DNA of 64,000 bases, from contig OY282386.1 of NCBI GenBank assembly GCA_958295945.1, forward strand, positions 868,001 through 932,000, given 5' to 3'. A program made the translations under genes and the position numbers. The notes below the pieces were generated by a model. It had not been told where the DNA came from. It did not search any database and worked only from the letters and a program-made list of their open reading frames with translations. The DNA is from Candidatus Poribacteria bacterium. Its GTDB lineage: Bacteria > Poribacteria > WGA-4E > WGA-3G. This document shows, piece by piece, positions 1-64,000 of the stretch. Every line of letters begins with the position of its first letter. The stretch's first letter is position 1.

Positions 1-689
1 ACTTGACCAGTTTCCATTGCTTTAGAAGTTTGAACAAAAGATTCGTTGCGTTTAATAGAATCTGATTTCTTACGGTATGTGTCAATCAATTGTTCAAAAC
101 TGTTCTCCTGAATACCCACCACGAGAAAATCTCCGACAAATCCATAAGCCAAAAGGAAGTCAGGCATTTGGAGTGTATCGTATTTTACTTTCCTATGTTC
201 GCCCGCATCAAGTGTTAAAATGCCTTCTGACAAACCCAAAAGACCAGTTGCAATTTTTGTAAATCGTTTGAGTTCTGCCAAATTTCCACCTGAATGCACT
301 ACTATGCCACCTTGTTGGTTTCCTGTTTCATCCAACCACATTGCCCCTCCAACCTGGTAACCAAGTGTTTCAATAACAGTGTAAACATCAGCACTAATGA
401 TATTTTGTGCCAACATCAGGCCATTCTGTATGTTTCTCCTTAGTTCTTCACCGATGAGCGGTTCAAGATCTTTTTTCCATGTTTCTGACATTTTAATTTC
501 GTTATATATTTCACCTAAATCATTTATTTGTAAATATGCTACACTATCTTTAGGTATAAAATCAGTTACTTTGGCAGCATGAGATAATATTGGAAAAGAT
601 AATAATAGCGTGCAGATAATAACCTTAAATTTATCAAACCAAGGGTATATTGATATAATGTCATCTTTTAGAATGATTTTGAATTTCAT
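1..689 (-). CDS. DUF3352-like exported protein, 3' end cut off by window edge
   Basis: Reading back from an ATG at 687-689 gives an uninterrupted frame of 229 codons that runs off the left edge. The start is MKFKIILKDD. A hydrophobic stretch (about residues 20-38, ending in SHA before AKV) looks like a secretion signal. The mature part begins with VAYLQINDLGEIYNEIK and contains a strand-rich segment around GGAMWLDETG. That layout fits DUF3352-type proteins of unknown function, which start with a 'protein must not be too attractive' style region after a signal peptide. The ATG lies 15 bases beyond the 3' end of the symporter gene, so the two may share a transcript. The family match is by eye only and the C-terminus is missing. 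Confidence 0.6.
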   Translation of the reverse strand, partial: MKFKIILKDDIISIYPWFDKFKVIICTLLLSFPILSHAAKVTDFIPKDSVAYLQINDLGEIYNEIKMSETWKKDLEPLIGEELRRNIQNGLMLAQNIISADVYTVIETLGYQVGGAMWLDETGNQQGGIVVHSGGNLAELKRFTKIATGLLGLSEGILTLDAGEHRKVKYDTLQMPDFLLAYGFVGDFLVVGIQENSFEQLIDTYRKKSDSIKRNESFVQTSKAMETGQ

Positions 690-704
690 TTGAAAATCTC
701 CATT

Positions 705-2396
705 TTATGGCACCCGAATTTCTTCTACCATTGCTTGCACCTCTTCGGGTGGTGATGGGGTATAAGCCGATACTACAGATGCAACTATGAAATTTAATAA
801 CATACCAATTGTACCGATTCCTTCAGGGGATATTCCCCACAACCAGAATTCTGCGCTGTCAAGATCTTTTCTGATAAATTTGAAAAAGATAATATACGCT
901 GCTGTCAAGGTAATACCAACTATCATACCCGCTACAGCACCGTTTTTATTCATCCGTTTAGTGAAAATACCCATAACGATTGCCGGGAAAAATGAACTTG
1001 CTGCGAGACCGAAAGCAAAGGCAACGACTTCTCCGACAAATCCTGGTGGATTGATACCTAAATATCCAGCTATACACACCGCAACACCTGCAGCAATACG
1101 TGCGGCTGCCAATTCCTGTTTTTCTGTGAGATGTGGGGCAATACAACCTTTAAGTAAATCGTGGGCAACTGCAGTTGAAATAACCAATAGTAATCCCGCT
1201 GCTGTTGATAGTGCCGCTGCTAAACCACCAGCAGCAACTAATCCTATGATCCAATTCGGAAGTTTGGCAATTTCTGGATTTGCCAACACCATAATGTCTT
1301 TATTTATCTCAAGTTCATTTTGCGTTTCGGATTTTTGCCCACGGTATTGAATCTTACCATCATTGTTTATGTCATTAAATATAATTAGCTTTGTTTTTTC
1401 CCAATTTTTGAACCATTCTGGAACGTCTTCATATCTAATATCTTGTAATTCTCCATTCTGTTCATAGGTTACCGTTTCAAGTAGGTTTGTTCGTGCGAAA
1501 ATTGCAACTGCAGGTGCAGTTGTGTAAAGTAGGGCGATGAAAAGCAACGCCCATCCTGCTGATGCCCGTGCCTCTGAGGCTTTGCGCACTGTGTAGAAGC
1601 GGATAATTACATGCGGAAGTCCTGCCGTCCCTAACATCAAGGCTGCAGTAAAGCAAATGACATCAATTTTGGATTTACTTCCATCTGTGTATCGGTCAAA
1701 ACCGAGTGCTGTGTTTAATTCATTCAGTCGATCCAACAGATTGACACCCGAGGCATCTACTGCCCCCATGCCCAACTGAGGAATAGGATTATTGGTAATT
1801 AGGATAGAGATAAAAATCGCAGGAACCATATACGCAAAAATTAGGACACAATATTGTGCAACCTGTGTATATGTAATTCCCTTCATTCCTCCGAGTACAG
1901 CATAGAAAAACACAATTCCTATGCCTATAATGACACCAAGCGTAGCATTGACATTTAGGAAACGCGAAAGTACTATACCCACACCTTGCATCTGTCCAGA
2001 AACATAAGTAAATGAGACAAAAACAGCACAAATAACTGCTACTATCCTTGCCGACTGTGAATAATATCTATCTCCAACAAAATCTGGAACTGTATACTTA
2101 CCGAATTTTCTTAGGTATGGTGCCAAGAGTAATGCCAGCAGGACATAACCACCTGTCCATCCGATCAGATAGACTGAACCATCACGTCCCATAAATGAGA
2201 CTAGTCCTGCCATTGAGATAAAGGAAGCAGCACTCATCCAATCTGCCGCAGTTGCCATCCCGTTTACTATCGGATGAACATTGCTACCTGCGACATAGAA
2301 GTCCCCTGTGGAACGTGCTTTTGACCAAATTGCAACCCCGATATACAATGCAAAGGAAATACCCACCATGACGAAAGTCCAAGCTTGCACATTCAT
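705..2396 (-). CDS. Sodium:solute symporter, SSS family large subunit (VC_2705/ActP-like)
   Basis: A 563-aa integral membrane protein with about 13 hydrophobic segments. It is expected to import a small carboxylate or similar solute with Na+ across the inner membrane. The N-terminal motif around residues 45-65 (GMATAADWMSAASFISMAG) and the PDFVGDRYYS segment are typical of the acetate-permease-like branch that works with a DUF4212 small subunit. That subunit is encoded 2 bp upstream, which supports the call. A hydrophilic loop at about 325-370 rich in D, N and K interrupts the membrane domain. There is no strong ribosome site at the ATG, so translation is probably coupled to the upstream gene. 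The substrate cannot be read from the sequence. Confidence 0.88.
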   Translation of the reverse strand: MNVQAWTFVMVGISFALYIGVAIWSKARSTGDFYVAGSNVHPIVNGMATAADWMSAASFISMAGLVSFMGRDGSVYLIGWTGGYVLLALLLAPYLRKFGKYTVPDFVGDRYYSQSARIVAVICAVFVSFTYVSGQMQGVGIVLSRFLNVNATLGVIIGIGIVFFYAVLGGMKGITYTQVAQYCVLIFAYMVPAIFISILITNNPIPQLGMGAVDASGVNLLDRLNELNTALGFDRYTDGSKSKIDVICFTAALMLGTAGLPHVIIRFYTVRKASEARASAGWALLFIALLYTTAPAVAIFARTNLLETVTYEQNGELQDIRYEDVPEWFKNWEKTKLIIFNDINNDGKIQYRGQKSETQNELEINKDIMVLANPEIAKLPNWIIGLVAAGGLAAALSTAAGLLLVISTAVAHDLLKGCIAPHLTEKQELAAARIAAGVAVCIAGYLGINPPGFVGEVVAFAFGLAASSFFPAIVMGIFTKRMNKNGAVAGMIVGITLTAAYIIFFKFIRKDLDSAEFWLWGISPEGIGTIGMLLNFIVASVVSAYTPSPPEEVQAMVEEIRVP

Positions 2397-2398
2397 AC

Positions 2399-2677
2399 TT
2401 ATTCAGAGGCCTCCGCCTTTTCCTGCTCTTTTCGGTATTTTTTATCTAAACGGTTCATCAACCATGTATAGACAAAAATCAACTCAACAAAAATCCAGAT
2501 TGAACCTTGTTGTGCAATATAGAAACCGAGACGGAAACCACCGATTTGTATCTTGTCAAGTTGTTCTACAAAGACAATTGAGCATAGAAAGGAGGTGACA
2601 AACCAAATACCAAGAAGGATAACGAGGTATTGCAGGTTTTTCCGCCAATAAGCACGTTGATTTTCTGATGCTGCCAA
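2399..2677 (-). CDS. DUF4212 small subunit of the sodium:solute symporter
   Basis: A small membrane protein with two hydrophobic helices (LVILLGIWFVTSFLCSIVFV and IWIFVELIFVYTWLMN) and the AYWRKNL motif near its start. These features mark the DUF4212 partner of VC_2705-type symporters. The frame is open from an ATG at 2734, but I prefer the TTG at 2675-2677. It follows a strong GAGGAGG by 8 bases and puts AYWRKNL at the usual place near the N-terminus, giving 92 aa. A sigma70-type promoter just upstream of 2734 would leave the longer form nearly leaderless but gives the TTG form a 5' leader of about 60 nt. The large subunit starts 2 bp after its stop. Confidence 0.85.
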   Translation of the reverse strand: MAASENQRAYWRKNLQYLVILLGIWFVTSFLCSIVFVEQLDKIQIGGFRLGFYIAQQGSIWIFVELIFVYTWLMNRLDKKYRKEQEKAEASE

Positions 2678-2742
2678 AAGAGTAACCTCCTCGGTTATGA
2701 TGGATGGGATTATGTGACTTTCAGATTCCTCCATATTGTTGT

Positions 2743-2771
2743 ATCATATCAGAATTAGTTAATTTTGTCAA
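2743..2771 (-). promoter_or_regulatory. Sigma70-type promoter of the symporter operon
   Basis: On the minus strand TTGACA (2766-2771) is followed after exactly 17 bases by TATGAT (2743-2748). Transcription would start near 2736, pointing into the DUF4212/SSS gene pair. The match to the consensus is close (six of six and five of six). Prediction from sequence only. Confidence 0.65.
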
Positions 2772-3355
2772 TAGTTTTCTGGGAACATTATCCTCTCAAC
2801 TTGCTCAATCAATATATGCAGTACCTTTATATGTATTTCTTGTATTCGATCAGCAGTTTTACCGGGTACTATGAGACAACTGTCACACTGCTGTGATAGT
2901 TGTCCACCATCCTTCCCGAGCAAACCGAACACGTGTATATCTTTTGATTGTGCTGCCTTTGCTGCACGGACGACATTCTCGGAATTTCCACTTGTAGAAA
3001 TCGCAATTAACAGGTCTCCCGGTTGACCGAGTGCCAGTACAGGTCTTGCAAATATCTCCGCAAACCCGTAATCGTTTGCCGTGCAAGTGATGTGTCCTGC
3101 ATCACTGAGTGCAATTGCGGGAAGTGGATCCCGATCTTCACGAAATCTACCGGTGCATTCTTCTGCAAAGTGAACTGCATCACATAAACTTCCACCATTG
3201 CCACAAGTGAAGACTTTCCCTTGTTTTCCGAATACATCACAAATCAAGGATGCAGTTTCAGCAACGATTCTGATATTGTCTGGATTATTGATAAATTGAT
3301 TTAATGCGTCTTGGGCATCCGATAGTGAACTTTGAATGCTTTTCAAGATGTCCAT
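2768..3355 (-). CDS. gmhA: D-sedoheptulose 7-phosphate isomerase (GmhA)
   Basis: A SIS-domain isomerase of 195 aa, the usual GmhA length. It converts sedoheptulose 7-phosphate to D-glycero-D-manno-heptose 7-phosphate, the first step of ADP-heptose synthesis for LPS inner core, in the cytoplasm. The substrate loop CGNGGSLCDA (51-60), the STSGNSENV phosphate-binding loop (120-128) and the RIQEIHIKVLH helix (170-180) are all present. The zinc and catalytic residues known from E. coli GmhA correspond to H62, E66, Q172 and H180. AGGAG lies 6 bases before the ATG. It appears to be a single-gene unit; no other heptose genes are in the window. GmhA implies a heptose-containing surface glycan. Confidence 0.93.
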   Translation of the reverse strand: MDILKSIQSSLSDAQDALNQFINNPDNIRIVAETASLICDVFGKQGKVFTCGNGGSLCDAVHFAEECTGRFREDRDPLPAIALSDAGHITCTANDYGFAEIFARPVLALGQPGDLLIAISTSGNSENVVRAAKAAQSKDIHVFGLLGKDGGQLSQQCDSCLIVPGKTADRIQEIHIKVLHILIEQVERIMFPENY

Positions 3356-3470
3356 TTCTCACTCCTACCTATTAAGATTTTCATTATATTCTATCTCTAT
3401 AAATGCAATCTGTGAAATAGATCGTTGTCGTGACGCAATTCATTGCGTTTCTTATATTCTTATACCACAT

Positions 3471-5269
3471 CTAAATCCTAAATATCTCACCTAACTTACC
3501 ACCAAGCACACGCCCCGCACCTAGCAGACATGCAATTAGTATCAACATACCAACAACACCAAGTGCACTTGCAATGTATGGACCTTCACCGAGACGTTGA
3601 GATAATGACCAAATCGCCTTGGTTATTGGATAAAACTGGTTTTGTTGTGCCAAAATCAGACTCTCACTCACTTCCAACATGGAAAAAGAAAAAACAAGGA
3701 TTGCACCTGCTAGAATATTGGCAAAAACCAATGGCAACGTAATTTTGTACAAGGTTCTAACAGGTGTTGCCCCCATATTCTGCGAAGCTTCTTCGTATGA
3801 TACACTCGTTTGCTGGAAACCTGCATATATAGAACGTAACATATAGGGTAACCGCCTCACTGCATAGCCAACAATCAATAGGAAGGTTGGATTTTTTCTC
3901 GGGTCAATGACTTCAATAAGATTTTCAGGAAGAAATTTCAAAAGCAATGATGTGTCTGAAAAACTCCCCATATAGCCAAAGGCAATTGCAACTCCAGGCA
4001 AGGCTAAGGGTAACATAGCAATCGCATCTAACAGGTTCTGAAATGGGATACGTTTCCGCGTCAATAGATATGCAATGGCAACACCGACAAGGAGGGCAAT
4101 CAAGGTGCTGAAGATACTATATTTGAGACTATTAAGAATACTTGGCAGCGTATCAGAATGTGTAAACGTATCAATATAATGTTCAAAGGTATAGGATTTG
4201 GGTAGTACCGTCTGATACCATTCACTTGGTCCAGGAGTAACTGAAACTAATATGACACTGATATGTGGTAGCAATGCCATGAATGTCAATCCACCAATAA
4301 ATAGATATATGAGTCCTCTCAACCAATTATTAGCGTCTGTTTCTCGTGTTGTTACATGTCCGCGTCCAAGCATCTCATAATGTCTTGTTCCTGTCCATCT
4401 TTTAGACACGTAGAATGCCATAGCGGTCAAAACAATTACAAGTACAACAAGTGCATATCCCATCGGATTAAGATTCGCCTCTGTTACAAGTCTGAAAATC
4501 TCAACTGCGATAACATCATTGTAATTAAAAATCAAAGGTGTGCCGAGATCTGTAAATGCCCAAATAAAGACGAGAATCGCTCCAGCAAAATATCCTGGCA
4601 TCATTAAGGGGAGTGTAATTCGTCTGAATATATTAAATCGGGATGCACCCAAATTTTCTGCAGCTTCCTCTAAACTTGGATCAACATTCGCCAATGCAGC
4701 AACGATGTTGAGGTACATTATGGGATATAGATGTAATGTAGACAATAATACAACACCCCAAAAACCACCTTCAAACCAATCTATAAGATTGTTCATATCC
4801 AATATTCCGATTTCCACGAGAAACATGTTGATACTACCATATTTGCCGAAAAACTTTTGCATACCAAGCGCACCAACAAATGGAGGCATTATCATTGGGA
4901 TTAGAATGACTGAACGCAATAGATTACGACCTGGAAAACGGAAGCGAGTCAGAAAGTACGCCAACGGAAGACTAAAGATGCTTGTCAACAGTGTAACCAT
5001 AACACCGATTTTAAAACTATTGACAACAAGTACCCGTTTGTTAGGGTCTGTTACCATCAGTTTGAAAAATGTCAGGTCAAACCTACTATTAATCCAGAAG
5101 GCTTCTTTAAATACATAGAGGAGGGGATAGATGAGGAATATTACAAAAAATAAAACTGTTAATCCGAGGATTAGTATGATTGATGGAGTTAAATCATATT
5201 TACGCTTTATTCTATCTATAAAGGAAAGATTATTCAGTGAACAATCATATTCCTGTTGAGGCTCAAGCA
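3471..5269 (-). CDS. Double-domain ABC transporter permease (FbpB/AfuB-like, Fe3+ or similar)
   Basis: An inner-membrane permease of about 599 aa made of two fused binding-protein-dependent permease units. Each unit has six or so helices and one EAA loop: EEAAENLGASRFNIFRRI near residue 200 and EEASQNMGATPVRTLYKI near 500. This fused layout is typical of ferric-iron (FbpB), and some thiamine or polyamine-like, permeases. The frame opens at a TTG (5297), but the ATG at 5267-5269 follows GGAG by 6 bases and is the likely start; an ATG at 5282 is the alternative. No substrate-binding protein or ATPase gene lies next to it, so the rest of the transporter must be elsewhere and the substrate stays open. 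Confidence 0.82.
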
Positions 5270-5362
5270 TCTGTTTCTCCATAATGAAAATGGACAATAA
5301 GCAATTCTACTGAATTGTAATTATACCTTGAATTACGTTGAATTGCACCAGATTTTTAGGTG

Positions 5363-5502
5363 TGTGTAAAGTTTTTGTGCAAGTCCCTCATTATCCATGG
5401 TAGTACGGGGTCTCCGCGCCCTATCATCTTTCAACAATGGCGGGGTACGGAGACCTTAGTACTACACTGGATAATTTAAGATTTTTTCAAAAACTTTACA
5501 CA
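5363..5502. repeat. 140-bp nested palindromic element (MITE/REP-like)
   Basis: Outer arms TGTGTAAAGTTTTTG (5363-5377) and its perfect complement (5488-5502) enclose three further nested arms. These are TTATCCA 5391-5397 with 5468-5474, GTAGTAC 5400-5406 with 5459-5465, and GGTCTCCG 5409-5416 with 5448-5455. The whole unit can fold into one long hairpin. It encodes nothing. The outer arm nearly matches the arms of the 25651-26858 segment, and the inner CGGAGACC core recurs at 55.43 kb. This suggests a family of small non-autonomous repeats. The TTTACACA-type end resembles termini of IS256-type elements, but that is only a guess. Confidence 0.7.
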
Positions 5503-6042
5503 ACCGTTATATGTTTCAAATTTGACACACTTCTGTTTCTTAAAATTAACCATAAGAATGAACATCAATATTCCAATTGCCTAAATGTATTGTATCTGTA
5601 AAGTAAAGATAACTCTACCACCTTTTTGATTCTGAAGCAAATTCAATACGTAACAAATTGGTGTCTCAAAAAATGGCATCATTATTGCACATCAGGTAAA
5701 TAATGATACAGGTTTTGAAACGAATAAAAAGAAAAATCGTTATGTTATACAACACTTTTGCCACAATTTCATCAAGCAGATTTAAGAGTCGTAAGAGTGT
5801 TATTGTTGAAACGTTCCTTTGAGGTTTAATCGGCAAAATGTATGGTGAATATCTGTATATATGCTGAAATACCACAAAGTTGTTGATTGATTAGTAATTT
5901 TCTACTTTGTGCATCTCAAATGAAATTAGCAAGTTGTAAATAAAAATAATTGTGTTGGAAAATTGCAAACCAGGACTAGTTTAATTTGTAAATTACTCAT
6001 ATTGAGTAACAAGACAAATAAGGTTTGCAGGAGGAATTGTAA
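5503..6042. other. Noncoding stretch with an operator-like dyad before the 45-aa ORF
   Basis: AT-rich sequence with no convincing gene on either strand; the one longer frame on the minus strand (5666-5875) has no ribosome site and no recognisable content. Near its right end a perfect dyad TTACTC-ATATT-GAGTAA lies at 5993-6009, about 35 bases before the small ORF at 6043. It could be a regulator site or a short transcript hairpin. A TTGGAA at 5955-5960 is a possible weak -35 element. Confidence 0.4.
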
Positions 6043-6180
6043 ATGTTTAACGTAATTGTCCTGGGAGGTATTGGCTCTTTAGTAGGTATTGGGGCAGGAT
6101 ACCTAGTGCTGAATGCATTTTTTGCTGGTGTTGAACATATTGCCAAACCTAACCTTGAATCATTGAAACCAAAAAAGTAA
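6043..6180 (+). CDS. 45-aa single-pass membrane peptide
   Basis: An ATG at 6043 sits 7 bases after a strong GCAGGAGGA ribosome site (6027-6035) and opens a 45-codon frame ending in TAA at 6178-6180. The peptide starts MFNVIVLGGIGSLVGIGAGY and has one glycine-rich hydrophobic helix (residues 3-29, with GxxxG-like spacing). A basic, polar tail follows, ending KPKK. The strong ribosome site and clean helix-plus-tail layout support a real small inner-membrane protein. I do not recognise a family. The next gene (endonuclease V) begins 90 bases downstream on the same strand. Confidence 0.6.
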   Translation: MFNVIVLGGIGSLVGIGAGYLVLNAFFAGVEHIAKPNLESLKPKK

Positions 6181-6270
6181 TACAAAATTTTTGACATCTG
6201 TCATAAGTGCAGTTAACATGTTTTATATTGGACTCATCAAGGCATCAATCAGAAAAGACACATATACAGT

Positions 6271-6999
6271 GTGCATGCTACCAATAGAATGGATTATAAA
6301 GAACTACACACTTGGAATGTTACAACTGATGAAGCACGACAAATTCAAAATGAGTTACGTCATCAGATAGTCCAGATAAACCGGTTTGATGAAATTAGGA
6401 CAGTCGCTGGTGTGGATATCGGCATCAGAAACGAGATCGCAACAGCATCAGTGGTCGTCCTCAACCTACCTGATTTACAAGTTGTAGATGGGGTAGTTGC
6501 TCAAAGACCCATAGATTTCCCGTATATTCCGGGATATTTATCTTTCCGCGAAATACCACCACTTCTGGTGGCTTTCGCGCGCCTACAGACAAAACCGGAT
6601 TTAGTTATCGTAGATGGTCAAGGAATCGCACATCCCAGAGGGTTTGGACTGGCATCACACTTAGGACTGATTTTGGATAGACCTACGATTGGATGTGCGA
6701 AATCTCGTCTGTGTGGACAATATACTGAACCTGATCCAGAAAAAGGAGCGTGGTCCGATCTCATTTACAATCATGATGTAATCGGAATAGCATTAAGAAC
6801 GCGAACAAATGTCAGTGTAGTCTATGTATCTGTCGGTCATTTAATTTCACTTCAGACAGCACGAGAGATAACCTTGAAGTGCTGTCCAAAATATCGTTTA
6901 CCCGAAACGACTCGTCTTGCACATCAAGCTGCAACTGGAAAAATCCCCGAAGGTGTCACATTTGTTGAATTGGATAGTAAATCCATCATAAAACACTAG
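6271..6999 (+). CDS. nfi: Endonuclease V (deoxyinosine 3' endonuclease)
   Basis: A cytoplasmic DNA-repair nuclease that cuts the second phosphodiester 3' of deoxyinosine and related deaminated bases. At 242 aa it is close to family length. The three conserved acidic sites are visible: VAGVDIG (D49), PGYLSFRE (E94) and VDGQGIAHPR (D115). The DRPTIGCAKSRLCG segment, which helps recognise the base, and the C-terminal YRLPETTRLAH motif are also present. The first ATG (6271) has no ribosome site; an ATG at 6289 (MDYKEL) is an equally likely start. It stands alone between a small membrane peptide and a protein of unknown function. Confidence 0.93.
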   Translation: MHATNRMDYKELHTWNVTTDEARQIQNELRHQIVQINRFDEIRTVAGVDIGIRNEIATASVVVLNLPDLQVVDGVVAQRPIDFPYIPGYLSFREIPPLLVAFARLQTKPDLVIVDGQGIAHPRGFGLASHLGLILDRPTIGCAKSRLCGQYTEPDPEKGAWSDLIYNHDVIGIALRTRTNVSVVYVSVGHLISLQTAREITLKCCPKYRLPETTRLAHQAATGKIPEGVTFVELDSKSIIKH

Positions 7000-7064
7000 A
7001 CTCACAGTAATAACAAACATCAGAAACTAACCACTATTTACTCTTTCCCAACAGACACAATCTA

Positions 7065-7862
7065 ATGAACGATAGTATTCAATCACTACATTGGTCGTTT
7101 AACTACAATCATGGTGCACAAAAACCTTTTTATGCCGAGGAATTCCTCAAACTACTTCATGAAATCCAGATAAATACACAAAATGATGTCTTCAACGATG
7201 AACAGCCAGAATATATAAAACAAGTTTATGAAATTCTACCGAATTTCTGGAAGGGATATAGTAGAACAAATGAAGCATTAGCAATAGGAAATGTTGTTAT
7301 AGAACGGAAACATGAGAACAGTCACAATTGGTATTATAATGTTCACTACCAAAATACTTCAAGTGGAGAAAATATAAGATTCAATTTCCGTTGTCGTGAT
7401 GATGTTTACCGTACGCTTCTTGACAGTTGGCAAGTTGATGTGCAGAATAAGTCAGGTGATAGATATTCAAAAATGGAATTGAATGGAAATCTCATTTCTG
7501 ATACCGAAATTCAACTATACATCAATGATTTTCAAATTGCTGCGGGAACTGTAGATAATTCCTCACCACTGACATGTAATTGGGCTTTGTACGATGTTAT
7601 ACCATCAATACTAAGTGATAAAAGACAATTAGATTTTTCTGTTGAGATCGCATTGCTTGATGACCTTGAACATCTTAGACAAAAATGCAATCTTGGTTAT
7701 CTTGATTCAATACGAGAACCGTTACCGCTTGATGGATATTTCCTTTATGGAGAGGGACTCTTACCATCATATTGGTGGGTAGATACTAACAAAACCGTAG
7801 TAATCGTCTCTACAGTCTTTGAGACTTTGGTGTTAAAAGAGATTACAAGAGGTGTATCATGA
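7065..7862 (+). CDS. Unknown protein coupled to sulfatase
   Basis: 265 aa, soluble, no signal peptide or membrane helix. I do not recognise the family. It is rich in N, Y and D with alternating polar and hydrophobic residues. The middle (about 75-180) reads like a beta-rich domain: RKHENSHNWYYNVHYQNTSS, then FRCRDDVYRTLLDSW. The C-terminal part contains PLDGYFLYGEGLLPSYWWVD. Its stop overlaps the start of the sulfatase by 4 bases (ATGA), so the two are translationally coupled and very likely act on a common substrate or process. A carbohydrate-related or accessory role would fit, but nothing in the sequence proves it. Confidence 0.7.
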   Translation: MNDSIQSLHWSFNYNHGAQKPFYAEEFLKLLHEIQINTQNDVFNDEQPEYIKQVYEILPNFWKGYSRTNEALAIGNVVIERKHENSHNWYYNVHYQNTSSGENIRFNFRCRDDVYRTLLDSWQVDVQNKSGDRYSKMELNGNLISDTEIQLYINDFQIAAGTVDNSSPLTCNWALYDVIPSILSDKRQLDFSVEIALLDDLEHLRQKCNLGYLDSIREPLPLDGYFLYGEGLLPSYWWVDTNKTVVIVSTVFETLVLKEITRGVS

Positions 7863-9283
7863 ACGAACACCCAAACATTCTCTTTATCAACACAGACCAA
7901 CACTCTTGGGATGCGATATCTGCTTATGGAAATCCGTATCTAAATACGCCAAATATCGATCTGCTCCACCAGAACGGAACTTCTTTTACGAAATCCTACT
8001 GTACCGATCCGGTCTGTGCTGCTGCACGATCAAGTTGGGCAACAGGATTATACACATCTGAAACTGGTGTTCCATTTAACGGTGGACAATTACACACCGA
8101 TATACCAGATATAGGTCAGATTCTTAGGAACAACGGTTATAGGGCTTTCCATTGTGGGAAATGGCATGTACCGGGTAGAAATGTCCGCGATAGTTTTGAA
8201 GTCCTGTATTACGGAAATCAACAGATAGGTGCAGGAGGTGCAGCATATTATGATTCTGCATCCACACACGCTGTCGCAGATTTCCTTACCAAATATGATA
8301 GCAATGAACCTTTCTATCTGCAAATTGGATACATTGACCCGCATGATGTATGTGAATATTTACACAACCATGAGGAAAAACATATACCGAATCCATTAGA
8401 ACAAGGAATTCTTACTGAAGACGATTTACCGCCATTGCCGGAAAACTTCAACTATGATGAACGAGAAACTGTACTACATCGTGTCTGTAGGAGGATTGAT
8501 GGGGCACTGATCCATGACAGAATCTTGCAAGCAGTAAAGAACTGGGACGAATTTCATTGGCGGTACTTTAAGTGGAATTACTACAGATTTATTGAAAAAG
8601 TAGATGCTGAAATCGGAAGGGTACTTTCAATACTAAAGCAAACTCCTTTCTGTGAGAATACGGTAATCATATTTAGTGCTGACCACGGTGAGGCATGCGG
8701 AAGTCATCAATTGTTTCAGAAATTCGCTCTGTATGAAGAGGAAATACGTGTGCCATTTATCATATCCTGTTTAGGGGATGGATTTCAGATTAAGAAAAAT
8801 AAATTAGATGATACACATTTCGTCTCTGGTGTAGACCTATTTCCGACGATTTGTGATTATGCCAGTATTGATATACCTGAAATATGTCAAGGTATGAGTC
8901 TACGTCCATTGGTTGAAGGAAAAGACAAACCTTGGCGAGAATATGCTTACATAGAAAGTAATTATTGGGGACGTTCAATTGTCACAGATGACTACAAATA
9001 CATTACAGAATATAAACCAAGAAATATAGAGGATTTTCTACCACCAGGTCCTGATTCTGAACGACTGGGTCTTGTACAGTTGTTTGATAGACACGACGAC
9101 CCGTGGGAGACTGCAAATCTCGTTGATTCACCAGAACATCAGGAAGCTATTAATTCTTGCAGAGATAAACTCTTTCAACAAGAAAGTCGTCTCAATAAAC
9201 AAGAAATTGTGCATCAGAATCCGATGAGAACTATAACCAATTGGGGTAATCGCCTACGTGAATATTGGACACACGGCAAGTAA
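7859..9283 (+). CDS. Sulfatase (alkaline-phosphatase superfamily, type I-like)
   Basis: A 474-aa sulfatase expected to remove sulfate from sulfated glycans or small esters. The N-terminal metal site NTDQ (D13) and the catalytic CxxxR motif (C53-A-A-A-R57) are present, followed by the family's SSWATGLYTSETG. C53 is the residue normally converted to formylglycine. The standard third position of the motif is proline and here it is alanine, a permitted but less common form. Further signatures are CGKWHVPG, the metal-binding SADHGEACGSH and the DPWETANL segment near the C-terminus. There is no signal peptide, so it would act in the cytoplasm unless the start is wrong. It overlaps the upstream unknown gene by 4 bases. 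Confidence 0.9.
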   Translation: MNEHPNILFINTDQHSWDAISAYGNPYLNTPNIDLLHQNGTSFTKSYCTDPVCAAARSSWATGLYTSETGVPFNGGQLHTDIPDIGQILRNNGYRAFHCGKWHVPGRNVRDSFEVLYYGNQQIGAGGAAYYDSASTHAVADFLTKYDSNEPFYLQIGYIDPHDVCEYLHNHEEKHIPNPLEQGILTEDDLPPLPENFNYDERETVLHRVCRRIDGALIHDRILQAVKNWDEFHWRYFKWNYYRFIEKVDAEIGRVLSILKQTPFCENTVIIFSADHGEACGSHQLFQKFALYEEEIRVPFIISCLGDGFQIKKNKLDDTHFVSGVDLFPTICDYASIDIPEICQGMSLRPLVEGKDKPWREYAYIESNYWGRSIVTDDYKYITEYKPRNIEDFLPPGPDSERLGLVQLFDRHDDPWETANLVDSPEHQEAINSCRDKLFQQESRLNKQEIVHQNPMRTITNWGNRLREYWTHGK

Positions 9284-9321
9284 AACATAGAGTAAAAACA
9301 CAAAATGCAGGATACAAGAAG

Positions 9322-10497
9322 ATGAATATTTTTTCAAAAAGGTTAAATCGTCTACCACCATACATGTTTGGTAAACTCAAGCAATTGACGTATGAAAGAC
9401 GGCAACAAGGAATAGACGTCATTGATTTAGGGATGGGCAATCCGAATCAACCCACCCCGCAACCCATAATTGATAAACTCACAGATGCAGCCCAAGAACT
9501 GAGAAATCACCGTTATTCTGCATCTCGTGGGATATACAATTTTCGTAGAGAAGTGAGTTGGCACTATGAACGTAGGTACAATGTCCATATTGATCCGAAT
9601 GAAGAAGCAATTTCTGTCATCGGGACAAAGGAAGGTCTTGGACACCTTGCATTAGCATTGATTGATGAGGGAGACTTGGCGATGGTGCCTAACCCGACTT
9701 TTCCTATTCACATGTATAGTATCGTTCTTGCGGGTGGTAGTGTTATCAGTATCCCTTTGTCTGAGGAGAATGATTTTGTGCCTTCTCTTGAAGAGATTAC
9801 GCGGGATATATGGCCGAGACCGAAGGTGTTGATATTGAGTTTTCCGCACAATCCGACTGGAGCTGTCGTGGAATTAGATTTCTTTGAAGAAGTCGTTCAT
9901 TTCGCAAAACAGCAAGATATGATAGTAATCCACGATTTAGCATATGCCGATATTGTATTTGATGGATATAATGCCCCCAGTTTCTTGCAAGCAAAGGGGG
10001 CAAAAGATGTTGGAGTAGAGTTTATTTCTCTTTCCAAATCGTATAACATGGCAGGTTGGCGTTGCGGATTCGCTGCCGGAAACAGAGACATTATTGAGGC
10101 ACTCGCAAGAATTAAAGGCTATTACGATTACGGTATCTTTGCCCCCATTCAGGTTGCTGCAATCATGGCTCTCCGCACACCAGAGGATGTCGTTGCAGAA
10201 AACGCAGATATATACCGAAAAAGGCGAGACGTACTTGTAGACGGGTTAAACCGTATGGAATGGAAAGTAACAAAGCCGAAAGCCTCAATGTTCGTCTGGG
10301 CACCAATCCCTGAAAAATGGAAACATCTTGACTCTATGGAATTTTCCATGAAACTCTTAAATGAGGCGGAGGTATGCGTTTCACCGGGTGCGGGGTTTGG
10401 ACACAACGGTGAAGGATATATCCGTATTGCCCTTGTTGAAAATGAGGACAGAATTCGACAAGCATTGCGACAAATTCGCAGAGCATTGTTTGGATAA
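9322..10497 (+). CDS. Class I/II PLP-dependent aminotransferase (AlaC/DapL-like)
   Basis: A 391-aa fold-type I aminotransferase. It has the N-terminal IDLGMGNPNQPTP motif, the FPHNPTGAVV segment (N177, G180), D205 in VIHDLAYAD, and the Schiff-base lysine K239 in SLSKSYNMAGWR with R247. The overall pattern is closest to alanine/glutamate-pyruvate transaminases such as AlaC and to DapL-like enzymes, so an amino-group transfer between alanine or aspartate and a keto acid is likely. The frame is open from a TTG at 9265 inside the sulfatase gene, but the ATG at 9322, with AGGA 9 bases upstream, is the sensible start. It lies 38 bases after the sulfatase stop and may share its transcript. Confidence 0.88.
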   Translation: MNIFSKRLNRLPPYMFGKLKQLTYERRQQGIDVIDLGMGNPNQPTPQPIIDKLTDAAQELRNHRYSASRGIYNFRREVSWHYERRYNVHIDPNEEAISVIGTKEGLGHLALALIDEGDLAMVPNPTFPIHMYSIVLAGGSVISIPLSEENDFVPSLEEITRDIWPRPKVLILSFPHNPTGAVVELDFFEEVVHFAKQQDMIVIHDLAYADIVFDGYNAPSFLQAKGAKDVGVEFISLSKSYNMAGWRCGFAAGNRDIIEALARIKGYYDYGIFAPIQVAAIMALRTPEDVVAENADIYRKRRDVLVDGLNRMEWKVTKPKASMFVWAPIPEKWKHLDSMEFSMKLLNEAEVCVSPGAGFGHNGEGYIRIALVENEDRIRQALRQIRRALFG

Positions 10498-10508
10498 TGA
10501 TTAATCAA

Positions 10509-10548
10509 TATGTATACAAAGTATACATATCAGTCGGGATATGTATAG
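10509..10548. terminator. Overlapping TATGTATAC hairpins between converging genes
   Basis: Two alternative hairpins use the same sequence. TATGTATAC (10509-10517) pairs with GTATACATA (10521-10529), and TATACATATC (10522-10531) pairs with GATATGTATA (10539-10548). They lie between the ends of two converging genes, so transcript ending is the simplest role. There is no clear T-run, so a protein-binding palindrome is also possible. Confidence 0.4.
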
Positions 10549-10598
10549 AAATTGCGAAAAAGTATACATGTCCGACCAAAGATTATAGAAATTGCATT

Positions 10599-10690
10599 AT
10601 ACCAAATTAACCTAAATCGTAGGGGCAGGGTTCCCCTGCCCGCCCGTGTTCTCAGCATCAAAAACAATGCATATCTCGTTAATTTGGTAT
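10599..10690. repeat. 92-bp palindromic element with GC hairpin core
   Basis: Perfect 13-bp arms ATACCAAATTAAC (10599-10611) and its complement (10678-10690) enclose a GC-rich hairpin (GGCAGGG 10624-10630 with CCCTGCC 10634-10640). The core AGGGGCAGGGTTCCCCTGCCC has the same design as the GGGGCGAGGTTTCCTCGCCC units at 60.1-60.2 kb, so it looks like another member of the intergenic repeat family. No coding content. Confidence 0.65.
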
Positions 10691-10717
10691 TAGAACTCTA
10701 CCGTATAAAGGCTAATT

Positions 10718-11620
10718 CTATTCCAATCCCCACTGTTTCTTCGCTTCTTCAAATGAAATCTTCTGACCACCAGTATGGGATATAGGATTTTTCCCCACCC
10801 AACGCTCATCAATCGGGTGTTCCGCGGGTTGGAATCGGATGTCACAACTAATACGCCACCGATCCGATAGATTCTTCGTTGAGGTATGCATCGTGTGCAT
10901 CGTGAAAACGATTATATCCCCCATCTCAAAATCAGTTGTTTTCCATTCCCCTCCGTATTTATCACTGATTGCCATAGGATCTCTACCAAAATGTCCAGGA
11001 GTTCCATCCTTATCAACATCGGTTTTGCCATAGGTGTCGCGCACAGGTGCAAAACTATCCAAACGATGTGAACCTTCAAGCAAAGTGAGTGTACCCATCG
11101 TCGCAGGCACATCTCCAAATGGTATCCAGCAGGTGTGCAACTGCTTTGATCCTCTTCCCATATAAACAAAATCAAAATGCGGACCAGACCAACCATCAGG
11201 ACGGACAAAGCGAAGCCACTTGTAGTCAAACGTGCGTGTCTCCCCTTCAAAGAAATTACGGAAGAACGCAAAAAGTTCATCACCTTCCAAAACAGAAAGT
11301 ACATCTGGATGATGTGTGACAGCAGGTGCCCCCATCGTACGTCCCGGACTACCCGAACCAGCAATCGCATCCATCATGTCAGTTCCCGGTTTGAATACCT
11401 CATCTTTTCCGTTACCTTCAGCATATTCAAGAATAGCGCGTCGGGCGGCATTAACCTTATCCTTATCAATTAAGCCCCGAACGAGTAAATACCCATCCTC
11501 TGCTATTTGCTGATGCAGTCCTTCTGCAGAATCGAGTACGCCGTTGCAATCTCTCAACACACCAAGGTGTGGTCCAGGAAAGGATACCTCGTGATCTCCA
11601 ACAAATACGGTTTCAGCCAT
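10718..11620 (-). CDS. Phytanoyl-CoA dioxygenase (PhyH) family oxygenase
   Basis: A 300-aa non-haem Fe(II)/2-oxoglutarate-dependent oxygenase of the PhyH family. The iron ligands are visible as H148-x-D150 in SGPHFDFVYMG and a distal histidine in TMHTMHTS (H242 or H245). An arginine (R256, in RWRISCDIRFQP) should hold 2-oxoglutarate. The N-terminal EDGYLLVRGLI start of the fold is typical. GGAGG lies 6 bases before the ATG. The substrate is unknown; this family acts on many small molecules besides phytanoyl-CoA and is often greatly expanded in marine and sponge-associated bacteria. Its start overlaps the end of the upstream DprA-like gene by 8 bases. Confidence 0.9.
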   Translation of the reverse strand: MAETVFVGDHEVSFPGPHLGVLRDCNGVLDSAEGLHQQIAEDGYLLVRGLIDKDKVNAARRAILEYAEGNGKDEVFKPGTDMMDAIAGSGSPGRTMGAPAVTHHPDVLSVLEGDELFAFFRNFFEGETRTFDYKWLRFVRPDGWSGPHFDFVYMGRGSKQLHTCWIPFGDVPATMGTLTLLEGSHRLDSFAPVRDTYGKTDVDKDGTPGHFGRDPMAISDKYGGEWKTTDFEMGDIIVFTMHTMHTSTKNLSDRWRISCDIRFQPAEHPIDERWVGKNPISHTGGQKISFEEAKKQWGLE

Positions 11621-12254
11621 TGTTTTCCTCCGAATAGGGTTTTACCCCAAATTGTAAAAGTGCTTTGTTATACGATGAATCAAAGGTGTAAACTGGTTTT
11701 CTCCATTTCAATAATGTTCTTGCAAATTCTAATGTCTTACTACCTTCAGCGGCGTGAGCGATCAATACCTTATTTGCTAAAGCAGCGACAAATGCATTAC
11801 GTTTACTTGCCAATTGAGCATTTTGCTTTGGTTTGTTTTCAAAAATGGATACAATCAGTAACCTGTCTTCTGCTAAAGGCTTTTTCCATTCTTGTTTTAT
11901 ACGCATATTTTCAATACTTCGTGCGGGACTAATAATAATCGGTTGTGAACCACGAAGCAACACTCGCAAGCATTCCTTTTCAATAGGTGAATGAAACCCA
12001 CCGATTGTTGGTATACCTTTATTTTTAAACTCCTGTGCTAAGTCGTGTGCCTTTAATATAATCTCTCCAGGACATTTACTGGAACAGAATATTGCCCATA
12101 GATCCGCTTCTCCAGTATCGTTTTGCCTACATGTCAGCAGATCTAAATTCCCACGCGTCCATATCGTTTCTGGAGTCTCGGCATCTAAATATGCCTTTAT
12201 TGAAGATGGATAGTTTTTGTCTATTTGCGTAATTTGTTGAATTTGCGGTGTCAC
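11613..12254 (-). CDS. Short DprA/Smf-like (SLOG-fold) protein
   Basis: 213 aa with the core of the DprA/Smf Rossmann-like domain. TIWTRGNLDLL (about 30-40) is followed by AIFCSSKCPGEIILKAHDLA, where DprA proteins carry their nucleotide-site strand. Then come KGIPTIGGFHSPIEKECL and the SKRNAFVAALANKVLIAHAAEGSKT stretch that resembles the DprA R(N)xx(I/V)A region. It lacks the N-terminal SAM-like and C-terminal winged-helix parts of full DprA, which loads RecA on DNA during transformation. A competence role is therefore doubtful and a stand-alone SLOG protein is equally possible. The start is GTG with no clear ribosome site. It overlaps the PhyH gene by 8 bases. Confidence 0.65.
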   Translation of the reverse strand: MTPQIQQITQIDKNYPSSIKAYLDAETPETIWTRGNLDLLTCRQNDTGEADLWAIFCSSKCPGEIILKAHDLAQEFKNKGIPTIGGFHSPIEKECLRVLLRGSQPIIISPARSIENMRIKQEWKKPLAEDRLLIVSIFENKPKQNAQLASKRNAFVAALANKVLIAHAAEGSKTLEFARTLLKWRKPVYTFDSSYNKALLQFGVKPYSEENNG

Positions 12255-12283
12255 TTCTGAAGTTAATGATATATTATGCGGTA

Positions 12284-12540
12284 TTTAATCGTTCACTTAA
12301 TCGTTCACTTTTCCGATAGATCCATTTCTATTCTTCCTATTAGAAAGCAATAAACGACTATTAAACAAGTATTTATAGAGAATATCAGTTACCTAATCGC
12401 TTACCTAATCGTTCATTTTTTTGGATAGATTGGTCTCTATTCCTACCATTACAAGCAATAAACGACTATTGAGAACACATTCAAGACGAAAATCAGTTAC
12501 TTATCAGTTACCTAATCAGTTACTTATCAGTTACTTTTCG
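12284..12540 (-). repeat. Degenerate tandem copies of a winged-helix gene 3' end
   Basis: Downstream of the broken AlbA_2 gene there are two diverged units of about 100 bp (12284-12390 and about 12391-12500) and a third that merges with the gene's own end. Each contains an AT-rich CAATAAACGACTATT-type block and a cluster of short repeats (TCGTTCACTTAA, or CAGTTACTTAT at 12490-12535). Read on the minus strand they resemble repeated versions of the end of the winged-helix domain (RLLLxMxG... followed by KV(T/N)D). They appear to be tandem duplications that have decayed. Confidence 0.55.
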
Positions 12541-13193
12541 GGTGTGCTTCGTCCCTCTACCCTTCCCTATCATAAACAATAACCTTTTACCTGTCATATC
12601 CTTTAGTTCTTCGTAGGCAGTTCGGTGTGAAACTTGATTAATATGCATATATTCTTTTATTGTGTTACATTCCGTTGCGTTTCTCTTTGAGTCAGGTACC
12701 ATTGGATCTTTTGTTCATCTATATCGTCATTTCTTGTACTTGCGACTGAGAGTTGATCCCACGTTTGTCCAACAGACTTGAGGTGCATCTGTGCAATCTC
12801 TTGTGGTGACATAACCCGGTTACTATTCCCTACTCTCTTATAGCATATTCCTTTAGTAGAGACAGGTTTTATTGAAGATTCTGCAATATGCACTAAAAGC
12901 ACTGATTTTCCTTCTACGTCAACCGATTCAACTTCCAACATTACTCGCGGATCAATTGCTTGAGAAATCCGGTTAGCCGCATCTTTTAGTGTTTCTTTCC
13001 CGATGGTAATGCCAATAATTTTCCCATCATCAGAAACACCAACGAAAATGATACCTGTATTCGTATTCGCAAATGCAACAGCCGTTTCAATTGCTTCTTG
13101 ACCAAGCCGTTCTTTGAATTCGGTTGTGTTGCTTTCACCTTGCTTAATGCGTTGTTTGAGTTCTGCGGTTTGCATAGTGTTGATAACTGCCAC
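12520..13193 (-). pseudogene. AlbA_2/Schlafen-like DNA-binding protein with winged helix, frameshifted
   Basis: The first part (12657-13193, GTG start, 178 aa) is a clear AlbA_2 domain (the Schlafen/RecG-related putative DNA-binding domain). It has ESNTTEFKERLGQEAIETAV, then FANTNTGIIFVGVSDDGKIIG and the KGICYKRVGNSNRVM segment. The reading frame stops at 12657-12659. The next frame (12520-12702) carries a winged-helix continuation, IKEYMHINQVSHRTAYEEL followed by KDMTGKRLLFMIGKGRGTK, which is the expected C-terminal domain. The two halves meet at an ACACAATAAAAG sequence, so one inserted or lost base broke the gene, or it is a programmed slip. Such proteins are regulators or defence-related; the exact role is unknown. 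Confidence 0.65.
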
Positions 13194-13223
13194 TTCCCTA
13201 TTTTTTAAGGGTTTCAGTCCAGG

Positions 13224-13658
13224 TCAAACAGTCCGTTCCTGTTTGAGTGTTTCTATCTCCTGCTGTAAGTTTTCATTCTGCTTGTGTAGCGATTCTATTT
13301 GTTGATCTTGTTTTTTGATGTTTTTTCCCTGCATTGCAACGATGATTTGGGGTATACCAACAACCGCAGCAATAAATCCGACCAAAACGATAACTAACGT
13401 GAAGATATTGTCTAATCGTTTGCTCATTTCAGTAATTGAAGCATTTACCGGACGAATTTCCTTTGCTATCTCTTGTGTAACATATTCTTTCATTCGCTTC
13501 TCAGTGGTATCTACATATTCTTTCATTCGCTTTTCAGATGCTTCAACTTCCTCTTTGACAACTAACCGGATCTTGTTCAGGTCCGCATCTATTAGTTGAC
13601 TGTCCGCAGTTAAATTAAAGAACAATAGTCCAACGATCAAAGCCATCATTAATTTCAT
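13224..13658 (-). CDS. Membrane-anchored coiled-coil protein with duplicated motif
   Basis: 144 aa from the ATG at 13656-13658, which has AAGGAG 7 bases before it; the frame opens 9 codons earlier without such a site. The N-terminus (MKLMMALIVGLLFFNLTADS) is a signal peptide or anchor. An exact repeat EKRMKEYV occurs twice within 20 residues in a helical segment. A second hydrophobic helix (FTLVIVLVGFIAAVVGIPQI) follows, and then a strong coiled coil of Q, E, K and N to the end. No enzyme motif is seen. It resembles small coiled-coil envelope proteins of unknown role and lies between two accessory genes. Confidence 0.6.
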   Translation of the reverse strand: MKLMMALIVGLLFFNLTADSQLIDADLNKIRLVVKEEVEASEKRMKEYVDTTEKRMKEYVTQEIAKEIRPVNASITEMSKRLDNIFTLVIVLVGFIAAVVGIPQIIVAMQGKNIKKQDQQIESLHKQNENLQQEIETLKQERTV

Positions 13659-13690
13659 TTGTGTCTCCTTCAACATGTTAGTCATTTATT

Positions 13691-13894
13691 TTATTCTTCC
13701 CACGGGTTTTCTACCGGAATTGGTTTTCTGCGCCCTTTGTATATCAACTTAACCCGAATTATTCCTGATCGGCGCGGCGGTGGCGTCGTTATGACAACAT
13801 CCCAGTTAAGGATGTCTTCCTCATGGTACGATCAACGGGCAAGACTTTGCACTTGTTTTTTCTTAGTTGTGTTTGTAGGTTTTGGTGTTTTCAT
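13691..13894 (-). pseudogene. Small protein gene with in-frame TGA
   Basis: An ATG at 13892-13894 opens a basic N-terminus (MKTPKPTNTTKKKQVQSLAR) that hits TGA at 13832-13834. The same frame then continues with a convincing protein-like stretch: SYHEEDILNWDVVITTPPPR, then a run with RVKLIYKGRRKPIPVE, ending NPWEE and TAA at 13691-13693. No start codon with a ribosome site lies between the stop and the second part. The second part looks like a conserved 45-residue core, so the simplest reading is a nonsense mutation. Stop-codon readthrough or a sequencing error are alternatives. An AAGGAG lies 14 bases before the ATG. Confidence 0.45.
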
Positions 13895-13954
13895 GAGATA
13901 TTTAAAACTCCTTGTTTACAATTTTAACAGAAGTTGTAGGTTAGTGCAACCACA

Positions 13955-15586
13955 TTACAAAGGAAAGAATACACTCGGACAATGGTCTTGAATCCCATAC
14001 CATTTTAGACACCAATTGCCAATTCTTATTTTTGGTTTTGAAATAGTAAAATGCTCTCCTTCTTTAGGAAGGTACTTTCTGTATTTCAACCATTCCATCG
14101 TTGATTGAAGACTGTCTGTCGTCTTTAACTTTTCTATGAGATGGTTAGCGCGGATAACTGGAATATCTGGAGATTGGACATTACCAGACCCAATCCAATT
14201 CTCCGAAACAACGATTCCTTCAAGTCTGTACCTGGAATCAATGTTAAGTCTTTTTAATAACGGTTCGTAATTATCCCCAAAAGCCTGTTTTAGTTTTAGC
14301 ACCTGAGAAATGCCTTTCTTAATCTCTTTGGATTTATTAATACGTTCTTGTGCTGTCGTTGGCGCAATGAACCATTTTAATTCTAAAAGTAAACATGCTT
14401 TTTCGGAATGACTTACAATGGCGAGGTCAATATCTGTTAAGTTTGCTACATTTCCCGAATAAGATTTAAAATCTGTACCAGATAATCGGGTCTTAATACG
14501 CTCTTTCATTAAGTTTTCTTTTTCATTAACATATTTTTCATAGATCCCTTTTTCAGATGGAAGCCTATTTACGAGGGAAATAAAATTTCGCTCCGCTGCA
14601 GAACAAATCCATATATTAGGCACAATTGCGTAGTGTTTTAAATTTAGTTTAATTAAAGGTTGTAAAGCAGGGACAGGGCTTGTAATGCCGCTATTTCCAT
14701 AGGTCAAATCATCAAGAACGCCTTGTACGTCTATAGGTGACATACCAGAATATCTAGCAACAGTCCTAATCAATTTACCGTAGGTCATCATGTAAAGACT
14801 ATCAACATAACCCTTATGAATAACCCCTTGTTTCGCAGCCATTTTATGTGCTTTCCAGTGAATATGGGCTATAGCGCAAATTACTTCAAAAATCTTGCGA
14901 AAGTCACCCAACGTATAACGACTAAATTCCCACCTACTTGGCAATATAAACATTCTATCAAATAAGGGATGCAGATACGTTTTCATATCAGCAACTATTT
15001 TTGGTTCCAATGTATAGTGAAATCTATCACCTTCTATCTTTAGAGAGTCCTTGATTGCCTTTACAGGAAAATGTTCAGGATTTAGAAAAGGTCGTGCTTC
15101 CTCAGGTTCACGCGGATCAATTAAGATATTGTATGCCTCGTACTCTATACTTGCGAAAAAATCCCCGGTTGGTTGAATAGTTGATCCTTGAAGTTCCAAG
15201 TCAAGGACCCTATCCTTGCCACTGGCGCATGTATATGCAAAGATGAACCAGTCGTATTTCCTGCCTAACTCAAATAAATCCTTTGATGCTTTGTAAAGAT
15301 CGTTATCTCTTGCAATGGAAATTTGGCCACTTTGTTCACAAGCATGGTAGATCCAAGACATAGAATGCTCAATTTCAGTAATGAAATCACTACCAAGGTT
15401 GTGAATATCTTGTACTCTACTAAGTCCACCTATTTGCTCATTTAGCATATACTCTTCTGCGGACGACAACAAATACCATGCAGCAGTTGCAAACGGGAGT
15501 TTGAGAAGCGGATTAGACTTGTAATAGCTGTCTATCTCTTTCTCCACTTCTCGCAATTCAGGTGAAACGCCATCTGTACTATTCAT
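13955..15586 (-). CDS. Large accessory protein with PD-(D/E)XK nuclease-like signature
   Basis: A 543-aa soluble protein with a clear AAGGAGG 7 bases before its ATG. The first 340 residues are helix-rich and I do not recognise them. The last third carries a likely PD-(D/E)XK nuclease core: TDIDLAIVSHSEKACLLLEL followed by KW, with D387, E402 and K404 spaced as in this superfamily. Helix QERINKSKEIKKGISQVLKL follows. No partner gene is adjacent in an operon; neighbours are a broken small gene downstream and a restriction-type scar upstream. A nuclease of a defence or DNA-processing system is a reasonable but unproven reading. Confidence 0.6.
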   Translation of the reverse strand: MNSTDGVSPELREVEKEIDSYYKSNPLLKLPFATAAWYLLSSAEEYMLNEQIGGLSRVQDIHNLGSDFITEIEHSMSWIYHACEQSGQISIARDNDLYKASKDLFELGRKYDWFIFAYTCASGKDRVLDLELQGSTIQPTGDFFASIEYEAYNILIDPREPEEARPFLNPEHFPVKAIKDSLKIEGDRFHYTLEPKIVADMKTYLHPLFDRMFILPSRWEFSRYTLGDFRKIFEVICAIAHIHWKAHKMAAKQGVIHKGYVDSLYMMTYGKLIRTVARYSGMSPIDVQGVLDDLTYGNSGITSPVPALQPLIKLNLKHYAIVPNIWICSAAERNFISLVNRLPSEKGIYEKYVNEKENLMKERIKTRLSGTDFKSYSGNVANLTDIDLAIVSHSEKACLLLELKWFIAPTTAQERINKSKEIKKGISQVLKLKQAFGDNYEPLLKRLNIDSRYRLEGIVVSENWIGSGNVQSPDIPVIRANHLIEKLKTTDSLQSTMEWLKYRKYLPKEGEHFTISKPKIRIGNWCLKWYGIQDHCPSVFFPL

Positions 15587-15602
15587 AATGAACCTCCTTA
15601 TA

Positions 15603-15745
15603 TCATTTCCCCAAACCCATACGATACTTGATGTCGTAGTTGATGATGAAGTCTAATTCCTCGTCTGTGAAACCGTTGGGTTCTGCAAGAACACTGTCAA
15701 TCTTATCAATGATATGCTTAATTTTGCCTATTCTTCTACCAACTT
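15603..15745 (-). pseudogene. C-terminal remnant of a DNA methyltransferase (type IIG/Eco57I-like)
   Basis: A minus-strand frame without its own start reads KHIIDKIDSVLAEPNGFTDE followed by ELDFIINYDIKYRMGLGK and TGA at 15603-15605. The LDFIINYDIKYRMG ending is the characteristic C-terminus of many large restriction-type DNA methyltransferases. Nothing of the catalytic domain is left. The fragment begins right at an A-rich run (15744-15752) where the PLD/helicase fragment ends, shifted by one base, so the two are joined by a deletion. Confidence 0.6.
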
Positions 15746-16023
15746 TTTTTAAGATGAAGTGCTGTCTGATTGTTTAATCTATCTGTCTCTTTAATCACAC
15801 GCATGGCATGTCGCAGTTCCTCATCAGGAAGTCGTTGCATCCCAATGAGTAAACGACAGCATTCGTCATCACCGCCACTCCAATCTTCTATGAATCTTGC
15901 TATTCTCCTCCATCCTCTAAGATTAAAATATCCCACACAGAAGTCAGCATGGGTTGAGGATTCAAGAGTTTGTTGAAGTGCTTGAAGAAGGGGTTGATCT
16001 ATGTTGTCAAAGATTCGGGGCAT
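15736..16023 (-). pseudogene. N-terminal fragment of a PLD-domain helicase
   Basis: From an ATG at 16021-16023 the frame reads MPRIFDNIDQPLLQALQQTL, then HADFCVGYFNLRGWRRIARF and CRLLIGMQRLPDEELRHAM, ending after NNQTALHLKKSW. This is the start of the phospholipase-D-like N-terminal domain found on large SNF2/DEAD-type helicases of about 1000 aa. Only 95 residues remain. The frame continues upstream to 16185, but that extension is Cys/Phe-rich and not family-like. It abuts the methyltransferase remnant, so several kilobases of a restriction or defence locus seem to have been deleted. Confidence 0.65.
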
Positions 16024-16176
16024 ATTTAAGTGTCCCATTCTGTTTATTGGTTTTTGATATTCTATCAAATATTGACACAGAGTGCAACAATATAACCGAT
16101 AGAAAAAACAAAAAGACATTGACAGCAAGGTGCATTTACAATAAAATTCCACAAAATCAATATGGGGAAAGTCACT

Positions 16177-17049
16177 ATGGAGCACTATTTAGATATACAA
16201 AAACCTGAGTTAGGATATACTTACGAGTTTGAAACTAACCAACTATCTCAAGCGACTGAATGTATTGAAGCACACGGATTCGCTATTATCAAGGGCGTTT
16301 TGCCTGACGAATTAGTAGACAGTTTAAAGCAAGCCGTATTTGATGGCACTGATCCAAATAGAGAATTACAGCATGGACAGAGTCGTACGCGGCACGCTTG
16401 GATTGAAACTGGTGAAGGTGCATGGCAATTATTAGAATACGAACCGTTTATGAAGATACATCAACATCTTATCGGAAGTGATGAGTTGACTGTGCATAGA
16501 TCAGCAGCTATCATTCGGATGCCAGGTTCACATACAGTAGCGTGGCACACAGATTGGTGTGGGTTCTCACAAGACACACCCAAAAACTCTGGTGATGTAC
16601 TCAATAGGGGCATGTGGCCATCTGGTAAATGGTTTTACATCACAGGTTCGCGTCCAGAACACGGTGGTCTCTGTGTGATTGAAGACTCGCATGTGGAAAA
16701 CTGGGAAGGACCAGAAGGCTTCAAACTGACTGCAGATAAACGTTCATTCTACAAAGAAGGTGGAGAAGAAAAGGCATACAATGACTTTGATATTCCGGGT
16801 TGTGTACCACTATTTACCAATCCGGGTGATATGATTGTATTTGCACATAGAACCTATCACGGCGCATTTCCAAACCAGACTGACGACATACGTCTGTCCT
16901 GTGCCATCGGTTTTAGAAGACGCGACCATCATATAGACATACCTTGGGAGATACCAGAAGTTGGCAAGAAGTTCTTAGCAGATTTGCCTCCACATCTACA
17001 CAAATTTACCCATGGATATACAAGTATTGATACAGGTTGGCGAGGATAG
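16177..17049 (+). CDS. Phytanoyl-CoA dioxygenase (PhyH) family oxygenase
   Basis: A second non-haem Fe(II)/2-oxoglutarate oxygenase, about 290 aa. The iron ligands are WHTDW (H and D at about 124 and 126) and the distal histidine in HRTYHGAFPNQ; an arginine in DDIRLSCAIGFRRRD would bind 2-oxoglutarate. The IEAHGFAIIKGVLPDELV opening is typical of the fold. It differs strongly from the PhyH protein at 10.7-11.6 kb, so it is not a recent duplicate and probably has another substrate. The ATG at 16177 follows GGGGA by about 10 bases; an ATG at 16162 is possible. It points away from the decayed restriction genes and stops one base before the end of the PIN-like gene. Confidence 0.88.
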   Translation: MEHYLDIQKPELGYTYEFETNQLSQATECIEAHGFAIIKGVLPDELVDSLKQAVFDGTDPNRELQHGQSRTRHAWIETGEGAWQLLEYEPFMKIHQHLIGSDELTVHRSAAIIRMPGSHTVAWHTDWCGFSQDTPKNSGDVLNRGMWPSGKWFYITGSRPEHGGLCVIEDSHVENWEGPEGFKLTADKRSFYKEGGEEKAYNDFDIPGCVPLFTNPGDMIVFAHRTYHGAFPNQTDDIRLSCAIGFRRRDHHIDIPWEIPEVGKKFLADLPPHLHKFTHGYTSIDTGWRG

Positions 17050-17598
17050 TCATTTAACTGGTTGATATGCCGATAATTGACGATGAACTTCAGGTAGTGC
17101 ACCGTTTTTTAGCCAAGTAATTGGTTGTTCTTCTGTTGTCCGTTCAGGATTTACCCAGATGATGTTTCGGATTTCGCCGACTTGTTGTGAAACTTGTGCA
17201 TATAGCATACGAACGGTTTCATCAAGTGAAATGATTGTCTTGTCAGTTTCGAGTGCTGCTTCAATTAGATGTATATCTTTATGCATTGTATCAATATCAT
17301 TTTCATTATCTGTTGTGTTTGTAATCTTGTCTTTGATTCCTGTATTATTTGGCAGAATAATACGGTCTACCTTTTTACGTGCATCCATTGACAACCGCCA
17401 CCTTCTGGCAAAACGGGATTGATGTTGTTTCCATTCATCACTAATTTTATTGGTCATTACAAGTTTATGATTCTGTGATCTAACTACTATTAGGAAATCA
17501 CGACAATTAACAGCACGCGGGTGGGTTGCAGTTTCGCTGCCGGCGGCTTGGGCAACATCCGCGTCAATAACCAATTGTTTTGTATTGGTATATCTCAC
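17050..17598 (-). CDS. PIN-like nuclease, partner of AAA ATPase
   Basis: 182 aa. It looks like a PIN-type ribonuclease domain. The first strand ends LVIDADVAQAAG (D12, D14). A helix segment VMTNKISDEWKQHQSRFARR brings D54/E55. A DIHLIEAALETDKTIISLDE stretch carries D108, E113 and, at the end of its last strand, D126. These acidic positions match the metal site layout of PIN nucleases. The start is GTG with GGAGG 4 bases before it, inside the end of the ATPase gene (GTGA overlap of 4 bases), so translation is coupled and the pair should act together. A toxin-like effector controlled by the ATPase is the likely role; this is inference. Confidence 0.72.
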   Translation of the reverse strand: MRYTNTKQLVIDADVAQAAGSETATHPRAVNCRDFLIVVRSQNHKLVMTNKISDEWKQHQSRFARRWRLSMDARKKVDRIILPNNTGIKDKITNTTDNENDIDTMHKDIHLIEAALETDKTIISLDETVRMLYAQVSQQVGEIRNIIWVNPERTTEEQPITWLKNGALPEVHRQLSAYQPVK

Positions 17599-18899
17599 TC
17601 TACCTCCGATTGCCCAAATCTAAGTTTGTCTACGGCATCAAGATAACGACTCTCGGTTCTGAGATCCACATCATCAAAATCAACAGACCACTCACCGTAA
17701 GTACCGGCTTCGTCTAAGTCTACACTGTCAACTTGGGTAATTCCTTCTTCATTCCGTGAAAACCAGTGCAGCTTGACTAAATCTGGAGAAAGTTTGCCTT
17801 CTGCCACAAGCGTTTGGATTCCCAAAAGTAGCAGTGAACTGTGTGTTTCAACTACGACACGCACACCACGTCTCGCTGCATCTGCTAACACTTGTGCTAA
17901 CTTGACTTGCGCGTTAGGATGTAGATGAAGTTCCGGTTGTTCAATATAAACCAATTGTCCCGGTTTTGCAGCTATCAGTGCCACTACAATAGGTAGAACT
18001 TGTGAAATTCCAAATCCTACATCAACAATATTGACCATATCTGCATCACTCGTGTTGCGGTGAGTCAGACGACCAACCTGAATTTCAACTCCAATATCAC
18101 CGATCTTTTTTGCACTGACTTGTCCTGTCAATTCAAGAATGTAAAGTGAATCTAACAACGTTTTTAAGCGTTTATCTCCGGTTTCCTGCCATTCGTGGAT
18201 AATACTTGCAACATAGTGTTCAAACGTACCGTGATATCGTGGACCTGTACTACTTAGTTTGTATGCACGTTCAGGATTTCCACGTAATCCAAGTAGGTGA
18301 ATGGTATCGCTAATGAATTGACCAAAACCAGAAGTGACTTCATAGAATTTATTGCTATCAAGCGATCCAATATACAAGAAACAACGTGATCGCTTCACTA
18401 TATTATAACCATTAATAGACGAATCTTGATTGACTAATAACTTGATTTCATCAGGAGACATGTCTGGATACAAAGTAAAATTTTGAGGAAAAGGTTGTTG
18501 ATCAATCTCAAAATTAGTTTTCCTGCTCATTTCAACAATTTCAATCCCATTTTTCCGTTTTCTGAAGGTCGTTCCGATAGAGATAAACATTTCAGAAACA
18601 CAAGTCTCAACCTGAACCTGAAATTGATCTGTCTGTGTTTCATTTTTTCCTTTTGACAAAAATTGTTCTGCAAAAGTAAACCGGACGTTTGGTCCATCAA
18701 TCAACAAGGGGCCAGGATCATACGGTGCCTCCAATGTCTGTTTTAACATCAAAAGCGGCTGCATCATACTGGATTTGCCAGAGCTGTTCGCACCAGCAAG
18801 GATCGTTAGGGGGCGGATGTCAATTTGACATTCTTCCACAATTGATTTGAAACCTTTTACAGATATCTTGGTTATGCCATTATCTCTTTTATTCAACAT
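17595..18899 (-). CDS. AAA_15/OLD-like (SMC-type) ATPase
   Basis: A 434-aa ABC/SMC-type ATPase of the AAA_15-AAA_21 kind found in many phage-defence systems. The N-terminal ISVKGFKSIVEECQIDIRP strand leads to Walker A GANSSGKSS (37-45). The second half has the signature DVGFGISQVLPIVVALI, Walker B LVYIEQPELHLHP and the H-loop VVVETHSSLLL. No TOPRIM nuclease is fused, unlike OLD proteins; the effector appears instead to be the PIN-like protein encoded directly downstream with a 4-base overlap. AAGGAG lies 9 bases before the ATG. The logic (sensor ATPase plus nuclease) is like PARIS or Septu, but the partner type differs. Confidence 0.85.
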   Translation of the reverse strand: MLNKRDNGITKISVKGFKSIVEECQIDIRPLTILAGANSSGKSSMMQPLLMLKQTLEAPYDPGPLLIDGPNVRFTFAEQFLSKGKNETQTDQFQVQVETCVSEMFISIGTTFRKRKNGIEIVEMSRKTNFEIDQQPFPQNFTLYPDMSPDEIKLLVNQDSSINGYNIVKRSRCFLYIGSLDSNKFYEVTSGFGQFISDTIHLLGLRGNPERAYKLSSTGPRYHGTFEHYVASIIHEWQETGDKRLKTLLDSLYILELTGQVSAKKIGDIGVEIQVGRLTHRNTSDADMVNIVDVGFGISQVLPIVVALIAAKPGQLVYIEQPELHLHPNAQVKLAQVLADAARRGVRVVVETHSSLLLLGIQTLVAEGKLSPDLVKLHWFSRNEEGITQVDSVDLDEAGTYGEWSVDFDDVDLRTESRYLDAVDKLRFGQSEVE

Positions 18900-19144
18900 C
18901 CGGTCCTACTCCTTGTCAATCTTATAAGTAATAGCTGCTATGTGTTGCTGATCTTTCTTCATTTATCATTAATCTCTATTGCCTCTCTTGATGCAACTTC
19001 CTCAGAATGTGCACCTCAATTATAGAACATGTTGCACCGATCAGTCAAGTTTTTGTATATATGCCAAGAATGGAACAAGTCTTTGGAGATTTTAGGAATA
19101 GAAGGCGATTGATACGACTTGTGCAAGTTCAAATTATTTTTTCC

Positions 19145-19172
19145 TTGACTAATTTTGTAAATCTGTTATATT
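19145..19172 (+). promoter_or_regulatory. Promoter before the TPR lipoprotein gene
   Basis: TTGACT (19145-19150) and TATATT (19167-19172) are separated by 16 bases. Together they give a likely start near 19180 and a 5' leader of about 70 nt before the gene at 19252. The rest of the gap from 18900 is AT-rich with no recognised gene. Confidence 0.55.
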
Positions 19173-19251
19173 AACAGTATAAATCATTTCAGTAAGCACA
19201 CCATCATTACTGGCAGATTTTCATTATTATACCTGAGGAGGATCTACTAAG

Positions 19252-20661
19252 ATGACCCGTTTTTTACCCGGTTTCGTTCAAAAAACAGATCGGAACCACA
19301 TTATCATACTCTTACTTGGCATACTACTCTTACCGAATATCGGTTGTATAGGTGGCGTTAACCTCGTGCCATTGAGTGCGAAAATTCAGAATGCTGATAA
19401 TACCTTTGAACAAGCAGAAGCTGTTTCAACACGATCAGATGATGCAAGCAAGAAAGAAAAAGCAGTAGCGAAACAGAAAAAACTATACGATTCAGCATTA
19501 TCACACTATCTTGAAATAATTGCAAAAGATGCTAAAGGGAAATATGCACAACGCTCCCACTATCAAATAGCAAAAATATACAAGAAATATTATGAGTGGG
19601 ATAAGGCAAATGAGCACTATCAAGCAATCATCGATCTTGCACCGACTGGATATTATGCCAGTGAAGCAAAAACAGGAATAGCGAACATCCGTAAGAACCG
19701 TGCATTGATACAGACCGAATTGGCAAATTATCAGAATTATAAAGCTCTATACGATACCGATCCATCAGAGCAAAGAGAATCTTATGATATCGCTGCTGAT
19801 TCACTGTACAAAGTTGGTCAATCGTATGAAGCATTAGAAAACTATACAGAAGCAATTGTTACTTATGAGAGACTAGTTTCTGAGTTTCCAGACCACGAAA
19901 AAGCAGTACAAGCGCAATTACGAGTTGGGAATATCTATTTTTACGATTTATATGATTATACAAATTCTGGTGGATGGGGTGCATTTGTTGCTGTCGCACA
20001 AAAATTCCCTGATACATTTGAAGCACAAAAGGTAACTAAAGACCTAAACCAAACTGAAGCCTTATTGAAAGAAATCAAAAATCTTCAGGATGAAATTCAT
20101 CGGAACAAGAGTGTAAAGGCAAAGCAGTTTGAAGAAATGGGTAGATATGTGCTTCCCTCAGAGAAATACATTCAAGGTAAAGCTGATTTGATTGTTCAGA
20201 ATTACCAACAAATTGCACGAAATTGGGAGAAACTACGTAACTACCCGAATGCAATAGAGACAAATAAGGTGCTAATTGCTGATTTATCTCATAAGAAATT
20301 TGCTGTTGCTGATGCATTATATAAAGTCGGCACACTCTACCAACAAAACGGACAGTATGAACGTGCAATCCAAGCTTATGAAGATTTGCTTCAAAATGCA
20401 CCAGAATCAATTTGGCGGAATGAAGCCGCCTATCAACAAGCAATTTGCTACCGTGCTATTCGTGAATTCCGTTTAGCCTATAAAGGTTTTGAGACTTATA
20501 TGAGTCTTACAAAAGGAGAAACACCCCACCAACGTGAGGCACAACAGATTCTTCGGCAGTTTGAACTGGATCAAGATCAAGATGGCTTTAAGTTCTATGA
20601 AGAACAAGAGGAAGGTACTTCTGACCAAGATCCAAATTCATATCCGGGGGCAGACAATTAA
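19252..20661 (+). CDS. TPR-repeat lipoprotein
   Basis: 469 aa. A hydrophobic N-terminal segment (HIIILLLGILLLPNIGCIGG) ends in a lipobox-like PNIGC, so the protein should be lipidated and held at the periplasmic side of a membrane. The rest is built of TPR-type helical repeats: YAQRSHYQIAKIYKKYYEWD, LYKVGQSYEALENYTEAIVT, YKVGTLYQQNGQYERAIQAY and others. A C-terminal acidic tail (DQDQDGFKFYEEQ) has a calcium-loop-like D-x-D-x-D-G pattern. Such proteins scaffold envelope complexes (BamD/YbgF type), but no specific partner can be named. GAGGAGG lies about 10 bases before the ATG, and a promoter is visible upstream. Confidence 0.8.
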   Translation: MTRFLPGFVQKTDRNHIIILLLGILLLPNIGCIGGVNLVPLSAKIQNADNTFEQAEAVSTRSDDASKKEKAVAKQKKLYDSALSHYLEIIAKDAKGKYAQRSHYQIAKIYKKYYEWDKANEHYQAIIDLAPTGYYASEAKTGIANIRKNRALIQTELANYQNYKALYDTDPSEQRESYDIAADSLYKVGQSYEALENYTEAIVTYERLVSEFPDHEKAVQAQLRVGNIYFYDLYDYTNSGGWGAFVAVAQKFPDTFEAQKVTKDLNQTEALLKEIKNLQDEIHRNKSVKAKQFEEMGRYVLPSEKYIQGKADLIVQNYQQIARNWEKLRNYPNAIETNKVLIADLSHKKFAVADALYKVGTLYQQNGQYERAIQAYEDLLQNAPESIWRNEAAYQQAICYRAIREFRLAYKGFETYMSLTKGETPHQREAQQILRQFELDQDQDGFKFYEEQEEGTSDQDPNSYPGADN

Positions 20662-20760
20662 GGATTTGTTTAGCACAATGAAACTGGAATGTTAGTCAAA
20701 CAGTTTCTTGGATTGTGTATGGTATTGAATTTAAAGCAAACTTTGACAATAAAACAATAT

Positions 20761-21582
20761 CTATAGAAACAGTTTTACACGTTGATGGTCAGAGGTAGAT
20801 AGTTGTTTGTAAACTTCATGCCGAATTAACTCGGGTGTATATCTGCGAGAGAAGTGATTTAGAACGATATGTTCACTCTCAAATTGTTCTAAGAGTGCGG
20901 GAATCATTTCCAAATGTAAATGTTTTGTTTTCTTTGCTCGTTCACGGTGGTCTGGTGTAATAAAGGTACATTCGCATATTAGAAGCTGGCACCTTTTCAG
21001 CAATGGATGTGCATCAACAGAAATTCCACGAGTATCACCGAAATAGGTGACTAAAGGTAGTTGCACCTCGTTAGTTATTTCAACGCCTGCATGCTTGAGT
21101 GCCACAATTTCTCTATCAGACAAATTGTGGTATTCAGGCTTTAGTTTTTTACGAATCTCGCAAATTAGATAGGAAACAGATGGGACACTATGGTTACCGG
21201 GTAAGATATGAGCAACTAAATTCTTCCGAAATGTAATTGAACGCCCAACATCAACTGGTGTAAGATGATATCCCCAGTTTCTACCTCCATCCAACATGGA
21301 TATTTTGTTAAGAATATTATGCAATTGTTTTAATCCATTTGATGGTACGAAAATATTACCCGGCGGCATGTCAGCAAGCCAACGTTGACTGATATAGATC
21401 GGTAACCCAAAATAGTGGTCAAGATGAAAATGCGAAATAAATACATGGTTCGTCCCAATAAAACGCATCGGACATCTACCTAAATCAAATATTAAGTCTA
21501 ATTCTTTTATCCTTATATAAGTTGCAACAGCAGAACTGGATTTGCCTTCAAGCGTCCAATTACCACATTGTAACATAGTCAT
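20761..21582 (-). CDS. rnz: Ribonuclease Z-like metallo-beta-lactamase-fold nuclease
   Basis: 273 aa of the MBL fold with the tRNase Z zinc motif SHFHLDH (about 48-54), a second histidine in ILPGNHSVPSVSY, the aspartate in YFGDTRG and a late histidine in LNHFSRRY. The LKPEYHNLSDREIVALKHAG stretch closely follows the layout of short tRNase Z enzymes, which trim tRNA 3' ends in the cytoplasm. It is somewhat shorter than many bacterial RNase Z proteins (about 300 aa) and the flexible exosite arm seems reduced. It diverges from mtnP with only 49 bases between the starts, so both promoters share that space. A hairpin (GAAACTG 20680-20686 with CAGTTTC 20701-20707) lies just past its end. Confidence 0.85.
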   Translation of the reverse strand: MTMLQCGNWTLEGKSSSAVATYIRIKELDLIFDLGRCPMRFIGTNHVFISHFHLDHYFGLPIYISQRWLADMPPGNIFVPSNGLKQLHNILNKISMLDGGRNWGYHLTPVDVGRSITFRKNLVAHILPGNHSVPSVSYLICEIRKKLKPEYHNLSDREIVALKHAGVEITNEVQLPLVTYFGDTRGISVDAHPLLKRCQLLICECTFITPDHRERAKKTKHLHLEMIPALLEQFESEHIVLNHFSRRYTPELIRHEVYKQLSTSDHQRVKLFL

Positions 21583-21631
21583 AGTAAATCATTAATGCAA
21601 TAAAATTGCTTCCTTTGGAGTATAGTTATAA

Positions 21632-22495
21632 ATGCAGGTTAAAATAGGTATAATAGGTGGCAGCGGATTCTATCAAATTGAAGGTTTGTCGCAAATAGAA
21701 ACGATTGATATTGATACACCTTTTGGGAAACCGAGTGATACATTTATTTACGGAAAACTTGATGAACAAGCTGTGGTCTTTTTACCGAGACACGGAGTAG
21801 GTCATCCACTCCTTCCTTCAGATATTAATGTTCGCGCTAATATATATGCCCTAAAAACACTCGGTGTAGAATTTGTCATCTCTGTCAGTGCGGTTGGTAG
21901 TCTGAAACAGGAAATTGAACCCCGACATTTCGTCGTTCCAGATCAACTCTACGATCATACAAAAAACCGTATATCAACTTTTTTCGGAGATGGATTAGCT
22001 GCACATATTAGTATGGCACACCCGTTTTGTTCTCAACTTAGCACACTTCTATACAGTGCAGCAACAGAAGTTGGTGCAACTGTCCATAATGGTGGCACAT
22101 ACTTATGTATGGAAGGTCCCGGTTTTTCTACACAAGCAGAATCAAATGTCTACAGACAATTAGGTTTTGACATCATTGGAATGACAGCAGCTCCAGAGGC
22201 AAAACTTGCACGCGAAGCTGAAATGTGTTTCACAATCCTGGCATGTTCCACTGATTATGATTGTTGGCATCCTGAACATGATAACGTAACTACCGAGATG
22301 ATCCTTGACAACCTTCGAACCAATGTGGAAACATCCAAACAAATTGTGAAAAATCTGGTATCCAAAATCCCAATTGGACAAAGAAATTGCACTTGTGGAA
22401 ATGCCCTTCAATATGCAATCGCTACACAAACAGATAAAATACCAATTGCTAAACGACATCAGTTAAAACTATTGTTGGATAAGTACCTCGTGTAA
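21632..22495 (+). CDS. mtnP: S-methyl-5'-thioadenosine phosphorylase
   Basis: 287 aa, the usual length of MTA phosphorylases, which split methylthioadenosine with phosphate to adenine and 5-methylthioribose 1-phosphate in the methionine salvage pathway. Typical motifs are IGIIGGSGFYQIEGL, LPRHGVGHPLLPSDINVRAN, YLCMEGPGFSTQAES with the IGMTAAPEAKLAREAEM segment, and ACSTDYDCWH. These residues favour MTA over inosine or guanosine substrates. GGAG lies about 12 bases before the ATG. Its last 27 bases overlap the end of the converging aminotransferase gene. No other salvage genes are in the window. Confidence 0.93.
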   Translation: MQVKIGIIGGSGFYQIEGLSQIETIDIDTPFGKPSDTFIYGKLDEQAVVFLPRHGVGHPLLPSDINVRANIYALKTLGVEFVISVSAVGSLKQEIEPRHFVVPDQLYDHTKNRISTFFGDGLAAHISMAHPFCSQLSTLLYSAATEVGATVHNGGTYLCMEGPGFSTQAESNVYRQLGFDIIGMTAAPEAKLAREAEMCFTILACSTDYDCWHPEHDNVTTEMILDNLRTNVETSKQIVKNLVSKIPIGQRNCTCGNALQYAIATQTDKIPIAKRHQLKLLLDKYLV

Positions 22496-23815
22496 TGTAT
22501 TGTATATTTTGTCAGCCTCCGCTTCAGTGAGGATAAGTGGTGGTGCGATATAGATGATATTCTCCGGTTCGTCAAGCGCATGACCGATTTTGCCAACAAT
22601 AACGCCATTTTCTCTTAGTCGTGCTACAATGCTATTGGTTGCCTCTGTTTCAAGATGGGCACCGTTGTCTTTGACGAATTCCACAGCAAGCATCAAGCCT
22701 TTACCACGAACATCACCAACAATCTGCAAATCCTTTAATGTTGTTAGTTTCTCAAGAAGATAACCACCTACCTTCTCAGCATTTTCATAAAGTCGTTCAG
22801 ACTGCAAAATTTTCAAATTTGCAACACCTGCCGCACAAGCTACAGGGTGTCCACCATAGGTACAGACTTGTGAAAACTCACGATTATCATCTAGATCTCC
22901 AAGAAATGTGTTGAATACAGAAGTAGATGTAACACATGCACCAAGCGGAATATAACCACTTGTCAGTCCCTTCGCAAGCGTGATGATGTCAGGTTGTACT
23001 TCCCAATGCTCGCATGCAAACATTTTACCTGTTCGACCAAAACCCGTAATCACCTCATCGAGAATAAGTAACAAACCGTAATCGTCACAGATTTTTCTTA
23101 GTTTTGGAAAATAATCATCTGGTGGAACTATCACTCCGCCTCCACCGATAATGGGTTCAGCAATAACAGCAATAACTGTTTCGGGACCTTCTGACTGAAT
23201 AATACGTTCAAAATCATTGACACACGCTTCAACACACGATGGATAGTCTAATCCAAGCGGACATCTGAAACAGTATGGAGGCATTGCATGATGAAATCCT
23301 GGTGCTAACGGTTCAAACGCTTTTCGTCTGCGTGCTTGTCCTGTCGCCGACATTGCCCCATAGGTAAATCCGTGATAACCCCGGTATCTACTAATAATCT
23401 TGTATCTATTTTCATTGGGATATGTTTGTCTGCCATACTGACGTGCAATCTTTATAGCGGTTTCATTTGCTTCTGATCCACTGTTACAGAAGTAGACATG
23501 ATTCAAATCACCTGGAAGACAATTTGCTAACTGTTCTGCTAACTCAGTCGCGGGAACATTTATCTGTGAGTGTGGATAGTAAGACAGTTTTTGTATTTGA
23601 GCATAAACAGCATCAGCAATTTCTTGCCTTCCATATCCAACGTTCATATTCCACAAAGCAGAATATGCATCTAAATATTCCCTGCCTTCCGTATCAACAA
23701 GTGTGGTACCATGTGCTGATTTAAAAACTAACAGGTCCGTTTCGTCAAGACGTTGGTGCTGAAACAGTGGATGCCAAACATGGGATTTATCAATCTCTCT
23801 ATAATTTGTTTCCAT
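22469..23815 (-). CDS. Class III aminotransferase (omega-amino acid type)
   Basis: About 448 aa of PLP fold-type I, class III. Motifs: HVWHPLFQHQRLDE near the start, YFCNSGSEANETAIKIARQY for the cofactor phosphate, SRYRGYHGFTYGAMSATG, LLILDEVITGFGRTGKMF with the PLP aspartate, and the Schiff-base lysine in DIITLAKGLTSGYIPLGA. The pattern suits omega-amino acid:pyruvate or taurine-type transaminases. The start is taken at the ATG 23813-23815 (METNYREID), which has GGAG 9 bases ahead; the longer frame reads back into argS. It starts 23 bases after the argS stop, so the two form an operon. Confidence 0.9.
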   Translation of the reverse strand: METNYREIDKSHVWHPLFQHQRLDETDLLVFKSAHGTTLVDTEGREYLDAYSALWNMNVGYGRQEIADAVYAQIQKLSYYPHSQINVPATELAEQLANCLPGDLNHVYFCNSGSEANETAIKIARQYGRQTYPNENRYKIISRYRGYHGFTYGAMSATGQARRRKAFEPLAPGFHHAMPPYCFRCPLGLDYPSCVEACVNDFERIIQSEGPETVIAVIAEPIIGGGGVIVPPDDYFPKLRKICDDYGLLLILDEVITGFGRTGKMFACEHWEVQPDIITLAKGLTSGYIPLGACVTSTSVFNTFLGDLDDNREFSQVCTYGGHPVACAAGVANLKILQSERLYENAEKVGGYLLEKLTTLKDLQIVGDVRGKGLMLAVEFVKDNGAHLETEATNSIVARLRENGVIVGKIGHALDEPENIIYIAPPLILTEAEADKIYNTLHEVLIQQ

Positions 23816-23838
23816 GACTAATATTCTCCGTGATAATA

Positions 23839-25548
23839 CTACATAACTTCTGGGGCAGATATACTCAGTAATTTCAATCCATTTGCTAAAACAGTTTGTA
23901 CACAACGAACAAGGACAAGTCTTGCGTGTGAGCGTTTTAAATTGTCTGCCTCTAAAACTCTATGTTGGTTATAGTAGGGATGAAATAAACCTGCTAAGTC
24001 GTGTAGATAGTGTGGAATACGATGTGCTTCACGCTCCTCAGCACTGAAAAGAACAATAGATGGATAGTCTGCTAACTTCCGAATTATCTCATGTTCTGAG
24101 GGTTCAGAAAGCATCTCCAAGTCTATTTCTTCGATATGATTCAACTGCATTTCTTGTTCAGCTGCTTGTTGAAAAATACTACAACACCTTGCATGTGCAT
24201 ACTGAATATAGAATACAGGATTTTCATTCGCTTGTGTAACAGCTAATTCAAGATTGAAATCAAGATGTGTGTTGTTTGCACGCATAAGAAAAAAATAACG
24301 GGCAACATCAACTGCGAATTGTTCTCCAACAGCATCCGATAGTTCGTCAATCAAAGCGTCAAGTGTCAAAAATTGTCCTTGTCGTTTAGACATATCCTTA
24401 CGATTACCTTCAGAATCAACCAGATTCACCTGTTGGACAATTTCTGCCTCTAACCAATCATCTTCAAATCCGAGTGCTTTCACAAAGTTCTTTAGACGCA
24501 TTACATGTCCTTGATGGTCAGGACCCAGCAAATCTATAACTTTGTCAAATCCGCGTTCATATTTGTCACGATGATAAGCTGCATCTGGAACAAAATAGGT
24601 GTATTCACCGTTAGAACGGATCACAACACAATCTTTTTCGGCTCCAAAATCTGTCATTCGAAACCAAGTTGCCCCATCTGCTTCATATAAATAGTTCTTT
24701 TCACGAAAAGTGTGAATAATATCATCAGGTTTTCCGCTGTCACGTATGGCTCTTTCACTTGTCCACACATCAAAACTGACACCAAATCGTTCCAATGATG
24801 TTTTTTGCTGTTCAAGCAGATGTTTTATCCCCTTATCTCTGAAGAATTCAATCCGTTCTTTTGGATCAAGATCTCTATATTTATCACCTTCGTCAGCAAC
24901 GATAGATTCAGCAAACTCTCGTAAGTATTCTCCTTGATATCCTCCCTCAGGTATTTCCAAATTGGTTTCCCCTAATGCTTGTCGATAGCGGATATCAATA
25001 GATTCTCCAAGCCTTTCCACTTGTCCACCCGCATCGTTAACGTAATACTCTCGGATTGCGTCATAACCAACAGCATTTAATAAGTTGACAAGCGTATCAC
25101 CTACAGCCGCAGCACGACCACTGACAATGTTTAACGGACCTGTTGGATTTGCACTGACGAACTCAATCTGAATACGTTTCCCATTACCATTGTCAAGTCT
25201 ACCGAAATTTTCTTTTAATGATACTATCTCTTTGATTATATCAAACAACCATTCGTTTGATAGGTAGACATTAATAAAACCCGGTCCCGCAATCTCAATC
25301 TTGCGAATACTCGGGTGCTTATTTTGATTGACCTGCTTTACAATTGTATCCGCAATTGTCCGAGGTGCCATCTTTGCCTGTTTTGCCAGTCCTAAAGCAA
25401 TTGGGGTCGCAATATCCCCATGTTCAGGTGTTTTGGTTGGTGAAAATGGTATTTCAGGCACTTCAGATATAGGTAACTCTCCTATCTCAATTGCAGAACG
25501 AATTGCACTTTCCAATATGTTGTTAATATCTGATTTTATTTCATCCAT
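23839..25548 (-). CDS. argS: Arginine--tRNA ligase with altered HIGH motif
   Basis: A 569-aa class I tRNA synthetase that charges tRNA-Arg. Order of parts: N-terminal Add1-like domain (1-110), catalytic core with SANPTGPLNIVSGRAAAVGD (132-151), EYYVNDAGGQVERLGES, a KMSKR-equivalent DMSKRQGQF, and a C-terminal DALR anticodon domain starting near YAHARCCSIFQQ. The HIGH motif is normally H-x-G-H; here the two histidines are N140 and S143 (N-I-V-S), while the flanking residues are intact. The synthetase is otherwise complete, so it is probably active with a variant signature rather than degenerate. It is the first gene of an operon with the class III aminotransferase. Confidence 0.92.
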   Translation of the reverse strand: MDEIKSDINNILESAIRSAIEIGELPISEVPEIPFSPTKTPEHGDIATPIALGLAKQAKMAPRTIADTIVKQVNQNKHPSIRKIEIAGPGFINVYLSNEWLFDIIKEIVSLKENFGRLDNGNGKRIQIEFVSANPTGPLNIVSGRAAAVGDTLVNLLNAVGYDAIREYYVNDAGGQVERLGESIDIRYRQALGETNLEIPEGGYQGEYLREFAESIVADEGDKYRDLDPKERIEFFRDKGIKHLLEQQKTSLERFGVSFDVWTSERAIRDSGKPDDIIHTFREKNYLYEADGATWFRMTDFGAEKDCVVIRSNGEYTYFVPDAAYHRDKYERGFDKVIDLLGPDHQGHVMRLKNFVKALGFEDDWLEAEIVQQVNLVDSEGNRKDMSKRQGQFLTLDALIDELSDAVGEQFAVDVARYFFLMRANNTHLDFNLELAVTQANENPVFYIQYAHARCCSIFQQAAEQEMQLNHIEEIDLEMLSEPSEHEIIRKLADYPSIVLFSAEEREAHRIPHYLHDLAGLFHPYYNQHRVLEADNLKRSHARLVLVRCVQTVLANGLKLLSISAPEVM

Positions 25549-25827
25549 ATATAATTAATTTTCCATCATTTCCTTATATGTGCTGAATATTTCAATCAAC
25601 GAATTATAACACAATAGATGTGTCAAGTCAACTTTGATTAATTTCATAGAGTGTGTAAAGTTCTTGTCACCTTATGCTTCAATTTATTGTAAATCGTGAT
25701 TCTTTAAACCAGGAAGATTTGTCGAAATCTGAAATCCTAATTCAGACAAGAAATTCACAATTAAATCATAAAATCAAGGAATTCTTTATAATTCACAAAT
25801 AAAAATGAATTATATTACATTTCGGAA

Positions 25828-26181
25828 TTAGTCGTTTTGGACTTGAATAGAAATGTTTAAAAAAGTGTAATAAACCCTTGTCAGGTAGCAGTTGAGGAAT
25901 TCTTGGCGTGTTTGGTTGAAGAGCTGCAGCCATTTTTGTGGGAAATCTTTGTGTGTGATGTTATACTTCCTGAGTTGCTGATAGAGTTTCCCTTTGATAG
26001 CGCGTTTGTGTTTTTCAATTTCCTGATGATATTGCTCTAAGTTCTGATTCTGTTGCACGGGAGCGGGTTTGGGTATATCATCATGGAATTCTTCTTTGAA
26101 TGCGTCGACGATGGCTGAAATGGTCATGAATCTTGCGAAACATTTAACAGCGAATTCTTTATGTCTTTCTTCAAATATCAT
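25828..26181 (-). CDS. Unknown small protein, HTH-like N-terminus
   Basis: 117 aa from an ATG at 26179-26181 with GGAG about 11 bases upstream; the frame stays open to 26232 without a better site. The first 35 residues (EERHKEFAVKCFARFMTISA, IVDAFKEEFHDDIP) read like a small helix-turn-helix of the kind found in phage-related regulators. The rest is a charged helix (EQYHQEIEKHKRAIKGKLYQ) and a conserved-looking LRKYNITHKDFPQKWLQLFN stretch. I cannot name the family. It lies inside the inverted-repeat-bounded segment and just downstream of a GTAC-rich palindromic region it might bind. Confidence 0.55.
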   Translation of the reverse strand: MIFEERHKEFAVKCFARFMTISAIVDAFKEEFHDDIPKPAPVQQNQNLEQYHQEIEKHKRAIKGKLYQQLRKYNITHKDFPQKWLQLFNQTRQEFLNCYLTRVYYTFLNISIQVQND

Positions 26182-26196
26182 TGTAATTTTTCTCCA

Positions 26197-26242
26197 CAAC
26201 GACGTACAATTGACGTACACTAGTATGTACAACTGTACGTTG
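26197..26242. promoter_or_regulatory. Cluster of four GTAC-centred palindromic half sites
   Basis: Within 46 bases there are direct copies GACGTACA (26201-26208, 26212-26219), an inner near-palindrome GTACACTAGTATGTAC (26215-26230) and an outer dyad (CAAC...GTACA with TGTACGTTG 26234-26242). They lie immediately upstream of the small HTH-like gene starting at 26181. A GTACGTCA copy recurs at about 26317. The arrangement looks like an operator array for a dimeric regulator. Confidence 0.4.
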
Positions 26243-26244
26243 TT

Positions 26245-26559
26245 TTAGTTGTTGATAGCGTTGTCTACATAAGGGTTAAGAAAGGTTTTTTCAAAAATAA
26301 AAAATTTTTTAAATTGTACGTCATCCATATTCAGTTTCGGTGTGTAAGAAATCGGAGATGGAAACCTTCCCCGCATAATCTGGTATGATAATTCAATAGT
26401 TAAGAATATCATTTCCAAAATGTCATGAGGTGCACTTAATTGCGCGTCTATGACCGATTTTGTTTCTGATCTGCCACAATTCTGAACTGTCACTCTATGG
26501 AATGACGTGAACATTTGCTTGACATTTGCTGTGACATGTTTAACCTGATCTGTATACAT
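26245..26559 (-). CDS. Hypothetical 104-aa protein (weak)
   Basis: A minus-strand frame from the ATG at 26557-26559 (MYTDQVKHVTANVKQMF). The middle has a hydrophobic helix-like DILEMIFLTIELSYQIM and the end is FFIFEKTFLNPYVDNAINN. There is no clear ribosome site and no recognised domain. It lies upstream of the small HTH-like gene, on the same strand, within the inverted-repeat segment. It may be real only as part of that element. Confidence 0.3.
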   Translation of the reverse strand: MYTDQVKHVTANVKQMFTSFHRVTVQNCGRSETKSVIDAQLSAPHDILEMIFLTIELSYQIMRGRFPSPISYTPKLNMDDVQFKKFFIFEKTFLNPYVDNAINN

Positions 26560-26876
26560 ATTTGATAACCTACATTCCAAACTATTTATGTGACACATAT
26601 TATAACGTAAGTAACTAACATAAGTCAAGTAAAAAAGGAATATATTTGGTATATTTTCACTCTTTTGTGTATTTTCTTAGAACAATTGTATATATTTCTC
26701 TTGATGTTGCATTTTTGAGCATTTGGTTATCCTGAATTGATGTGTTTTCGTTGTTTCAGAATTCCGGATTGTCGTAGATTGCGCGGAATACACGGATGGG
26801 AGTTTGGAAAGGTACGTTCCATTCCAAAAGATTCAATTTATAGTAAAACTTTACACACCCCATACTAATTCTCAAT

Positions 26877-26905
26877 TTGTAATTTTGATGTATGTATGAT
26901 ATAAT
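26877..26905 (+). promoter_or_regulatory. Promoter of the ThuA-like gene
   Basis: TTGTAA (26877-26882) and a perfect TATAAT (26900-26905) are 17 bases apart. A second TATAAT follows at 26911-26916. The ThuA-like gene starts at 26934 after AGGAGG (26922-26927). Confidence 0.55.
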
Positions 26906-26933
26906 TCGGATATAATTCACTAGGAGGTTACAA

Positions 26934-27566
26934 ATGGCAAAGATAAATACACTCGTTTTCGCCGGTGGTGCGATTCACAACTGGAAGGGATGCAGTGAAG
27001 AAATTGTCAAATCACTGGCACAACGTGACGAATTTGAACTGACGACTGTTGAAGACGACCTGGATGCATTGGTTTCACCCAACTTAGATCCGTATGATCT
27101 TATCGTTTTCTATTATACGGTGGGTGAAATATCAGACGCGCAAAAAAATGGATTGTTAAACCACGTCGCTTCAGGTAAAGGTTATGTCGGTATCCATTCT
27201 GCTGCAGATTCTTTCCGTGGTTGTCCCGAATATCGATCTATGGTCGGTGGTTACTTTACCACACATCCACGTTATAGGGATTATCAAGTCAGTATTGTTG
27301 ATAATGAACATGAAATAACGCAGGGACTTGACGAATTTGTCGTGAAGGACGAACAATACATTCTTGATTACGATCCACGCAATCACGTGCTTGCTTCCGC
27401 TTTGTGGAAAGGTGAAGCAATGCCAGTAGCATGGACAAAAAATTGGGGTGAAGGTAAAGTATTCTACCTTGCACTTGGACATGATCCTGCGGCATGTCAA
27501 CATGAAATGTTCAGCACGCTACTGCAACGCGGCGCGTTATGGGCAGGTGCTAACGGTAGCGAATAA
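26934..27566 (+). CDS. ThuA-like (trehalose utilisation family) protein
   Basis: 210 aa of the ThuA class I glutamine-amidotransferase-like fold. Signatures are LVFAGGAIHNWKGCSE at the start, VFYYTVGEISDAQKNGLLNH, the GKGYVGIHSAADSF turn, and MPVAWTKNWGEGKVFYLALG with HDPAACQHEMF. ThuA proteins are linked to sugar metabolism and are common in bacteria that use glycans, but no catalytic activity is firmly known for this branch. A strong AGGAGG 6 bases before the ATG and a good promoter indicate high expression. It is a single-gene unit, ended by a hairpin at 27643-27676. Confidence 0.88.
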   Translation: MAKINTLVFAGGAIHNWKGCSEEIVKSLAQRDEFELTTVEDDLDALVSPNLDPYDLIVFYYTVGEISDAQKNGLLNHVASGKGYVGIHSAADSFRGCPEYRSMVGGYFTTHPRYRDYQVSIVDNEHEITQGLDEFVVKDEQYILDYDPRNHVLASALWKGEAMPVAWTKNWGEGKVFYLALGHDPAACQHEMFSTLLQRGALWAGANGSE

Positions 27567-27642
27567 CTGAATATAATCAGAGATAGAATTTCTGTATATT
27601 CAGTTCGGATTGTTAGTTATACCGATACCTGTAAAAACAGAC

Positions 27643-27676
27643 TATGGGCGGATTCTTATATCTGCCCATATATTTT
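27643..27676 (+). terminator. Hairpin after ThuA-like gene
   Basis: TATGGGC (27643-27649) pairs with GCCCATA (27664-27670) around a 14-base loop and is followed by TATTTT. A modest rho-independent terminator, 14 bases before the recX start. Confidence 0.45.
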
Positions 27677-27689
27677 GGTATCAGCACGA

Positions 27690-28313
27690 ATGAAACAAAA
27701 AATAATAGATATTCAACCGCAATTAAATGACCCATTACTCCATAAGATACATTTAGATGACACAACTCATGTAGCTGTTCCAAAAAGGCTTGTAGATAAT
27801 TTAGGCTTGCGAATTGGTTTAGAAATTGAAGCAGAAGTTATTGAAAAATTGATTGACGCAGAAGAAATGATGCGTGCAAAAAAGTACGCACTTGAAATGC
27901 TACAAGAAGAAATATACAGCAAATCACAAATGTCACGCCACCTGGAAAAAGAAGGATTTCGTGATGAAACAGTTGAAACTATCGTAACGGAATTAATCCA
28001 GACTGGACACATACGTGACCGACAGTTCGCAGAAAAATGGATACAACGTCGTATAAAATCAAATCCACGAGGACGGAAACTCCTAAAACAGGAACTCATT
28101 GAAAAAGGTGTTGATAGAAAAACAGCAGAACAGGTTATAAATGAAGTTAATGCTGAAGTTGAAGCAAAATTAGCCCTTCAAATCGCAGAGAAACAGGCAA
28201 AGAAATATAAGCATCTGACTAATCAAGCGGCACAACGTAGATTATACGGATATTTAGCTCGTAGAGGATACGATTCTGATCTGATCTTGAAGATAATTCA
28301 ACAAGTTTGCTAA
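27690..28313 (+). CDS. recX: Regulatory protein RecX
   Basis: 207 aa from the ATG at 27690; the frame is open 5 codons earlier from a TTG inside the terminator. It has the RecX three-helix repeats: YALEMLQEEIYSKSQMSRHL, EKEGFRDETVETIVTELIQT with GHIRDRQFAEKWIQRRIKSN, and PRGRKLLKQELIEKGVDRKT. RecX binds RecA filaments and limits recombination and the SOS response. An N-terminal segment of about 50 residues (KIHLDDTTHVAVPKRLVDNL) precedes the repeats as in many longer RecX proteins. recA is not next to it; alaS follows 83 bases downstream from its own promoter. Confidence 0.87.
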   Translation: MKQKIIDIQPQLNDPLLHKIHLDDTTHVAVPKRLVDNLGLRIGLEIEAEVIEKLIDAEEMMRAKKYALEMLQEEIYSKSQMSRHLEKEGFRDETVETIVTELIQTGHIRDRQFAEKWIQRRIKSNPRGRKLLKQELIEKGVDRKTAEQVINEVNAEVEAKLALQIAEKQAKKYKHLTNQAAQRRLYGYLARRGYDSDLILKIIQQVC

Positions 28314-28341
28314 CTTAAACAGAACAGATATTCTTTTGTTC

Positions 28342-28371
28342 TTGACTTCTAAACTAAGAATAGACTATAAT
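28342..28371 (+). promoter_or_regulatory. Promoter of alaS
   Basis: TTGACT (28342-28347) and a perfect TATAAT (28366-28371) lie 18 bases apart. The predicted start near 28378 falls before the ATG at 28396 and its GGGAG. This rules out the longer TTG-initiated alaS frame, which would begin before the promoter. Confidence 0.7.
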
Positions 28372-28395
28372 TGGGTGTATGGGAGATGTGTCAAT

Positions 28396-31050
28396 ATGAC
28401 ATCAGATGAAATTAGAGCAAGTTTCTTAGAATATTTCAAAACAAAGGGACACACAGTCGTTCCAAGTGCCTCTTTAATTCCCGCCGAAGACCCAACTTTA
28501 TTGTTTACAAATGCAGGCATGAACCAATTCAAGGACGTATTTCTTGGAATTGGACAACGGGAATATACACGTGCTGTAGACACACAAAAGTGTCTACGGG
28601 TTAGTGGTAAACACAATGACCTTGAAGAAGTAGGACACTCACCAAGTCATCACACTTTTTTTGAAATGCTCGGAAATTGGTCATTTGGGGATTACTACAA
28701 ACAGGAAGTTATCGCTTTTGCATGGGAATTAGTTACAGAGTTGTGGAAAATTCCATCTGAAGTACTTTGGGCAACTGTGTACACTGAAGATGATGAAGCA
28801 GAAAAGCTTTGGTTACAGGAGACAGACCTTCCACTTGAACGCATTCGGCGATGTGATAAGGATAACTTCTGGGAAATGGGTGAGACCGGTCCCTGTGGAC
28901 CGTGTAGTGAACTATTTGTTGATTTAGGTGTAGACGCATTCCCTGAAACTGCAAATGACCCTGATGCTGGTCCCAATACGAGTGAGCGATTTCGTGAGTT
29001 TTGGAATCTTGTCTTTATTCAATATAATCGCGATCAAAACGGTTCGCTTGAACCACTCCCTGCTACACATGTAGACACCGGTATGGGGTTTGAAAGAATT
29101 ACATCTATTTTACAAGGAGTTGACTCTAACTATAAAACAGACCTATTTATGCCACTGCTGGAAACAATCTCTGATATGACAGGTAAAGACTACGCTCATG
29201 ACATCAATGGACTTCCACATAGAGTAATCGCAGACCATATCCGTTGCTTGACATTCACTATCGGTGACGGAGTGATGCCATCTAATGATGGACGCGGATA
29301 TGTGATACGTAGAATTTTACGACGTGCAGTACTCTATGGCAAAAAACTGTATATGAATGAACCATTCATATACCGACTCGTTGATAAAGTCATTGATATA
29401 CTCGGTGGTGTTTTCACAGACGTTTTACCACGAAAGGATTTTATTACACGCACAATTCAAGCAGAGGAGAATCGCTTTCATCAAACACTTGCACGTGGAT
29501 TAGACATCCTTGAACAGTCTATTGATACCCTAAACACAGAAGGTAAAACTGAACTTGATGGAAAACGAGCGTTTGAATTATACGATACTTTCGGGTTTCC
29601 ACTTGATTTGACTCAACTGCTTACACGAGAACGCGGTCTCACCGTTGATGAAGATGGGTTTGAAGACAATATGTCTCAACAACGAGAACGTGGTCGCGCA
29701 GCATGGCAAGCTGCAGGTAGTGGGGCAAATGATGATGAAATTTCACTATATGCTGAAGTGCTGAAAGAAACGGGTAGTACAGAATTTGTCGGATATTCGG
29801 ACCATACGATTGACACAGAGATAGTTACATTGATTTCTGGTTCAGAATCTGTAGCACGAGCAAAACAAAATGATGAGGTATCGGTTCTGCTTAGAAACAC
29901 ACCATTCTATGGTGAATCAGGTGGTCAGGTAGGGGATATAGGCATACTTGAGAGTTCTGATGCAAAACTAACAGTGCTTGACACAATCAAACCTTCACCA
30001 GATCTATTTGTACATAAATGTAAAGTTCTTGAAGGCGAAATTACTCCATTTACCAAAGTTAAAGCACAGATTGATAGCGATAGACGCAATGCAATTGCTG
30101 TAAGTCATACAGCCACACATCTGCTTCACAGTGGATTAAGAAACATCTTAGGTACACACGTTGCACAAGCCGGTTCCCTTGTTCAGTCCGGCAGACTAAG
30201 GTTTGATTTCAATCATTTTGAAGCCGTTTCGTCGGAACAACTCCGAGAAATTGAGACCTTTATTAACGAAAAGATACGCAGTAATGACATTGTTGAGACC
30301 AATGAAATGTCGTTGGATAAAGCAAAAGAAAGAGGAGCATTAGCGTTCTTTGGTGACAAATATGGAGACATAGTTCGTGTCGTGCAGGCAGGAGAATATA
30401 GTATTGAGTTATGTGGTGGAACACATGTCAATGCTACGGGTGAACTCGGTTATGTAAAACTGATCAGTGAGAGTAGTATAGCAGCAGGAGTACGACGGGT
30501 TGAAGCATTCACTGGAAATGATGCACTCACAACAATCCAGGATGATGAGATAATTCTATCCGATGTCTCAAATATACTAAAAACACCAAAATCCGGTTTA
30601 TCAGAGAGAATACAGCAAATACTTCAAGAACAACGAGAATTGGAACAACAGATACAAAAGTTGAAAAGCCAGAACGCACTCTCAAACATTGATTCATTAG
30701 TTGATGGGGCAAAACTTGTTGATGGAATCAAGGTTGTTGCTGCGTGCATAGAAAAAACCGATAGAGACAGTCTCAGACAGATGGTAGACACTTTAAAAAC
30801 ACGATTGGACTCTGGCGTTGTTGCACTTGCTTCGGTGTTAGGAAAAGATGCAGCCTTTATTGTTGGCGTTACATCTGATCTTGTAAAAGAACGGGGCTTG
30901 AATGCTGGTAAACTGATACAGGAGATTACAAAAATTGCAGATGGACGCGGCGGCGGACGTCCTGAATTGGCACAAGGTGGAGGAAAAGACATAAATAAAG
31001 TCAACGATGCCATTGCAGCTACTACCAAAATTATTGAGAACCAACTATGA
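28396..31050 (+). CDS. alaS: Alanine--tRNA ligase
   Basis: An 884-aa class II tRNA synthetase that charges tRNA-Ala; full length for the family. The N-terminal MTSDEIRASFLEYFKTKGHT start, motif-2 region (RVSGKHNDLEEVGHSPSHHT), GPCGPCSEL, the editing-domain zinc motif HTATHLLHSGLR and ELCGGTHV, and the C-terminal glycine-rich DGRGGGRPELAQGGG oligomerisation/C-Ala end are all present. The start is set at 28396 by a promoter and GGGAG just upstream. It follows recX, the usual order in some bacteria, but has its own promoter. Confidence 0.96.
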   Translation: MTSDEIRASFLEYFKTKGHTVVPSASLIPAEDPTLLFTNAGMNQFKDVFLGIGQREYTRAVDTQKCLRVSGKHNDLEEVGHSPSHHTFFEMLGNWSFGDYYKQEVIAFAWELVTELWKIPSEVLWATVYTEDDEAEKLWLQETDLPLERIRRCDKDNFWEMGETGPCGPCSELFVDLGVDAFPETANDPDAGPNTSERFREFWNLVFIQYNRDQNGSLEPLPATHVDTGMGFERITSILQGVDSNYKTDLFMPLLETISDMTGKDYAHDINGLPHRVIADHIRCLTFTIGDGVMPSNDGRGYVIRRILRRAVLYGKKLYMNEPFIYRLVDKVIDILGGVFTDVLPRKDFITRTIQAEENRFHQTLARGLDILEQSIDTLNTEGKTELDGKRAFELYDTFGFPLDLTQLLTRERGLTVDEDGFEDNMSQQRERGRAAWQAAGSGANDDEISLYAEVLKETGSTEFVGYSDHTIDTEIVTLISGSESVARAKQNDEVSVLLRNTPFYGESGGQVGDIGILESSDAKLTVLDTIKPSPDLFVHKCKVLEGEITPFTKVKAQIDSDRRNAIAVSHTATHLLHSGLRNILGTHVAQAGSLVQSGRLRFDFNHFEAVSSEQLREIETFINEKIRSNDIVETNEMSLDKAKERGALAFFGDKYGDIVRVVQAGEYSIELCGGTHVNATGELGYVKLISESSIAAGVRRVEAFTGNDALTTIQDDEIILSDVSNILKTPKSGLSERIQQILQEQRELEQQIQKLKSQNALSNIDSLVDGAKLVDGIKVVAACIEKTDRDSLRQMVDTLKTRLDSGVVALASVLGKDAAFIVGVTSDLVKERGLNAGKLIQEITKIADGRGGGRPELAQGGGKDINKVNDAIAATTKIIENQL

Positions 31051-31105
31051 AATGGTCTCAGAAATAATTAATAGGTCAATTGCAATTTGACAGGAGAAGG
31101 GAAAA

Positions 31106-31474
31106 ATGAATGTAATCTGGTCTAAAAACTTAGATGGTTCTTGGTACATATTTAATGAACATACGATAAATAAAAACGTTTATGCTGGTCGTGAAGGAGT
31201 CTATGTTATTTTTACAAACGACAGTAACATTCCCATTGCTCATTATGTTGGTAGAGGAAAAATAAAAGAAAGACTTAGAGAGTATACTTTGTATAATCCA
31301 ATGAGGGCTCGCAGAGTAATCACAAATTCATTGTGTCTAACATGGACATATATTTCCAATGGGAACGAACAGCGTAACGCTGAAGCGTACCTCATTCAGA
31401 ACCTTTATCCGCTTGAAAACAAACAACGTCCATTGCCAATGAATCCATATTTTACCATAAATCTGCCTTGGTAA
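31106..31474 (+). CDS. GIY-YIG-fold nuclease-like protein
   Basis: 122 aa. The GIY-YIG core is seen as REGVYVIFTNDSNIPIAHYV followed by GRGKIKERLREY, where the first signature is G-V-Y and the second is Y-V-G. R88-like and the glutamate in QRNAEAYLIQNLYPLENKQRP complete the catalytic pattern. It is a stand-alone domain with no DNA-binding extension. AGGAGAAGGG precedes the ATG. It is followed 30 bases later by a DUF2971 gene on the same strand, so the two may be a small accessory operon. Function is unknown beyond likely nuclease activity. Confidence 0.7.
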   Translation: MNVIWSKNLDGSWYIFNEHTINKNVYAGREGVYVIFTNDSNIPIAHYVGRGKIKERLREYTLYNPMRARRVITNSLCLTWTYISNGNEQRNAEAYLIQNLYPLENKQRPLPMNPYFTINLPW

Positions 31475-31504
31475 TAAGGATAAATGAAATAGGAACAATC
31501 AGGA

Positions 31505-32464
31505 ATGCCTTACCAAGAAAGTCCTCATTTTTGCACTCCACCACGAGATGCAAAAATCTGGCGATACATGACTATTGACAAATTTATGTTAATACTGAAT
31601 AGTAATACGCTCTATTTTCCTAATATCAAGAAATTTGATGACAAAAGTGAAGGAACACTATCAGATAAATCCTTGGACGAAGTCTATAAGACACACCTAT
31701 TAAATGAAGAGAATTCACCTGTAAAACAAGATGAGGCGTTCATTAGGCAAAAAGAATTTATCAAACAAGCTGCAAAATCACACACAAAAGACCAATTAGA
31801 AGATAAGATGAAGGCTTTACATTCATTCGCAACATTGCTAAAGGATTTCTCAAACCATCTCATGTTTTGCAGCTGCTGGTTTCGAAAAGAACATGAGAGT
31901 TTTACAATGTGGGGAGAATATGGAGACAAAAGACACCCCTCATCAATAGCACTTCAAACGACTGTTGGAGATATGATAGATAGTTTTGAATATGATGAAG
32001 ATTATGATGTTCACATAGGTGTGGTGAAATATAAAGATTACCGTAAAGACCATATTGAAGGGTACGATAATTTTGAGCAGAAAAACTTAAAGAATCCTGA
32101 GACCGTCCTAAGACTATTTTATTCTCCAATTCTACACAAGAAAAGAGTATTTGATGACGAGCATGAAGTCAGGGCAACTATTTCATTTGAATCTATTTGC
32201 AAACGTCACTTAGATCGCATCTATACATCAGAGATACCCTTTTACAGTGATAGATTGTTCGCACAAGATTCCAGATACTTCAGCTCAGATACGACTAACT
32301 TGATGAAGGACATTCATAGTGGAATTCCAATTAGAATAAACTTAGGTAAATTGATCAGGACAGTTGCGATAACTCAAATTGGTTGGGAATACTTTCAGAA
32401 GCCATTGTTAGAACTGTTAAATAGCAAAAAGTTATCTCCAGAAATTAATATTTCTGATATCTAA
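31505..32464 (+). CDS. DUF2971 protein
   Basis: 319 aa. The N-terminal half follows the DUF2971 pattern: IWRYMTIDKFMLILNSNTLY, FPNIKKFDDKSEGTLSD, then CSCWFRKEHESFTMWGEYGD and SIALQTTVGDMIDSF. The middle reads GVVKYKDY and RRFYSPILHKKRVFDDEHE-like, with a basic-then-acidic motif. These proteins are of unknown function and often sit in accessory or defence neighbourhoods. AGGA lies 4 bases before the ATG. It pairs with the GIY-YIG gene upstream (30-base gap). Confidence 0.75.
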   Translation: MPYQESPHFCTPPRDAKIWRYMTIDKFMLILNSNTLYFPNIKKFDDKSEGTLSDKSLDEVYKTHLLNEENSPVKQDEAFIRQKEFIKQAAKSHTKDQLEDKMKALHSFATLLKDFSNHLMFCSCWFRKEHESFTMWGEYGDKRHPSSIALQTTVGDMIDSFEYDEDYDVHIGVVKYKDYRKDHIEGYDNFEQKNLKNPETVLRLFYSPILHKKRVFDDEHEVRATISFESICKRHLDRIYTSEIPFYSDRLFAQDSRYFSSDTTNLMKDIHSGIPIRINLGKLIRTVAITQIGWEYFQKPLLELLNSKKLSPEINISDI

Positions 32465-32544
32465 TTCTTACTGAAGTATCACTGAAAAACTGCATTATTT
32501 ATGCAAGCATGCTAAGTTCCACATAGCATAAGAAAGGACAAATT

Positions 32545-33174
32545 ATGGACGCAAATACAATTCTAACTATTTTTTGGCAATGTAGTCTTGGAATCGCACT
32601 ACTCGCTTTAACAGCTTTGTTCATTTATCTATGTGCGACACTGAGTAGTGTAAGAAAGTCTTTGAATAGCATTCAGAACACACTAAATTCTACAGAGAAT
32701 CTTGTAAATCAAGAAGTTGGAATTCTTATTACAGATGTCACTCAGACAGTGAAAGAAATAAATAAGGAATTGCCGGAACTCCTACAAAACCTTAACGGTG
32801 TTACAGCATCAATTCAACAGATTAGCGAGAATGAGATCCAACCCACACTACACAATTTTCAAGAAATGACGGACAAGTTGAATCAAAGCATACAAGAACT
32901 TGAATCGCTTGTTAATTCTGTATCAACTTTTTCTGGCCAGACCATAGAACAAGCAGAATATTTCCGAAATCAAATTGCTGTTTCTCTTGCAGATGTTATT
33001 AGTATGTGGCACGGATTAAAGGCTGGTTGGGGAAGATTCTATAAGTCTTCTAATGCAAGTGAAACATCGGAATCTAATGATGAACAAAGTGAATCCCAAC
33101 CACAAAATGAATCAGATGAAACGCAAAACGAGGTGCCACCAGAAGAATCCGAAGAGAATATAGCAGAAAATTGA
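32545..33174 (+). CDS. DUF948-like membrane-anchored coiled-coil protein
   Basis: 209 aa. One N-terminal membrane helix (SLGIALLALTALFIYLCATL) is followed by a long coiled coil with repeated polar heptads (VRKSLNSIQNTLNSTENLV, LQNLNGVTASIQQISENEIQ). A very acidic and Q/N/E-rich tail (ESNDEQSESQPQNESDETQN) ends it. This is the layout of DUF948-type envelope proteins, of unknown function. AAAGGA lies before the ATG. The YtxH gene follows on the same strand, and DUF948 and YtxH genes are commonly adjacent. Confidence 0.6.
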   Translation: MDANTILTIFWQCSLGIALLALTALFIYLCATLSSVRKSLNSIQNTLNSTENLVNQEVGILITDVTQTVKEINKELPELLQNLNGVTASIQQISENEIQPTLHNFQEMTDKLNQSIQELESLVNSVSTFSGQTIEQAEYFRNQIAVSLADVISMWHGLKAGWGRFYKSSNASETSESNDEQSESQPQNESDETQNEVPPEESEENIAEN

Positions 33175-33317
33175 AAGAATTATATGACAAACATCAACTA
33201 ATTGAAAATAAGTTACGAAAATAAACGTATGTACAACAGGAATGTAAGAAATCATTCCAAATTTGATCAGTTAGAAATATACAGACACTAATACCAACTG
33301 ATAGAAAGGAAAAACTC

Positions 33318-33728
33318 ATGAGTAATGATGGACGCAACAATGGATTGACAATGATATTTGCCTTTTTCACCGGCTTTTTGACGGGAGCAGTGCTGAGCCT
33401 GCTTTATGCACCTGCACCAGGGAAAGAAACCCGAGAAAAAATACGGGATACATCTATACAGGCAAAAGACAAGACACTTGAATTCGCTCAACAAGCATCT
33501 GAATCGGCAAAAGAGAATGTACAGCAAATTGTAGAACAAGGGAAAGAAAGTGTTCAAGGACTCGTTGAAGTCAGTAAGGAACGTGTTAAGGACGCAAAGA
33601 ATCAGGTGAAAACTGCTGTTGAAACTGGTAAAAAAGTTTCATCAGATGTTCGTAGCAAAATCACTGAAACGATTCCTGGACTTGCAGAAAACAAGAAATC
33701 AGATAAGAAGGAATCGGAAGAAGCATAA
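33318..33728 (+). CDS. YtxH-domain envelope/general-stress protein
   Basis: 136 aa with the YtxH signature: a membrane helix MIFAFFTGFLTGAVLSLLYA followed by PAPGKETREKIRDT. A long charged helix built of 11-residue-like repeats of K, E, Q and A follows (KENVQQIVEQGKESVQGLVE). The tail is lysine/glutamate rich. Such proteins are stress-induced membrane-attached helices similar to LEA or apolipoprotein-like repeats. AAAGGA before the ATG. It forms a likely two-gene unit with the DUF948-like protein. Confidence 0.75.
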   Translation: MSNDGRNNGLTMIFAFFTGFLTGAVLSLLYAPAPGKETREKIRDTSIQAKDKTLEFAQQASESAKENVQQIVEQGKESVQGLVEVSKERVKDAKNQVKTAVETGKKVSSDVRSKITETIPGLAENKKSDKKESEEA

Positions 33729-33831
33729 ACTCCCGTAGTAAACTTTGTGAAGAAGTACAACTTAGAAACCGATTATCTTTCTTGTTATCGCATAATTATT
33801 CTGACACTCTCTTGACGCAGTTTCAGCCAAT

Positions 33832-34578
33832 ATGGAAGTTGAAAAGTTAAAAAACCTACTTGAGAAGGTCAAAAGTGGAGAGATTGAAGTGAGTGATGCA
33901 CTTAAATCTCTCCGCACCCTCCCTTTTGAAGACCTCGGTTTTTCCAAAATTGACCATCATCGGCAGCTTCGCACAGGTTTTCCTGAAGTCATTTTTTGTG
34001 AAGGGAAAACTGATGAACATGTCAAGAAAATAAGTGAAAGTATCATAAATGCAGGACATCCACTGCTTGCAACTCGTGCTACACCTTCAATGTACGAAGG
34101 GGTTAAAGAACTGCATCCTGAGGCGCGCTATAATGAACTGGGACGAACAATCTCCGTGAAGCAAACCACCTCTGATGGAAAAGAAGGTGTTCTTATAGTT
34201 TCAGCAGGAACTTCAGACCTACCAGTAGCAGAAGAAGCCGCCGAAACTGCATTCATGCTGGGTTGTCCACCAGAACGACTCTACGATGTCGGTGTAGCAG
34301 GATTACATAGACTTATTGGAAATCATGAGAAACTTCTCAATGCAAAAGTCATTATAGTTGTAGCGGGGATGGAAGGTGCATTACCCAGCGTTATAGGTGG
34401 ATTGGTTGATACACCCGTAATCGCTGTTCCAACAAGTGTGGGGTATGGTGCCAGTTTTGGTGGACTTGCAGCATTACTCGGCATGCTAAATAGTTGCGCT
34501 TCTGGGGTGACCGTCGTCAACATTGACAATGGATTCGGGGCAGGCTATAGTGCATCACTTATCAACAAACTATCCTAA
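33832..34578 (+). CDS. larB: LarB, nickel-pincer cofactor synthase
   Basis: 248 aa, full length for LarB, which carboxylates and hydrolyses nicotinic acid adenine dinucleotide to start the nickel-pincer cofactor used by LarA-type racemases. The N-terminal VEKLKNLLEKVKSGEIEVSD, GFPEVIFCEGKT, VSAGTSDLPVAEEAAETA and VVAGMEGALPSVIGGLVDTP segments match the PurE-related fold. LarC and LarE are not in the window. It converges with a D-2-hydroxyacid dehydrogenase gene 34 bases away, a suggestive neighbour because LarA acts on lactate-like hydroxy acids. The start has no strong ribosome site. Confidence 0.9.
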   Translation: MEVEKLKNLLEKVKSGEIEVSDALKSLRTLPFEDLGFSKIDHHRQLRTGFPEVIFCEGKTDEHVKKISESIINAGHPLLATRATPSMYEGVKELHPEARYNELGRTISVKQTTSDGKEGVLIVSAGTSDLPVAEEAAETAFMLGCPPERLYDVGVAGLHRLIGNHEKLLNAKVIIVVAGMEGALPSVIGGLVDTPVIAVPTSVGYGASFGGLAALLGMLNSCASGVTVVNIDNGFGAGYSASLINKLS

Positions 34579-34612
34579 TCTAAATATATTTCCTTATCGT
34601 AAGCGACCCAAT

Positions 34613-35590
34613 TTACGAAACACCAGTCGGTTGCACAACCCCATAAGGCAATCGTTCACCCTTTAACCCGGCAAACAAGTTTTCCATAGCCATCGTTGCC
34701 ATCTTCATTCTCGTTTGAATAGTCGCACTGCCAAGATGGGGTGCTATGAGTAAGTTCTCCAAATCAAGAAGAGGATGGTCGGTGTTAATCGGTTCGGGTT
34801 CGGTCACATCCAATGCAGCTCCCGCAATCTGTCCTTCCGAAAGTGCCTCATACAACGCATCATGGTCAATTACCGGACCTCTTGCAATATTGACAAGAAT
34901 TGCAGTAGGTTTCATCATTTCAAATTCTGCTTTACCAATCATCTGTGTAGTCTCTTCTGTTAAGGGGACATGAAGTGTTACAAAGTCGGAAACTTTGAGT
35001 AGATGTTCCATTTCTGCGTATTCAATGCCGAGTTCTTCCTCCCAATCATGTCTTCGTTCCCGTTTGTTGTAGAGTACTTTCATGTCAAATCCCAGAGCGC
35101 GTTTTGCAACTGCATAACCGATACGTCCCATACCAACAATACCAATCGTTGCATGATGCACATCATAACCCCAGAGGATATTCGGGTCGTAATAGTGCCA
35201 CTGTTTGTCAACCTGAACGTGGTTATAGGCAGGTACAACATTGCGAGCCACAGCAAGTAGGAGAGCCCATGTCATATCAGCTGTGGTGTCACTGAGAACA
35301 CCAGGTGTATGTCCAAGAGCAATTCCGCGTTTTCTGGCTGCATCTTCATCTACATGGTCATAACCAACACCGACAACAGACACCACCTTCAGGTTAAGGG
35401 ATGTGTCAAACATTTCTGCAGTAACGGGTTCATGTCCGTAAGTCATCAATCCATCCAAAGGAGGTATTCTTTCAGCGATAGGTGGTAGAATAGCACTCGT
35501 ATGCCACATATCAACATCACATTCCGATTGAATTTGGACGAGAACTGGTTCTGGAATAGGACGAGTGATAAAGATTTTGGGTTTTGCCAT
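34613..35590 (-). CDS. D-2-hydroxyacid dehydrogenase (glyoxylate/hydroxypyruvate reductase-like)
   Basis: 325 aa. NAD(P)-dependent reduction of a 2-keto acid to the D-2-hydroxyacid. NAD-binding GIVGMGRIGYAVAKRA (about 150-165), catalytic arginine in LVNIARGPVID, glutamate in DVTEPEPINTD and the histidine in APHLGSA are in order. The layout with DADVH-type loops and RERRHDWEEELG favours the glyoxylate/hydroxypyruvate reductase branch. It converges with larB. The ATG has GAGGAATA nearby (GAGG 10 bases ahead). Confidence 0.92.
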   Translation of the reverse strand: MAKPKIFITRPIPEPVLVQIQSECDVDMWHTSAILPPIAERIPPLDGLMTYGHEPVTAEMFDTSLNLKVVSVVGVGYDHVDEDAARKRGIALGHTPGVLSDTTADMTWALLLAVARNVVPAYNHVQVDKQWHYYDPNILWGYDVHHATIGIVGMGRIGYAVAKRALGFDMKVLYNKRERRHDWEEELGIEYAEMEHLLKVSDFVTLHVPLTEETTQMIGKAEFEMMKPTAILVNIARGPVIDHDALYEALSEGQIAGAALDVTEPEPINTDHPLLDLENLLIAPHLGSATIQTRMKMATMAMENLFAGLKGERLPYGVVQPTGVS

Positions 35591-35666
35591 TATATTCCTC
35601 TGCTTTAGGTAATACCAGAATTGTGTTGTTCAGGCACCCAAACATTTTTATATGAAAAGCAATATC

Positions 35667-37013
35667 CTAATTTCTGCGATAAAATATGCGAATTGGTGTG
35701 CCGTGGAAACCAAATGTACTTCGTAGACTATTGGTCAAATATGCAGTATATGGAGGACGTATTCTGTGCGTATTCCGTCCGAAAATCAGAAATGTAGGTG
35801 GCTGCGTTTCCACCTGTGTGATATATTTCAATGCTGGCCGTGTTCCCTTAACACGCGGAGGTGGATGTGAGGTGCGCAATTCTAATAACAAGTCATTCAG
35901 AGCAGGTGTTGGAATTCGAGTGCAATATTCGCGATGCACTTCAAGTGCCACATCAAGGATTTTTGTAACCCGCTGACCTGTAATAGCCGATACAAATATC
36001 TTCGGCACATAATCAAGTTGCGGCACTTGTGCAGATATCAACCTTATATATTCCCCATGAGTTGCATTGTCCTTCTCAACGAGATCCCATTTATTTAGAA
36101 CCAACACAGAAGCCTTTCCATTTCGCTCAATAAAACTCGCAATTGTCTTGTCTTGTTGTGCTAACTCTTGTGTAACATCTAAGACCAATGCTGCAATGTC
36201 ACTCTGTCTAATACTATTAATTGCACTTTTCACAGTCGCAGATTCCAAATCCTCTTTAATTGACGATTTGCGTCGCATTCCTGCTGTGTCAACAAGTTCA
36301 AAAGGGATGTTGTCATAAACAAATCTGATATTGACAGCGTCTCGTGTCGTACCGGGACGGTTATCAACAATCATACGTTCTTCACCGAGAAGAGAATTGA
36401 GGAGAGATGACTTACCAACGTTAGGTCGTCCAACGATTGAGATTTTGATTGGATCAGAGGAATCATCCGATGTATCAGCATTATCTGGCAATACTTCAAC
36501 AACTTGATCAAGGAGTTGATGTATACCGAGATTCTGAACGCAGGAGGTCAAAACCGGTTCATCCAATCCGAGTGAATAAAATTCTGCAGTTTCCATTCCA
36601 AGACGGACACTATCCGCTTTATTTCCAACGAGGAGAATCGGTTTTCCTGAAGAGCGTAGTTTTCCAGCTACAATGCTATCATGGGGCATTATTCCATCAC
36701 GAACATCAACGACAAATAGGACGAGTGCTGCCTCTGATAATGCTTGGTCAACCTGAACTTGCACGTTATCAATCAATGGGTCATCATGATCAACATCCAT
36801 GCCGCCAGTATCCACTATTTTAAATGGTGTGTCCTGCCATTTAACTTCTGCGTAGTTGCGATCCCGCGTTACACCTGGTGTATCGTTGACGACAGCAAAC
36901 TGCTTACGATGTTCAGAACTTGGTCGTGCATCTGCAGTAATCCGATTGAACAGTGAGGATTTTCCAACGTTGGGTCTTCCTACAATTGCGACAATTGGGA
37001 GTTGATTTGACAT
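35667..37013 (-). CDS. der: GTPase Der (EngA), 50S ribosome assembly
   Basis: 448 aa with two complete G domains in tandem, the hallmark of Der. First: [27 protein letters not shown] and GNKAD. Second: [36 protein letters not shown] and NKWD. The C-terminal KH-like domain ([20 protein letters not shown]) closes the protein. Der binds the 50S subunit during assembly. Its ATG overlaps the stop of the upstream AI-2E-type transporter by one base (TAATG), so the two are co-transcribed and coupled. Confidence 0.96.
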
Positions 37014-39337
37014 TAAGATTGCTCCTGTGTAGGCATTGGGTCACCCCCATTAGCTGCAGCCTTTGATACTGTAAGGATTGATTTTATGACAACGATTATT
37101 GGAATAGCAAGCAACACACCCCAGAAACCGAGAATAGAAGCTCCAACGATAACTGAAAACATAATTAGCAATGGGTCGATATCAACTGCATTACTCATAA
37201 CATTTGGTGAAATGAGTGAGTTGTCAATTGTCTGAATTCCTAATATACCACCAAGTACTAACAAACATCGAAATAGGAAGGCGTAAGGGTCTGCGAATTC
37301 ACCTGCTGCAAGTCCCATTAACATTGCACTGTATGCAAATCCTCCTCCTATGAAGGGACCGAAGGTCGGTATGGCATTACAGAGACCAGCCATTAATCCA
37401 ACAAGCAATGCGAACGGAACACCGATAATATGATATATGATACAGGACAATATTGAGATTATGACAATAACTGTAAATTGCCCTTTGAGAAATTGGTGCA
37501 TATTCCTATCTATTTCCCTAAGATATGCCATTGCAGTTTCTCGGTGTTTTTCTGGTACTAAACCAATAAAACCGCGAGTGTATTTGTTAAATCCTTGACT
37601 TGCATAGACAAACACGATAAATGCCAAAAAGAGAGTAGCAATGAAACCGCCAAACTGAAATGCAATTGACCCTACTAATCCAGATATCCACCGCACAAAA
37701 GCACCACCACTTGCTGTCCATCCGGGTATCTTCTCTGTAATGTAGTCCTGAAACTGCATCACGATTTCAGAATCTTTGTATTCAAATATACCACTCGTTT
37801 TTTCAAGAACCCTATTCCAGGTCTCTGATTTTTTGGAATAATGTATAACTGCATCATTTCCTGCATATAATCCAGACTTTGAAGTAGCCAATAAAGTGAT
37901 TGATTGTGGTAAACGTGCAGAATCTTGCCCATCATCCCATATGCCAGTTTCAGACCATTCCCATACCCCATTATTAGTCCCTGCAACGAGTTCTTTTTTC
38001 TGATTATCGGTTGCTACAATCACCTTAATTAATGGTATCTTATCTGATCCAAAACTTATTTGTTCCCACTTATCTGAAGGTTTTGCCAGTTTGTATACAA
38101 CAGTTATCTTATTACTTTGCTGATCAATGTCCTCAACAGCAATAAACATAGGTATATCTTTGCGTGGTAGCGATTTTGGTATGTCTTCTCGTTCAATTTC
38201 ATACTTTTCTATAGATGTAATATGGATTATAGACTGATTATTAAATGGTGCTGACTTATCTTCGATCCACTTTTCCTCAGAATTTTCACTATAAAATAAA
38301 CCGTTTGCTGTACCTACATAAATCAAATCTGAATTCCAAGACGGAGTGTTGATGGCTTTGACAGGACGGGTATCAAAAAATTCTGTATCTATTTTTTTCC
38401 ATACGAATTTGTTTGACAATGCAACTGCTGAATTTTCTCTTTTTCCTATCAACACATGCCATATTTTCTTCATAAAACCAATCAACCCATGCCATATTTT
38501 TTTCATAAAACCAATACGCGGAGATGATTCTGTTGTTTCAGTTGATTCACTCAATTCATCTGTCTTTCCTGTTACCACCATTATAATATCTTTATCACAT
38601 CTATAAACACCAGAATCTGTTCCAGCATAGATATAGTCATTATTTACGGAGATTGCATTAATTCTCTTTCCAACTATTTCGCCATTTGTTATTCCTATTC
38701 TTTTTGGTTTTTCACTTGAAACTGGTTCCTTGTCAAGTTGATAAATATAGATGCCGTGATCTGTTGCCAGGTATAGTGTTTTGTCTTCGCCTGTTTCATC
38801 GTATACTATGTCAACAAATTCTTCACCATTAACGAAAGGAATTAGAGTTTCATGGAAATATTTTTGTAAACCCTTTGCCATTTGGTTCAATTGATTACCG
38901 ACTGCTATTCCAGTGAATATTATTACACTAGTACAAACAACTACTATCAGAACAGTTGCGATGACTCGCTGATAATATTTCTTGAAGGGAAGTGCACGCC
39001 ACAGAAACCTAAAAAGATATGCAAATCCGAAACCGAGAATAAACGGCATGAATACACCAAGCATCCTGACAAATATCCATAGACCAATCATGATAATCTC
39101 AAGATGCACGACAAATTTTATCCCAACATATCGGTAGATACGGACAAGCAGCACAATCAGTGCTATGGGTACAAGCGGATGTAGTAGAAGGATCCGATTG
39201 CCATCTCCATCCGTGCTACCACCATGGTAGTAAGCAAATGCTATCCAGAATGCAGCAAGTGCAACACTGATTATTGCAAGTGCGGACTCTCCAGTAATCC
39301 CAGTTTGTCGTTGAGTTGTTTCTTCTTTGGTGTTCAT
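37013..39337 (-). CDS. AI-2E-family transporter with propeller-like insert
   Basis: 774 aa from the ATG at 39335-39337 (the longer TTG form has no support). The membrane part is split in two. Helices in residues 15-155 (IISVALAAFWIAFAYYH to VLIVVVCTSVIIFTGIAVGN) and 525-765 (GTLFLAFIVFVYASQGF-like start, FTVIVIISILSCIIYHIIG, MAGLCNAIPTFGPFIGGG) together form the AI-2E/UPF0118 exporter fold. Between them about 350 residues look like a beta-propeller of short repeats (LYLATDHGIYIYQLDK, YIYAGTDSGVYRC, LIYVGTANGLFYSEN, LVAGTNNGVWEWSE, GLYAGNDAVIHYS). That part should be outside the cytoplasmic membrane. An unusual fusion; translationally coupled to der. Confidence 0.85.
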   Translation of the reverse strand: MNTKEETTQRQTGITGESALAIISVALAAFWIAFAYYHGGSTDGDGNRILLLHPLVPIALIVLLVRIYRYVGIKFVVHLEIIMIGLWIFVRMLGVFMPFILGFGFAYLFRFLWRALPFKKYYQRVIATVLIVVVCTSVIIFTGIAVGNQLNQMAKGLQKYFHETLIPFVNGEEFVDIVYDETGEDKTLYLATDHGIYIYQLDKEPVSSEKPKRIGITNGEIVGKRINAISVNNDYIYAGTDSGVYRCDKDIIMVVTGKTDELSESTETTESSPRIGFMKKIWHGLIGFMKKIWHVLIGKRENSAVALSNKFVWKKIDTEFFDTRPVKAINTPSWNSDLIYVGTANGLFYSENSEEKWIEDKSAPFNNQSIIHITSIEKYEIEREDIPKSLPRKDIPMFIAVEDIDQQSNKITVVYKLAKPSDKWEQISFGSDKIPLIKVIVATDNQKKELVAGTNNGVWEWSETGIWDDGQDSARLPQSITLLATSKSGLYAGNDAVIHYSKKSETWNRVLEKTSGIFEYKDSEIVMQFQDYITEKIPGWTASGGAFVRWISGLVGSIAFQFGGFIATLFLAFIVFVYASQGFNKYTRGFIGLVPEKHRETAMAYLREIDRNMHQFLKGQFTVIVIISILSCIIYHIIGVPFALLVGLMAGLCNAIPTFGPFIGGGFAYSAMLMGLAAGEFADPYAFLFRCLLVLGGILGIQTIDNSLISPNVMSNAVDIDPLLIMFSVIVGASILGFWGVLLAIPIIVVIKSILTVSKAAANGGDPMPTQEQS
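38448..38513 (-). repeat. 33-bp tandem duplication inside the transporter gene
   Basis: Two nearly identical 33-bp copies (38448-38480, 38481-38513) encode the 11-residue unit IGFMKKIWHGL and IGFMKKIWHVL in frame, in a linker within the propeller-like insert. It is a recent duplication that adds two short basic/hydrophobic units. Confidence 0.7.
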
Positions 39338-39456
39338 TGTACTATAAGTAACGATAATATCTTCCTTGAAGATGCATTTTGAAATATAATATTCCTTAAA
39401 TACACCTAACAAGGAAGACTAAACTATCACATGAATTAGTTGATTGAAAAGGTTCA

Positions 39457-41049
39457 CTATGTCGCTGGCACTTCAGCAGTTTCACCAGATTCATAAGTTT
39501 CGATGATACCTGCACCAACGCTATCACCCCAAACATTGACAGTTGTGCGGAATCTATCAAGAAGCCAATCGATTGAAAGTATCAAAGCAACACCTTCAAT
39601 TGGCAGATCCACAGCCTTTAGGACGATAACCATCGTAACGAGACCTGCTTCAGGTATTCCTGCAGCACCTATTGCCGCGAGTGTAGCAGTTAGGACGATT
39701 ATGAGTTGCTCTGCTGGTCCCATTGTAATTCCATACACTTGTGCGATGAACATAACAGCAACAGCCTCATAGAGTGCTGTACCGTCCATATTGATGGTAG
39801 CCCCTAACGGCAACACGAAACTTGCTGTTCGGTTAGAGATACCGTTCTGTTCTTCAACATTCTCCATTGTTAGAGGTAACGTTGCACTTGAACTAGCAGT
39901 AGAGAAGGCATTGAGTAATGCTGTCCCCATGCCTTGTGCATATCCAATTGGGTTCCGTCGTCCAAAAATGAATAGTAATGTCGGTAGCACAACAATTCCA
40001 TGGAATCCAAGTGCTATTACCACTGTCATACTGTATTTACCGACTGCTGCTAATTCTGGTAGAAATTCAGCGAAGCCTCCTGCTTCACCTATTCTACCTG
40101 CAATTAATCCGAAGATACCTACAGGTGCAATGATCATTATCCAGTTTACAATCTGCATCACAGCTTCATTAAATGCATTAAAAATAGCGATTGCTGGTTT
40201 TCCCACATCCCCAATCACAGACAAAGCAGCACCAATAAACAGTGAAAAAAAGATAAGTGGCAAAATATCCATATTCGCCATCGCCATAAAGATGTTTGAT
40301 GGAATCATGCCCTGTTTTCCTGTCTCTGAATTACCCAAGAAAACTTCCAAAAGGGTCTGTCCCATCGTCCTATCTTCTTTCCCTTTTACTTCTGAAACTT
40401 TAGGTAAGGCAATATCAACACCTATCCCTGACTGTTCAACTTTCAGATCGGTAAATTGGTTTTCTGCAATCATCAAAGTCTTGCCACTCTCAGTTATGAT
40501 GTAGTCAATCTCACCAGACAAGTCTTGCCAATTTGCTACAGTCACCTGATTGCCTTCAACAGAATCTATGTCCCCTACCAAATTTTGGTCAACAAGCGTG
40601 ATTATAAATTTGTTGGTATAACCTTCTTTAATTTGATCCTCTTGCAATGTAACGGTTAAGTTATTCTCACCACTCAATGTGTAAGTTAGTTGAGGATATT
40701 TGTCACCTTCTTCTGATAGATCTATACCTTTTCCTGGCATGATGATATTGACGAGAATCATCCCAATAATCACAGAAATGGCAGTCGTTGCCATATAATA
40801 AAGGACGGTGCGTCCTCCAATAGAACCGAGATTGCGGATATCGCCAAGGTTCGTAATCCCAACGACCATTGAGAATATCACAAGGGGTACAACAACCATC
40901 TTCAGTAAGGTTAGGAAAATATCCCCCAATATATGCGTATGTTTTGCAAACCCTGGCAAGAACCCTCCGATAAGTGCACCGACAACGATAGCGATGATTA
41001 TGCCAATGAGTAGACCAAAATTGCTTTCTGAATTGCCGTTATTATTCAT
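39457..41049 (-). CDS. Dicarboxylate/amino acid:cation symporter (GltP/DctA family) with loop insert
   Basis: 530 aa from the ATG at 41047-41049, which has AAAGGA about 9 bases upstream (a TTG-type start at 41085 is not supported). It is a DAACS symporter that imports glutamate, aspartate or C4-dicarboxylates with Na+ or H+. Signatures include VVVPLVIFSMVVGITNLGD, the serine-rich re-entrant loop TALLNAFSTASSSATLPLT, NRTASFVLPLGATINMDGTA and the ending DRFRTTVNVWGDSVG. Usual length is about 420 aa; the extra 110 or so residues (about 115-230) form a soluble, strand-rich loop between early helices. It is a stand-alone gene. Confidence 0.9.
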   Translation of the reverse strand: MNNNGNSESNFGLLIGIIIAIVVGALIGGFLPGFAKHTHILGDIFLTLLKMVVVPLVIFSMVVGITNLGDIRNLGSIGGRTVLYYMATTAISVIIGMILVNIIMPGKGIDLSEEGDKYPQLTYTLSGENNLTVTLQEDQIKEGYTNKFIITLVDQNLVGDIDSVEGNQVTVANWQDLSGEIDYIITESGKTLMIAENQFTDLKVEQSGIGVDIALPKVSEVKGKEDRTMGQTLLEVFLGNSETGKQGMIPSNIFMAMANMDILPLIFFSLFIGAALSVIGDVGKPAIAIFNAFNEAVMQIVNWIMIIAPVGIFGLIAGRIGEAGGFAEFLPELAAVGKYSMTVVIALGFHGIVVLPTLLFIFGRRNPIGYAQGMGTALLNAFSTASSSATLPLTMENVEEQNGISNRTASFVLPLGATINMDGTALYEAVAVMFIAQVYGITMGPAEQLIIVLTATLAAIGAAGIPEAGLVTMVIVLKAVDLPIEGVALILSIDWLLDRFRTTVNVWGDSVGAGIIETYESGETAEVPAT

Positions 41050-41143
41050 AATTAATTTCCTTTCGTTAGATGTATTTCTCCCCATTTTGATTTTAAACAG
41101 AATTGATGAAGTGAATAATAGATCAACAGATGTTCACGCTCTC

Positions 41144-43153
41144 TTATGTATCAACGTCCACGCGAATTGACAATTCTTCCAATTGCTCTTCAGAAACATT
41201 AGATGGTGCATGTGTTAGCAGACACAATCCTTGTTGAGATTTGGGAAATGCTATCACTTCACGTATGTTTTCCTCATTTCGCATCAACATAATCATTCGA
41301 TCAAGGCCTGGTGCTATTCCTGCATGCGGTGGTGTCCCATATTCCAAAGCATCTATGAAGTACCCAAATCTACTTTCAACTTCTTCAGGCTTGATCTTTA
41401 GAATGTCAAATATTTTCTGTTGTACATCCCAATTGTGTATTCTGACACTACCACTACAGATTTCAGAACCATTGCACACCAAATCATAATGTTGACTTTG
41501 TACCTTGCTTGGATCAGAATCTAAGAGTGGTAAGGTATCCTCAGTTGCACCAGTAAATAGATGATGGAAAGGTTCATACCGATTTTCCTCTTCGTTCCAT
41601 TCAAACAGTGGGTAATCCACAATCCACAGGAAGTTGTATTTGCTTTCGTCAATTAAGTCAAGTTTGCGACCAAGATGAAGACGAAGATTTCCAAGTGCAT
41701 CAGCAACGACTTTCGGACGATCGGCAACAAAAAACATGATGTCCCCTGTTTTTGCATCCATCCGTTCTTGTGCGGTTTCAAGCTGACCTGGTTTGAAAAA
41801 CTTCACAATACCAGACGAGAATCCCTCTGATGTAACCTTGACCCATGCCAAGCCTTTTGCGCGATAAGTCCCAACGAACTTAGTCAGATCATCAATGTCC
41901 TTCCGGGAAAAATATGCACCACCGGGAACAGCAATCCCTTTCACCTGTCCATCAGAAGCAAGTGCTCTGGTGAATACCTGAAAATCACAATCCTCCATAG
42001 CATCAGAAAGGTCTGTCAACTCCATACCAAAACGTGTATCGGGTTTGTCATTCCCAAATCGTGCCATAGATTCGTAATACGGCAGACGAAGAAATGGGGT
42101 TTCGACTGGAATATCACCTGCTTCCTCAAATATACGTTTCATCAAACCTTCAGTGACTTCTAACACATCATCTACCCGAGCGAAAGACATCTCTATATCC
42201 AGTTGTGTAAATTCAAGTTGTCTATCCGCACGTGTATCCTCATCTCGGAAACAGCGAGCAATCTGAAAATATCGGTCAACACCACTCATCATCAGAATCT
42301 GTTTAAATTGCTGAGGTGATTGTGGGAGTGCATAGAATTTACCCGGATTATATCTACTTGGCACAAGTACGTCGCGCGCACCTTCAGGTGTGCTATTCAT
42401 AAGTATCGGAGTTTCTATTTCAAGGAATCCCTGCTCATTCATATAGTTACGTGCAGCAAGTGCAGCTTTATGACGCATTTCAAGTGTTTTCTGCATGACA
42501 GGTCGTCGCAAATCAACGAACCGATACCGCATGCGTATATCTTCTGCCACCTCAATATCATCTTCCACTGGAAATGGTGGAGTTTTTGCAGTATTCAGGA
42601 TGCTTAGCAAATCAACTGCAACTTCTATCTCACCCGTATCCAACTCTGGATTGACAGTGCCTTGATATACATTCAATCCATCTTCTTCTTGTATAATGTC
42701 ATAACTCCGATTGTTTTCAATGTCAGTGAGAAGCCAATGTGTGCCATATTCACGTTCACCAATACTTATTTCGTCAGAAAGTGTATATTTACTGTCTGAA
42801 TCTGAAAAAAGAGATTTGAATTCAGAGGATAATGAATTATCTTCGGTAAGTTCTGCTTGATATGATGCATCTGCCTTGAAAAGAAGTTCACCTGGTGCAC
42901 GTTCACGGACTACACCACTGACGTTAAGGACATATTCACTTCGGACAGTATCTGCAATTGCATGTGCGTTTTCATCTATCTGCGGGTCAAAAACTACTTG
43001 AGTAATCCCGGTCCTATCACGCAAATCAATGAAAATCACGCCGCCGTGATCACGACGGCGTCTCACCCATCCGTTAAGGTGTGTAGTTGATCCTGCATCG
43101 GAAAGACGTAAATCACCACAAAAATGTGTCCGTTTGAGAGAAGATTGGGACAT
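41144..43153 (-). CDS. aspS: Aspartate--tRNA ligase with extra N-terminal insert
   Basis: 669 aa class IIb synthetase that charges tRNA-Asp. The OB-fold anticodon domain (HLNGWVRRRRDHGGVIFIDL), flipping region, QSPQQFKQILMMSGVDRYF, CFRDEDTRADRQLEFTQLDI and the C-terminal motif 3 GIAPGLDRMIMLM are all normal, including the bacterial GAD insertion. About 76 residues (89-164) are inserted between VVRERAPG and GTVNPELDTGEIEV, which are adjacent in ordinary AspRS. The insert begins ELLFKADASYQ and contains YGTHWLLTDIENNRSYDIIQ, a compact strand-rich pattern. The rest of the enzyme looks active. Confidence 0.95.
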   Translation of the reverse strand: MSQSSLKRTHFCGDLRLSDAGSTTHLNGWVRRRRDHGGVIFIDLRDRTGITQVVFDPQIDENAHAIADTVRSEYVLNVSGVVRERAPGELLFKADASYQAELTEDNSLSSEFKSLFSDSDSKYTLSDEISIGEREYGTHWLLTDIENNRSYDIIQEEDGLNVYQGTVNPELDTGEIEVAVDLLSILNTAKTPPFPVEDDIEVAEDIRMRYRFVDLRRPVMQKTLEMRHKAALAARNYMNEQGFLEIETPILMNSTPEGARDVLVPSRYNPGKFYALPQSPQQFKQILMMSGVDRYFQIARCFRDEDTRADRQLEFTQLDIEMSFARVDDVLEVTEGLMKRIFEEAGDIPVETPFLRLPYYESMARFGNDKPDTRFGMELTDLSDAMEDCDFQVFTRALASDGQVKGIAVPGGAYFSRKDIDDLTKFVGTYRAKGLAWVKVTSEGFSSGIVKFFKPGQLETAQERMDAKTGDIMFFVADRPKVVADALGNLRLHLGRKLDLIDESKYNFLWIVDYPLFEWNEEENRYEPFHHLFTGATEDTLPLLDSDPSKVQSQHYDLVCNGSEICSGSVRIHNWDVQQKIFDILKIKPEEVESRFGYFIDALEYGTPPHAGIAPGLDRMIMLMRNEENIREVIAFPKSQQGLCLLTHAPSNVSEEQLEELSIRVDVDT

Positions 43154-43173
43154 AATTGGTCTTTTTATTCCTC

Positions 43174-46100
43174 CTATTTTTGTATCTGGTCAAGTTCGTT
43201 TTGTATCTCTTCTTTGTAACTCAATAAATTACTTGGATCTGAGGAGAGAATTATCTCTGCTTCAATTATTTTCAACGCATTGGAATAATGTTCACGCAGT
43301 TTATCTGGTTGATTCATAGAATAATATACCTTACCGAGAATATGATGTGAACGCCATGAATTTCTATCTGTGTCTAACCCTTTTTGGGCATATCTTTTGG
43401 CTTCTTCTACATTTTTAAAATTCCAATGAAGTTGAGCCATCGCTGCAAAAATCGGTGCGGGTAAATTGGGGTCTTGCTGTTCAAAACGTTTATATGTTCT
43501 TAATGCTTCCTTATGCAGCTGTTGACGTTGATATATCGGACCAAGCATAAAATAGACCTCTAACCTGTTGGGGTCAAGTTGAAGTGCTTTTTCCAACTCT
43601 TTAGATGCTTTTGCAAGTTCATTTTTTGCTTTTTCGTAATCTCCTTCTGCTTCATACTCACTTGCTTTAAGCTCATACACGACACCCAATTGTATATGAC
43701 TCTGAATATCATCAGGATTTTCTTGCAATGTTTGTTGTGATTGCTTTTCAATCTCACGGAATTGTCCCCGATCATCCTCATGAATTATACCACTTACCAC
43801 GCCATAATTATAACTAATCGTCTGGTCTTCAGGATTAATTCTCAATGCCTGTAGCATAATTGCACTTGCACTCTGAAGTTTGGCATTGAAGTTGGTCACG
43901 CTTCCTTTAGCAAGTTCCGTTTGTGCTTCAGCATAATCAATCTGACCACGAATCAACTGTTGCGTAGCTTTAAAATAGGTGTCAATATTGTCCTGAACAG
44001 CCCTCCTTTCTGTATGTGTAGTTCCATAATTAGTTAGAAATGGTGGCGTAATCCGTTGCCGATGTTCTTTCATGCCTTTAATGTTAACAGCAGTTGATGT
44101 CGTCAGATCCGAAGCTTTGAAGAACTCTAACCTCGGACGATCATCTGTGTGAATTGGACCATCACCCACATATTTCAGAACTGCCTTTGGTCCCATCATA
44201 AATGAATCCAATAAGGACATTCCATCCAGATCATCAGCTGCGAGTCCTCTACTAATACTCGGTATCATTGCGCGTCTCATAAAGTCATTGTAATCAATTG
44301 AAAGCGGATCTTTAGTTCCTATCAGAATTACAAAATCAGGTGTGTATTTATACCATAGGGTCGTCTCAGGAAATACATGGATAAAGGTGCGTACGATCAT
44401 TTTATAGTGCGATTCAGGCAACCGATGCAACGGCACCCACTGACACATCACACCATCCTCAGTTAAGATTCTTTTGCACAATTTATAGAAATCTTCTGTA
44501 TATATATTGGAGCTACCAGCACTGACAAGTGGATGAATAATACCCGTTGAAATCATATCATACTCGGTTTCCGTCATCAGGATATGATTGCGTCCATCGT
44601 TCAATTTATAGTTAAACAATCGATTTTCAAATATGTTTTCATTAATGTGTTTGAAATGTCTCTGTGAAGCATTAATCACACCTTTTGATAATTCAATCGC
44701 ATCAACCTGCACACCGTGCTGTGTTATTGAATGTGAGGTGAGTCCCATGCCAAAACCAACGACAAGTGCACGTTTCGGATTCGGATGTAAAAGTAACGGT
44801 AGATGTGCGATGACACGATGCGAAGGAGAGTCCCAACGCGATGCATCTGCAGCTTGATTAGCGTCTACGTATAAACGAAATACACCTTCATCATCTTTCA
44901 AAGTTGTTACCGTTGCATCTACCTCTTCTTCATAATCTACAACGGTATCACCTGGACGTTGTGTTTTGTAAATAGTGCTTTTTAGAAATAGCGGTTGATT
45001 CAATGAGAATAAAAGGACAACTGCTAACCCCACAGTGACAATCGGCACACCGATACCAAGCCCTTGAAAAAATCCTCTGATTCCTGCCCATGATTTAACG
45101 GTGTCACTTTCGGAATCGGGGGTAGCTCGCCATCCCTTCATAACGAGAAAACAACCGATACCTGTGTTTAACGCGACCATCAGCACAATACTCGGTCGAA
45201 TGTTCAGGAGTGGAATGAGAATAAATCCGGCACAAAATGCTCCTAAAATACTTCCAACAGTATTGATAGCATAGACGTTACCAATACTCCTTCCAAGTTT
45301 TTGTGCATCCCCAGTATAGATCTTCGTGACCAATGGAAAACTTGCCCCCATCAGAAACGTTGGCAAACACATCACAAGGAAGCAGGAGAAAAATGCCCAA
45401 AACCTACTTCCCCCAAATGTAGACTGCAATGCATAAGTCAACCCGTATAACTGCTCAAATGCTGGCATGAGTACCAGAGCAAACAAGCCTATCCCAAGTT
45501 GCACAATTCCGAAGGTAATTACAGGTTGTTTGATCCGATCCACCCACCGTGCTAATATCATACTACCGAGTGCGATACCGAACAGAAAAGCAGCGAGCAT
45601 CGTAGCAAACGCATAGGTCGTGCTTCCAAGAAAAAAGACAAGAATACGAGTCCACAACACCTCATACGCTAATGCACAGAAACCGGATATTCCTATTGCC
45701 AGTAAAACTAACCTTCGTTCATATCCACCAACTTCCGAAGATGTACTCTCTTGCGGCTGCATCTCTTGTTTATCGGTTTCAGTTATCCCTTCTACTTCCG
45801 ATTGATCACTTTCATCAATTTCAATATCATGTGCTTGTTTTGCCAATATCAATGCAACTAATGCAACAACGATATTAATGATGATTGCTACGCGGAGTGA
45901 CCAAGTAACTCCCACCGCTTCTATCAGAATAAATCCAGCTGCGACAGTGCCTACAACCGCGCCAAAGGTATTCAATGCATACAAAATGCCAATATTCGTA
46001 CCGAGCTGTGCTAATCTTTTGACAAAGAACCGTGTCAATACCGGCAAAGTCCCACCCATCAAGGTTGATGGAATTAGCAATATTCCAAAGGTTAAAATAA

Positions 46101-46464
46101 AACGGATAATTGAAAGAGAATAAAATTCAGATGTTACGTGACGGAAAATAAGCACATAAAGTGCAGTAAGAACAGATAGGAGTAAGGGCCAAATGAGACA
46201 AAACCCGCCGATACCTGCTTCAAGGATAGCGTAGAGTTTGAGAGGAGACATGTTGATCTCATCGATCTTTCTACCAAAGTAGTAGCTGCCGAGTGCGAGT
46301 CCTGCCATGAAAGCAGTTAGCACGGTGCTTGTGGCAAATACGGTGCTGCCGAAGACAAGTGTCAACTGCCGCATCCATAGGACTTCATAGATGAGTGCAC
46401 TTGCACCTGATAGGATAAAGATGAGCCATACGATGGGTTTTATGTGTCGCATTATTTTTACCAT
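43174..46464 (-). CDS. Fused MFS-type membrane domain, spermidine-synthase-like domain and TPR tail
   Basis: 1096 aa. Two halves of hydrophobic helices fill residues 5-490. They start VWLIFILSGASALIYEVLWM, and the second begins AIGISGFCALAYEVLWTRIL; each shows the SGxxALxYEVLW repeat of this family. A spermidine-synthase/methyltransferase-like domain follows (RALVVGFGMGLTSHSITQH; DAIELSKGVINASQRHF; LNDGRNHILMTETEYDMIST). TPR-like helices (QLGVVYELKASEYEAEGDYE; VYFMLGPIYQRQQLHKEALR) end it. No polyamine activity is known for such membrane fusions. No strong ribosome site; the start is the first ATG (MVKIMRHIK). Confidence 0.85.
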   Translation of the reverse strand: MVKIMRHIKPIVWLIFILSGASALIYEVLWMRQLTLVFGSTVFATSTVLTAFMAGLALGSYYFGRKIDEINMSPLKLYAILEAGIGGFCLIWPLLLSVLTALYVLIFRHVTSEFYSLSIIRFILTFGILLIPSTLMGGTLPVLTRFFVKRLAQLGTNIGILYALNTFGAVVGTVAAGFILIEAVGVTWSLRVAIIINIVVALVALILAKQAHDIEIDESDQSEVEGITETDKQEMQPQESTSSEVGGYERRLVLLAIGISGFCALAYEVLWTRILVFFLGSTTYAFATMLAAFLFGIALGSMILARWVDRIKQPVITFGIVQLGIGLFALVLMPAFEQLYGLTYALQSTFGGSRFWAFFSCFLVMCLPTFLMGASFPLVTKIYTGDAQKLGRSIGNVYAINTVGSILGAFCAGFILIPLLNIRPSIVLMVALNTGIGCFLVMKGWRATPDSESDTVKSWAGIRGFFQGLGIGVPIVTVGLAVVLLFSLNQPLFLKSTIYKTQRPGDTVVDYEEEVDATVTTLKDDEGVFRLYVDANQAADASRWDSPSHRVIAHLPLLLHPNPKRALVVGFGMGLTSHSITQHGVQVDAIELSKGVINASQRHFKHINENIFENRLFNYKLNDGRNHILMTETEYDMISTGIIHPLVSAGSSNIYTEDFYKLCKRILTEDGVMCQWVPLHRLPESHYKMIVRTFIHVFPETTLWYKYTPDFVILIGTKDPLSIDYNDFMRRAMIPSISRGLAADDLDGMSLLDSFMMGPKAVLKYVGDGPIHTDDRPRLEFFKASDLTTSTAVNIKGMKEHRQRITPPFLTNYGTTHTERRAVQDNIDTYFKATQQLIRGQIDYAEAQTELAKGSVTNFNAKLQSASAIMLQALRINPEDQTISYNYGVVSGIIHEDDRGQFREIEKQSQQTLQENPDDIQSHIQLGVVYELKASEYEAEGDYEKAKNELAKASKELEKALQLDPNRLEVYFMLGPIYQRQQLHKEALRTYKRFEQQDPNLPAPIFAAMAQLHWNFKNVEEAKRYAQKGLDTDRNSWRSHHILGKVYYSMNQPDKLREHYSNALKIIEAEIILSSDPSNLLSYKEEIQNELDQIQK

Positions 46465-46703
46465 TTTTAAAAACAGTTTATCAGCAGGAAATGTTGCATT
46501 AAATATAATACGTCAGTAGACCTTTATGTTCAAGCAGAATCTTCCAGCTCTGCTCCGATTCTATGTTATGCCACACATTTGCTTGCCTAAACCTACGTCC
46601 CTTGTGAAGGAACTTACTGGCACAAGTCGTTCCTATAGTCCAATTTATTGTGATTATACCATAGAAAGCGATATTTAACAAGTCCAAAACCCCAAAATTT
46701 CTA

Positions 46704-46733
46704 TTGGAAAACAAAGAACAAATCTGTTATACT
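46704..46733 (+). promoter_or_regulatory. Promoter of the XRE-ImmA gene
   Basis: TTGGAA (46704-46709) and TATACT (46728-46733) are 18 bases apart, giving a start near 46740 and a 45-nt leader before the ATG at 46784. The minus-strand frame at 46499-46714 in the same gap has no ribosome site and is not annotated as a gene. Confidence 0.5.
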
Positions 46734-46783
46734 GTGTAAAAATAAGGAATTAACGCACCCTACCCCTTCAAAAGGATTTTAGC

Positions 46784-47968
46784 ATGTTAGGTGAACGACT
46801 GAAAAGATTTAGAATCGCTCGTGGTATGTCTCTTGTTGACCTTGAAACTGCTATTGATCGTTTAGTTAGCAGCTCAACTTTGTCAAAATATGAAAAGGGG
46901 ACCCTACAACCATCAGCAAAAACACTCAATCAGATTGCTGCCGCACTCGGCATTAAGTCCTCACAATTGTGGGGGGAACCGCCTTGTGATGTTGATCTGA
47001 TTGCTTTCCGAAAGCGGACTCAGTTAGGTAAAAGGGAACAAGAACGGATAAAAGCTTTTGTAGCGGAAGAGGTAGAAAAACGGATCTGGTTACAGGAACA
47101 AATAGCTGAACAGAACACCCTTGAACTTCCAATTTTAGGCATCACAGTGAAAAACCTTGATGGTGCAGAAGAAGCCGCCTGGACCCTGCGAAACATATTG
47201 AACTTGGGAATTGACCCAATCGAAAACCTTATAGGCGTGCTTGAAGATCATGGTATGGACATTATTGAAGTCAATGCAAGTGAAAGTTTTGATGGTATTT
47301 CTGCCGTAGCACGAGATGAACACGATAAAGTCATCGCAGCAGTGATCGCAATCCGCAGTGATGTTCCAGGTGACCGCCAACGACTCAACATCACACATGA
47401 ACTTGGACATCTCATCTTAGATATGAACAAAAACATTGATCCCGAAAAGGCTGCCTTTCGATTCGGTGCTGCTTTCCTTGCTCCCGCTGAGCAATTGCGT
47501 AAGGACGTTGGTCAAAAGCGGAAACGTTTTTATAAAAAACAACTCTTCGACCTCAAGAAGCGTTACGGTATGAGTATTCAAGCACTACTCTATCGCCTCA
47601 AAGATTTGGAGATTATTACTGAGGCATACTATAAGAAATGGTGTGTTGACATTAGCAAATGGGGTTGGAAAAAGATCGAACCGATAGACATATTGCCTGA
47701 AAAACCAGAGCGATTTTGCCAACAGGTCCATCATGCCCTTTCCGATGGATTGATAACCGAAAAGGATGTCGGACGACTCCTTAATCAAACGGTACAGACA
47801 TCTACTGATAAGCGACTGAGCGAACGGTGTCAATTCTTAGCACTGCCAAGGAAAGAGAGACACCGTATCCTGAGCGAACAAGCAAAGGAGATGGCAAATT
47901 TCTACGAAAATGATAAAGAGTGGCAGGAATGGGAAGGAGGTCCCGTTGTTGAGCACCACCATACATAA
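46784..47968 (+). CDS. XRE family regulator with ImmA/IrrE metallopeptidase domain
   Basis: 394 aa. The N-terminal HTH (LGERLKRFRIARGMSLVDLE, STLSKYEKGTLQPSAKTLNQ) binds DNA. The second domain (about 120-290) carries the zinc-protease motif HELGHL (205-210) and a following glutamate in the EKAAFRFGAAFLAP helix, the pattern of ImmA/IrrE proteases that cleave a repressor in response to stress or toxin. A C-terminal helical region of about 100 residues follows. It comes from its own promoter. A truncated MazF-like frame begins inside its last codons, so it probably once regulated a toxin. Confidence 0.88.
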   Translation: MLGERLKRFRIARGMSLVDLETAIDRLVSSSTLSKYEKGTLQPSAKTLNQIAAALGIKSSQLWGEPPCDVDLIAFRKRTQLGKREQERIKAFVAEEVEKRIWLQEQIAEQNTLELPILGITVKNLDGAEEAAWTLRNILNLGIDPIENLIGVLEDHGMDIIEVNASESFDGISAVARDEHDKVIAAVIAIRSDVPGDRQRLNITHELGHLILDMNKNIDPEKAAFRFGAAFLAPAEQLRKDVGQKRKRFYKKQLFDLKKRYGMSIQALLYRLKDLEIITEAYYKKWCVDISKWGWKKIEPIDILPEKPERFCQQVHHALSDGLITEKDVGRLLNQTVQTSTDKRLSERCQFLALPRKERHRILSEQAKEMANFYENDKEWQEWEGGPVVEHHHT

Positions 47969-48098
47969 TCCACGAAGAGGAGAAGTTTGGGATGTAGACT
48001 TTGATAATGAGACCGTTGGCACAGAAATTCGGAAAACCTGTCCGACTAAGGAATATTTTAGGCAAAACGTGAAGGAATTTCCTGCACCACAGGAATGA
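47949..48098 (+). pseudogene. Truncated MazF/PemK-type toxin
   Basis: Beginning at TTG 47949-47951 with AAGGAGG about 8 bases earlier, the frame reads STTIHNPRRGEVWDVDF and TVGTEIRKTCP. This is the N-terminal strand and loop of a MazF-type endoribonuclease, where IRKTRPA would be expected. After the proline the sequence switches to an unrelated 17 residues ending in TGA at 48096. The rest of a MazF (about 80 residues) is missing and the joint lies next to the end of the converging ATPase gene. It overlaps the ImmA gene by 20 bases, an operon-like link that now serves a dead gene. Confidence 0.6.
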
Positions 48099-49653
48099 TG
48101 TAACTTCTGATTATCACCTCATCTATCGTCTCTGTTTGGACACGTGTTTCTGGTTCCACACGATGATCAAAAACGATATAATACCCTTCCTGCACACGTT
48201 TTAATTGTAGATATGCGGCAAGTTGTTTCTTACCAGCATTATAGTAACGTTCTCCCTCCCAAATCTTTGTTTCAACGATATATTTATGACCGTTGTGAAC
48301 GATAACCATGTCCATCCTTCCCCGACCTGTTTGTGTTTCGAGGAACATAGCACCACGTATCAGGCTAACAAACTGGTCAAGATAGGCGTAGAGAAGGTCT
48401 TGTCCAACAAATTCTTTCGGGGTTTCTGGGACTTGGAGTATTCTATATCCTACGCGTGCAATGAAACTTTGAAAATTATCAAGTAGTAGTTCCATATTAA
48501 TTTGTCCTGCTGGGGTCAGATAGTCCAGAAAGTCGGTATCTTCAGGAAGATAATCCTGCTCAAGTCCATTTATCTCAGGTTTGAATGCCTGTAGAATACA
48601 GTACTGGTAAATGGGATTCACAATTTGACACATTCCATCTTGCGCTTTCCCAATCACACCAAGTGTGGTCAGTTGACTGATGATTTCACTGCGTGGGTTG
48701 AAGCGGATACCCCTTTCATAAGATACGATTTGCATCAAGGTTTTTTTATACTGTGGGTCTCTACGAATATTGGTCAATAGGTGTGTAAGGTTTGTGTTAT
48801 CTTCTTCACAGATTTCTATGTATGCCTGTGAAAAGTGTGACATCGTGATTGGTTCACTTTTCGGGATGTCCATCTCCTCTGTAAGTATCTGAGCGAATCG
48901 GTTGACGAGAAATGGTTGTCCGGCAGTCTGTCTGTGAATATTCTCAATGACCTCTGGCGCGAAAGGTTGACCGATGTCATCTGTCCACTGTGTGAGTAAC
49001 TCATGCACCTGTTCAATGGTAAAGTTCGGCAAAGTGAATTCGTCTTGGATATTGAACGGTGAAATAGAGCGATTTAGATTGAGTTGTGTAATGCTCTTAA
49101 CCCCTACAATGCCAATGCTGTAAGGACAATCCCGCATAGAACGTTGAACATAGATAGTGCGGAGTGCGTGAAGGAAACCGCTCACTGCATCTTGAGGAAT
49201 GCCATCAAATTCGTCAATGATGAGAACAAGTTTTTCATCTCCAAGTAAAGTCCCGAACTGCTGAAAGAATCTGTGCATTGCAACGTGATCTGTTAACTTT
49301 GTGTTTTCCAAGAATTGACTTAGTGTTTCAGATGGTACATTCCTTCGATCCTCAAAAACACATTTAATCTCTGCGTAAATGTCTTCATAGAGTGAGGTAT
49401 AAAAATCAGTTGCACTATAGTCTTTATACATCTCAAAATTCAGTTCGATCGGGAAGTAGGTTTCTATAGGATCAGTCGTGAGTGCATCAAGAGCCCATTG
49501 AAAGAATGTGGTTTTGCCTGTCTGTCGTGGGGCAAATATGACGATGTAACGTCCTTGCTTGACGCGGTTGATGAAATCAGCGAGTTCTGTCTTGCGTGAG
49601 ACGACGTAATGATCTTCAGGATTCACGGGACCGTAAGTGCTGAATGTCTTCAT
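48058..49653 (-). CDS. AAA-type ATPase with C-terminal PD-(D/E)XK-like domain
   Basis: About 531 aa. Walker A is APRQTGKTT (41-49), with Walker B LVLIIDEFDGIP and a C-terminal SLIRGAMFLET region. The domain pattern DHYVVSRKTELADFINRVKQ then APRQTGKTTFF is the AAA_14/DUF1703-like family found in many bacteria. The last part has the nuclease-like GRGRMDMVIVHNGHKYIVET followed by KIW (D...E-x-K). The preferred ATG (49651-49653) follows GGAG by 6 bases; two earlier ATG or TTG codons are possible. No partner is needed for the family. Role unknown; some relatives are linked to defence or DNA repair. Confidence 0.8.
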   Translation of the reverse strand: MKTFSTYGPVNPEDHYVVSRKTELADFINRVKQGRYIVIFAPRQTGKTTFFQWALDALTTDPIETYFPIELNFEMYKDYSATDFYTSLYEDIYAEIKCVFEDRRNVPSETLSQFLENTKLTDHVAMHRFFQQFGTLLGDEKLVLIIDEFDGIPQDAVSGFLHALRTIYVQRSMRDCPYSIGIVGVKSITQLNLNRSISPFNIQDEFTLPNFTIEQVHELLTQWTDDIGQPFAPEVIENIHRQTAGQPFLVNRFAQILTEEMDIPKSEPITMSHFSQAYIEICEEDNTNLTHLLTNIRRDPQYKKTLMQIVSYERGIRFNPRSEIISQLTTLGVIGKAQDGMCQIVNPIYQYCILQAFKPEINGLEQDYLPEDTDFLDYLTPAGQINMELLLDNFQSFIARVGYRILQVPETPKEFVGQDLLYAYLDQFVSLIRGAMFLETQTGRGRMDMVIVHNGHKYIVETKIWEGERYYNAGKKQLAAYLQLKRVQEGYYIVFDHRVEPETRVQTETIDEVIIRSYIIPVVQEIPSRFA

Positions 49654-49699
49654 GTTTTTCTCCATAACGATTTGAGGGGATCCACTGTGCATGTGTCTG

Positions 49700-50524
49700 C
49701 TAATTTTGTGTTGTTTCCAATTTTTCCTCTAACCGCACAATATGCCGATATGTCGTTGAGAAGATCATATCAAGGGTTGCAATGTCTCGTTCCTCAAGCG
49801 GTGCCCGTGAAAAAACACGCCGCAATGATTTCAAATACGTTTCCCAATCCTGATTATAGGGTGTCACTCCAACCTTATCTAATAAGCGTGTGACCCGTCC
49901 ATAAAATTCTTCCATTGCATTCACTTCAACATACTCAATATCATCTGGTGTATGTTCTTCTAAACTTGAAATGAATACTTCATAAGCGAAAATTTGTGCA
50001 GCTTGTGCCAAATTCAGTGAAGGATTCTTAGTAGCCATCGGAACACTCGCAATCAATTGACAAAGACTCATCTGATCAGTAGATAGACCAAAATCCTCGC
50101 GTCCGAATAGTAGGGCAACAGACTGATCCTGTGAAACAGATGCAATTTTGTGTGCTGCTTCCCGGGCAGTGGTAGGTGGAGGCAAACGGGGATCGCGACG
50201 GCGATGTGTTGTTCCCACAAGGTATTTTATCCCAACAAGAGCATCTTTCAATTCAGGAACAACGTGAGAGTTTTTCAGAACATCCTTTGCCCCGTGTGCC
50301 ATTTTCCATGCTATATCCTCATTCTGAAACGGCACAGGATTCACCAGAAAAAGTTCAGACAATCCCATGCCCTTCACAACTCTTGCCACAGAACCGATAT
50401 TCCCCGCTTCACGCGGTTCAAAAAGAATTACTCGGATATTTGCAAGATTCTTGGGCACATCAACAGCAAGTGCGCGAAAACTCTCTGCCGGTCTATTTAT
50501 TCTATCTAAGTTTTGTTTTGACAT
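49700..50524 (-). CDS. trmJ: TrmJ-like SPOUT RNA methyltransferase
   Basis: 274 aa from the ATG at 50522-50524; the longer TTG form is less likely. A SPOUT-class, SAM-dependent 2'-O-methyltransferase of the TrmH/SpoU type. Motifs: ILFEPREAGNIGSVARVVKG (motif 1), ALLFGREDFGLSTDQMSLCQ (motif 2) and the ending SLNLAQAAQIFAYEVF (motif 3). The C-terminal extension of about 80 residues (MEEFYGRVTRLLDKVGV) is a feature of TrmJ, which methylates position 32 of certain tRNAs. It follows, on the opposite side of a gap, the DGK1-like gene and precedes the AAA ATPase by 46 bases. Confidence 0.88.
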   Translation of the reverse strand: MSKQNLDRINRPAESFRALAVDVPKNLANIRVILFEPREAGNIGSVARVVKGMGLSELFLVNPVPFQNEDIAWKMAHGAKDVLKNSHVVPELKDALVGIKYLVGTTHRRRDPRLPPPTTAREAAHKIASVSQDQSVALLFGREDFGLSTDQMSLCQLIASVPMATKNPSLNLAQAAQIFAYEVFISSLEEHTPDDIEYVEVNAMEEFYGRVTRLLDKVGVTPYNQDWETYLKSLRRVFSRAPLEERDIATLDMIFSTTYRHIVRLEEKLETTQN

Positions 50525-50656
50525 ATCATTTAAGGTAATTGAAAGAATGCTAATTGTCAAGTGAAATTGCAATTAGGTAGGAGTTTGTTAATTTGTCAGA
50601 ATATAGATTGATACGAATAAATCACCGTATCATGATGAGAGCATTCAATATTAAAA

Positions 50657-51232
50657 TTAAAATGGAAAATTACTGACCATTAACTGCATGACTGCACCTG
50701 AGATAAGTGGAACAGTCAAGTTATCGTCAATCCGAAGTGGCAGTAGTTCTGTCACAGTTGCAAAAAATGCACCAGCAATTCCTACGATAGGGTTAATCGA
50801 AAACAGAGTAATGAGAAGACATACGACAAAACAAGCAGCACTGCCTTCTAAGCTTTTGTTCCCAATGAGTTTAGTCTGTCCCCATCTCTTGCCAACGAGT
50901 GCTGCTGCTGTATCTCCAAGAGTAATGAAAAATATGCAAGTTATTGCGATATCTTTGTCAAAGATAAGAATACATAGAAAAACGCTTGTGAGATAGTAAG
51001 TTGCACCAGTAATAGCACCTTTCTGTTCATGGATACGTAGGAGCGGTTTAAGGTAGTGAAAAAAGTAGTTGCTGAAAGTCGGAAAAAACCGTTTTGCTAA
51101 TTCTACACAAATCGCAATACAAACTAAACTACCTCCAATAACCAACATTTTTGACTTATCAAAAAAGAAATAAAGAATAGGTAAGAATAATCCAGACAGG
51201 TGGGTTGTTTTACGCAACAATTCTGCAAGCAT
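50657..51232 (-). CDS. SEC59/DGK1/VTE5-like membrane lipid or isoprenoid kinase
   Basis: 191 aa, about six membrane helices. The motif LGDTAAALVGKRWG with KSLEGSAAC, and the ending DNLTVPLISGAVMQ, fit the CTP-dependent kinase family of DGK1 and dolichol/phytol kinases. It would phosphorylate a lipid or isoprenoid alcohol in the inner membrane. It stands alone, divergent from the TonB receptor, with 204 bases between. The substrate is not determined. No clear ribosome site, so the start is the first ATG. Confidence 0.8.
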   Translation of the reverse strand: MLAELLRKTTHLSGLFLPILYFFFDKSKMLVIGGSLVCIAICVELAKRFFPTFSNYFFHYLKPLLRIHEQKGAITGATYYLTSVFLCILIFDKDIAITCIFFITLGDTAAALVGKRWGQTKLIGNKSLEGSAACFVVCLLITLFSINPIVGIAGAFFATVTELLPLRIDDNLTVPLISGAVMQLMVSNFPF

Positions 51233-51436
51233 AATTCTACATTTCCGTATAATTCTATCAATTTATATCTTTAAGTATTACAGATTCATAAAACAAAAAC
51301 AAGTAAAAATAATTTCTTGTATTTGCCAAAAAAATATCACAATTTTGTTTCATTCTGAAGGTAAAATTTTGCTACCATTGGATGTTGCTTTGAAGATATA
51401 AGGTTTATCATAGACAACGAATTAGAGAGAGGAAAC

Positions 51437-54328
51437 ATGAAAGGTCTTATCAACGGGTATTTGTTATTACTGTCTGTTGCGACACTTGTCTCACTATTCT
51501 GTGCACATGCACAAGAAACACAACAGACTGTGAATATTACAGGTGTCGTTACTGATAGTGTTTCCGACACGCCACTTGCAGATGTGACCATTAAGGTTGT
51601 AGACACAAATATTAAGGTAAAGACTGATGAAACAGGGGCTTTTTCATTAGATTTACCAGTTGGAACTTATACACTTCAGGTTTCCACACACTTTTACAAC
51701 GCTGCTGTAATTACTGATGTAAATGTCAACGCTGAAGGCTTATCAGCCCCTTTGGAAGTAACTCTTGAACCACAAGTTGTGAAATTAGACACAATTAAAA
51801 TGAAAGTTAGACTCAGTCAATCTGGGGAAAGAGGTTTACTTGAAAAACGGATGCGGAGTTCTCGCATTGAGGATAGCATCAGTACTGAAGAGATCAGCCG
51901 TTTACCAGATTCCTCTGCAGCTCAAGCTATCAGACGTGTTACAGGTGTCAGTATTGTCGGTGGAAAATATGTGTTTGTCCGTGGATTAGGGGAACGGTAT
52001 AGTAACACTCTACTCAACAATGTTGAGATACCGAGTCCAGAACCGAATCGTCGTGTTGTTCCTATGGACATTTTCCCCGCAAGTCTGCTTGCAAGTCTGC
52101 AAACCGTGAAGACATTTTCTCCAGACCAACCGGGGGGTTTTGCTGGTGGTTCAGTCCAAGTTTTCACAAAAGACTTCCCTGAAGCATTGACCATGTCATT
52201 ATCTTTGTCAACTGGATTCAATACACAAGCAACCGGCACTGATGGATTGACATATTCGGGGGGAAGTTTAGACTTTTTAGGGTTTGATGATGGTTCCCGT
52301 AAACTCCCAGAAATCATAAAAGAAAAGGCAGACGAAGTACCGATACGTGAACAAGGAAGGTTTACCACTACCGGATTTACAAATGAAGAAATTCAAGAAT
52401 TCGGACGCGCATTTGATAACATTTGGTCACCTGAACGAAAGGCTGTACCAGCAAATCAAGGTTACAAGTTTAGCCTTGGAAATAGCAACACCATATTCGG
52501 TAAGGAATTCGGTTATCTTGGTGTAATTTCCTACGGGAATAGTCATAGTCATAGCACACAGGAGAGAAGAGATTTCCGAATCGGTCTAAATGATAGACTA
52601 TCACCAGTAACAGATTACAGCATTGAACAGAGCGGAAATGAAGTAGATTGGGGTAGTGTCTTAAGTGCCAGCCTACGATTCTCACCAGATCATCTCTTAA
52701 GCTTACGTACACTTACAACACACGCAGCAGAAGACCAAACGAGAACTTGGGAAGGTGATAATGCCGATAGGAATACAATATATCGAAGTGCAAGACTCCA
52801 GTATGTAGAACGTCAACTTTTTTCGGGACAATTGGCAGGTACACACGCTTTCAATTTCGGAGAACCTGAAATCAAGAACGGTTCAGTTGAGGAAGAACAT
52901 GAGACTATTGAAGAAGCAATAAAAGACGCATTAACAATGGGAGACGACCAATCTGACCTTTCTATGGAATGGAGACTGACATATTCACGCGCAGCACGCA
53001 ATGAACCCGATACACGTGAAACTATCTATGAAGATAACGGTAAGGGAACATTCGTTTTTCGAGATTCTTCACAGAGTGGAAGTAGGTTCTTTTTTAACCT
53101 TGAAGATCATGATTACAACGGACGAATTGACTGGACATTACCTGTAAGAAAAACCGGCTTTTTCAAATTTGGTGGTCTTGTGCGGGATAGATCCCGTGCA
53201 TTTGATGTCAGAAGATTTAGGTTCTTACCATCAGACAACGTGGATGCATCCGTTGATCTTTCCGCACCACCGGAAACCCTGTTCCAAACTGACAACATCA
53301 TGCCACGTGTCTTTGAGTTACGTGAGTCCACACGCCGATCTGACAACTACGAGGCTGACCATAGTGTCTATTCAGGATACATGATGCTTGATATACCTAT
53401 CAGCAAGAAATGGCAGGTGATGACCGGTCTGCGATGGGAATATTCAGACCAGGTTCTTACAGCTTTCGACCCATTCTCTACTGTAATTTTGGAGAAAGAC
53501 CAAGCAAATTTGAGGACATCTGATGGCCTTCCGGGTCTCAACATCACATATCGATTAACTGATAGAATGAATCTACGACTCGCCGCATCTCGGACAGTCA
53601 CGCGTCCCGACTTACGTGAACTTGCACCTTTTGAGTTTACAGATTTTGTCGGTGGAAGAACAGTGCTTGGAAATACCAATCTTGAACGGACACTGATTGA
53701 CAACTACGATTTCCGTTGGGAAGTTTTCCCTGACACTACAGGAGGTGGTGTTGTAGCAGTGAGTGCTTTTTACAAAAGGTTTCATAAACCTATTGAACAG
53801 ATCATTGAACCGCAAGCTGAAGTTCGCATTACCTATGCAAATGCTGAACGTGCTCACAACTATGGATTAGAACTTGAAGCACGTCAGAATTTAGGTGTTA
53901 TCGCAAAGATACTGAGTGCTTTTTCAATTAACACAAATGCTGCGTTTATCTCCTCAAGAGTTGAGCTTCCTGAGGACGTTGGTATCCAGACCTCTTCTGA
54001 GCGACCTTTACAAGGACAGTGTCCGTATATTGTAAATGTTTCAATCGGTTATGAATCGTCAAACTGGGGGATATCAAGTTCGGTAGCATATAACATTTAT
54101 GGACGTAGACTCTCTGATGTAGGAAACCACGGAGCACCAGATGTTTATGAACAACCGCGTGGTGAATTAGATTTGAGTTTCAGTCGCACTGTTGCTGACA
54201 CATATAAATTTAGTGTATCTGCAAAGAATCTACTTGACCGACCTGTTGAATTTAAGCAGGGAGGGGCAACATCTGTTAAATATAGGGTTGGAAGGTCATT
54301 CTCATTCGGGGTAAGTTATAGCATATAA
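51437..54328 (+). CDS. TonB-dependent outer membrane receptor
   Basis: 963 aa. Signal peptide (about 1-25, ending AHA), then a carboxypeptidase-regulatory-like domain (NITGVVTDSVSDTPLADVTI, 33-112) and the plug (SRIEDSISTEEISRLPDSSA, VTGVSIVGGKYVFVRGLGER, NNVEIPSPEPNRRVVPMDIF). A 22-strand-type barrel follows, with the final strand RSFSFGVSYSI. The plug sequence is of the subtype with GGFAGGSVQVFTKDFPE, which often occurs with a beta-helix lipoprotein. Such a lipoprotein is encoded at 60.6 kb, and a TonB-family protein at 62.7 kb. GAGAGAGGAAAC lies before the ATG. It imports an unknown large substrate, energised by TonB. Confidence 0.92.
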   Translation: MKGLINGYLLLLSVATLVSLFCAHAQETQQTVNITGVVTDSVSDTPLADVTIKVVDTNIKVKTDETGAFSLDLPVGTYTLQVSTHFYNAAVITDVNVNAEGLSAPLEVTLEPQVVKLDTIKMKVRLSQSGERGLLEKRMRSSRIEDSISTEEISRLPDSSAAQAIRRVTGVSIVGGKYVFVRGLGERYSNTLLNNVEIPSPEPNRRVVPMDIFPASLLASLQTVKTFSPDQPGGFAGGSVQVFTKDFPEALTMSLSLSTGFNTQATGTDGLTYSGGSLDFLGFDDGSRKLPEIIKEKADEVPIREQGRFTTTGFTNEEIQEFGRAFDNIWSPERKAVPANQGYKFSLGNSNTIFGKEFGYLGVISYGNSHSHSTQERRDFRIGLNDRLSPVTDYSIEQSGNEVDWGSVLSASLRFSPDHLLSLRTLTTHAAEDQTRTWEGDNADRNTIYRSARLQYVERQLFSGQLAGTHAFNFGEPEIKNGSVEEEHETIEEAIKDALTMGDDQSDLSMEWRLTYSRAARNEPDTRETIYEDNGKGTFVFRDSSQSGSRFFFNLEDHDYNGRIDWTLPVRKTGFFKFGGLVRDRSRAFDVRRFRFLPSDNVDASVDLSAPPETLFQTDNIMPRVFELRESTRRSDNYEADHSVYSGYMMLDIPISKKWQVMTGLRWEYSDQVLTAFDPFSTVILEKDQANLRTSDGLPGLNITYRLTDRMNLRLAASRTVTRPDLRELAPFEFTDFVGGRTVLGNTNLERTLIDNYDFRWEVFPDTTGGGVVAVSAFYKRFHKPIEQIIEPQAEVRITYANAERAHNYGLELEARQNLGVIAKILSAFSINTNAAFISSRVELPEDVGIQTSSERPLQGQCPYIVNVSIGYESSNWGISSSVAYNIYGRRLSDVGNHGAPDVYEQPRGELDLSFSRTVADTYKFSVSAKNLLDRPVEFKQGGATSVKYRVGRSFSFGVSYSI

Positions 54329-54367
54329 TCTACAAAATGGGATCATCACAATTAGTCAATAAACATA

Positions 54368-54442
54368 CTAGACATTATAACGTTTTAATTGTGTGTTGTT
54401 CCTGGTCTTTAATTAAACCTAAGGTTCGTCCTTCGGGTAGAG
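54368..54442. repeat. Left arm of a 75-bp inverted repeat pair
   Basis: This stretch, from about CTAGACATTATAACG to CGTCCTTCGGGTAGAG, is nearly the exact reverse complement of 60302-60375. I counted only about three differences over some 75 bases. Together the arms enclose the giant lamin-tail gene and the repeat region, a 5.9-kb block. Confidence 0.75.
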
Positions 54443-54499
54443 TTTGCAAAACCCATAGGTGTCAATTCAAGGAATATTATTCGTTTTTTGGATATGTGT

Positions 54500-54618
54500 A
54501 GCCCCTGCGGTGCGACAGGTGTATAGACCACCTATTGGCACATCATGGACAAAGCCCCAGAGGGGCGACAGGTGTCCAGTGTCCTTGGCTGTAATACACC
54601 TTTCGCACCGCAGGGGCT
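54500..54618. repeat. 119-bp palindromic element with GC-rich arms
   Basis: Perfect 16-bp arms AGCCCCTGCGGTGCGA (54500-54515) and its complement (54603-54618) surround a core with a second GC-rich unit, GCCCCAGAGGGGCGACAGG. It encodes nothing and looks like a mobile-repeat type hairpin element. Confidence 0.65.
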
Positions 54619-55129
54619 CAAGAAGGTTTTGACACATTTTTCTATACACATTCCGCACCGCTGGTGCTGCTGTCATTAGAAATGAGCACTATTTTTCGGT
54701 CTTGGTGTTATCAGATGCGGACGATTAAATCATTATAATGTCTATTATTAATGGGATAAACATTTATAGAAATGGTATAAGACTGTAGATTGGGTTGAGG
54801 CACAGAAACATCACCACCGCATTTGTGCTCAAACCCTTCATAGTCATTTTTCCTGTAGATTCCTGGACGATTCGGAAACCGAACCATAAGCGTCAATTTA
54901 AGAATAGCCGCTATTGTTGGAGGGGTTTAAAACCACGACTTAATCAACGCATTGTCCCGCAAGGTCTCCGTGACTCGCCAATGTCTGAACTATGTTTTCT
55001 ATCTATTTGGCAAGATTTTCAAAGTTATAGTGAATTATAAATATAAGTTGACACTTCACGTCACATGGTAGGCGAGGTTTCCTAACCTTGCCGATGCAGA
55101 GCGTTCAAGTCCTTTCAAAATCTACTATA

Positions 55130-55489
55130 AATAAAGTTAATCAATAACATTTATACAACACAAAATAATGATAACATAAAATATAAACTTAAGCAAGTTA
55201 ATTTTCCTATTTATTTATACTTATCATATTTCTTATATGAAGTATATGACATATTATATATCAATATACGTTAGTAAGTCAAGAAAAAATTGAAGTATAT
55301 GACATATTATATATCAATATACGTTATAAGTCAAGAAAAAATTACAAGAAAAATGCATTTTTTTTTTTGTGGAATTGTGTGAATTTTGTGAGAATTGTGG
55401 GTTTTCGGCTACCGTGTGACTTTGGCGAGGCACGGAGACCTTGCCCTACAATATTTTGTGTTGTATAAATGTTATTATTTAACTTTATT
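55130..55489. repeat. 360-bp element with 41-bp terminal inverted repeats
   Basis: The left arm (55130-55170) and right arm (55449-55489) are complementary at about 37 of 41 bases, sharing AACATTTATACAACACAAAAT. Inside lie two tandem 52-bp copies and a GGCACGGAGACCTTGCCC core that is also seen at 5.4 kb. It has no ORF, so it is best read as a MITE-like non-autonomous element. Confidence 0.65.
55238..55341. repeat. Tandem duplication, two 52-53-bp copies
   Basis: Copies at 55238-55290 and 55291-55341 begin TGAAGTATATGACATATTAT and end AAGTCAAGAAAAAAT; they differ by a single lost G. A recent exact duplication inside the 360-bp element. The AT-rich unit resembles sequence near 26.6 kb. Confidence 0.75.
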
Positions 55490-55665
55490 TAACTTTGAAA
55501 ACCTTGCAAACTGGCGCGAATTATTGGGATAGATAGAAAACATATTCGCACATGCCACACGCAAGGACAAGCATCAATAACCCCGATGTAGGTAAAAATA
55601 GATGGATAGATTAGGTGAGTTATTGATTGAGATAGGTAAACAGGTTCCCCCTGTTTAAACACAAT

Positions 55666-55700
55666 ATTAATACATATTATTAATACATATTATTAATATT
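55666..55700. repeat. 13-bp tandem repeat
   Basis: ATTAATACATATT occurs twice in a row (55666-55678, 55679-55691) followed by a partial third copy. It lies about 80 bases before the giant secreted protein gene and may affect its promoter by spacing, though no effect is shown. Confidence 0.5.
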
Positions 55701-55781
55701 TACGATTGGAAGATTAGATTAACAGGATTTAATTCCCTGAATCTTAACTTGAATTTAATATTCTAAAAGGAGAAATAAGTA

Positions 55782-58700
55782 ATGCGATTGTCAAATAAAT
55801 TGACATTTTCCTTAGCATGTTTAATTTTGATCCTTGCGCTTGCGGCGATGCCCGCAATGGCAGGCAAAATCAAAGCCGAATGGACAGATGATTTAGATGG
55901 CACGGACTCTGCTGCTACCAATCCGGGATGGAAGGTTACTGTAACATTCCCAGAAGCGGTGACTACCGTAACGGGTGGTTATTTAGATCCGGATGCGGCA
56001 GCTTCTGAAACGGCGTTGGCAGACACCGACTTTACCGCAGGTACAGTAGCAGAGAAAATGCAACCTTTTACAGTTGATGTTCCTGCCGCTCCTGGTGCTG
56101 TGGTTGCTGTTCGAATTGAAGTGACGGCTCCGACTGCAGAAGCCAACAAGTATCAGCGTGTAACATTTCCAGAAGCAAAAGAGGATGCTGAGCTTGAAGA
56201 GGAAAACTTAACTTTAATTCCAAAGTTGAAAGCTATTACCGACTTCATAGAATACGCGAACGGTGATGACCGAGAGGTGACGGTAGAATTTGACTTTGAA
56301 ATGGCAGATGAAGATGAAGAAGATTATGGTAATCCAAGTGACGACCTTGAGCTTCATATTAGTGATGTTACCTTTGCACCTGATGCTGACATTCGATCTG
56401 CAGAAGTTAGTGGAACAGATACGGTAACGTTTACCTTAGCTCATGCAGATGACGCTGCTTCAGAATCTATTACTGTAACACTTGGAGGTGATTACGCTTT
56501 AGAAGCTACTCAGGATGGTGATGCTGGCAATGGAACAGAAGGTGTCGCTACGGTTATATGGGATAACATGGCTCCAACGGCAACTATTGGTACTAATCCT
56601 GTGCGCGCCGTATCTCTCTCCAGTGATTTTGCAGCCCCAGAAGTAAATGCGGATACTGTGTGGGATGAAGCTTTCTATCTCACTGTCTCTATTGAAGATG
56701 AAACAGATGGTAGTGGTGTAGACATTAAGAATAGTATTGTTACTGCGTCAAAACTTGATGTAGGGGCAAAAGGTGAGGCTGCAAAGCAGGGTACTGATGT
56801 TGATGGCACTGAATATCTTATTGAACTTACACCGAAGGCTGACCGAGTAACAACTGCAGGTGAAGAAGTTACGATTACCGTTACACCTGTTGATAAAGCG
56901 GGTAACGCAGGTACTCCTGTGACACACCCGGTGAAATTGGCAGAGAAAACAGCTCCTGATCCAACCGATGCAAACTTTACTAAAGCAGTACCGGCAAGTG
57001 GTAATGTGGTACCAGGTAGCACAATCATGGCTACCTTTAGTAAAGATCCTGGAGCAACATTTAAAGTAAGCCCAGCTGCCGCAGCCACTGTAGCGGGAAG
57101 TGGTACGACACGTACACTCACGATTTCGTCATCACAAGCACTCGGGTCGCTGACGCTCACGCTCACATGGGGAGGCACAACCAAAGTGCTTACCTACAAT
57201 GTTATTGCTGCTGCACCTTTAACAGGCTTAACTGTTCCAGCAGAAAGTTATGTTATCATCAGCAAAAATAGTGATGTAATGGGCTTGCCTGTCTCCGTTA
57301 CAAGTGCAATGCGTAAAACATGGGCAGGTATGCCAGATTTAGAAGGTCTTTTCTATAGTGGTGGTACCCTTGCACTGACTATTACCAAAAAAGCCGATTC
57401 CGCATTGTTTGACCACGATGGCGACGATGCTAATGCGAAAGATACAGCAGGTAAATATACTGGTAAGAAAGCAGATGGAACTGACGGGTCTGCACCGCGT
57501 CAATATGGTGCTCGTGATCTCATTATAACTGAGATAATGGCAGCCAGAAATGATGCTAAGGTAGGCACTGATGAATATACTGCTCACCAATGGATTGAGA
57601 TATATAACCCATTGAAAGTGGAAGTAAGTGGTGCTACACTTGCAGCAAAATCAGGTCGTCCTGCACTCGATGCTGCTTCAACTGAAGTTTTATTAGATCG
57701 CTTTAGTAACCAAGTTGGTGTCGGTTGGCAGTTCACAGGACTTGGTCAAAACGGGTTTGATGATGATATGGGCGAAGGTGCTGAATTTGTAGCTGGTCGT
57801 CCTAACGTTGATTTTGTCTCTTTCTATAGAACAGAAAGAGGTAAAGATGGTCACACCAAAGGTCATTGGAAAACTTCAACCGAAGTCTATCTTGCTGGTC
57901 ATAAAGGAACACCAGGCGTTAAAGAACGTTCTGCAGCGGTAACACTTGGGAATCCCAGCACAGTGCCAACCAGTGATAATGTTATCTTCAATGAAATTGG
58001 CAACTTCGCTGATGGTTCACAATGGATAGAATTTAAGAACCGTAAAGGTACAACAGTCAACCTCAAAAAATGGAGTGTTGGTATAGTAACAGCAGTCGGA
58101 ACTGAAGTTGACCTCTTTGACTTCCCCGACAAAAATATCAATATTCCTGCAGGTGGCGTGTTGTTAGTAACTGAAAAAGCATTTTATGAAGAGGGTTCAC
58201 AACTCGGACTTGGCTACGACATACTTGCAGGTGCTGCAGACCAGCAACCTGGTATTGATGATGATGTTGGTAATGAAGATCAGCCAGTTCGCTATATGAA
58301 ACAGAATATGGGGAATATGCCAAATGGTAACTTCCTGTTGATTCTGCGAACAAGTAATGATAACAAGCACTTGAAAACTGCTGGTGGTGGTGTGCAAGAT
58401 ATCGCAGGTTATTATCCAAATTCATCGCAAAGACCGGATGCTGCCAACCCAACGCGAACGACCGATCTATGGCCCTTCTACCGCTTTAGTGGTCCGTGGC
58501 CTGCGAATAATCTAACTGAAGGCAAAGTATGGCGTAGAAACCGTGAAGGTCATCATGGACATACAGGTGAGAAAAATGAAGGTGGTAAGCACGCTTGGGC
58601 ACACGCTGGTTTCACAGGCGGTCTTGGTTATAAACGTGCTACACCATCAAGTAATGCTAACGGTGGAACACCCGGTTATGCAAATAACGCATTAATGGGT

Positions 58701-59852
58701 GCTGGTGCTGCAGTTACTGCACCTGTCTATATCAGCGAAATTATGTTTGCTGATGATGGTGATAGAGGTCGTCTGCCACAGTGGATTGAAATTACCAACC
58801 CATCAAAGTCTGTTGGTGTGAATTTACATAATTGGCGTATAACGATTGTCAATCATGAAAACACCTATGCTGATGGCGAATCTGGTGATACTGCGACTGC
58901 AGAATGGGATGGTAAACTTGAAGCAACTTTCTTGCTGAAAGGTTTGATGATCCAACCTAATCAGTCGGTTATCATTACATCTGTTCGACCATTACGGAAA
59001 AATGTCCGTCTACCAAATGTTGATATTTTCTCTGTATGGGATAACTCAGGCGGTTCAGGTTCCAGAGGTGCTACCGATATGAAAGCACAAGGAAATGCTA
59101 TCCTGAATCCGTATGGGTTCTATATCACCCTACATGCAAATGGTCATGAAGGCGATAAGAATAAGTGGCAGTCAGTTGACACTGTTGGCAACCTTGCGGC
59201 TCCTGCCAGTGATAGACGTGGAAATACACAGCCTGTATCACCTATCGCTTGGATGTTGCCTAATTCTGTTGATGAAGACGGAACCCGTTCTTCAATCGCC
59301 CGCACAAATTTGGTCATGTCGAAAATGGCTGGTGGTGAAAGGGTTGATGGACATACCCGTGAGCTTTCTGATGGCACAAAAAAAGGTGGTTGGATACTTT
59401 CTGTTGATGATAGTAGAACTGGCAGAATTAACTCAGGCTATTACGGACATATTAGCGATATAAGTTCTCCCGGTCAAACCGTCGGAAGACCATTACCAGT
59501 TAGTTTATCCTTCTTCCGCCCAACACTTGAAGATGGTAAAGTTGTTATCCGTTGGACTACCGAATCTGAACTTGACAACGCTGGATTTAATATCCTTCGT
59601 AGTCAAGACCGTAATGGTGAGTTCACAAAGGTCAACGACCAGTTGATCCAAGGTAAAGGTACCACAGCGGAACGTAGTACATATAAATGGGTAGATACTT
59701 CAGCCAAACCGGGTGCAGTATACTACTATCAAATTGAAGACGTATCCTTCGCTGGTGAGCATAATACGCTTACGACCACTAAGATGAAAGGCTTAATTTC
59801 TGCTAAAAACAAGCTGACAACGAAGTGGGGCGAATTGAAAGAGGTACAATAG
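55782..59852 (+). CDS. Giant secreted protein with Ig-like and lamin-tail domains
   Basis: 1356 aa. Signal peptide ending AMPAMA (about residue 28). Residues 30-500 are repeated Ig/cadherin-like beta modules rich in D, T and A (TGTPVTHPVKLAEKTAPD-like joints). Three lamin-tail (LTD) units follow: DLIITEIMAARNDAKVGTDE (about 577), VIFNEIGNFADGSQWIEFK (about 728) and YISEIMFADDGDRGRLPQWI (about 983). The C-terminus (LPVSLSFFRPTLEDGKVVIR, FNILRSQDRNGEFTKVNDQL) is a sorting or fibronectin-like module that I associate with Poribacteria. It probably sits on or is shed from the surface. GGAG lies before the ATG; a 16-bp-stem terminator closes it. Confidence 0.85.
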   Translation: MRLSNKLTFSLACLILILALAAMPAMAGKIKAEWTDDLDGTDSAATNPGWKVTVTFPEAVTTVTGGYLDPDAAASETALADTDFTAGTVAEKMQPFTVDVPAAPGAVVAVRIEVTAPTAEANKYQRVTFPEAKEDAELEEENLTLIPKLKAITDFIEYANGDDREVTVEFDFEMADEDEEDYGNPSDDLELHISDVTFAPDADIRSAEVSGTDTVTFTLAHADDAASESITVTLGGDYALEATQDGDAGNGTEGVATVIWDNMAPTATIGTNPVRAVSLSSDFAAPEVNADTVWDEAFYLTVSIEDETDGSGVDIKNSIVTASKLDVGAKGEAAKQGTDVDGTEYLIELTPKADRVTTAGEEVTITVTPVDKAGNAGTPVTHPVKLAEKTAPDPTDANFTKAVPASGNVVPGSTIMATFSKDPGATFKVSPAAAATVAGSGTTRTLTISSSQALGSLTLTLTWGGTTKVLTYNVIAAAPLTGLTVPAESYVIISKNSDVMGLPVSVTSAMRKTWAGMPDLEGLFYSGGTLALTITKKADSALFDHDGDDANAKDTAGKYTGKKADGTDGSAPRQYGARDLIITEIMAARNDAKVGTDEYTAHQWIEIYNPLKVEVSGATLAAKSGRPALDAASTEVLLDRFSNQVGVGWQFTGLGQNGFDDDMGEGAEFVAGRPNVDFVSFYRTERGKDGHTKGHWKTSTEVYLAGHKGTPGVKERSAAVTLGNPSTVPTSDNVIFNEIGNFADGSQWIEFKNRKGTTVNLKKWSVGIVTAVGTEVDLFDFPDKNINIPAGGVLLVTEKAFYEEGSQLGLGYDILAGAADQQPGIDDDVGNEDQPVRYMKQNMGNMPNGNFLLILRTSNDNKHLKTAGGGVQDIAGYYPNSSQRPDAANPTRTTDLWPFYRFSGPWPANNLTEGKVWRRNREGHHGHTGEKNEGGKHAWAHAGFTGGLGYKRATPSSNANGGTPGYANNALMGAGAAVTAPVYISEIMFADDGDRGRLPQWIEITNPSKSVGVNLHNWRITIVNHENTYADGESGDTATAEWDGKLEATFLLKGLMIQPNQSVIITSVRPLRKNVRLPNVDIFSVWDNSGGSGSRGATDMKAQGNAILNPYGFYITLHANGHEGDKNKWQSVDTVGNLAAPASDRRGNTQPVSPIAWMLPNSVDEDGTRSSIARTNLVMSKMAGGERVDGHTRELSDGTKKGGWILSVDDSRTGRINSGYYGHISDISSPGQTVGRPLPVSLSFFRPTLEDGKVVIRWTTESELDNAGFNILRSQDRNGEFTKVNDQLIQGKGTTAERSTYKWVDTSAKPGAVYYYQIEDVSFAGEHNTLTTTKMKGLISAKNKLTTKWGELKEVQ

Positions 59853-59941
59853 GGTTAAATTCAGGGATATTTAACCAGTTCTCCTAACAATAAGGAATCT
59901 GCAGAAACCTTATTGGAGAATTTTCTAAAATACACCCATTA

Positions 59942-59980
59942 TAGGAAACTATTGTTACTTCCCGATACAATAGTTTCCTA
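59942..59980 (+). terminator. Hairpin after the giant protein gene
   Basis: TAGGAAACTATTGT (59942-59955) pairs perfectly with ACAATAGTTTCCTA (59967-59980) around an 11-base loop. A smaller AATAAGG/CCTTATT stem lies before it at 59889-59916. No T-run follows, so these may only protect the 3' end or slow the polymerase; the true terminator is next. Confidence 0.5.
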
Positions 59981-60020
59981 ATTGGGCTAAGTTTAACTAA
60001 CCTAACCTATCCAACTTATC

Positions 60021-60064
60021 AAAATAGAGACTTGCAGGGGATGCAAGTCTCTATTTTATTTTTA
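60021..60064 (+). terminator. Strong rho-independent terminator
   Basis: A 16-bp perfect stem (AAAATAGAGACTTGCA 60021-60036, TGCAAGTCTCTATTTT 60042-60057) with the five-base loop GGGGA is followed by ATTTTTA. The T-rich right side makes it a clear terminator of the giant protein gene. Confidence 0.8.
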
Positions 60065-60118
60065 AACCCATCACCCCATTGTAGGCGCGCTTTCTAAGCG
60101 TGCTCTTCCACAAGTCCC

Positions 60119-60232
60119 GTAGGGGCGAGGTTTCCTCGCCCGCCCGTTGTCTCCTTGTAGGGGCGAGGTTTCCCAATCTGCTTGTTTTGTCCGTTTCTGT
60201 CCATCGGGCGAGGAAACCTCGCCCCTACAAGG
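60119..60232. repeat. Cluster of GGGGCGAGG palindromic units
   Basis: GTAGGGGCGAGGTTTCC occurs at 60119 and 60157 in one direction, and its complement GGAAACCTCGCCCCTAC at 60212-60228. The second and third units form 21-bp perfect arms (60153-60173 with 60212-60232); the first is itself a hairpin (GGGCGAGG-TTT-CCTCGCCC 60123-60141). These are REP-like repeats. Related cores lie at 10.6, 54.5 and 55.4 kb. Confidence 0.75.
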
Positions 60233-60250
60233 GTAGGTGATATATGGCGA

Positions 60251-60302
60251 GGCACGAAACCCGACACGTGTTGATTAGGTCTGTCATGTCGGGTTTCGTG
60301 CC
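60251..60302. repeat. 52-bp palindrome with 16-bp arms
   Basis: GGCACGAAACCCGACA (60251-60266) and its complement TGTCGGGTTTCGTGCC (60287-60302) flank a 20-base loop. It directly abuts the right arm of the long inverted repeat and has the same GGCAC...TGCC design as cores at 5.4 and 55.4 kb. Confidence 0.65.
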
Positions 60303-60375
60303 TCTACCCGACGGACGAACCTTAGGTTTAATTAAAGACCAGGAACAACACACAATCTAAAACGTTATAATGTCT
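60302..60375. repeat. Right arm of the 75-bp inverted repeat pair
   Basis: The reverse complement of 54368-54442, with the first bases CTCTACCCGACGGACG and later TTAATTAAAGACCAGGAACA. It begins where the GGCAC palindrome ends. Between here and the beta-helix gene (60376-60585) no gene is seen. Confidence 0.75.
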
Positions 60376-60585
60376 ACTGCTAACATGTTATTAATTAGGA
60401 AAATTATTCTCAATAAAAAGGTCAAAGTATCGTGAGTATTTTGCAACAATTTACGTGTAAAATAAACGTGTTAGAACCTTCATAGTCGCGACCAAAAAAA
60501 TCGATAGGTCTGTTAGGTCGCAATGATAATTACCACTCATCCCAGGAACTGGGATTTTATAAAGAAAAGGAGTTTAGAAAAACAA

Positions 60586-61941
60586 ATGTCAAATATCGTA
60601 TCAACCATGATATCCGCTGGGATACAAGGTAAATTTAGGCGGTTGTTTCAAATAATGGTCGTTTTCTCAATCGGTATTGTCTTAACTTTCGTCGGTTGCG
60701 GTGAAGATGATGACGATATAGGTGAAACAGAACCAATCGTTGAGGAAACTATCACCATTGATGGACGTGAAGTAGTTATCCTTACAGGAGATCTGCTTGA
60801 GGATAGAACTCTGACATCTGACTACGATTATTTGTTACGTGATGCAGTGTTCGTTAAAGATGGCGTAACGCTTACGATTGAACCGGGTGTCGTGGTATAT
60901 GGTGAAAATGCTACAAATGGAACTCTCATCGTCTCTCAAGGTGGGAAACTTATGGCAGACGGTACTGCCGATGCACCTATCGTTATGACAAGTGATGCAG
61001 CCATTGGTTCACGCGCTCGTGGACAATGGGGCGGGTTGATCATCAACGGTAGAGCACCGTCAAACCAAGGTGTAACTTTCGGTGAAGGTGACACGGGAGC
61101 ATTCGGTGGAGACAATCCTGCCGATAGTAGTGGTGTGTTACGTTATGTCCGTGTTGAATATGCTGGTATTGAATTTAGTCCTGACAACGAACTGAACGGT
61201 ATCGCATTCCAAGGTGTCGGTTCTGGTACGGTCGTAGAATATGTCCAAGTTCACATGAACCAAGATGATGGTATTGAAATGTTCGGTGGCACAGTCAACC
61301 TAAAATATATCTTAGTCACAGGGGCACGCGATGATTCGTTTGACTGGACTGACGGTTGGACAGGTAAAGGTCAATTCTGGGTCGCCCAACACTACGGGGA
61401 CGACGCAGATAACGGGTTTGAAAATGACAACAGCAGCAAGAACAACGAAGCATTACCCCGGTCTGCGCCAACTATTTCTAATGTTACACTCGTAGGTGAT
61501 CCCAGTGGACCAGAGAGTGATAACGGCATGTTGATCCGTGAAGGGGCAGCAGGTATCTACACAAATTTCATTGTTGTTGGATTTAATAAAGTTGGTCTGG
61601 ATATCAATAATGAATCCTCGCACAAACAAGCTGAAGATGGTGGTTTGGTCGTTAAAAATAGCATCTTCTTCTCCAACGGTGGCGGAAACTTCGGTGATGA
61701 AAAAGATGATGATGGGTTTGATGAAGCAGCATGGGCAACGGGTCTCGGTAACAAAGAAAATGACCCAAATCTTGCAGATGCCTTTAATAAGAGTAACCCA
61801 GATTTCACACCGGGTTCTGGTGCATCTTCCATGTCCCCCGATATACCGTCCGATGGATTCTTTGACAAGGTTGACTTCATTGGTGGTGTAGACCCAGACA
61901 GTGATTGGACAAAGGGTTGGACTACGAGTGCAAGAAACTAA
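60586..61941 (+). CDS. Beta-helix-like surface lipoprotein
   Basis: 451 aa from the ATG at 60586, which has AGGAG 14 bases upstream (an ATG at 60523 is possible). The signal (RLFQIMVVFSIGIVLTFVGC) ends in a lipobox-like FVGC, followed by GEDDDD. The body has a right-handed beta-helix look: RGQWGGLIINGRAPSNQGVT, GVLRYVRVEYAGIEFSPDNE with LNGIAFQGVG, VEYVQVHMNQDDGIEMFGGT and DDSFDWTDGWTGKGQFWVAQ. It is a surface protein type found next to TonB receptors of the kind at 51.4 kb, likely a substrate-binding partner. The last 41 bases overlap the next gene. Confidence 0.82.
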   Translation: MSNIVSTMISAGIQGKFRRLFQIMVVFSIGIVLTFVGCGEDDDDIGETEPIVEETITIDGREVVILTGDLLEDRTLTSDYDYLLRDAVFVKDGVTLTIEPGVVVYGENATNGTLIVSQGGKLMADGTADAPIVMTSDAAIGSRARGQWGGLIINGRAPSNQGVTFGEGDTGAFGGDNPADSSGVLRYVRVEYAGIEFSPDNELNGIAFQGVGSGTVVEYVQVHMNQDDGIEMFGGTVNLKYILVTGARDDSFDWTDGWTGKGQFWVAQHYGDDADNGFENDNSSKNNEALPRSAPTISNVTLVGDPSGPESDNGMLIREGAAGIYTNFIVVGFNKVGLDINNESSHKQAEDGGLVVKNSIFFSNGGGNFGDEKDDDGFDEAAWATGLGNKENDPNLADAFNKSNPDFTPGSGASSMSPDIPSDGFFDKVDFIGGVDPDSDWTKGWTTSARN

Positions 61942-62452
61942 AAAGTATAACGCCTTCTCAGTTCGCTGCCACCTATCTTACTTTGCGACTGCAGTACTTC
62001 TGTTTAGCTTATGTTTGATTGGGTGTGAGCGGCGAACATGGGAGAATAGTCTCGACTCGCCAGACCAGATAGGTCTGGCAGTCGTTGACGCTCTTAATCG
62101 CAAAGACTTTGAGCAATTAAACAGGTTGAGAGTTCAACGAGATGAGTATGTATCCTGGATTTATCCAGGTTTTCCAAAAAATAACTTTCCATCTGATTTC
62201 GCATGGAACAATCTCAATAAAAAATGTAACATCGGAATGAAAAGGTGGATTCAGGCTTACGGTGATCTCAACTTAAGCTTTATAAGTATAAGTTTTAAAA
62301 GACCGAAAGAATCTTATGGAGGTTTCCATCTACTACGGGGAACCGTTTTGACGTTAAAGGACATCTCAGGAAAAAAACTGAAATTGGATATATTGGGTTC
62401 TGTTGTTGTGATGAATAACCGTTATAAATTGCTCAGTTATGATGACGGGTAA
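61901..62452 (+). CDS. Small lipoprotein downstream of the beta-helix protein
   Basis: 183 aa if started at GTG 61901; a GTG at 61928 is an alternative. The hydrophobic part FATAVLLFSLCLIGCERR ends in LIGC, a good lipobox, so it is lipidated. The mature part begins SLDSPDQIGLAVVDALNRKD and has DEYVSWIYPGFPKNNFPSDF, which reads like a small alpha/beta fold. I do not recognise an exact family. It overlaps the end of the beta-helix gene by 41 bases on the same strand, so both are translated together. Confidence 0.7.
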   Translation: MIGQRVGLRVQETKKYNAFSVRCHLSYFATAVLLFSLCLIGCERRTWENSLDSPDQIGLAVVDALNRKDFEQLNRLRVQRDEYVSWIYPGFPKNNFPSDFAWNNLNKKCNIGMKRWIQAYGDLNLSFISISFKRPKESYGGFHLLRGTVLTLKDISGKKLKLDILGSVVVMNNRYKLLSYDDG

Positions 62453-62493
62453 CTTCGGTTTTCAGTTAGCTTGTTCAGGGTTCTTTCACATAC

Positions 62494-62560
62494 CGCTCCG
62501 CTGGAGCGGAAGACTGAAACAAAGCGTGCTATAAACATATCGCTCCGCTGGAGCGGAAGA
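62494..62560. repeat. Two direct copies of a 20-bp hairpin unit
   Basis: CGCTCCGCTGGAGCGGAAGA occurs at 62494-62513 and 62541-62560; each carries a CCGCTCC-type stem (TCCGCT with AGCGGA) and they are 47 bases apart. REP-like intergenic units between the lipoprotein and the TonB gene. Confidence 0.7.
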
Positions 62561-62690
62561 GTGGATGTCTTCAGGAGAACGAAGTTGATCAGGTTCTAAT
62601 AGGTAGCAACTTGGGTTATCATATACCGAATTATTATATAAATTTAGTCATATTTTCATACAATTACCATATCTTGGAGGACTATATTGA

Positions 62691-63704
62691 ATGAGTTACG
62701 CACTCTCGAATCTTGCATCTGGTAAACACAAGAGAAAACGTCTAAGAAAGAAGAAAGAAATGGCTGCAGACGCAGGGCAAAAGGCACCAAATGTTGCCAA
62801 AAAAATGTCATCTGTAAAAGCTTCTGAAGTCAATATCACAGTTGCGGATGCGCAACGCGAGAATAGACAAGCATCCAAAAAATGGAAAGCAAAAGCACGG
62901 AAATTCGCATTCGGTCTTGCAATCGGTCTACACGCTGCCGCACTTGTAGTACTTGCCGTTTGGTTTGTAAAAAAGACAGTCTTGCAGATGAGTGAAGATA
63001 AACTACAGAGTGTCGTGGTTGATCAACAAACACCACAGAAAAAACGCGTAAGTGCTGTACGTATGACACAAAAAACAACAAAACCTAAAGCAGTTAAACT
63101 GCTCATGCCAAAGGGGAATGCTGTCACCGCAAACGCGAATATCAATTTAGGTCCTGCTGATTTTACGATGCCTTTTACGGATTTACCCACTGATGACACT
63201 ATTCAACTAACCAGCTTAAATGCTGCAACATTAATGTCAGAAAAATCAAGGCAAGTCAAAATAGTCTCCACAGCACCCAAATTTGAAATGCCTAAGTTTG
63301 AATCAACTGGGTTGTCTATGACAATGGATATGGGGACAAGTTTAGCTTCCGTAGATTTTGGAGGGACAGAAGACCTCGGATTATCTGCAACAGACTTTGG
63401 AGAAACGAAGCAATCCTTCTCAGAATTCTTAAGAAAGGTGCGTGATCGGATTAAAGATTTTCAACGATTTCCTCCAAGTGTCCGTGATTTAGATGAAGGT
63501 TCATCAACGACCATTCGATTTACACTTCTTAGAAATGGCACAATAATGAACCCAACGGTGTCAACTTCGTCTGGTTCACGTGTATTAGACAATGCAGCAC
63601 TTGCTGCTGTCCAAAATGCCGAACCATTCCCACCATTCCCCGATGGACAGTCTGGCAGCAGTATAAGACTTGAACTGCCAGTCGTCTTTGAATTGGCAAA
63701 TTAA
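62691..63704 (+). CDS. TonB-family energy transducer
   Basis: 337 aa. A basic, lysine-rich cytoplasmic N-terminus is followed by one membrane helix (FAFGLAIGLHAAALVVLAVW, about 75-97). A periplasmic spacer and a C-terminal TonB-like domain follow (FLRKVRDRIKDFQRFPPSVR, STTIRFTLLRNGTIMNPTVS, SSGSRVLDNAALAAVQNAEP, FPPFPD). This links the proton-driven ExbB/D motor to outer-membrane receptors. It is closest in this region to the receptor at 51.4 kb. GGAGG lies about 11 bases before the ATG. ExbB and ExbD are not in the window. Confidence 0.87.
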   Translation: MSYALSNLASGKHKRKRLRKKKEMAADAGQKAPNVAKKMSSVKASEVNITVADAQRENRQASKKWKAKARKFAFGLAIGLHAAALVVLAVWFVKKTVLQMSEDKLQSVVVDQQTPQKKRVSAVRMTQKTTKPKAVKLLMPKGNAVTANANINLGPADFTMPFTDLPTDDTIQLTSLNAATLMSEKSRQVKIVSTAPKFEMPKFESTGLSMTMDMGTSLASVDFGGTEDLGLSATDFGETKQSFSEFLRKVRDRIKDFQRFPPSVRDLDEGSSTTIRFTLLRNGTIMNPTVSTSSGSRVLDNAALAAVQNAEPFPPFPDGQSGSSIRLELPVVFELAN

Positions 63705-63728
63705 TTCTACAGGTTATGTTGAAATAGA

Positions 63729-63760
63729 AATAGGGTGGCAAACTGTCACCCTATTTTTTA
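63729..63760. terminator. Bidirectional terminator between TonB and HEAT genes
   Basis: AATAGGGTG (63729-63737) pairs with CACCCTATT (63747-63755) and is followed on the plus strand by TTTTTA, and preceded by A-rich sequence for the opposite direction. It ends the TonB gene and the minus-strand HEAT gene. Confidence 0.7.
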
Positions 63761-64000
63761 TTTATCCTCAGAAGGAGTTCCAATACTGGCATCATTTATT
63801 TGATGTAATGCTTCACTGATGTATCTACGTATCCATTCGCTTTCTGTATTTTCAGCCAAAGTATTGAGGGCAGAAATCGCTTGTGGGTTCCCAATACGTC
63901 CTAATGCAACAACAGCAGCGGAACATACCGCTCTATCAGAATCAGCGACACTGCTTATCAATGCTTCTATCACTTCTACAGGTGGGTTCGCAGCACGTTC
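63758..64000 (-). CDS. HEAT-repeat protein, 5' part cut off by window edge
   Basis: The minus-strand frame is open to the right edge and encodes at least 80 residues of HEAT/PBS-lyase-type repeats: VIEALISSVADSDRAVCSAA, VVALGRIGNPQAISALNTLA and SEWIRRYISEALHQI, a tandem alpha-solenoid that binds other proteins. The polar tail ends with SEDK. The start lies outside the window. No function can be assigned. Confidence 0.7.
   Translation of the reverse strand, partial: ERAANPPVEVIEALISSVADSDRAVCSAAVVALGRIGNPQAISALNTLAENTESEWIRRYISEALHQINDASIGTPSEDK

Follow-up and report, generated by a model that had tools for sequence, protein, structure and literature searches.

Tandem DNA arrays at the 3' end of AlbA_2/winged-helix genes covary with the recognition helix and are its probable target: a decayed locus in Poribacteria and its relatives

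Introduction

A gene whose two protein-like parts stand in different reading frames, with short repeats running on behind it, raises two questions: what broke it, and what the repeats are. Such a gene lies in a 64,000-nucleotide stretch of a Candidatus Poribacteria genome (the whole stretch is called the window here), where a sequence-only reading had described an AlbA_2 part and a winged-helix part out of frame with each other, followed by decayed copies of the gene's own end, and had suggested repeat-driven decay or phase variation. We compare this locus with its intact relatives in Poribacteria and with genes of the same kind in other bacteria and in archaea. A literature search, with most subscription journals outside its coverage, returned no description of 3' arrays in these genes.

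Results

The window gene carries an internal deletion

The gene is broken as had been described, with its AlbA_2 part (ORF 12657-13193) and its winged-helix part (within ORF 12520-12702, also on the minus strand) in different frames (Table 1). The AlbA_2 ORF belongs to the SLFN AlbA_2 family PF04326 (E=1.2e-27, 97.2 bits against a curated cut-off of 25.3), and is 65-78% identical to the N-terminal part of 20 or more Poribacteria genes, whose frames are mostly ~465 aa. When both sides are aligned to the intact relative L032, the N-terminal part runs up to 12660 and the C-terminal part resumes at 12669, with 722 nt of the reference absent between them (about codons 178-419, covering the end of the linker, the HATPase_c_4 domain and the start of the winged helix), so that an internal deletion took out the HATPase_c_4 part. 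The ACACAATAAAAG site is the deletion junction, and the bases flanking 12660/12669 hold no repeat tract. From this alignment the frame break reads as the scar of an ordinary ~722-bp internal deletion and not as a phase switch; an assembly error may be the source of the break. The window copy thus lacks an HATPase_c_4 domain between AlbA_2 and winged helix, and keeps the C-terminal winged helix, out of frame, together with a 3' tandem array, which marks it by comparison as a decayed relative of the ~465-aa intact form and not as an intact member. The gene probably died with the loss of its ATPase domain; its array survives, as do two older ones. A parallel is seen in an unrelated bacterium (L046, gene at 4001), where the AlbA_2 frame stops early, a winged-helix-like end lies in another frame, and an 11-bp array (TGAGCCAAAAA) is retained despite the break.

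Table 1. Features of the decayed locus, in window coordinates and in the direction of the gene
Feature	Position	Strand	Basis
Truncated N-terminal part of AlbA_2/HATPase_c_4/winged-helix gene	12657..13193	-	SLFN_AlbA_2 (Pfam)
Deletion junction, frame altered	12660..12669	-	local alignment of both sides to intact L032
Winged-helix remnant, other frame, end ...GRGTKHTRKVTDK*	12520..12669	-	translation; aligns to L032 from codon ~419
Recognition helix VSHRTAYEEL ('H type')	12604..12633	-	translation; equivalent columns 183-190 are the best array predictors
Array 1: GTAACTGATAA / GTAACTGATTAG / GTAACTGATAA / GTAACTGAT across stop codon	12490..12534	-	type expected for H-type helix
Spacer A, related to spacer B and to the L033 spacer	12417..12489	-	alignment vs shuffles
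Array 2: ATGAACGATTAG / GTAAGCGATTAG / GTAACTGATATT, types mixed	12381..12416	-	sequence
Spacer B	12309..12380	-	alignment vs shuffles
Array 3: GTGAACGATTAA x2, type going with N-type helices elsewhere	12285..12308	-	sequence
DprA-like gene directly downstream	11613..12254	-	Pfam PF02481 3.4e-15; PADLOC PsyrA 1.4e-19, ShosA 3.4e-7

Intact Poribacteria genes carry the repeats across their stop codon

An AlbA_2 gene is found at E<=1e-25 in 26 of 84 Poribacteria genomes, and the same-genus relatives are single open frames, mostly of ~465 codons. A check for intact homologues ending without a winged helix, which would have spoken against the sequence-only reading, turned out the other way: the intact homologues terminate in the winged helix. 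They end ..KVSD*VSD*VSD* (GRGTKYVRKVSD), in tandem 12-bp units with an in-frame stop in each, and the stop codon is itself part of the repeated unit (GTAAGCGATTAG GTAAGCGATTAG ...). The copy number of the array differs between relatives, and in Poribacteria the array ends shortly before the start of the next gene. Across the 84 genomes the pattern GATTARGTAAGCGATTAR occurs at 33 sites in 19 genomes, confined in each to a single stretch no longer than 215 bp, and a reversed-pattern control gave 0 sites in the same genomes. One stretch per genome rejects a dispersed repeat or mobile element, as does an 87-bp unit that has no further full copy in the single-contig 5.34-Mb genome, where its matches are both spacer units, one array hit and a hit of 21 bp.

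Seven of the 19 array genomes have no AlbA_2 match passing 1e-25. Four of these keep the C-terminal part (L268, L269, L274, L278), and in the other three the gene is lost or nearly so, with its last bases and the array kept: G031 and G042 retain the last 60-70 bp and the array with different DNA upstream, and G058 (L272) retains half a winged helix. In both G042 and G031 the AlbA_2 gene has been replaced upstream of the kept 3' end: in G042 (L065) by a short HTH-like ORF joined in frame to ...VGKGRGTKYIRELSD*, and in G031 (L063) a DNA-methyltransferase-like ORF with an NPPY motif lies upstream.

The downstream units are arrays of the same family

The repeat units behind the window gene exist as reported and include the array of the gene end; they are 11-12 bp long and form three arrays, with repeat families D1-D3 spaced 108 and 119 bp. 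The motif GTAACTGATWA (at most one mismatch) has 8 matches in the window against 2.95 expected, 5 of the 8 inside 12382-12534. Array 1 has one unit of 11 bp instead of 12 bp, and its assignment to the H-type rule described below rests on one other H-type gene, L011. Spacers A and B, aligned to each other and each to the spacer of L033, score above 500 of 500 shuffles. The likeness of the spacers to coding ends is weaker: spacer A against the window gene's own end was equalled by 7 of 500 shuffles and against the ends of five relatives by 1, 6, 34, 45 and 147; for spacer B the figures were 26 (own end) and 45-385 (five relatives), and for the L033 spacer 20-188 (five relatives). These scores make the window repeats certain and leave the 'RLLL' homology suggestive, so that of the earlier proposal of downstream copies of the gene's own end, the arrays and the mutually related spacers stand, and the resemblance to the coding end is a hint. 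By their units, the downstream elements are arrays of the same family but of other types, and they look like arrays left from earlier gene ends. The locus L272 shows a way in which they could arise, with a half-deleted gene end and its array followed by a spacer and an older array.

A DprA-like gene is the common downstream neighbour of the window locus, L033, L063 and L065. Further away in the window (17595-18899, minus strand) lies an ATPase with a PADLOC match to NsnB (6.3e-57); this ATPase and the DprA-like gene, both near the AlbA_2 locus, resemble parts of known anti-phage systems, and in several relatives an NsnB-like ATPase starts just past the array, directly after the AlbA_2 gene. 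Other neighbours in the window are phytanoyl-CoA-dioxygenase-like and coiled-coil genes. Upstream of the AlbA_2 gene, the coiled-coil ORF 13224-13685 contains a tandem 33-bp repeat at 13480-13545 (82% alike), and 13955-15586 (minus strand) holds a 543-aa ORF that matches neither Pfam (at E<=1) nor PADLOC.

Helix type and array type go together within Poribacteria

Among the Poribacteria relatives, the residues with which the third helix of the winged helix begins differ from gene to gene, as does the variable half of the repeat. Scored on the second array unit, all 26 Poribacteria genes have one array type per helix type: V with GTAAAC (n=4), R with GTAAGC (n=13), RQT with [TG]TAGGC (TTAGGC or GTAGGC, n=4), N with GTGAAC (n=2), P with TTGCGT (n=2) and H with GTAACT (n=1). 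Four of the 26 (the C-terminal remnants named above) came to light after the rule was noted, and the window gene, which stands outside the 26, also obeys it (VSHRTAY, H type; GTAACT). The first in-frame, coding unit is unlike the rest of the array in eight genes (L014, L016, L018, L019, L020, L024, L026, L274), and trailing units are often of another type.

On a tree of 22 protein bodies, with helix and array excluded, there are 12 changes of helix type and 12 of array type, and sister bodies with unlike helices bear matching arrays (L010/L015, L012/L014, L016/L023). Independent-pair tests never point in the opposite direction, and cannot reach significance because there are at most four pairs per type. 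Array type shares most mutual information with the residue that follows the Ser in the recognition helix (z 9.7), and the columns between helix and array, though nearer the array, reach z 4.0 at most.

Arrays in other bacteria and archaea

The family elsewhere in bacteria and archaea has 9-12-bp arrays, mostly of 11 bp, in the same place at the gene end. In a sample of 170 unique closed genes of the same kind that reach the winged-helix end, from other phyla and archaea, 120 carry three or more repeated 6-mers at the 3' end, whereas shuffled sequence gives 20.0 (sd 3.3); this threshold, like the 30% of shared words used below, was chosen by hand. Because the protein profile (A1) was built from 22 genes chosen mostly for having arrays, the genes L166-L265, taken by protein match alone, were counted separately, and there arrays occur in 51 of 62 genes at a score of at least 200 and in 13 of 29 below it, against 95 of 410 other ORF ends; about 18% of the well-matching genes (11/62) have no array by the 6-mer measure. 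Tandem Repeats Finder, applied to an earlier sample, found repeats in 53 of 77 genes with a winged helix; the counts were 3 of 10 where the protein has a different long tail, 4 of 26 where it lacks an HTH altogether, and 23 of 226 for control ORF ends.

The dominant spacing among 94 non-redundant array genes is 11 bp in 44, 12 bp in 10, 9 bp in 11, 10 bp in 8 and 20-24 bp in 14, and the first copy begins within the coding sequence in 64 of them. A coding role as a tetrapeptide repeat is unlikely for the 11-bp arrays, since they shift the frame with each unit and mostly run past the stop. One branch (L073, L082, L092, L111, L162, L165) has in-frame 12-bp repeats in the linker, coding for tetrapeptides (EKTG, KTSG, SLKS, TTQK, TIDK), before a different winged helix (..GGHWEV type), mostly without a terminal array; this is possibly the same idea with the array inside the coding sequence. 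A culturable type strain, Rhodothermus marinus DSM 4252, has a member on plasmid pRMAR01 (L320, gene RMAR_RS15480, 3082-3837, plus strand) with a KRTAS-type helix and, across its stop, an array of AATTGGGCAA/GAATTGGGCAA; the CDS as annotated is shorter than the protein match, which starts at 2501.

Helix and array covary between phylum-level groups

A partial Mantel test was run on the 94 genes left from the 170 after removal of 50 with fewer than three repeated 6-mers and 26 at more than 85% identity. In this test, array similarity follows helix similarity, given the body and the rest of the winged helix, with r=0.146 (null maximum 0.101; 0 of 2000 permutations). The rest of the winged helix (r 0.067, 12/2000) and the body (r 0.051, 34/2000) have weak effects of their own, which is what linkage and descent would give. 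Among 218 protein columns, the three that best predict the array, 184, 185 and 188, all belong to the recognition helix; the fourth-best, 215, lies in the C-terminal tail, where array and coding sequence overlap.

Between-group pairs with at least five of six helix positions equal share array words in 16 of 25 cases, against a mean of 0.59 when arrays are permuted within groups (0/2000 reach 16), the six positions having been picked after the column ranking and the pairs being mutually dependent. The helix SDEG[AV]R goes with TTGGCGATTA in L029, L054, L105, L216 and L221, which belong to four groups and have body identities of 41-50%; SNRTA[ST] and SERTAT go with AAGACGCC, SRNTAS and SR[IM]TAT with TGCAA-type units, and SKATATR and SKPTVTR with AAAGGGCTC. 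The other 9 of the 25 pairs share no words by the 30% rule, the KDRLAT pairs differing by one core base. A prediction of a AAAGGGGC array for L141, from its KKRTAS helix, failed, as L141 has a TCTTGCCATAA-type cluster. The 16 sharing pairs have a mean wing-side identity of only 47%. Where the wing match is below 45% but at least five of six helix positions agree, only 6 of 16 pairs share arrays, and where the wing match is at least 55% but at most three of six agree, 7 of 111 do. Part of the covariation is linkage, because array and winged helix adjoin in the DNA and may travel together.

Structure and known systems

The L032 protein as modelled by AlphaFold (from 13 sequences; mean pLDDT 68.5, with an unreliable N-terminal part) has a standard winged helix at 404-460, with helices at 404-416, 421-428 and 432-444 followed by two strands (pLDDT ~76-89). 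By hand-counted mapping, the predictive residues 431, 432 and 435 would sit at the start of the third helix of this model. With the whole model, Foldseek finds DIP2311 (PDB 3lmm), which matches the AlbA_2/HATPase part best in both structure and sequence, at 19% identity; weaker matches, at the level of the fold only, are to winged helices including those of TubR and AspA (3m9a, 5k5q) and of Fic proteins. TubR with tubC and AspA of pNOB8 are winged-helix centromere-binding proteins with tandem sites. The likeness lies in the small winged helix and in rows of short direct repeats at about one helical turn, and the differences are that in this family the sites lie across the stop codon of the gene that encodes the reader, and that the reader is fused to AlbA_2 and a GHKL ATPase. 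From the covariation we predict that this winged helix binds tandem direct repeats as in TubR-tubC.

Fic proteins with a C-terminal winged helix (PDB 8cil, by sequence match) have the same type of winged helix on a different catalytic domain. Among 26 Fic ORFs of one phylum-level sample, the winged-helix profile gave three strong matches, all environmental (L290, L302, L307), and all three genes have 3' repeats (9, 9 and 19 repeated 6-mers); those with a weak match have 0, 0 and 2, and 4 of the 20 without a match have at least three. The three strong cases, few as they are, suggest that the cassette is not tied to one enzyme. We do not claim a code shared by Fic and AlbA_2 genes: TGTGACAT and TGRGACAT are alike by eye, but no words are shared at similar helix by the 30% rule, and the one match, L232, has a dissimilar helix.

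The closest described function is that of TrlG, of the temperature-restricting locus of Photorhabdus, in which loss-of-function mutations release a growth arrest at raised temperature, according to the available text of PMC7554251. TrlG shares both domains, PF04326 and PF13749, with this family (PMC7554251), and the window copy, unlike TrlG, lacks the ATPase domain; the comparison is by description, and the available text of PMC7554251 describes neither a 3' array nor a winged helix in TrlG. By analogy, a family member of the TrlG kind can arrest growth, and the arrest by TrlG, lost on mutation, makes tight control of the family plausible, as far as that text goes.

Discussion

The array, its position and its covariation with the recognition helix, both within Poribacteria and between phylum-level groups, are observed. 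We think it likely, on comparative grounds, that the window gene is a decayed member of a widespread AlbA_2, GHKL-type HATPase_c_4 and winged-helix family, whose winged helix reads the array at its own 3' end, most likely by being bound to it. The tandem 9-12-bp sites across or just past the stop codon would then be an array built into the gene's own 3' end, with the C-terminal winged helix as its cognate reader, and the protein would most likely line its own gene end in a row, with roughly one protomer to each helical turn. We infer physical binding of the array from the sequence pattern, and hold the consequence of binding less firmly: as a roadblock or tether on its own 3' end, the bound protein may exert feedback by which a growth-inhibiting enzyme is kept scarce or parked. 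The array core lies upstream of the gene in 3 of 69 cases against 3.9 expected; with no enrichment there, a simple promoter operator is unsupported, and the operator in the own promoter expected of a toxin-antitoxin system is not seen. Feedback or tethering is favoured on two counts: the promoter lacks the motif, and the next gene does not always run in the same direction.

The best-surviving alternative, though we consider it unlikely, is that the array is an operator for the next gene, which in Poribacteria would be the DprA-like gene or the NsnB-like ATPase. Poribacteria arrays do stop just ahead of the next start, and of the 79 genes scored, 47 are followed by a co-directional ORF (of the 94, the other 15 are too near a contig end); against this, the neighbour is convergent in 18 of those 79 and 14 have none within 500 bp, and in the 47 the distances range from overlap to 499 bp, with many unrelated neighbours. 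Somewhat less probable is that the array serves mainly as a recombination site at which genes are swapped upstream of a fixed 3' end. The replaced genes of G031 and G042, the half winged helix of G058 and the tandem arrays of different type are what such a site would leave, but recombination alone does not explain the helix-array code, and in most genomes the gene is in place.

Less probable again is linkage alone, in which recombination or horizontal transfer moves winged helix and 3' repeats as a single block of DNA and the protein does not bind the repeats. It draws on the adjacency of the two in the DNA, on near-identical Poribacteria bodies that swap helix and array types, and on the array that stays behind after gene replacement in G031 and G042. 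The columns between helix and array nevertheless predict the array less well than the helix does, equal helices go with equal arrays in bodies of 41-50% identity, the low wing-side identity of the sharing pairs speaks against a common block, and linkage, even with arrays specific to helix type, leaves unexplained why genes without a winged helix lack them. Repeat-driven decay or phase variation, the explanation first offered for the window gene, draws on the broken frame, the 11-bp unit in array 1 and the copy number that varies between relatives, and is very improbable, as the short repeats are a conserved 3'-end feature kept by intact homologues, the break is a ~722-bp deletion scar whose junction lacks the repeat tract of a contingency locus, and 12-bp units with a stop in every one preserve the frame, so that array copy number cannot switch it.

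Beyond the favoured reading of a winged helix bound to its own gene's array, a wider and more tentative proposal, possible but not one we would favour, is a self-addressed effector module. Winged helix and cognate array would form a 3' cassette on genes of growth-inhibiting enzymes (AlbA_2-GHKL and, on the three strong cases, Fic), the array would restrain the enzyme on its own gene, and the enzyme would be released once the array is lost, copied or masked, as by invading DNA; specificity would diversify as helix and array are exchanged together, with old arrays left downstream as a record.

Pairing the reader and the target of a DNA-binding protein from sequence alone is normally hard. If the binding of the array by its own winged helix is true, each of these genes carries reader and target back to back, in many bacteria and archaea, and together they would be a natural collection of winged-helix/site pairs from which a recognition code could be read. 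It would also give a first functional handle on the large and almost unstudied AlbA_2-HATPase_c_4 family, namely control by the gene's own end.
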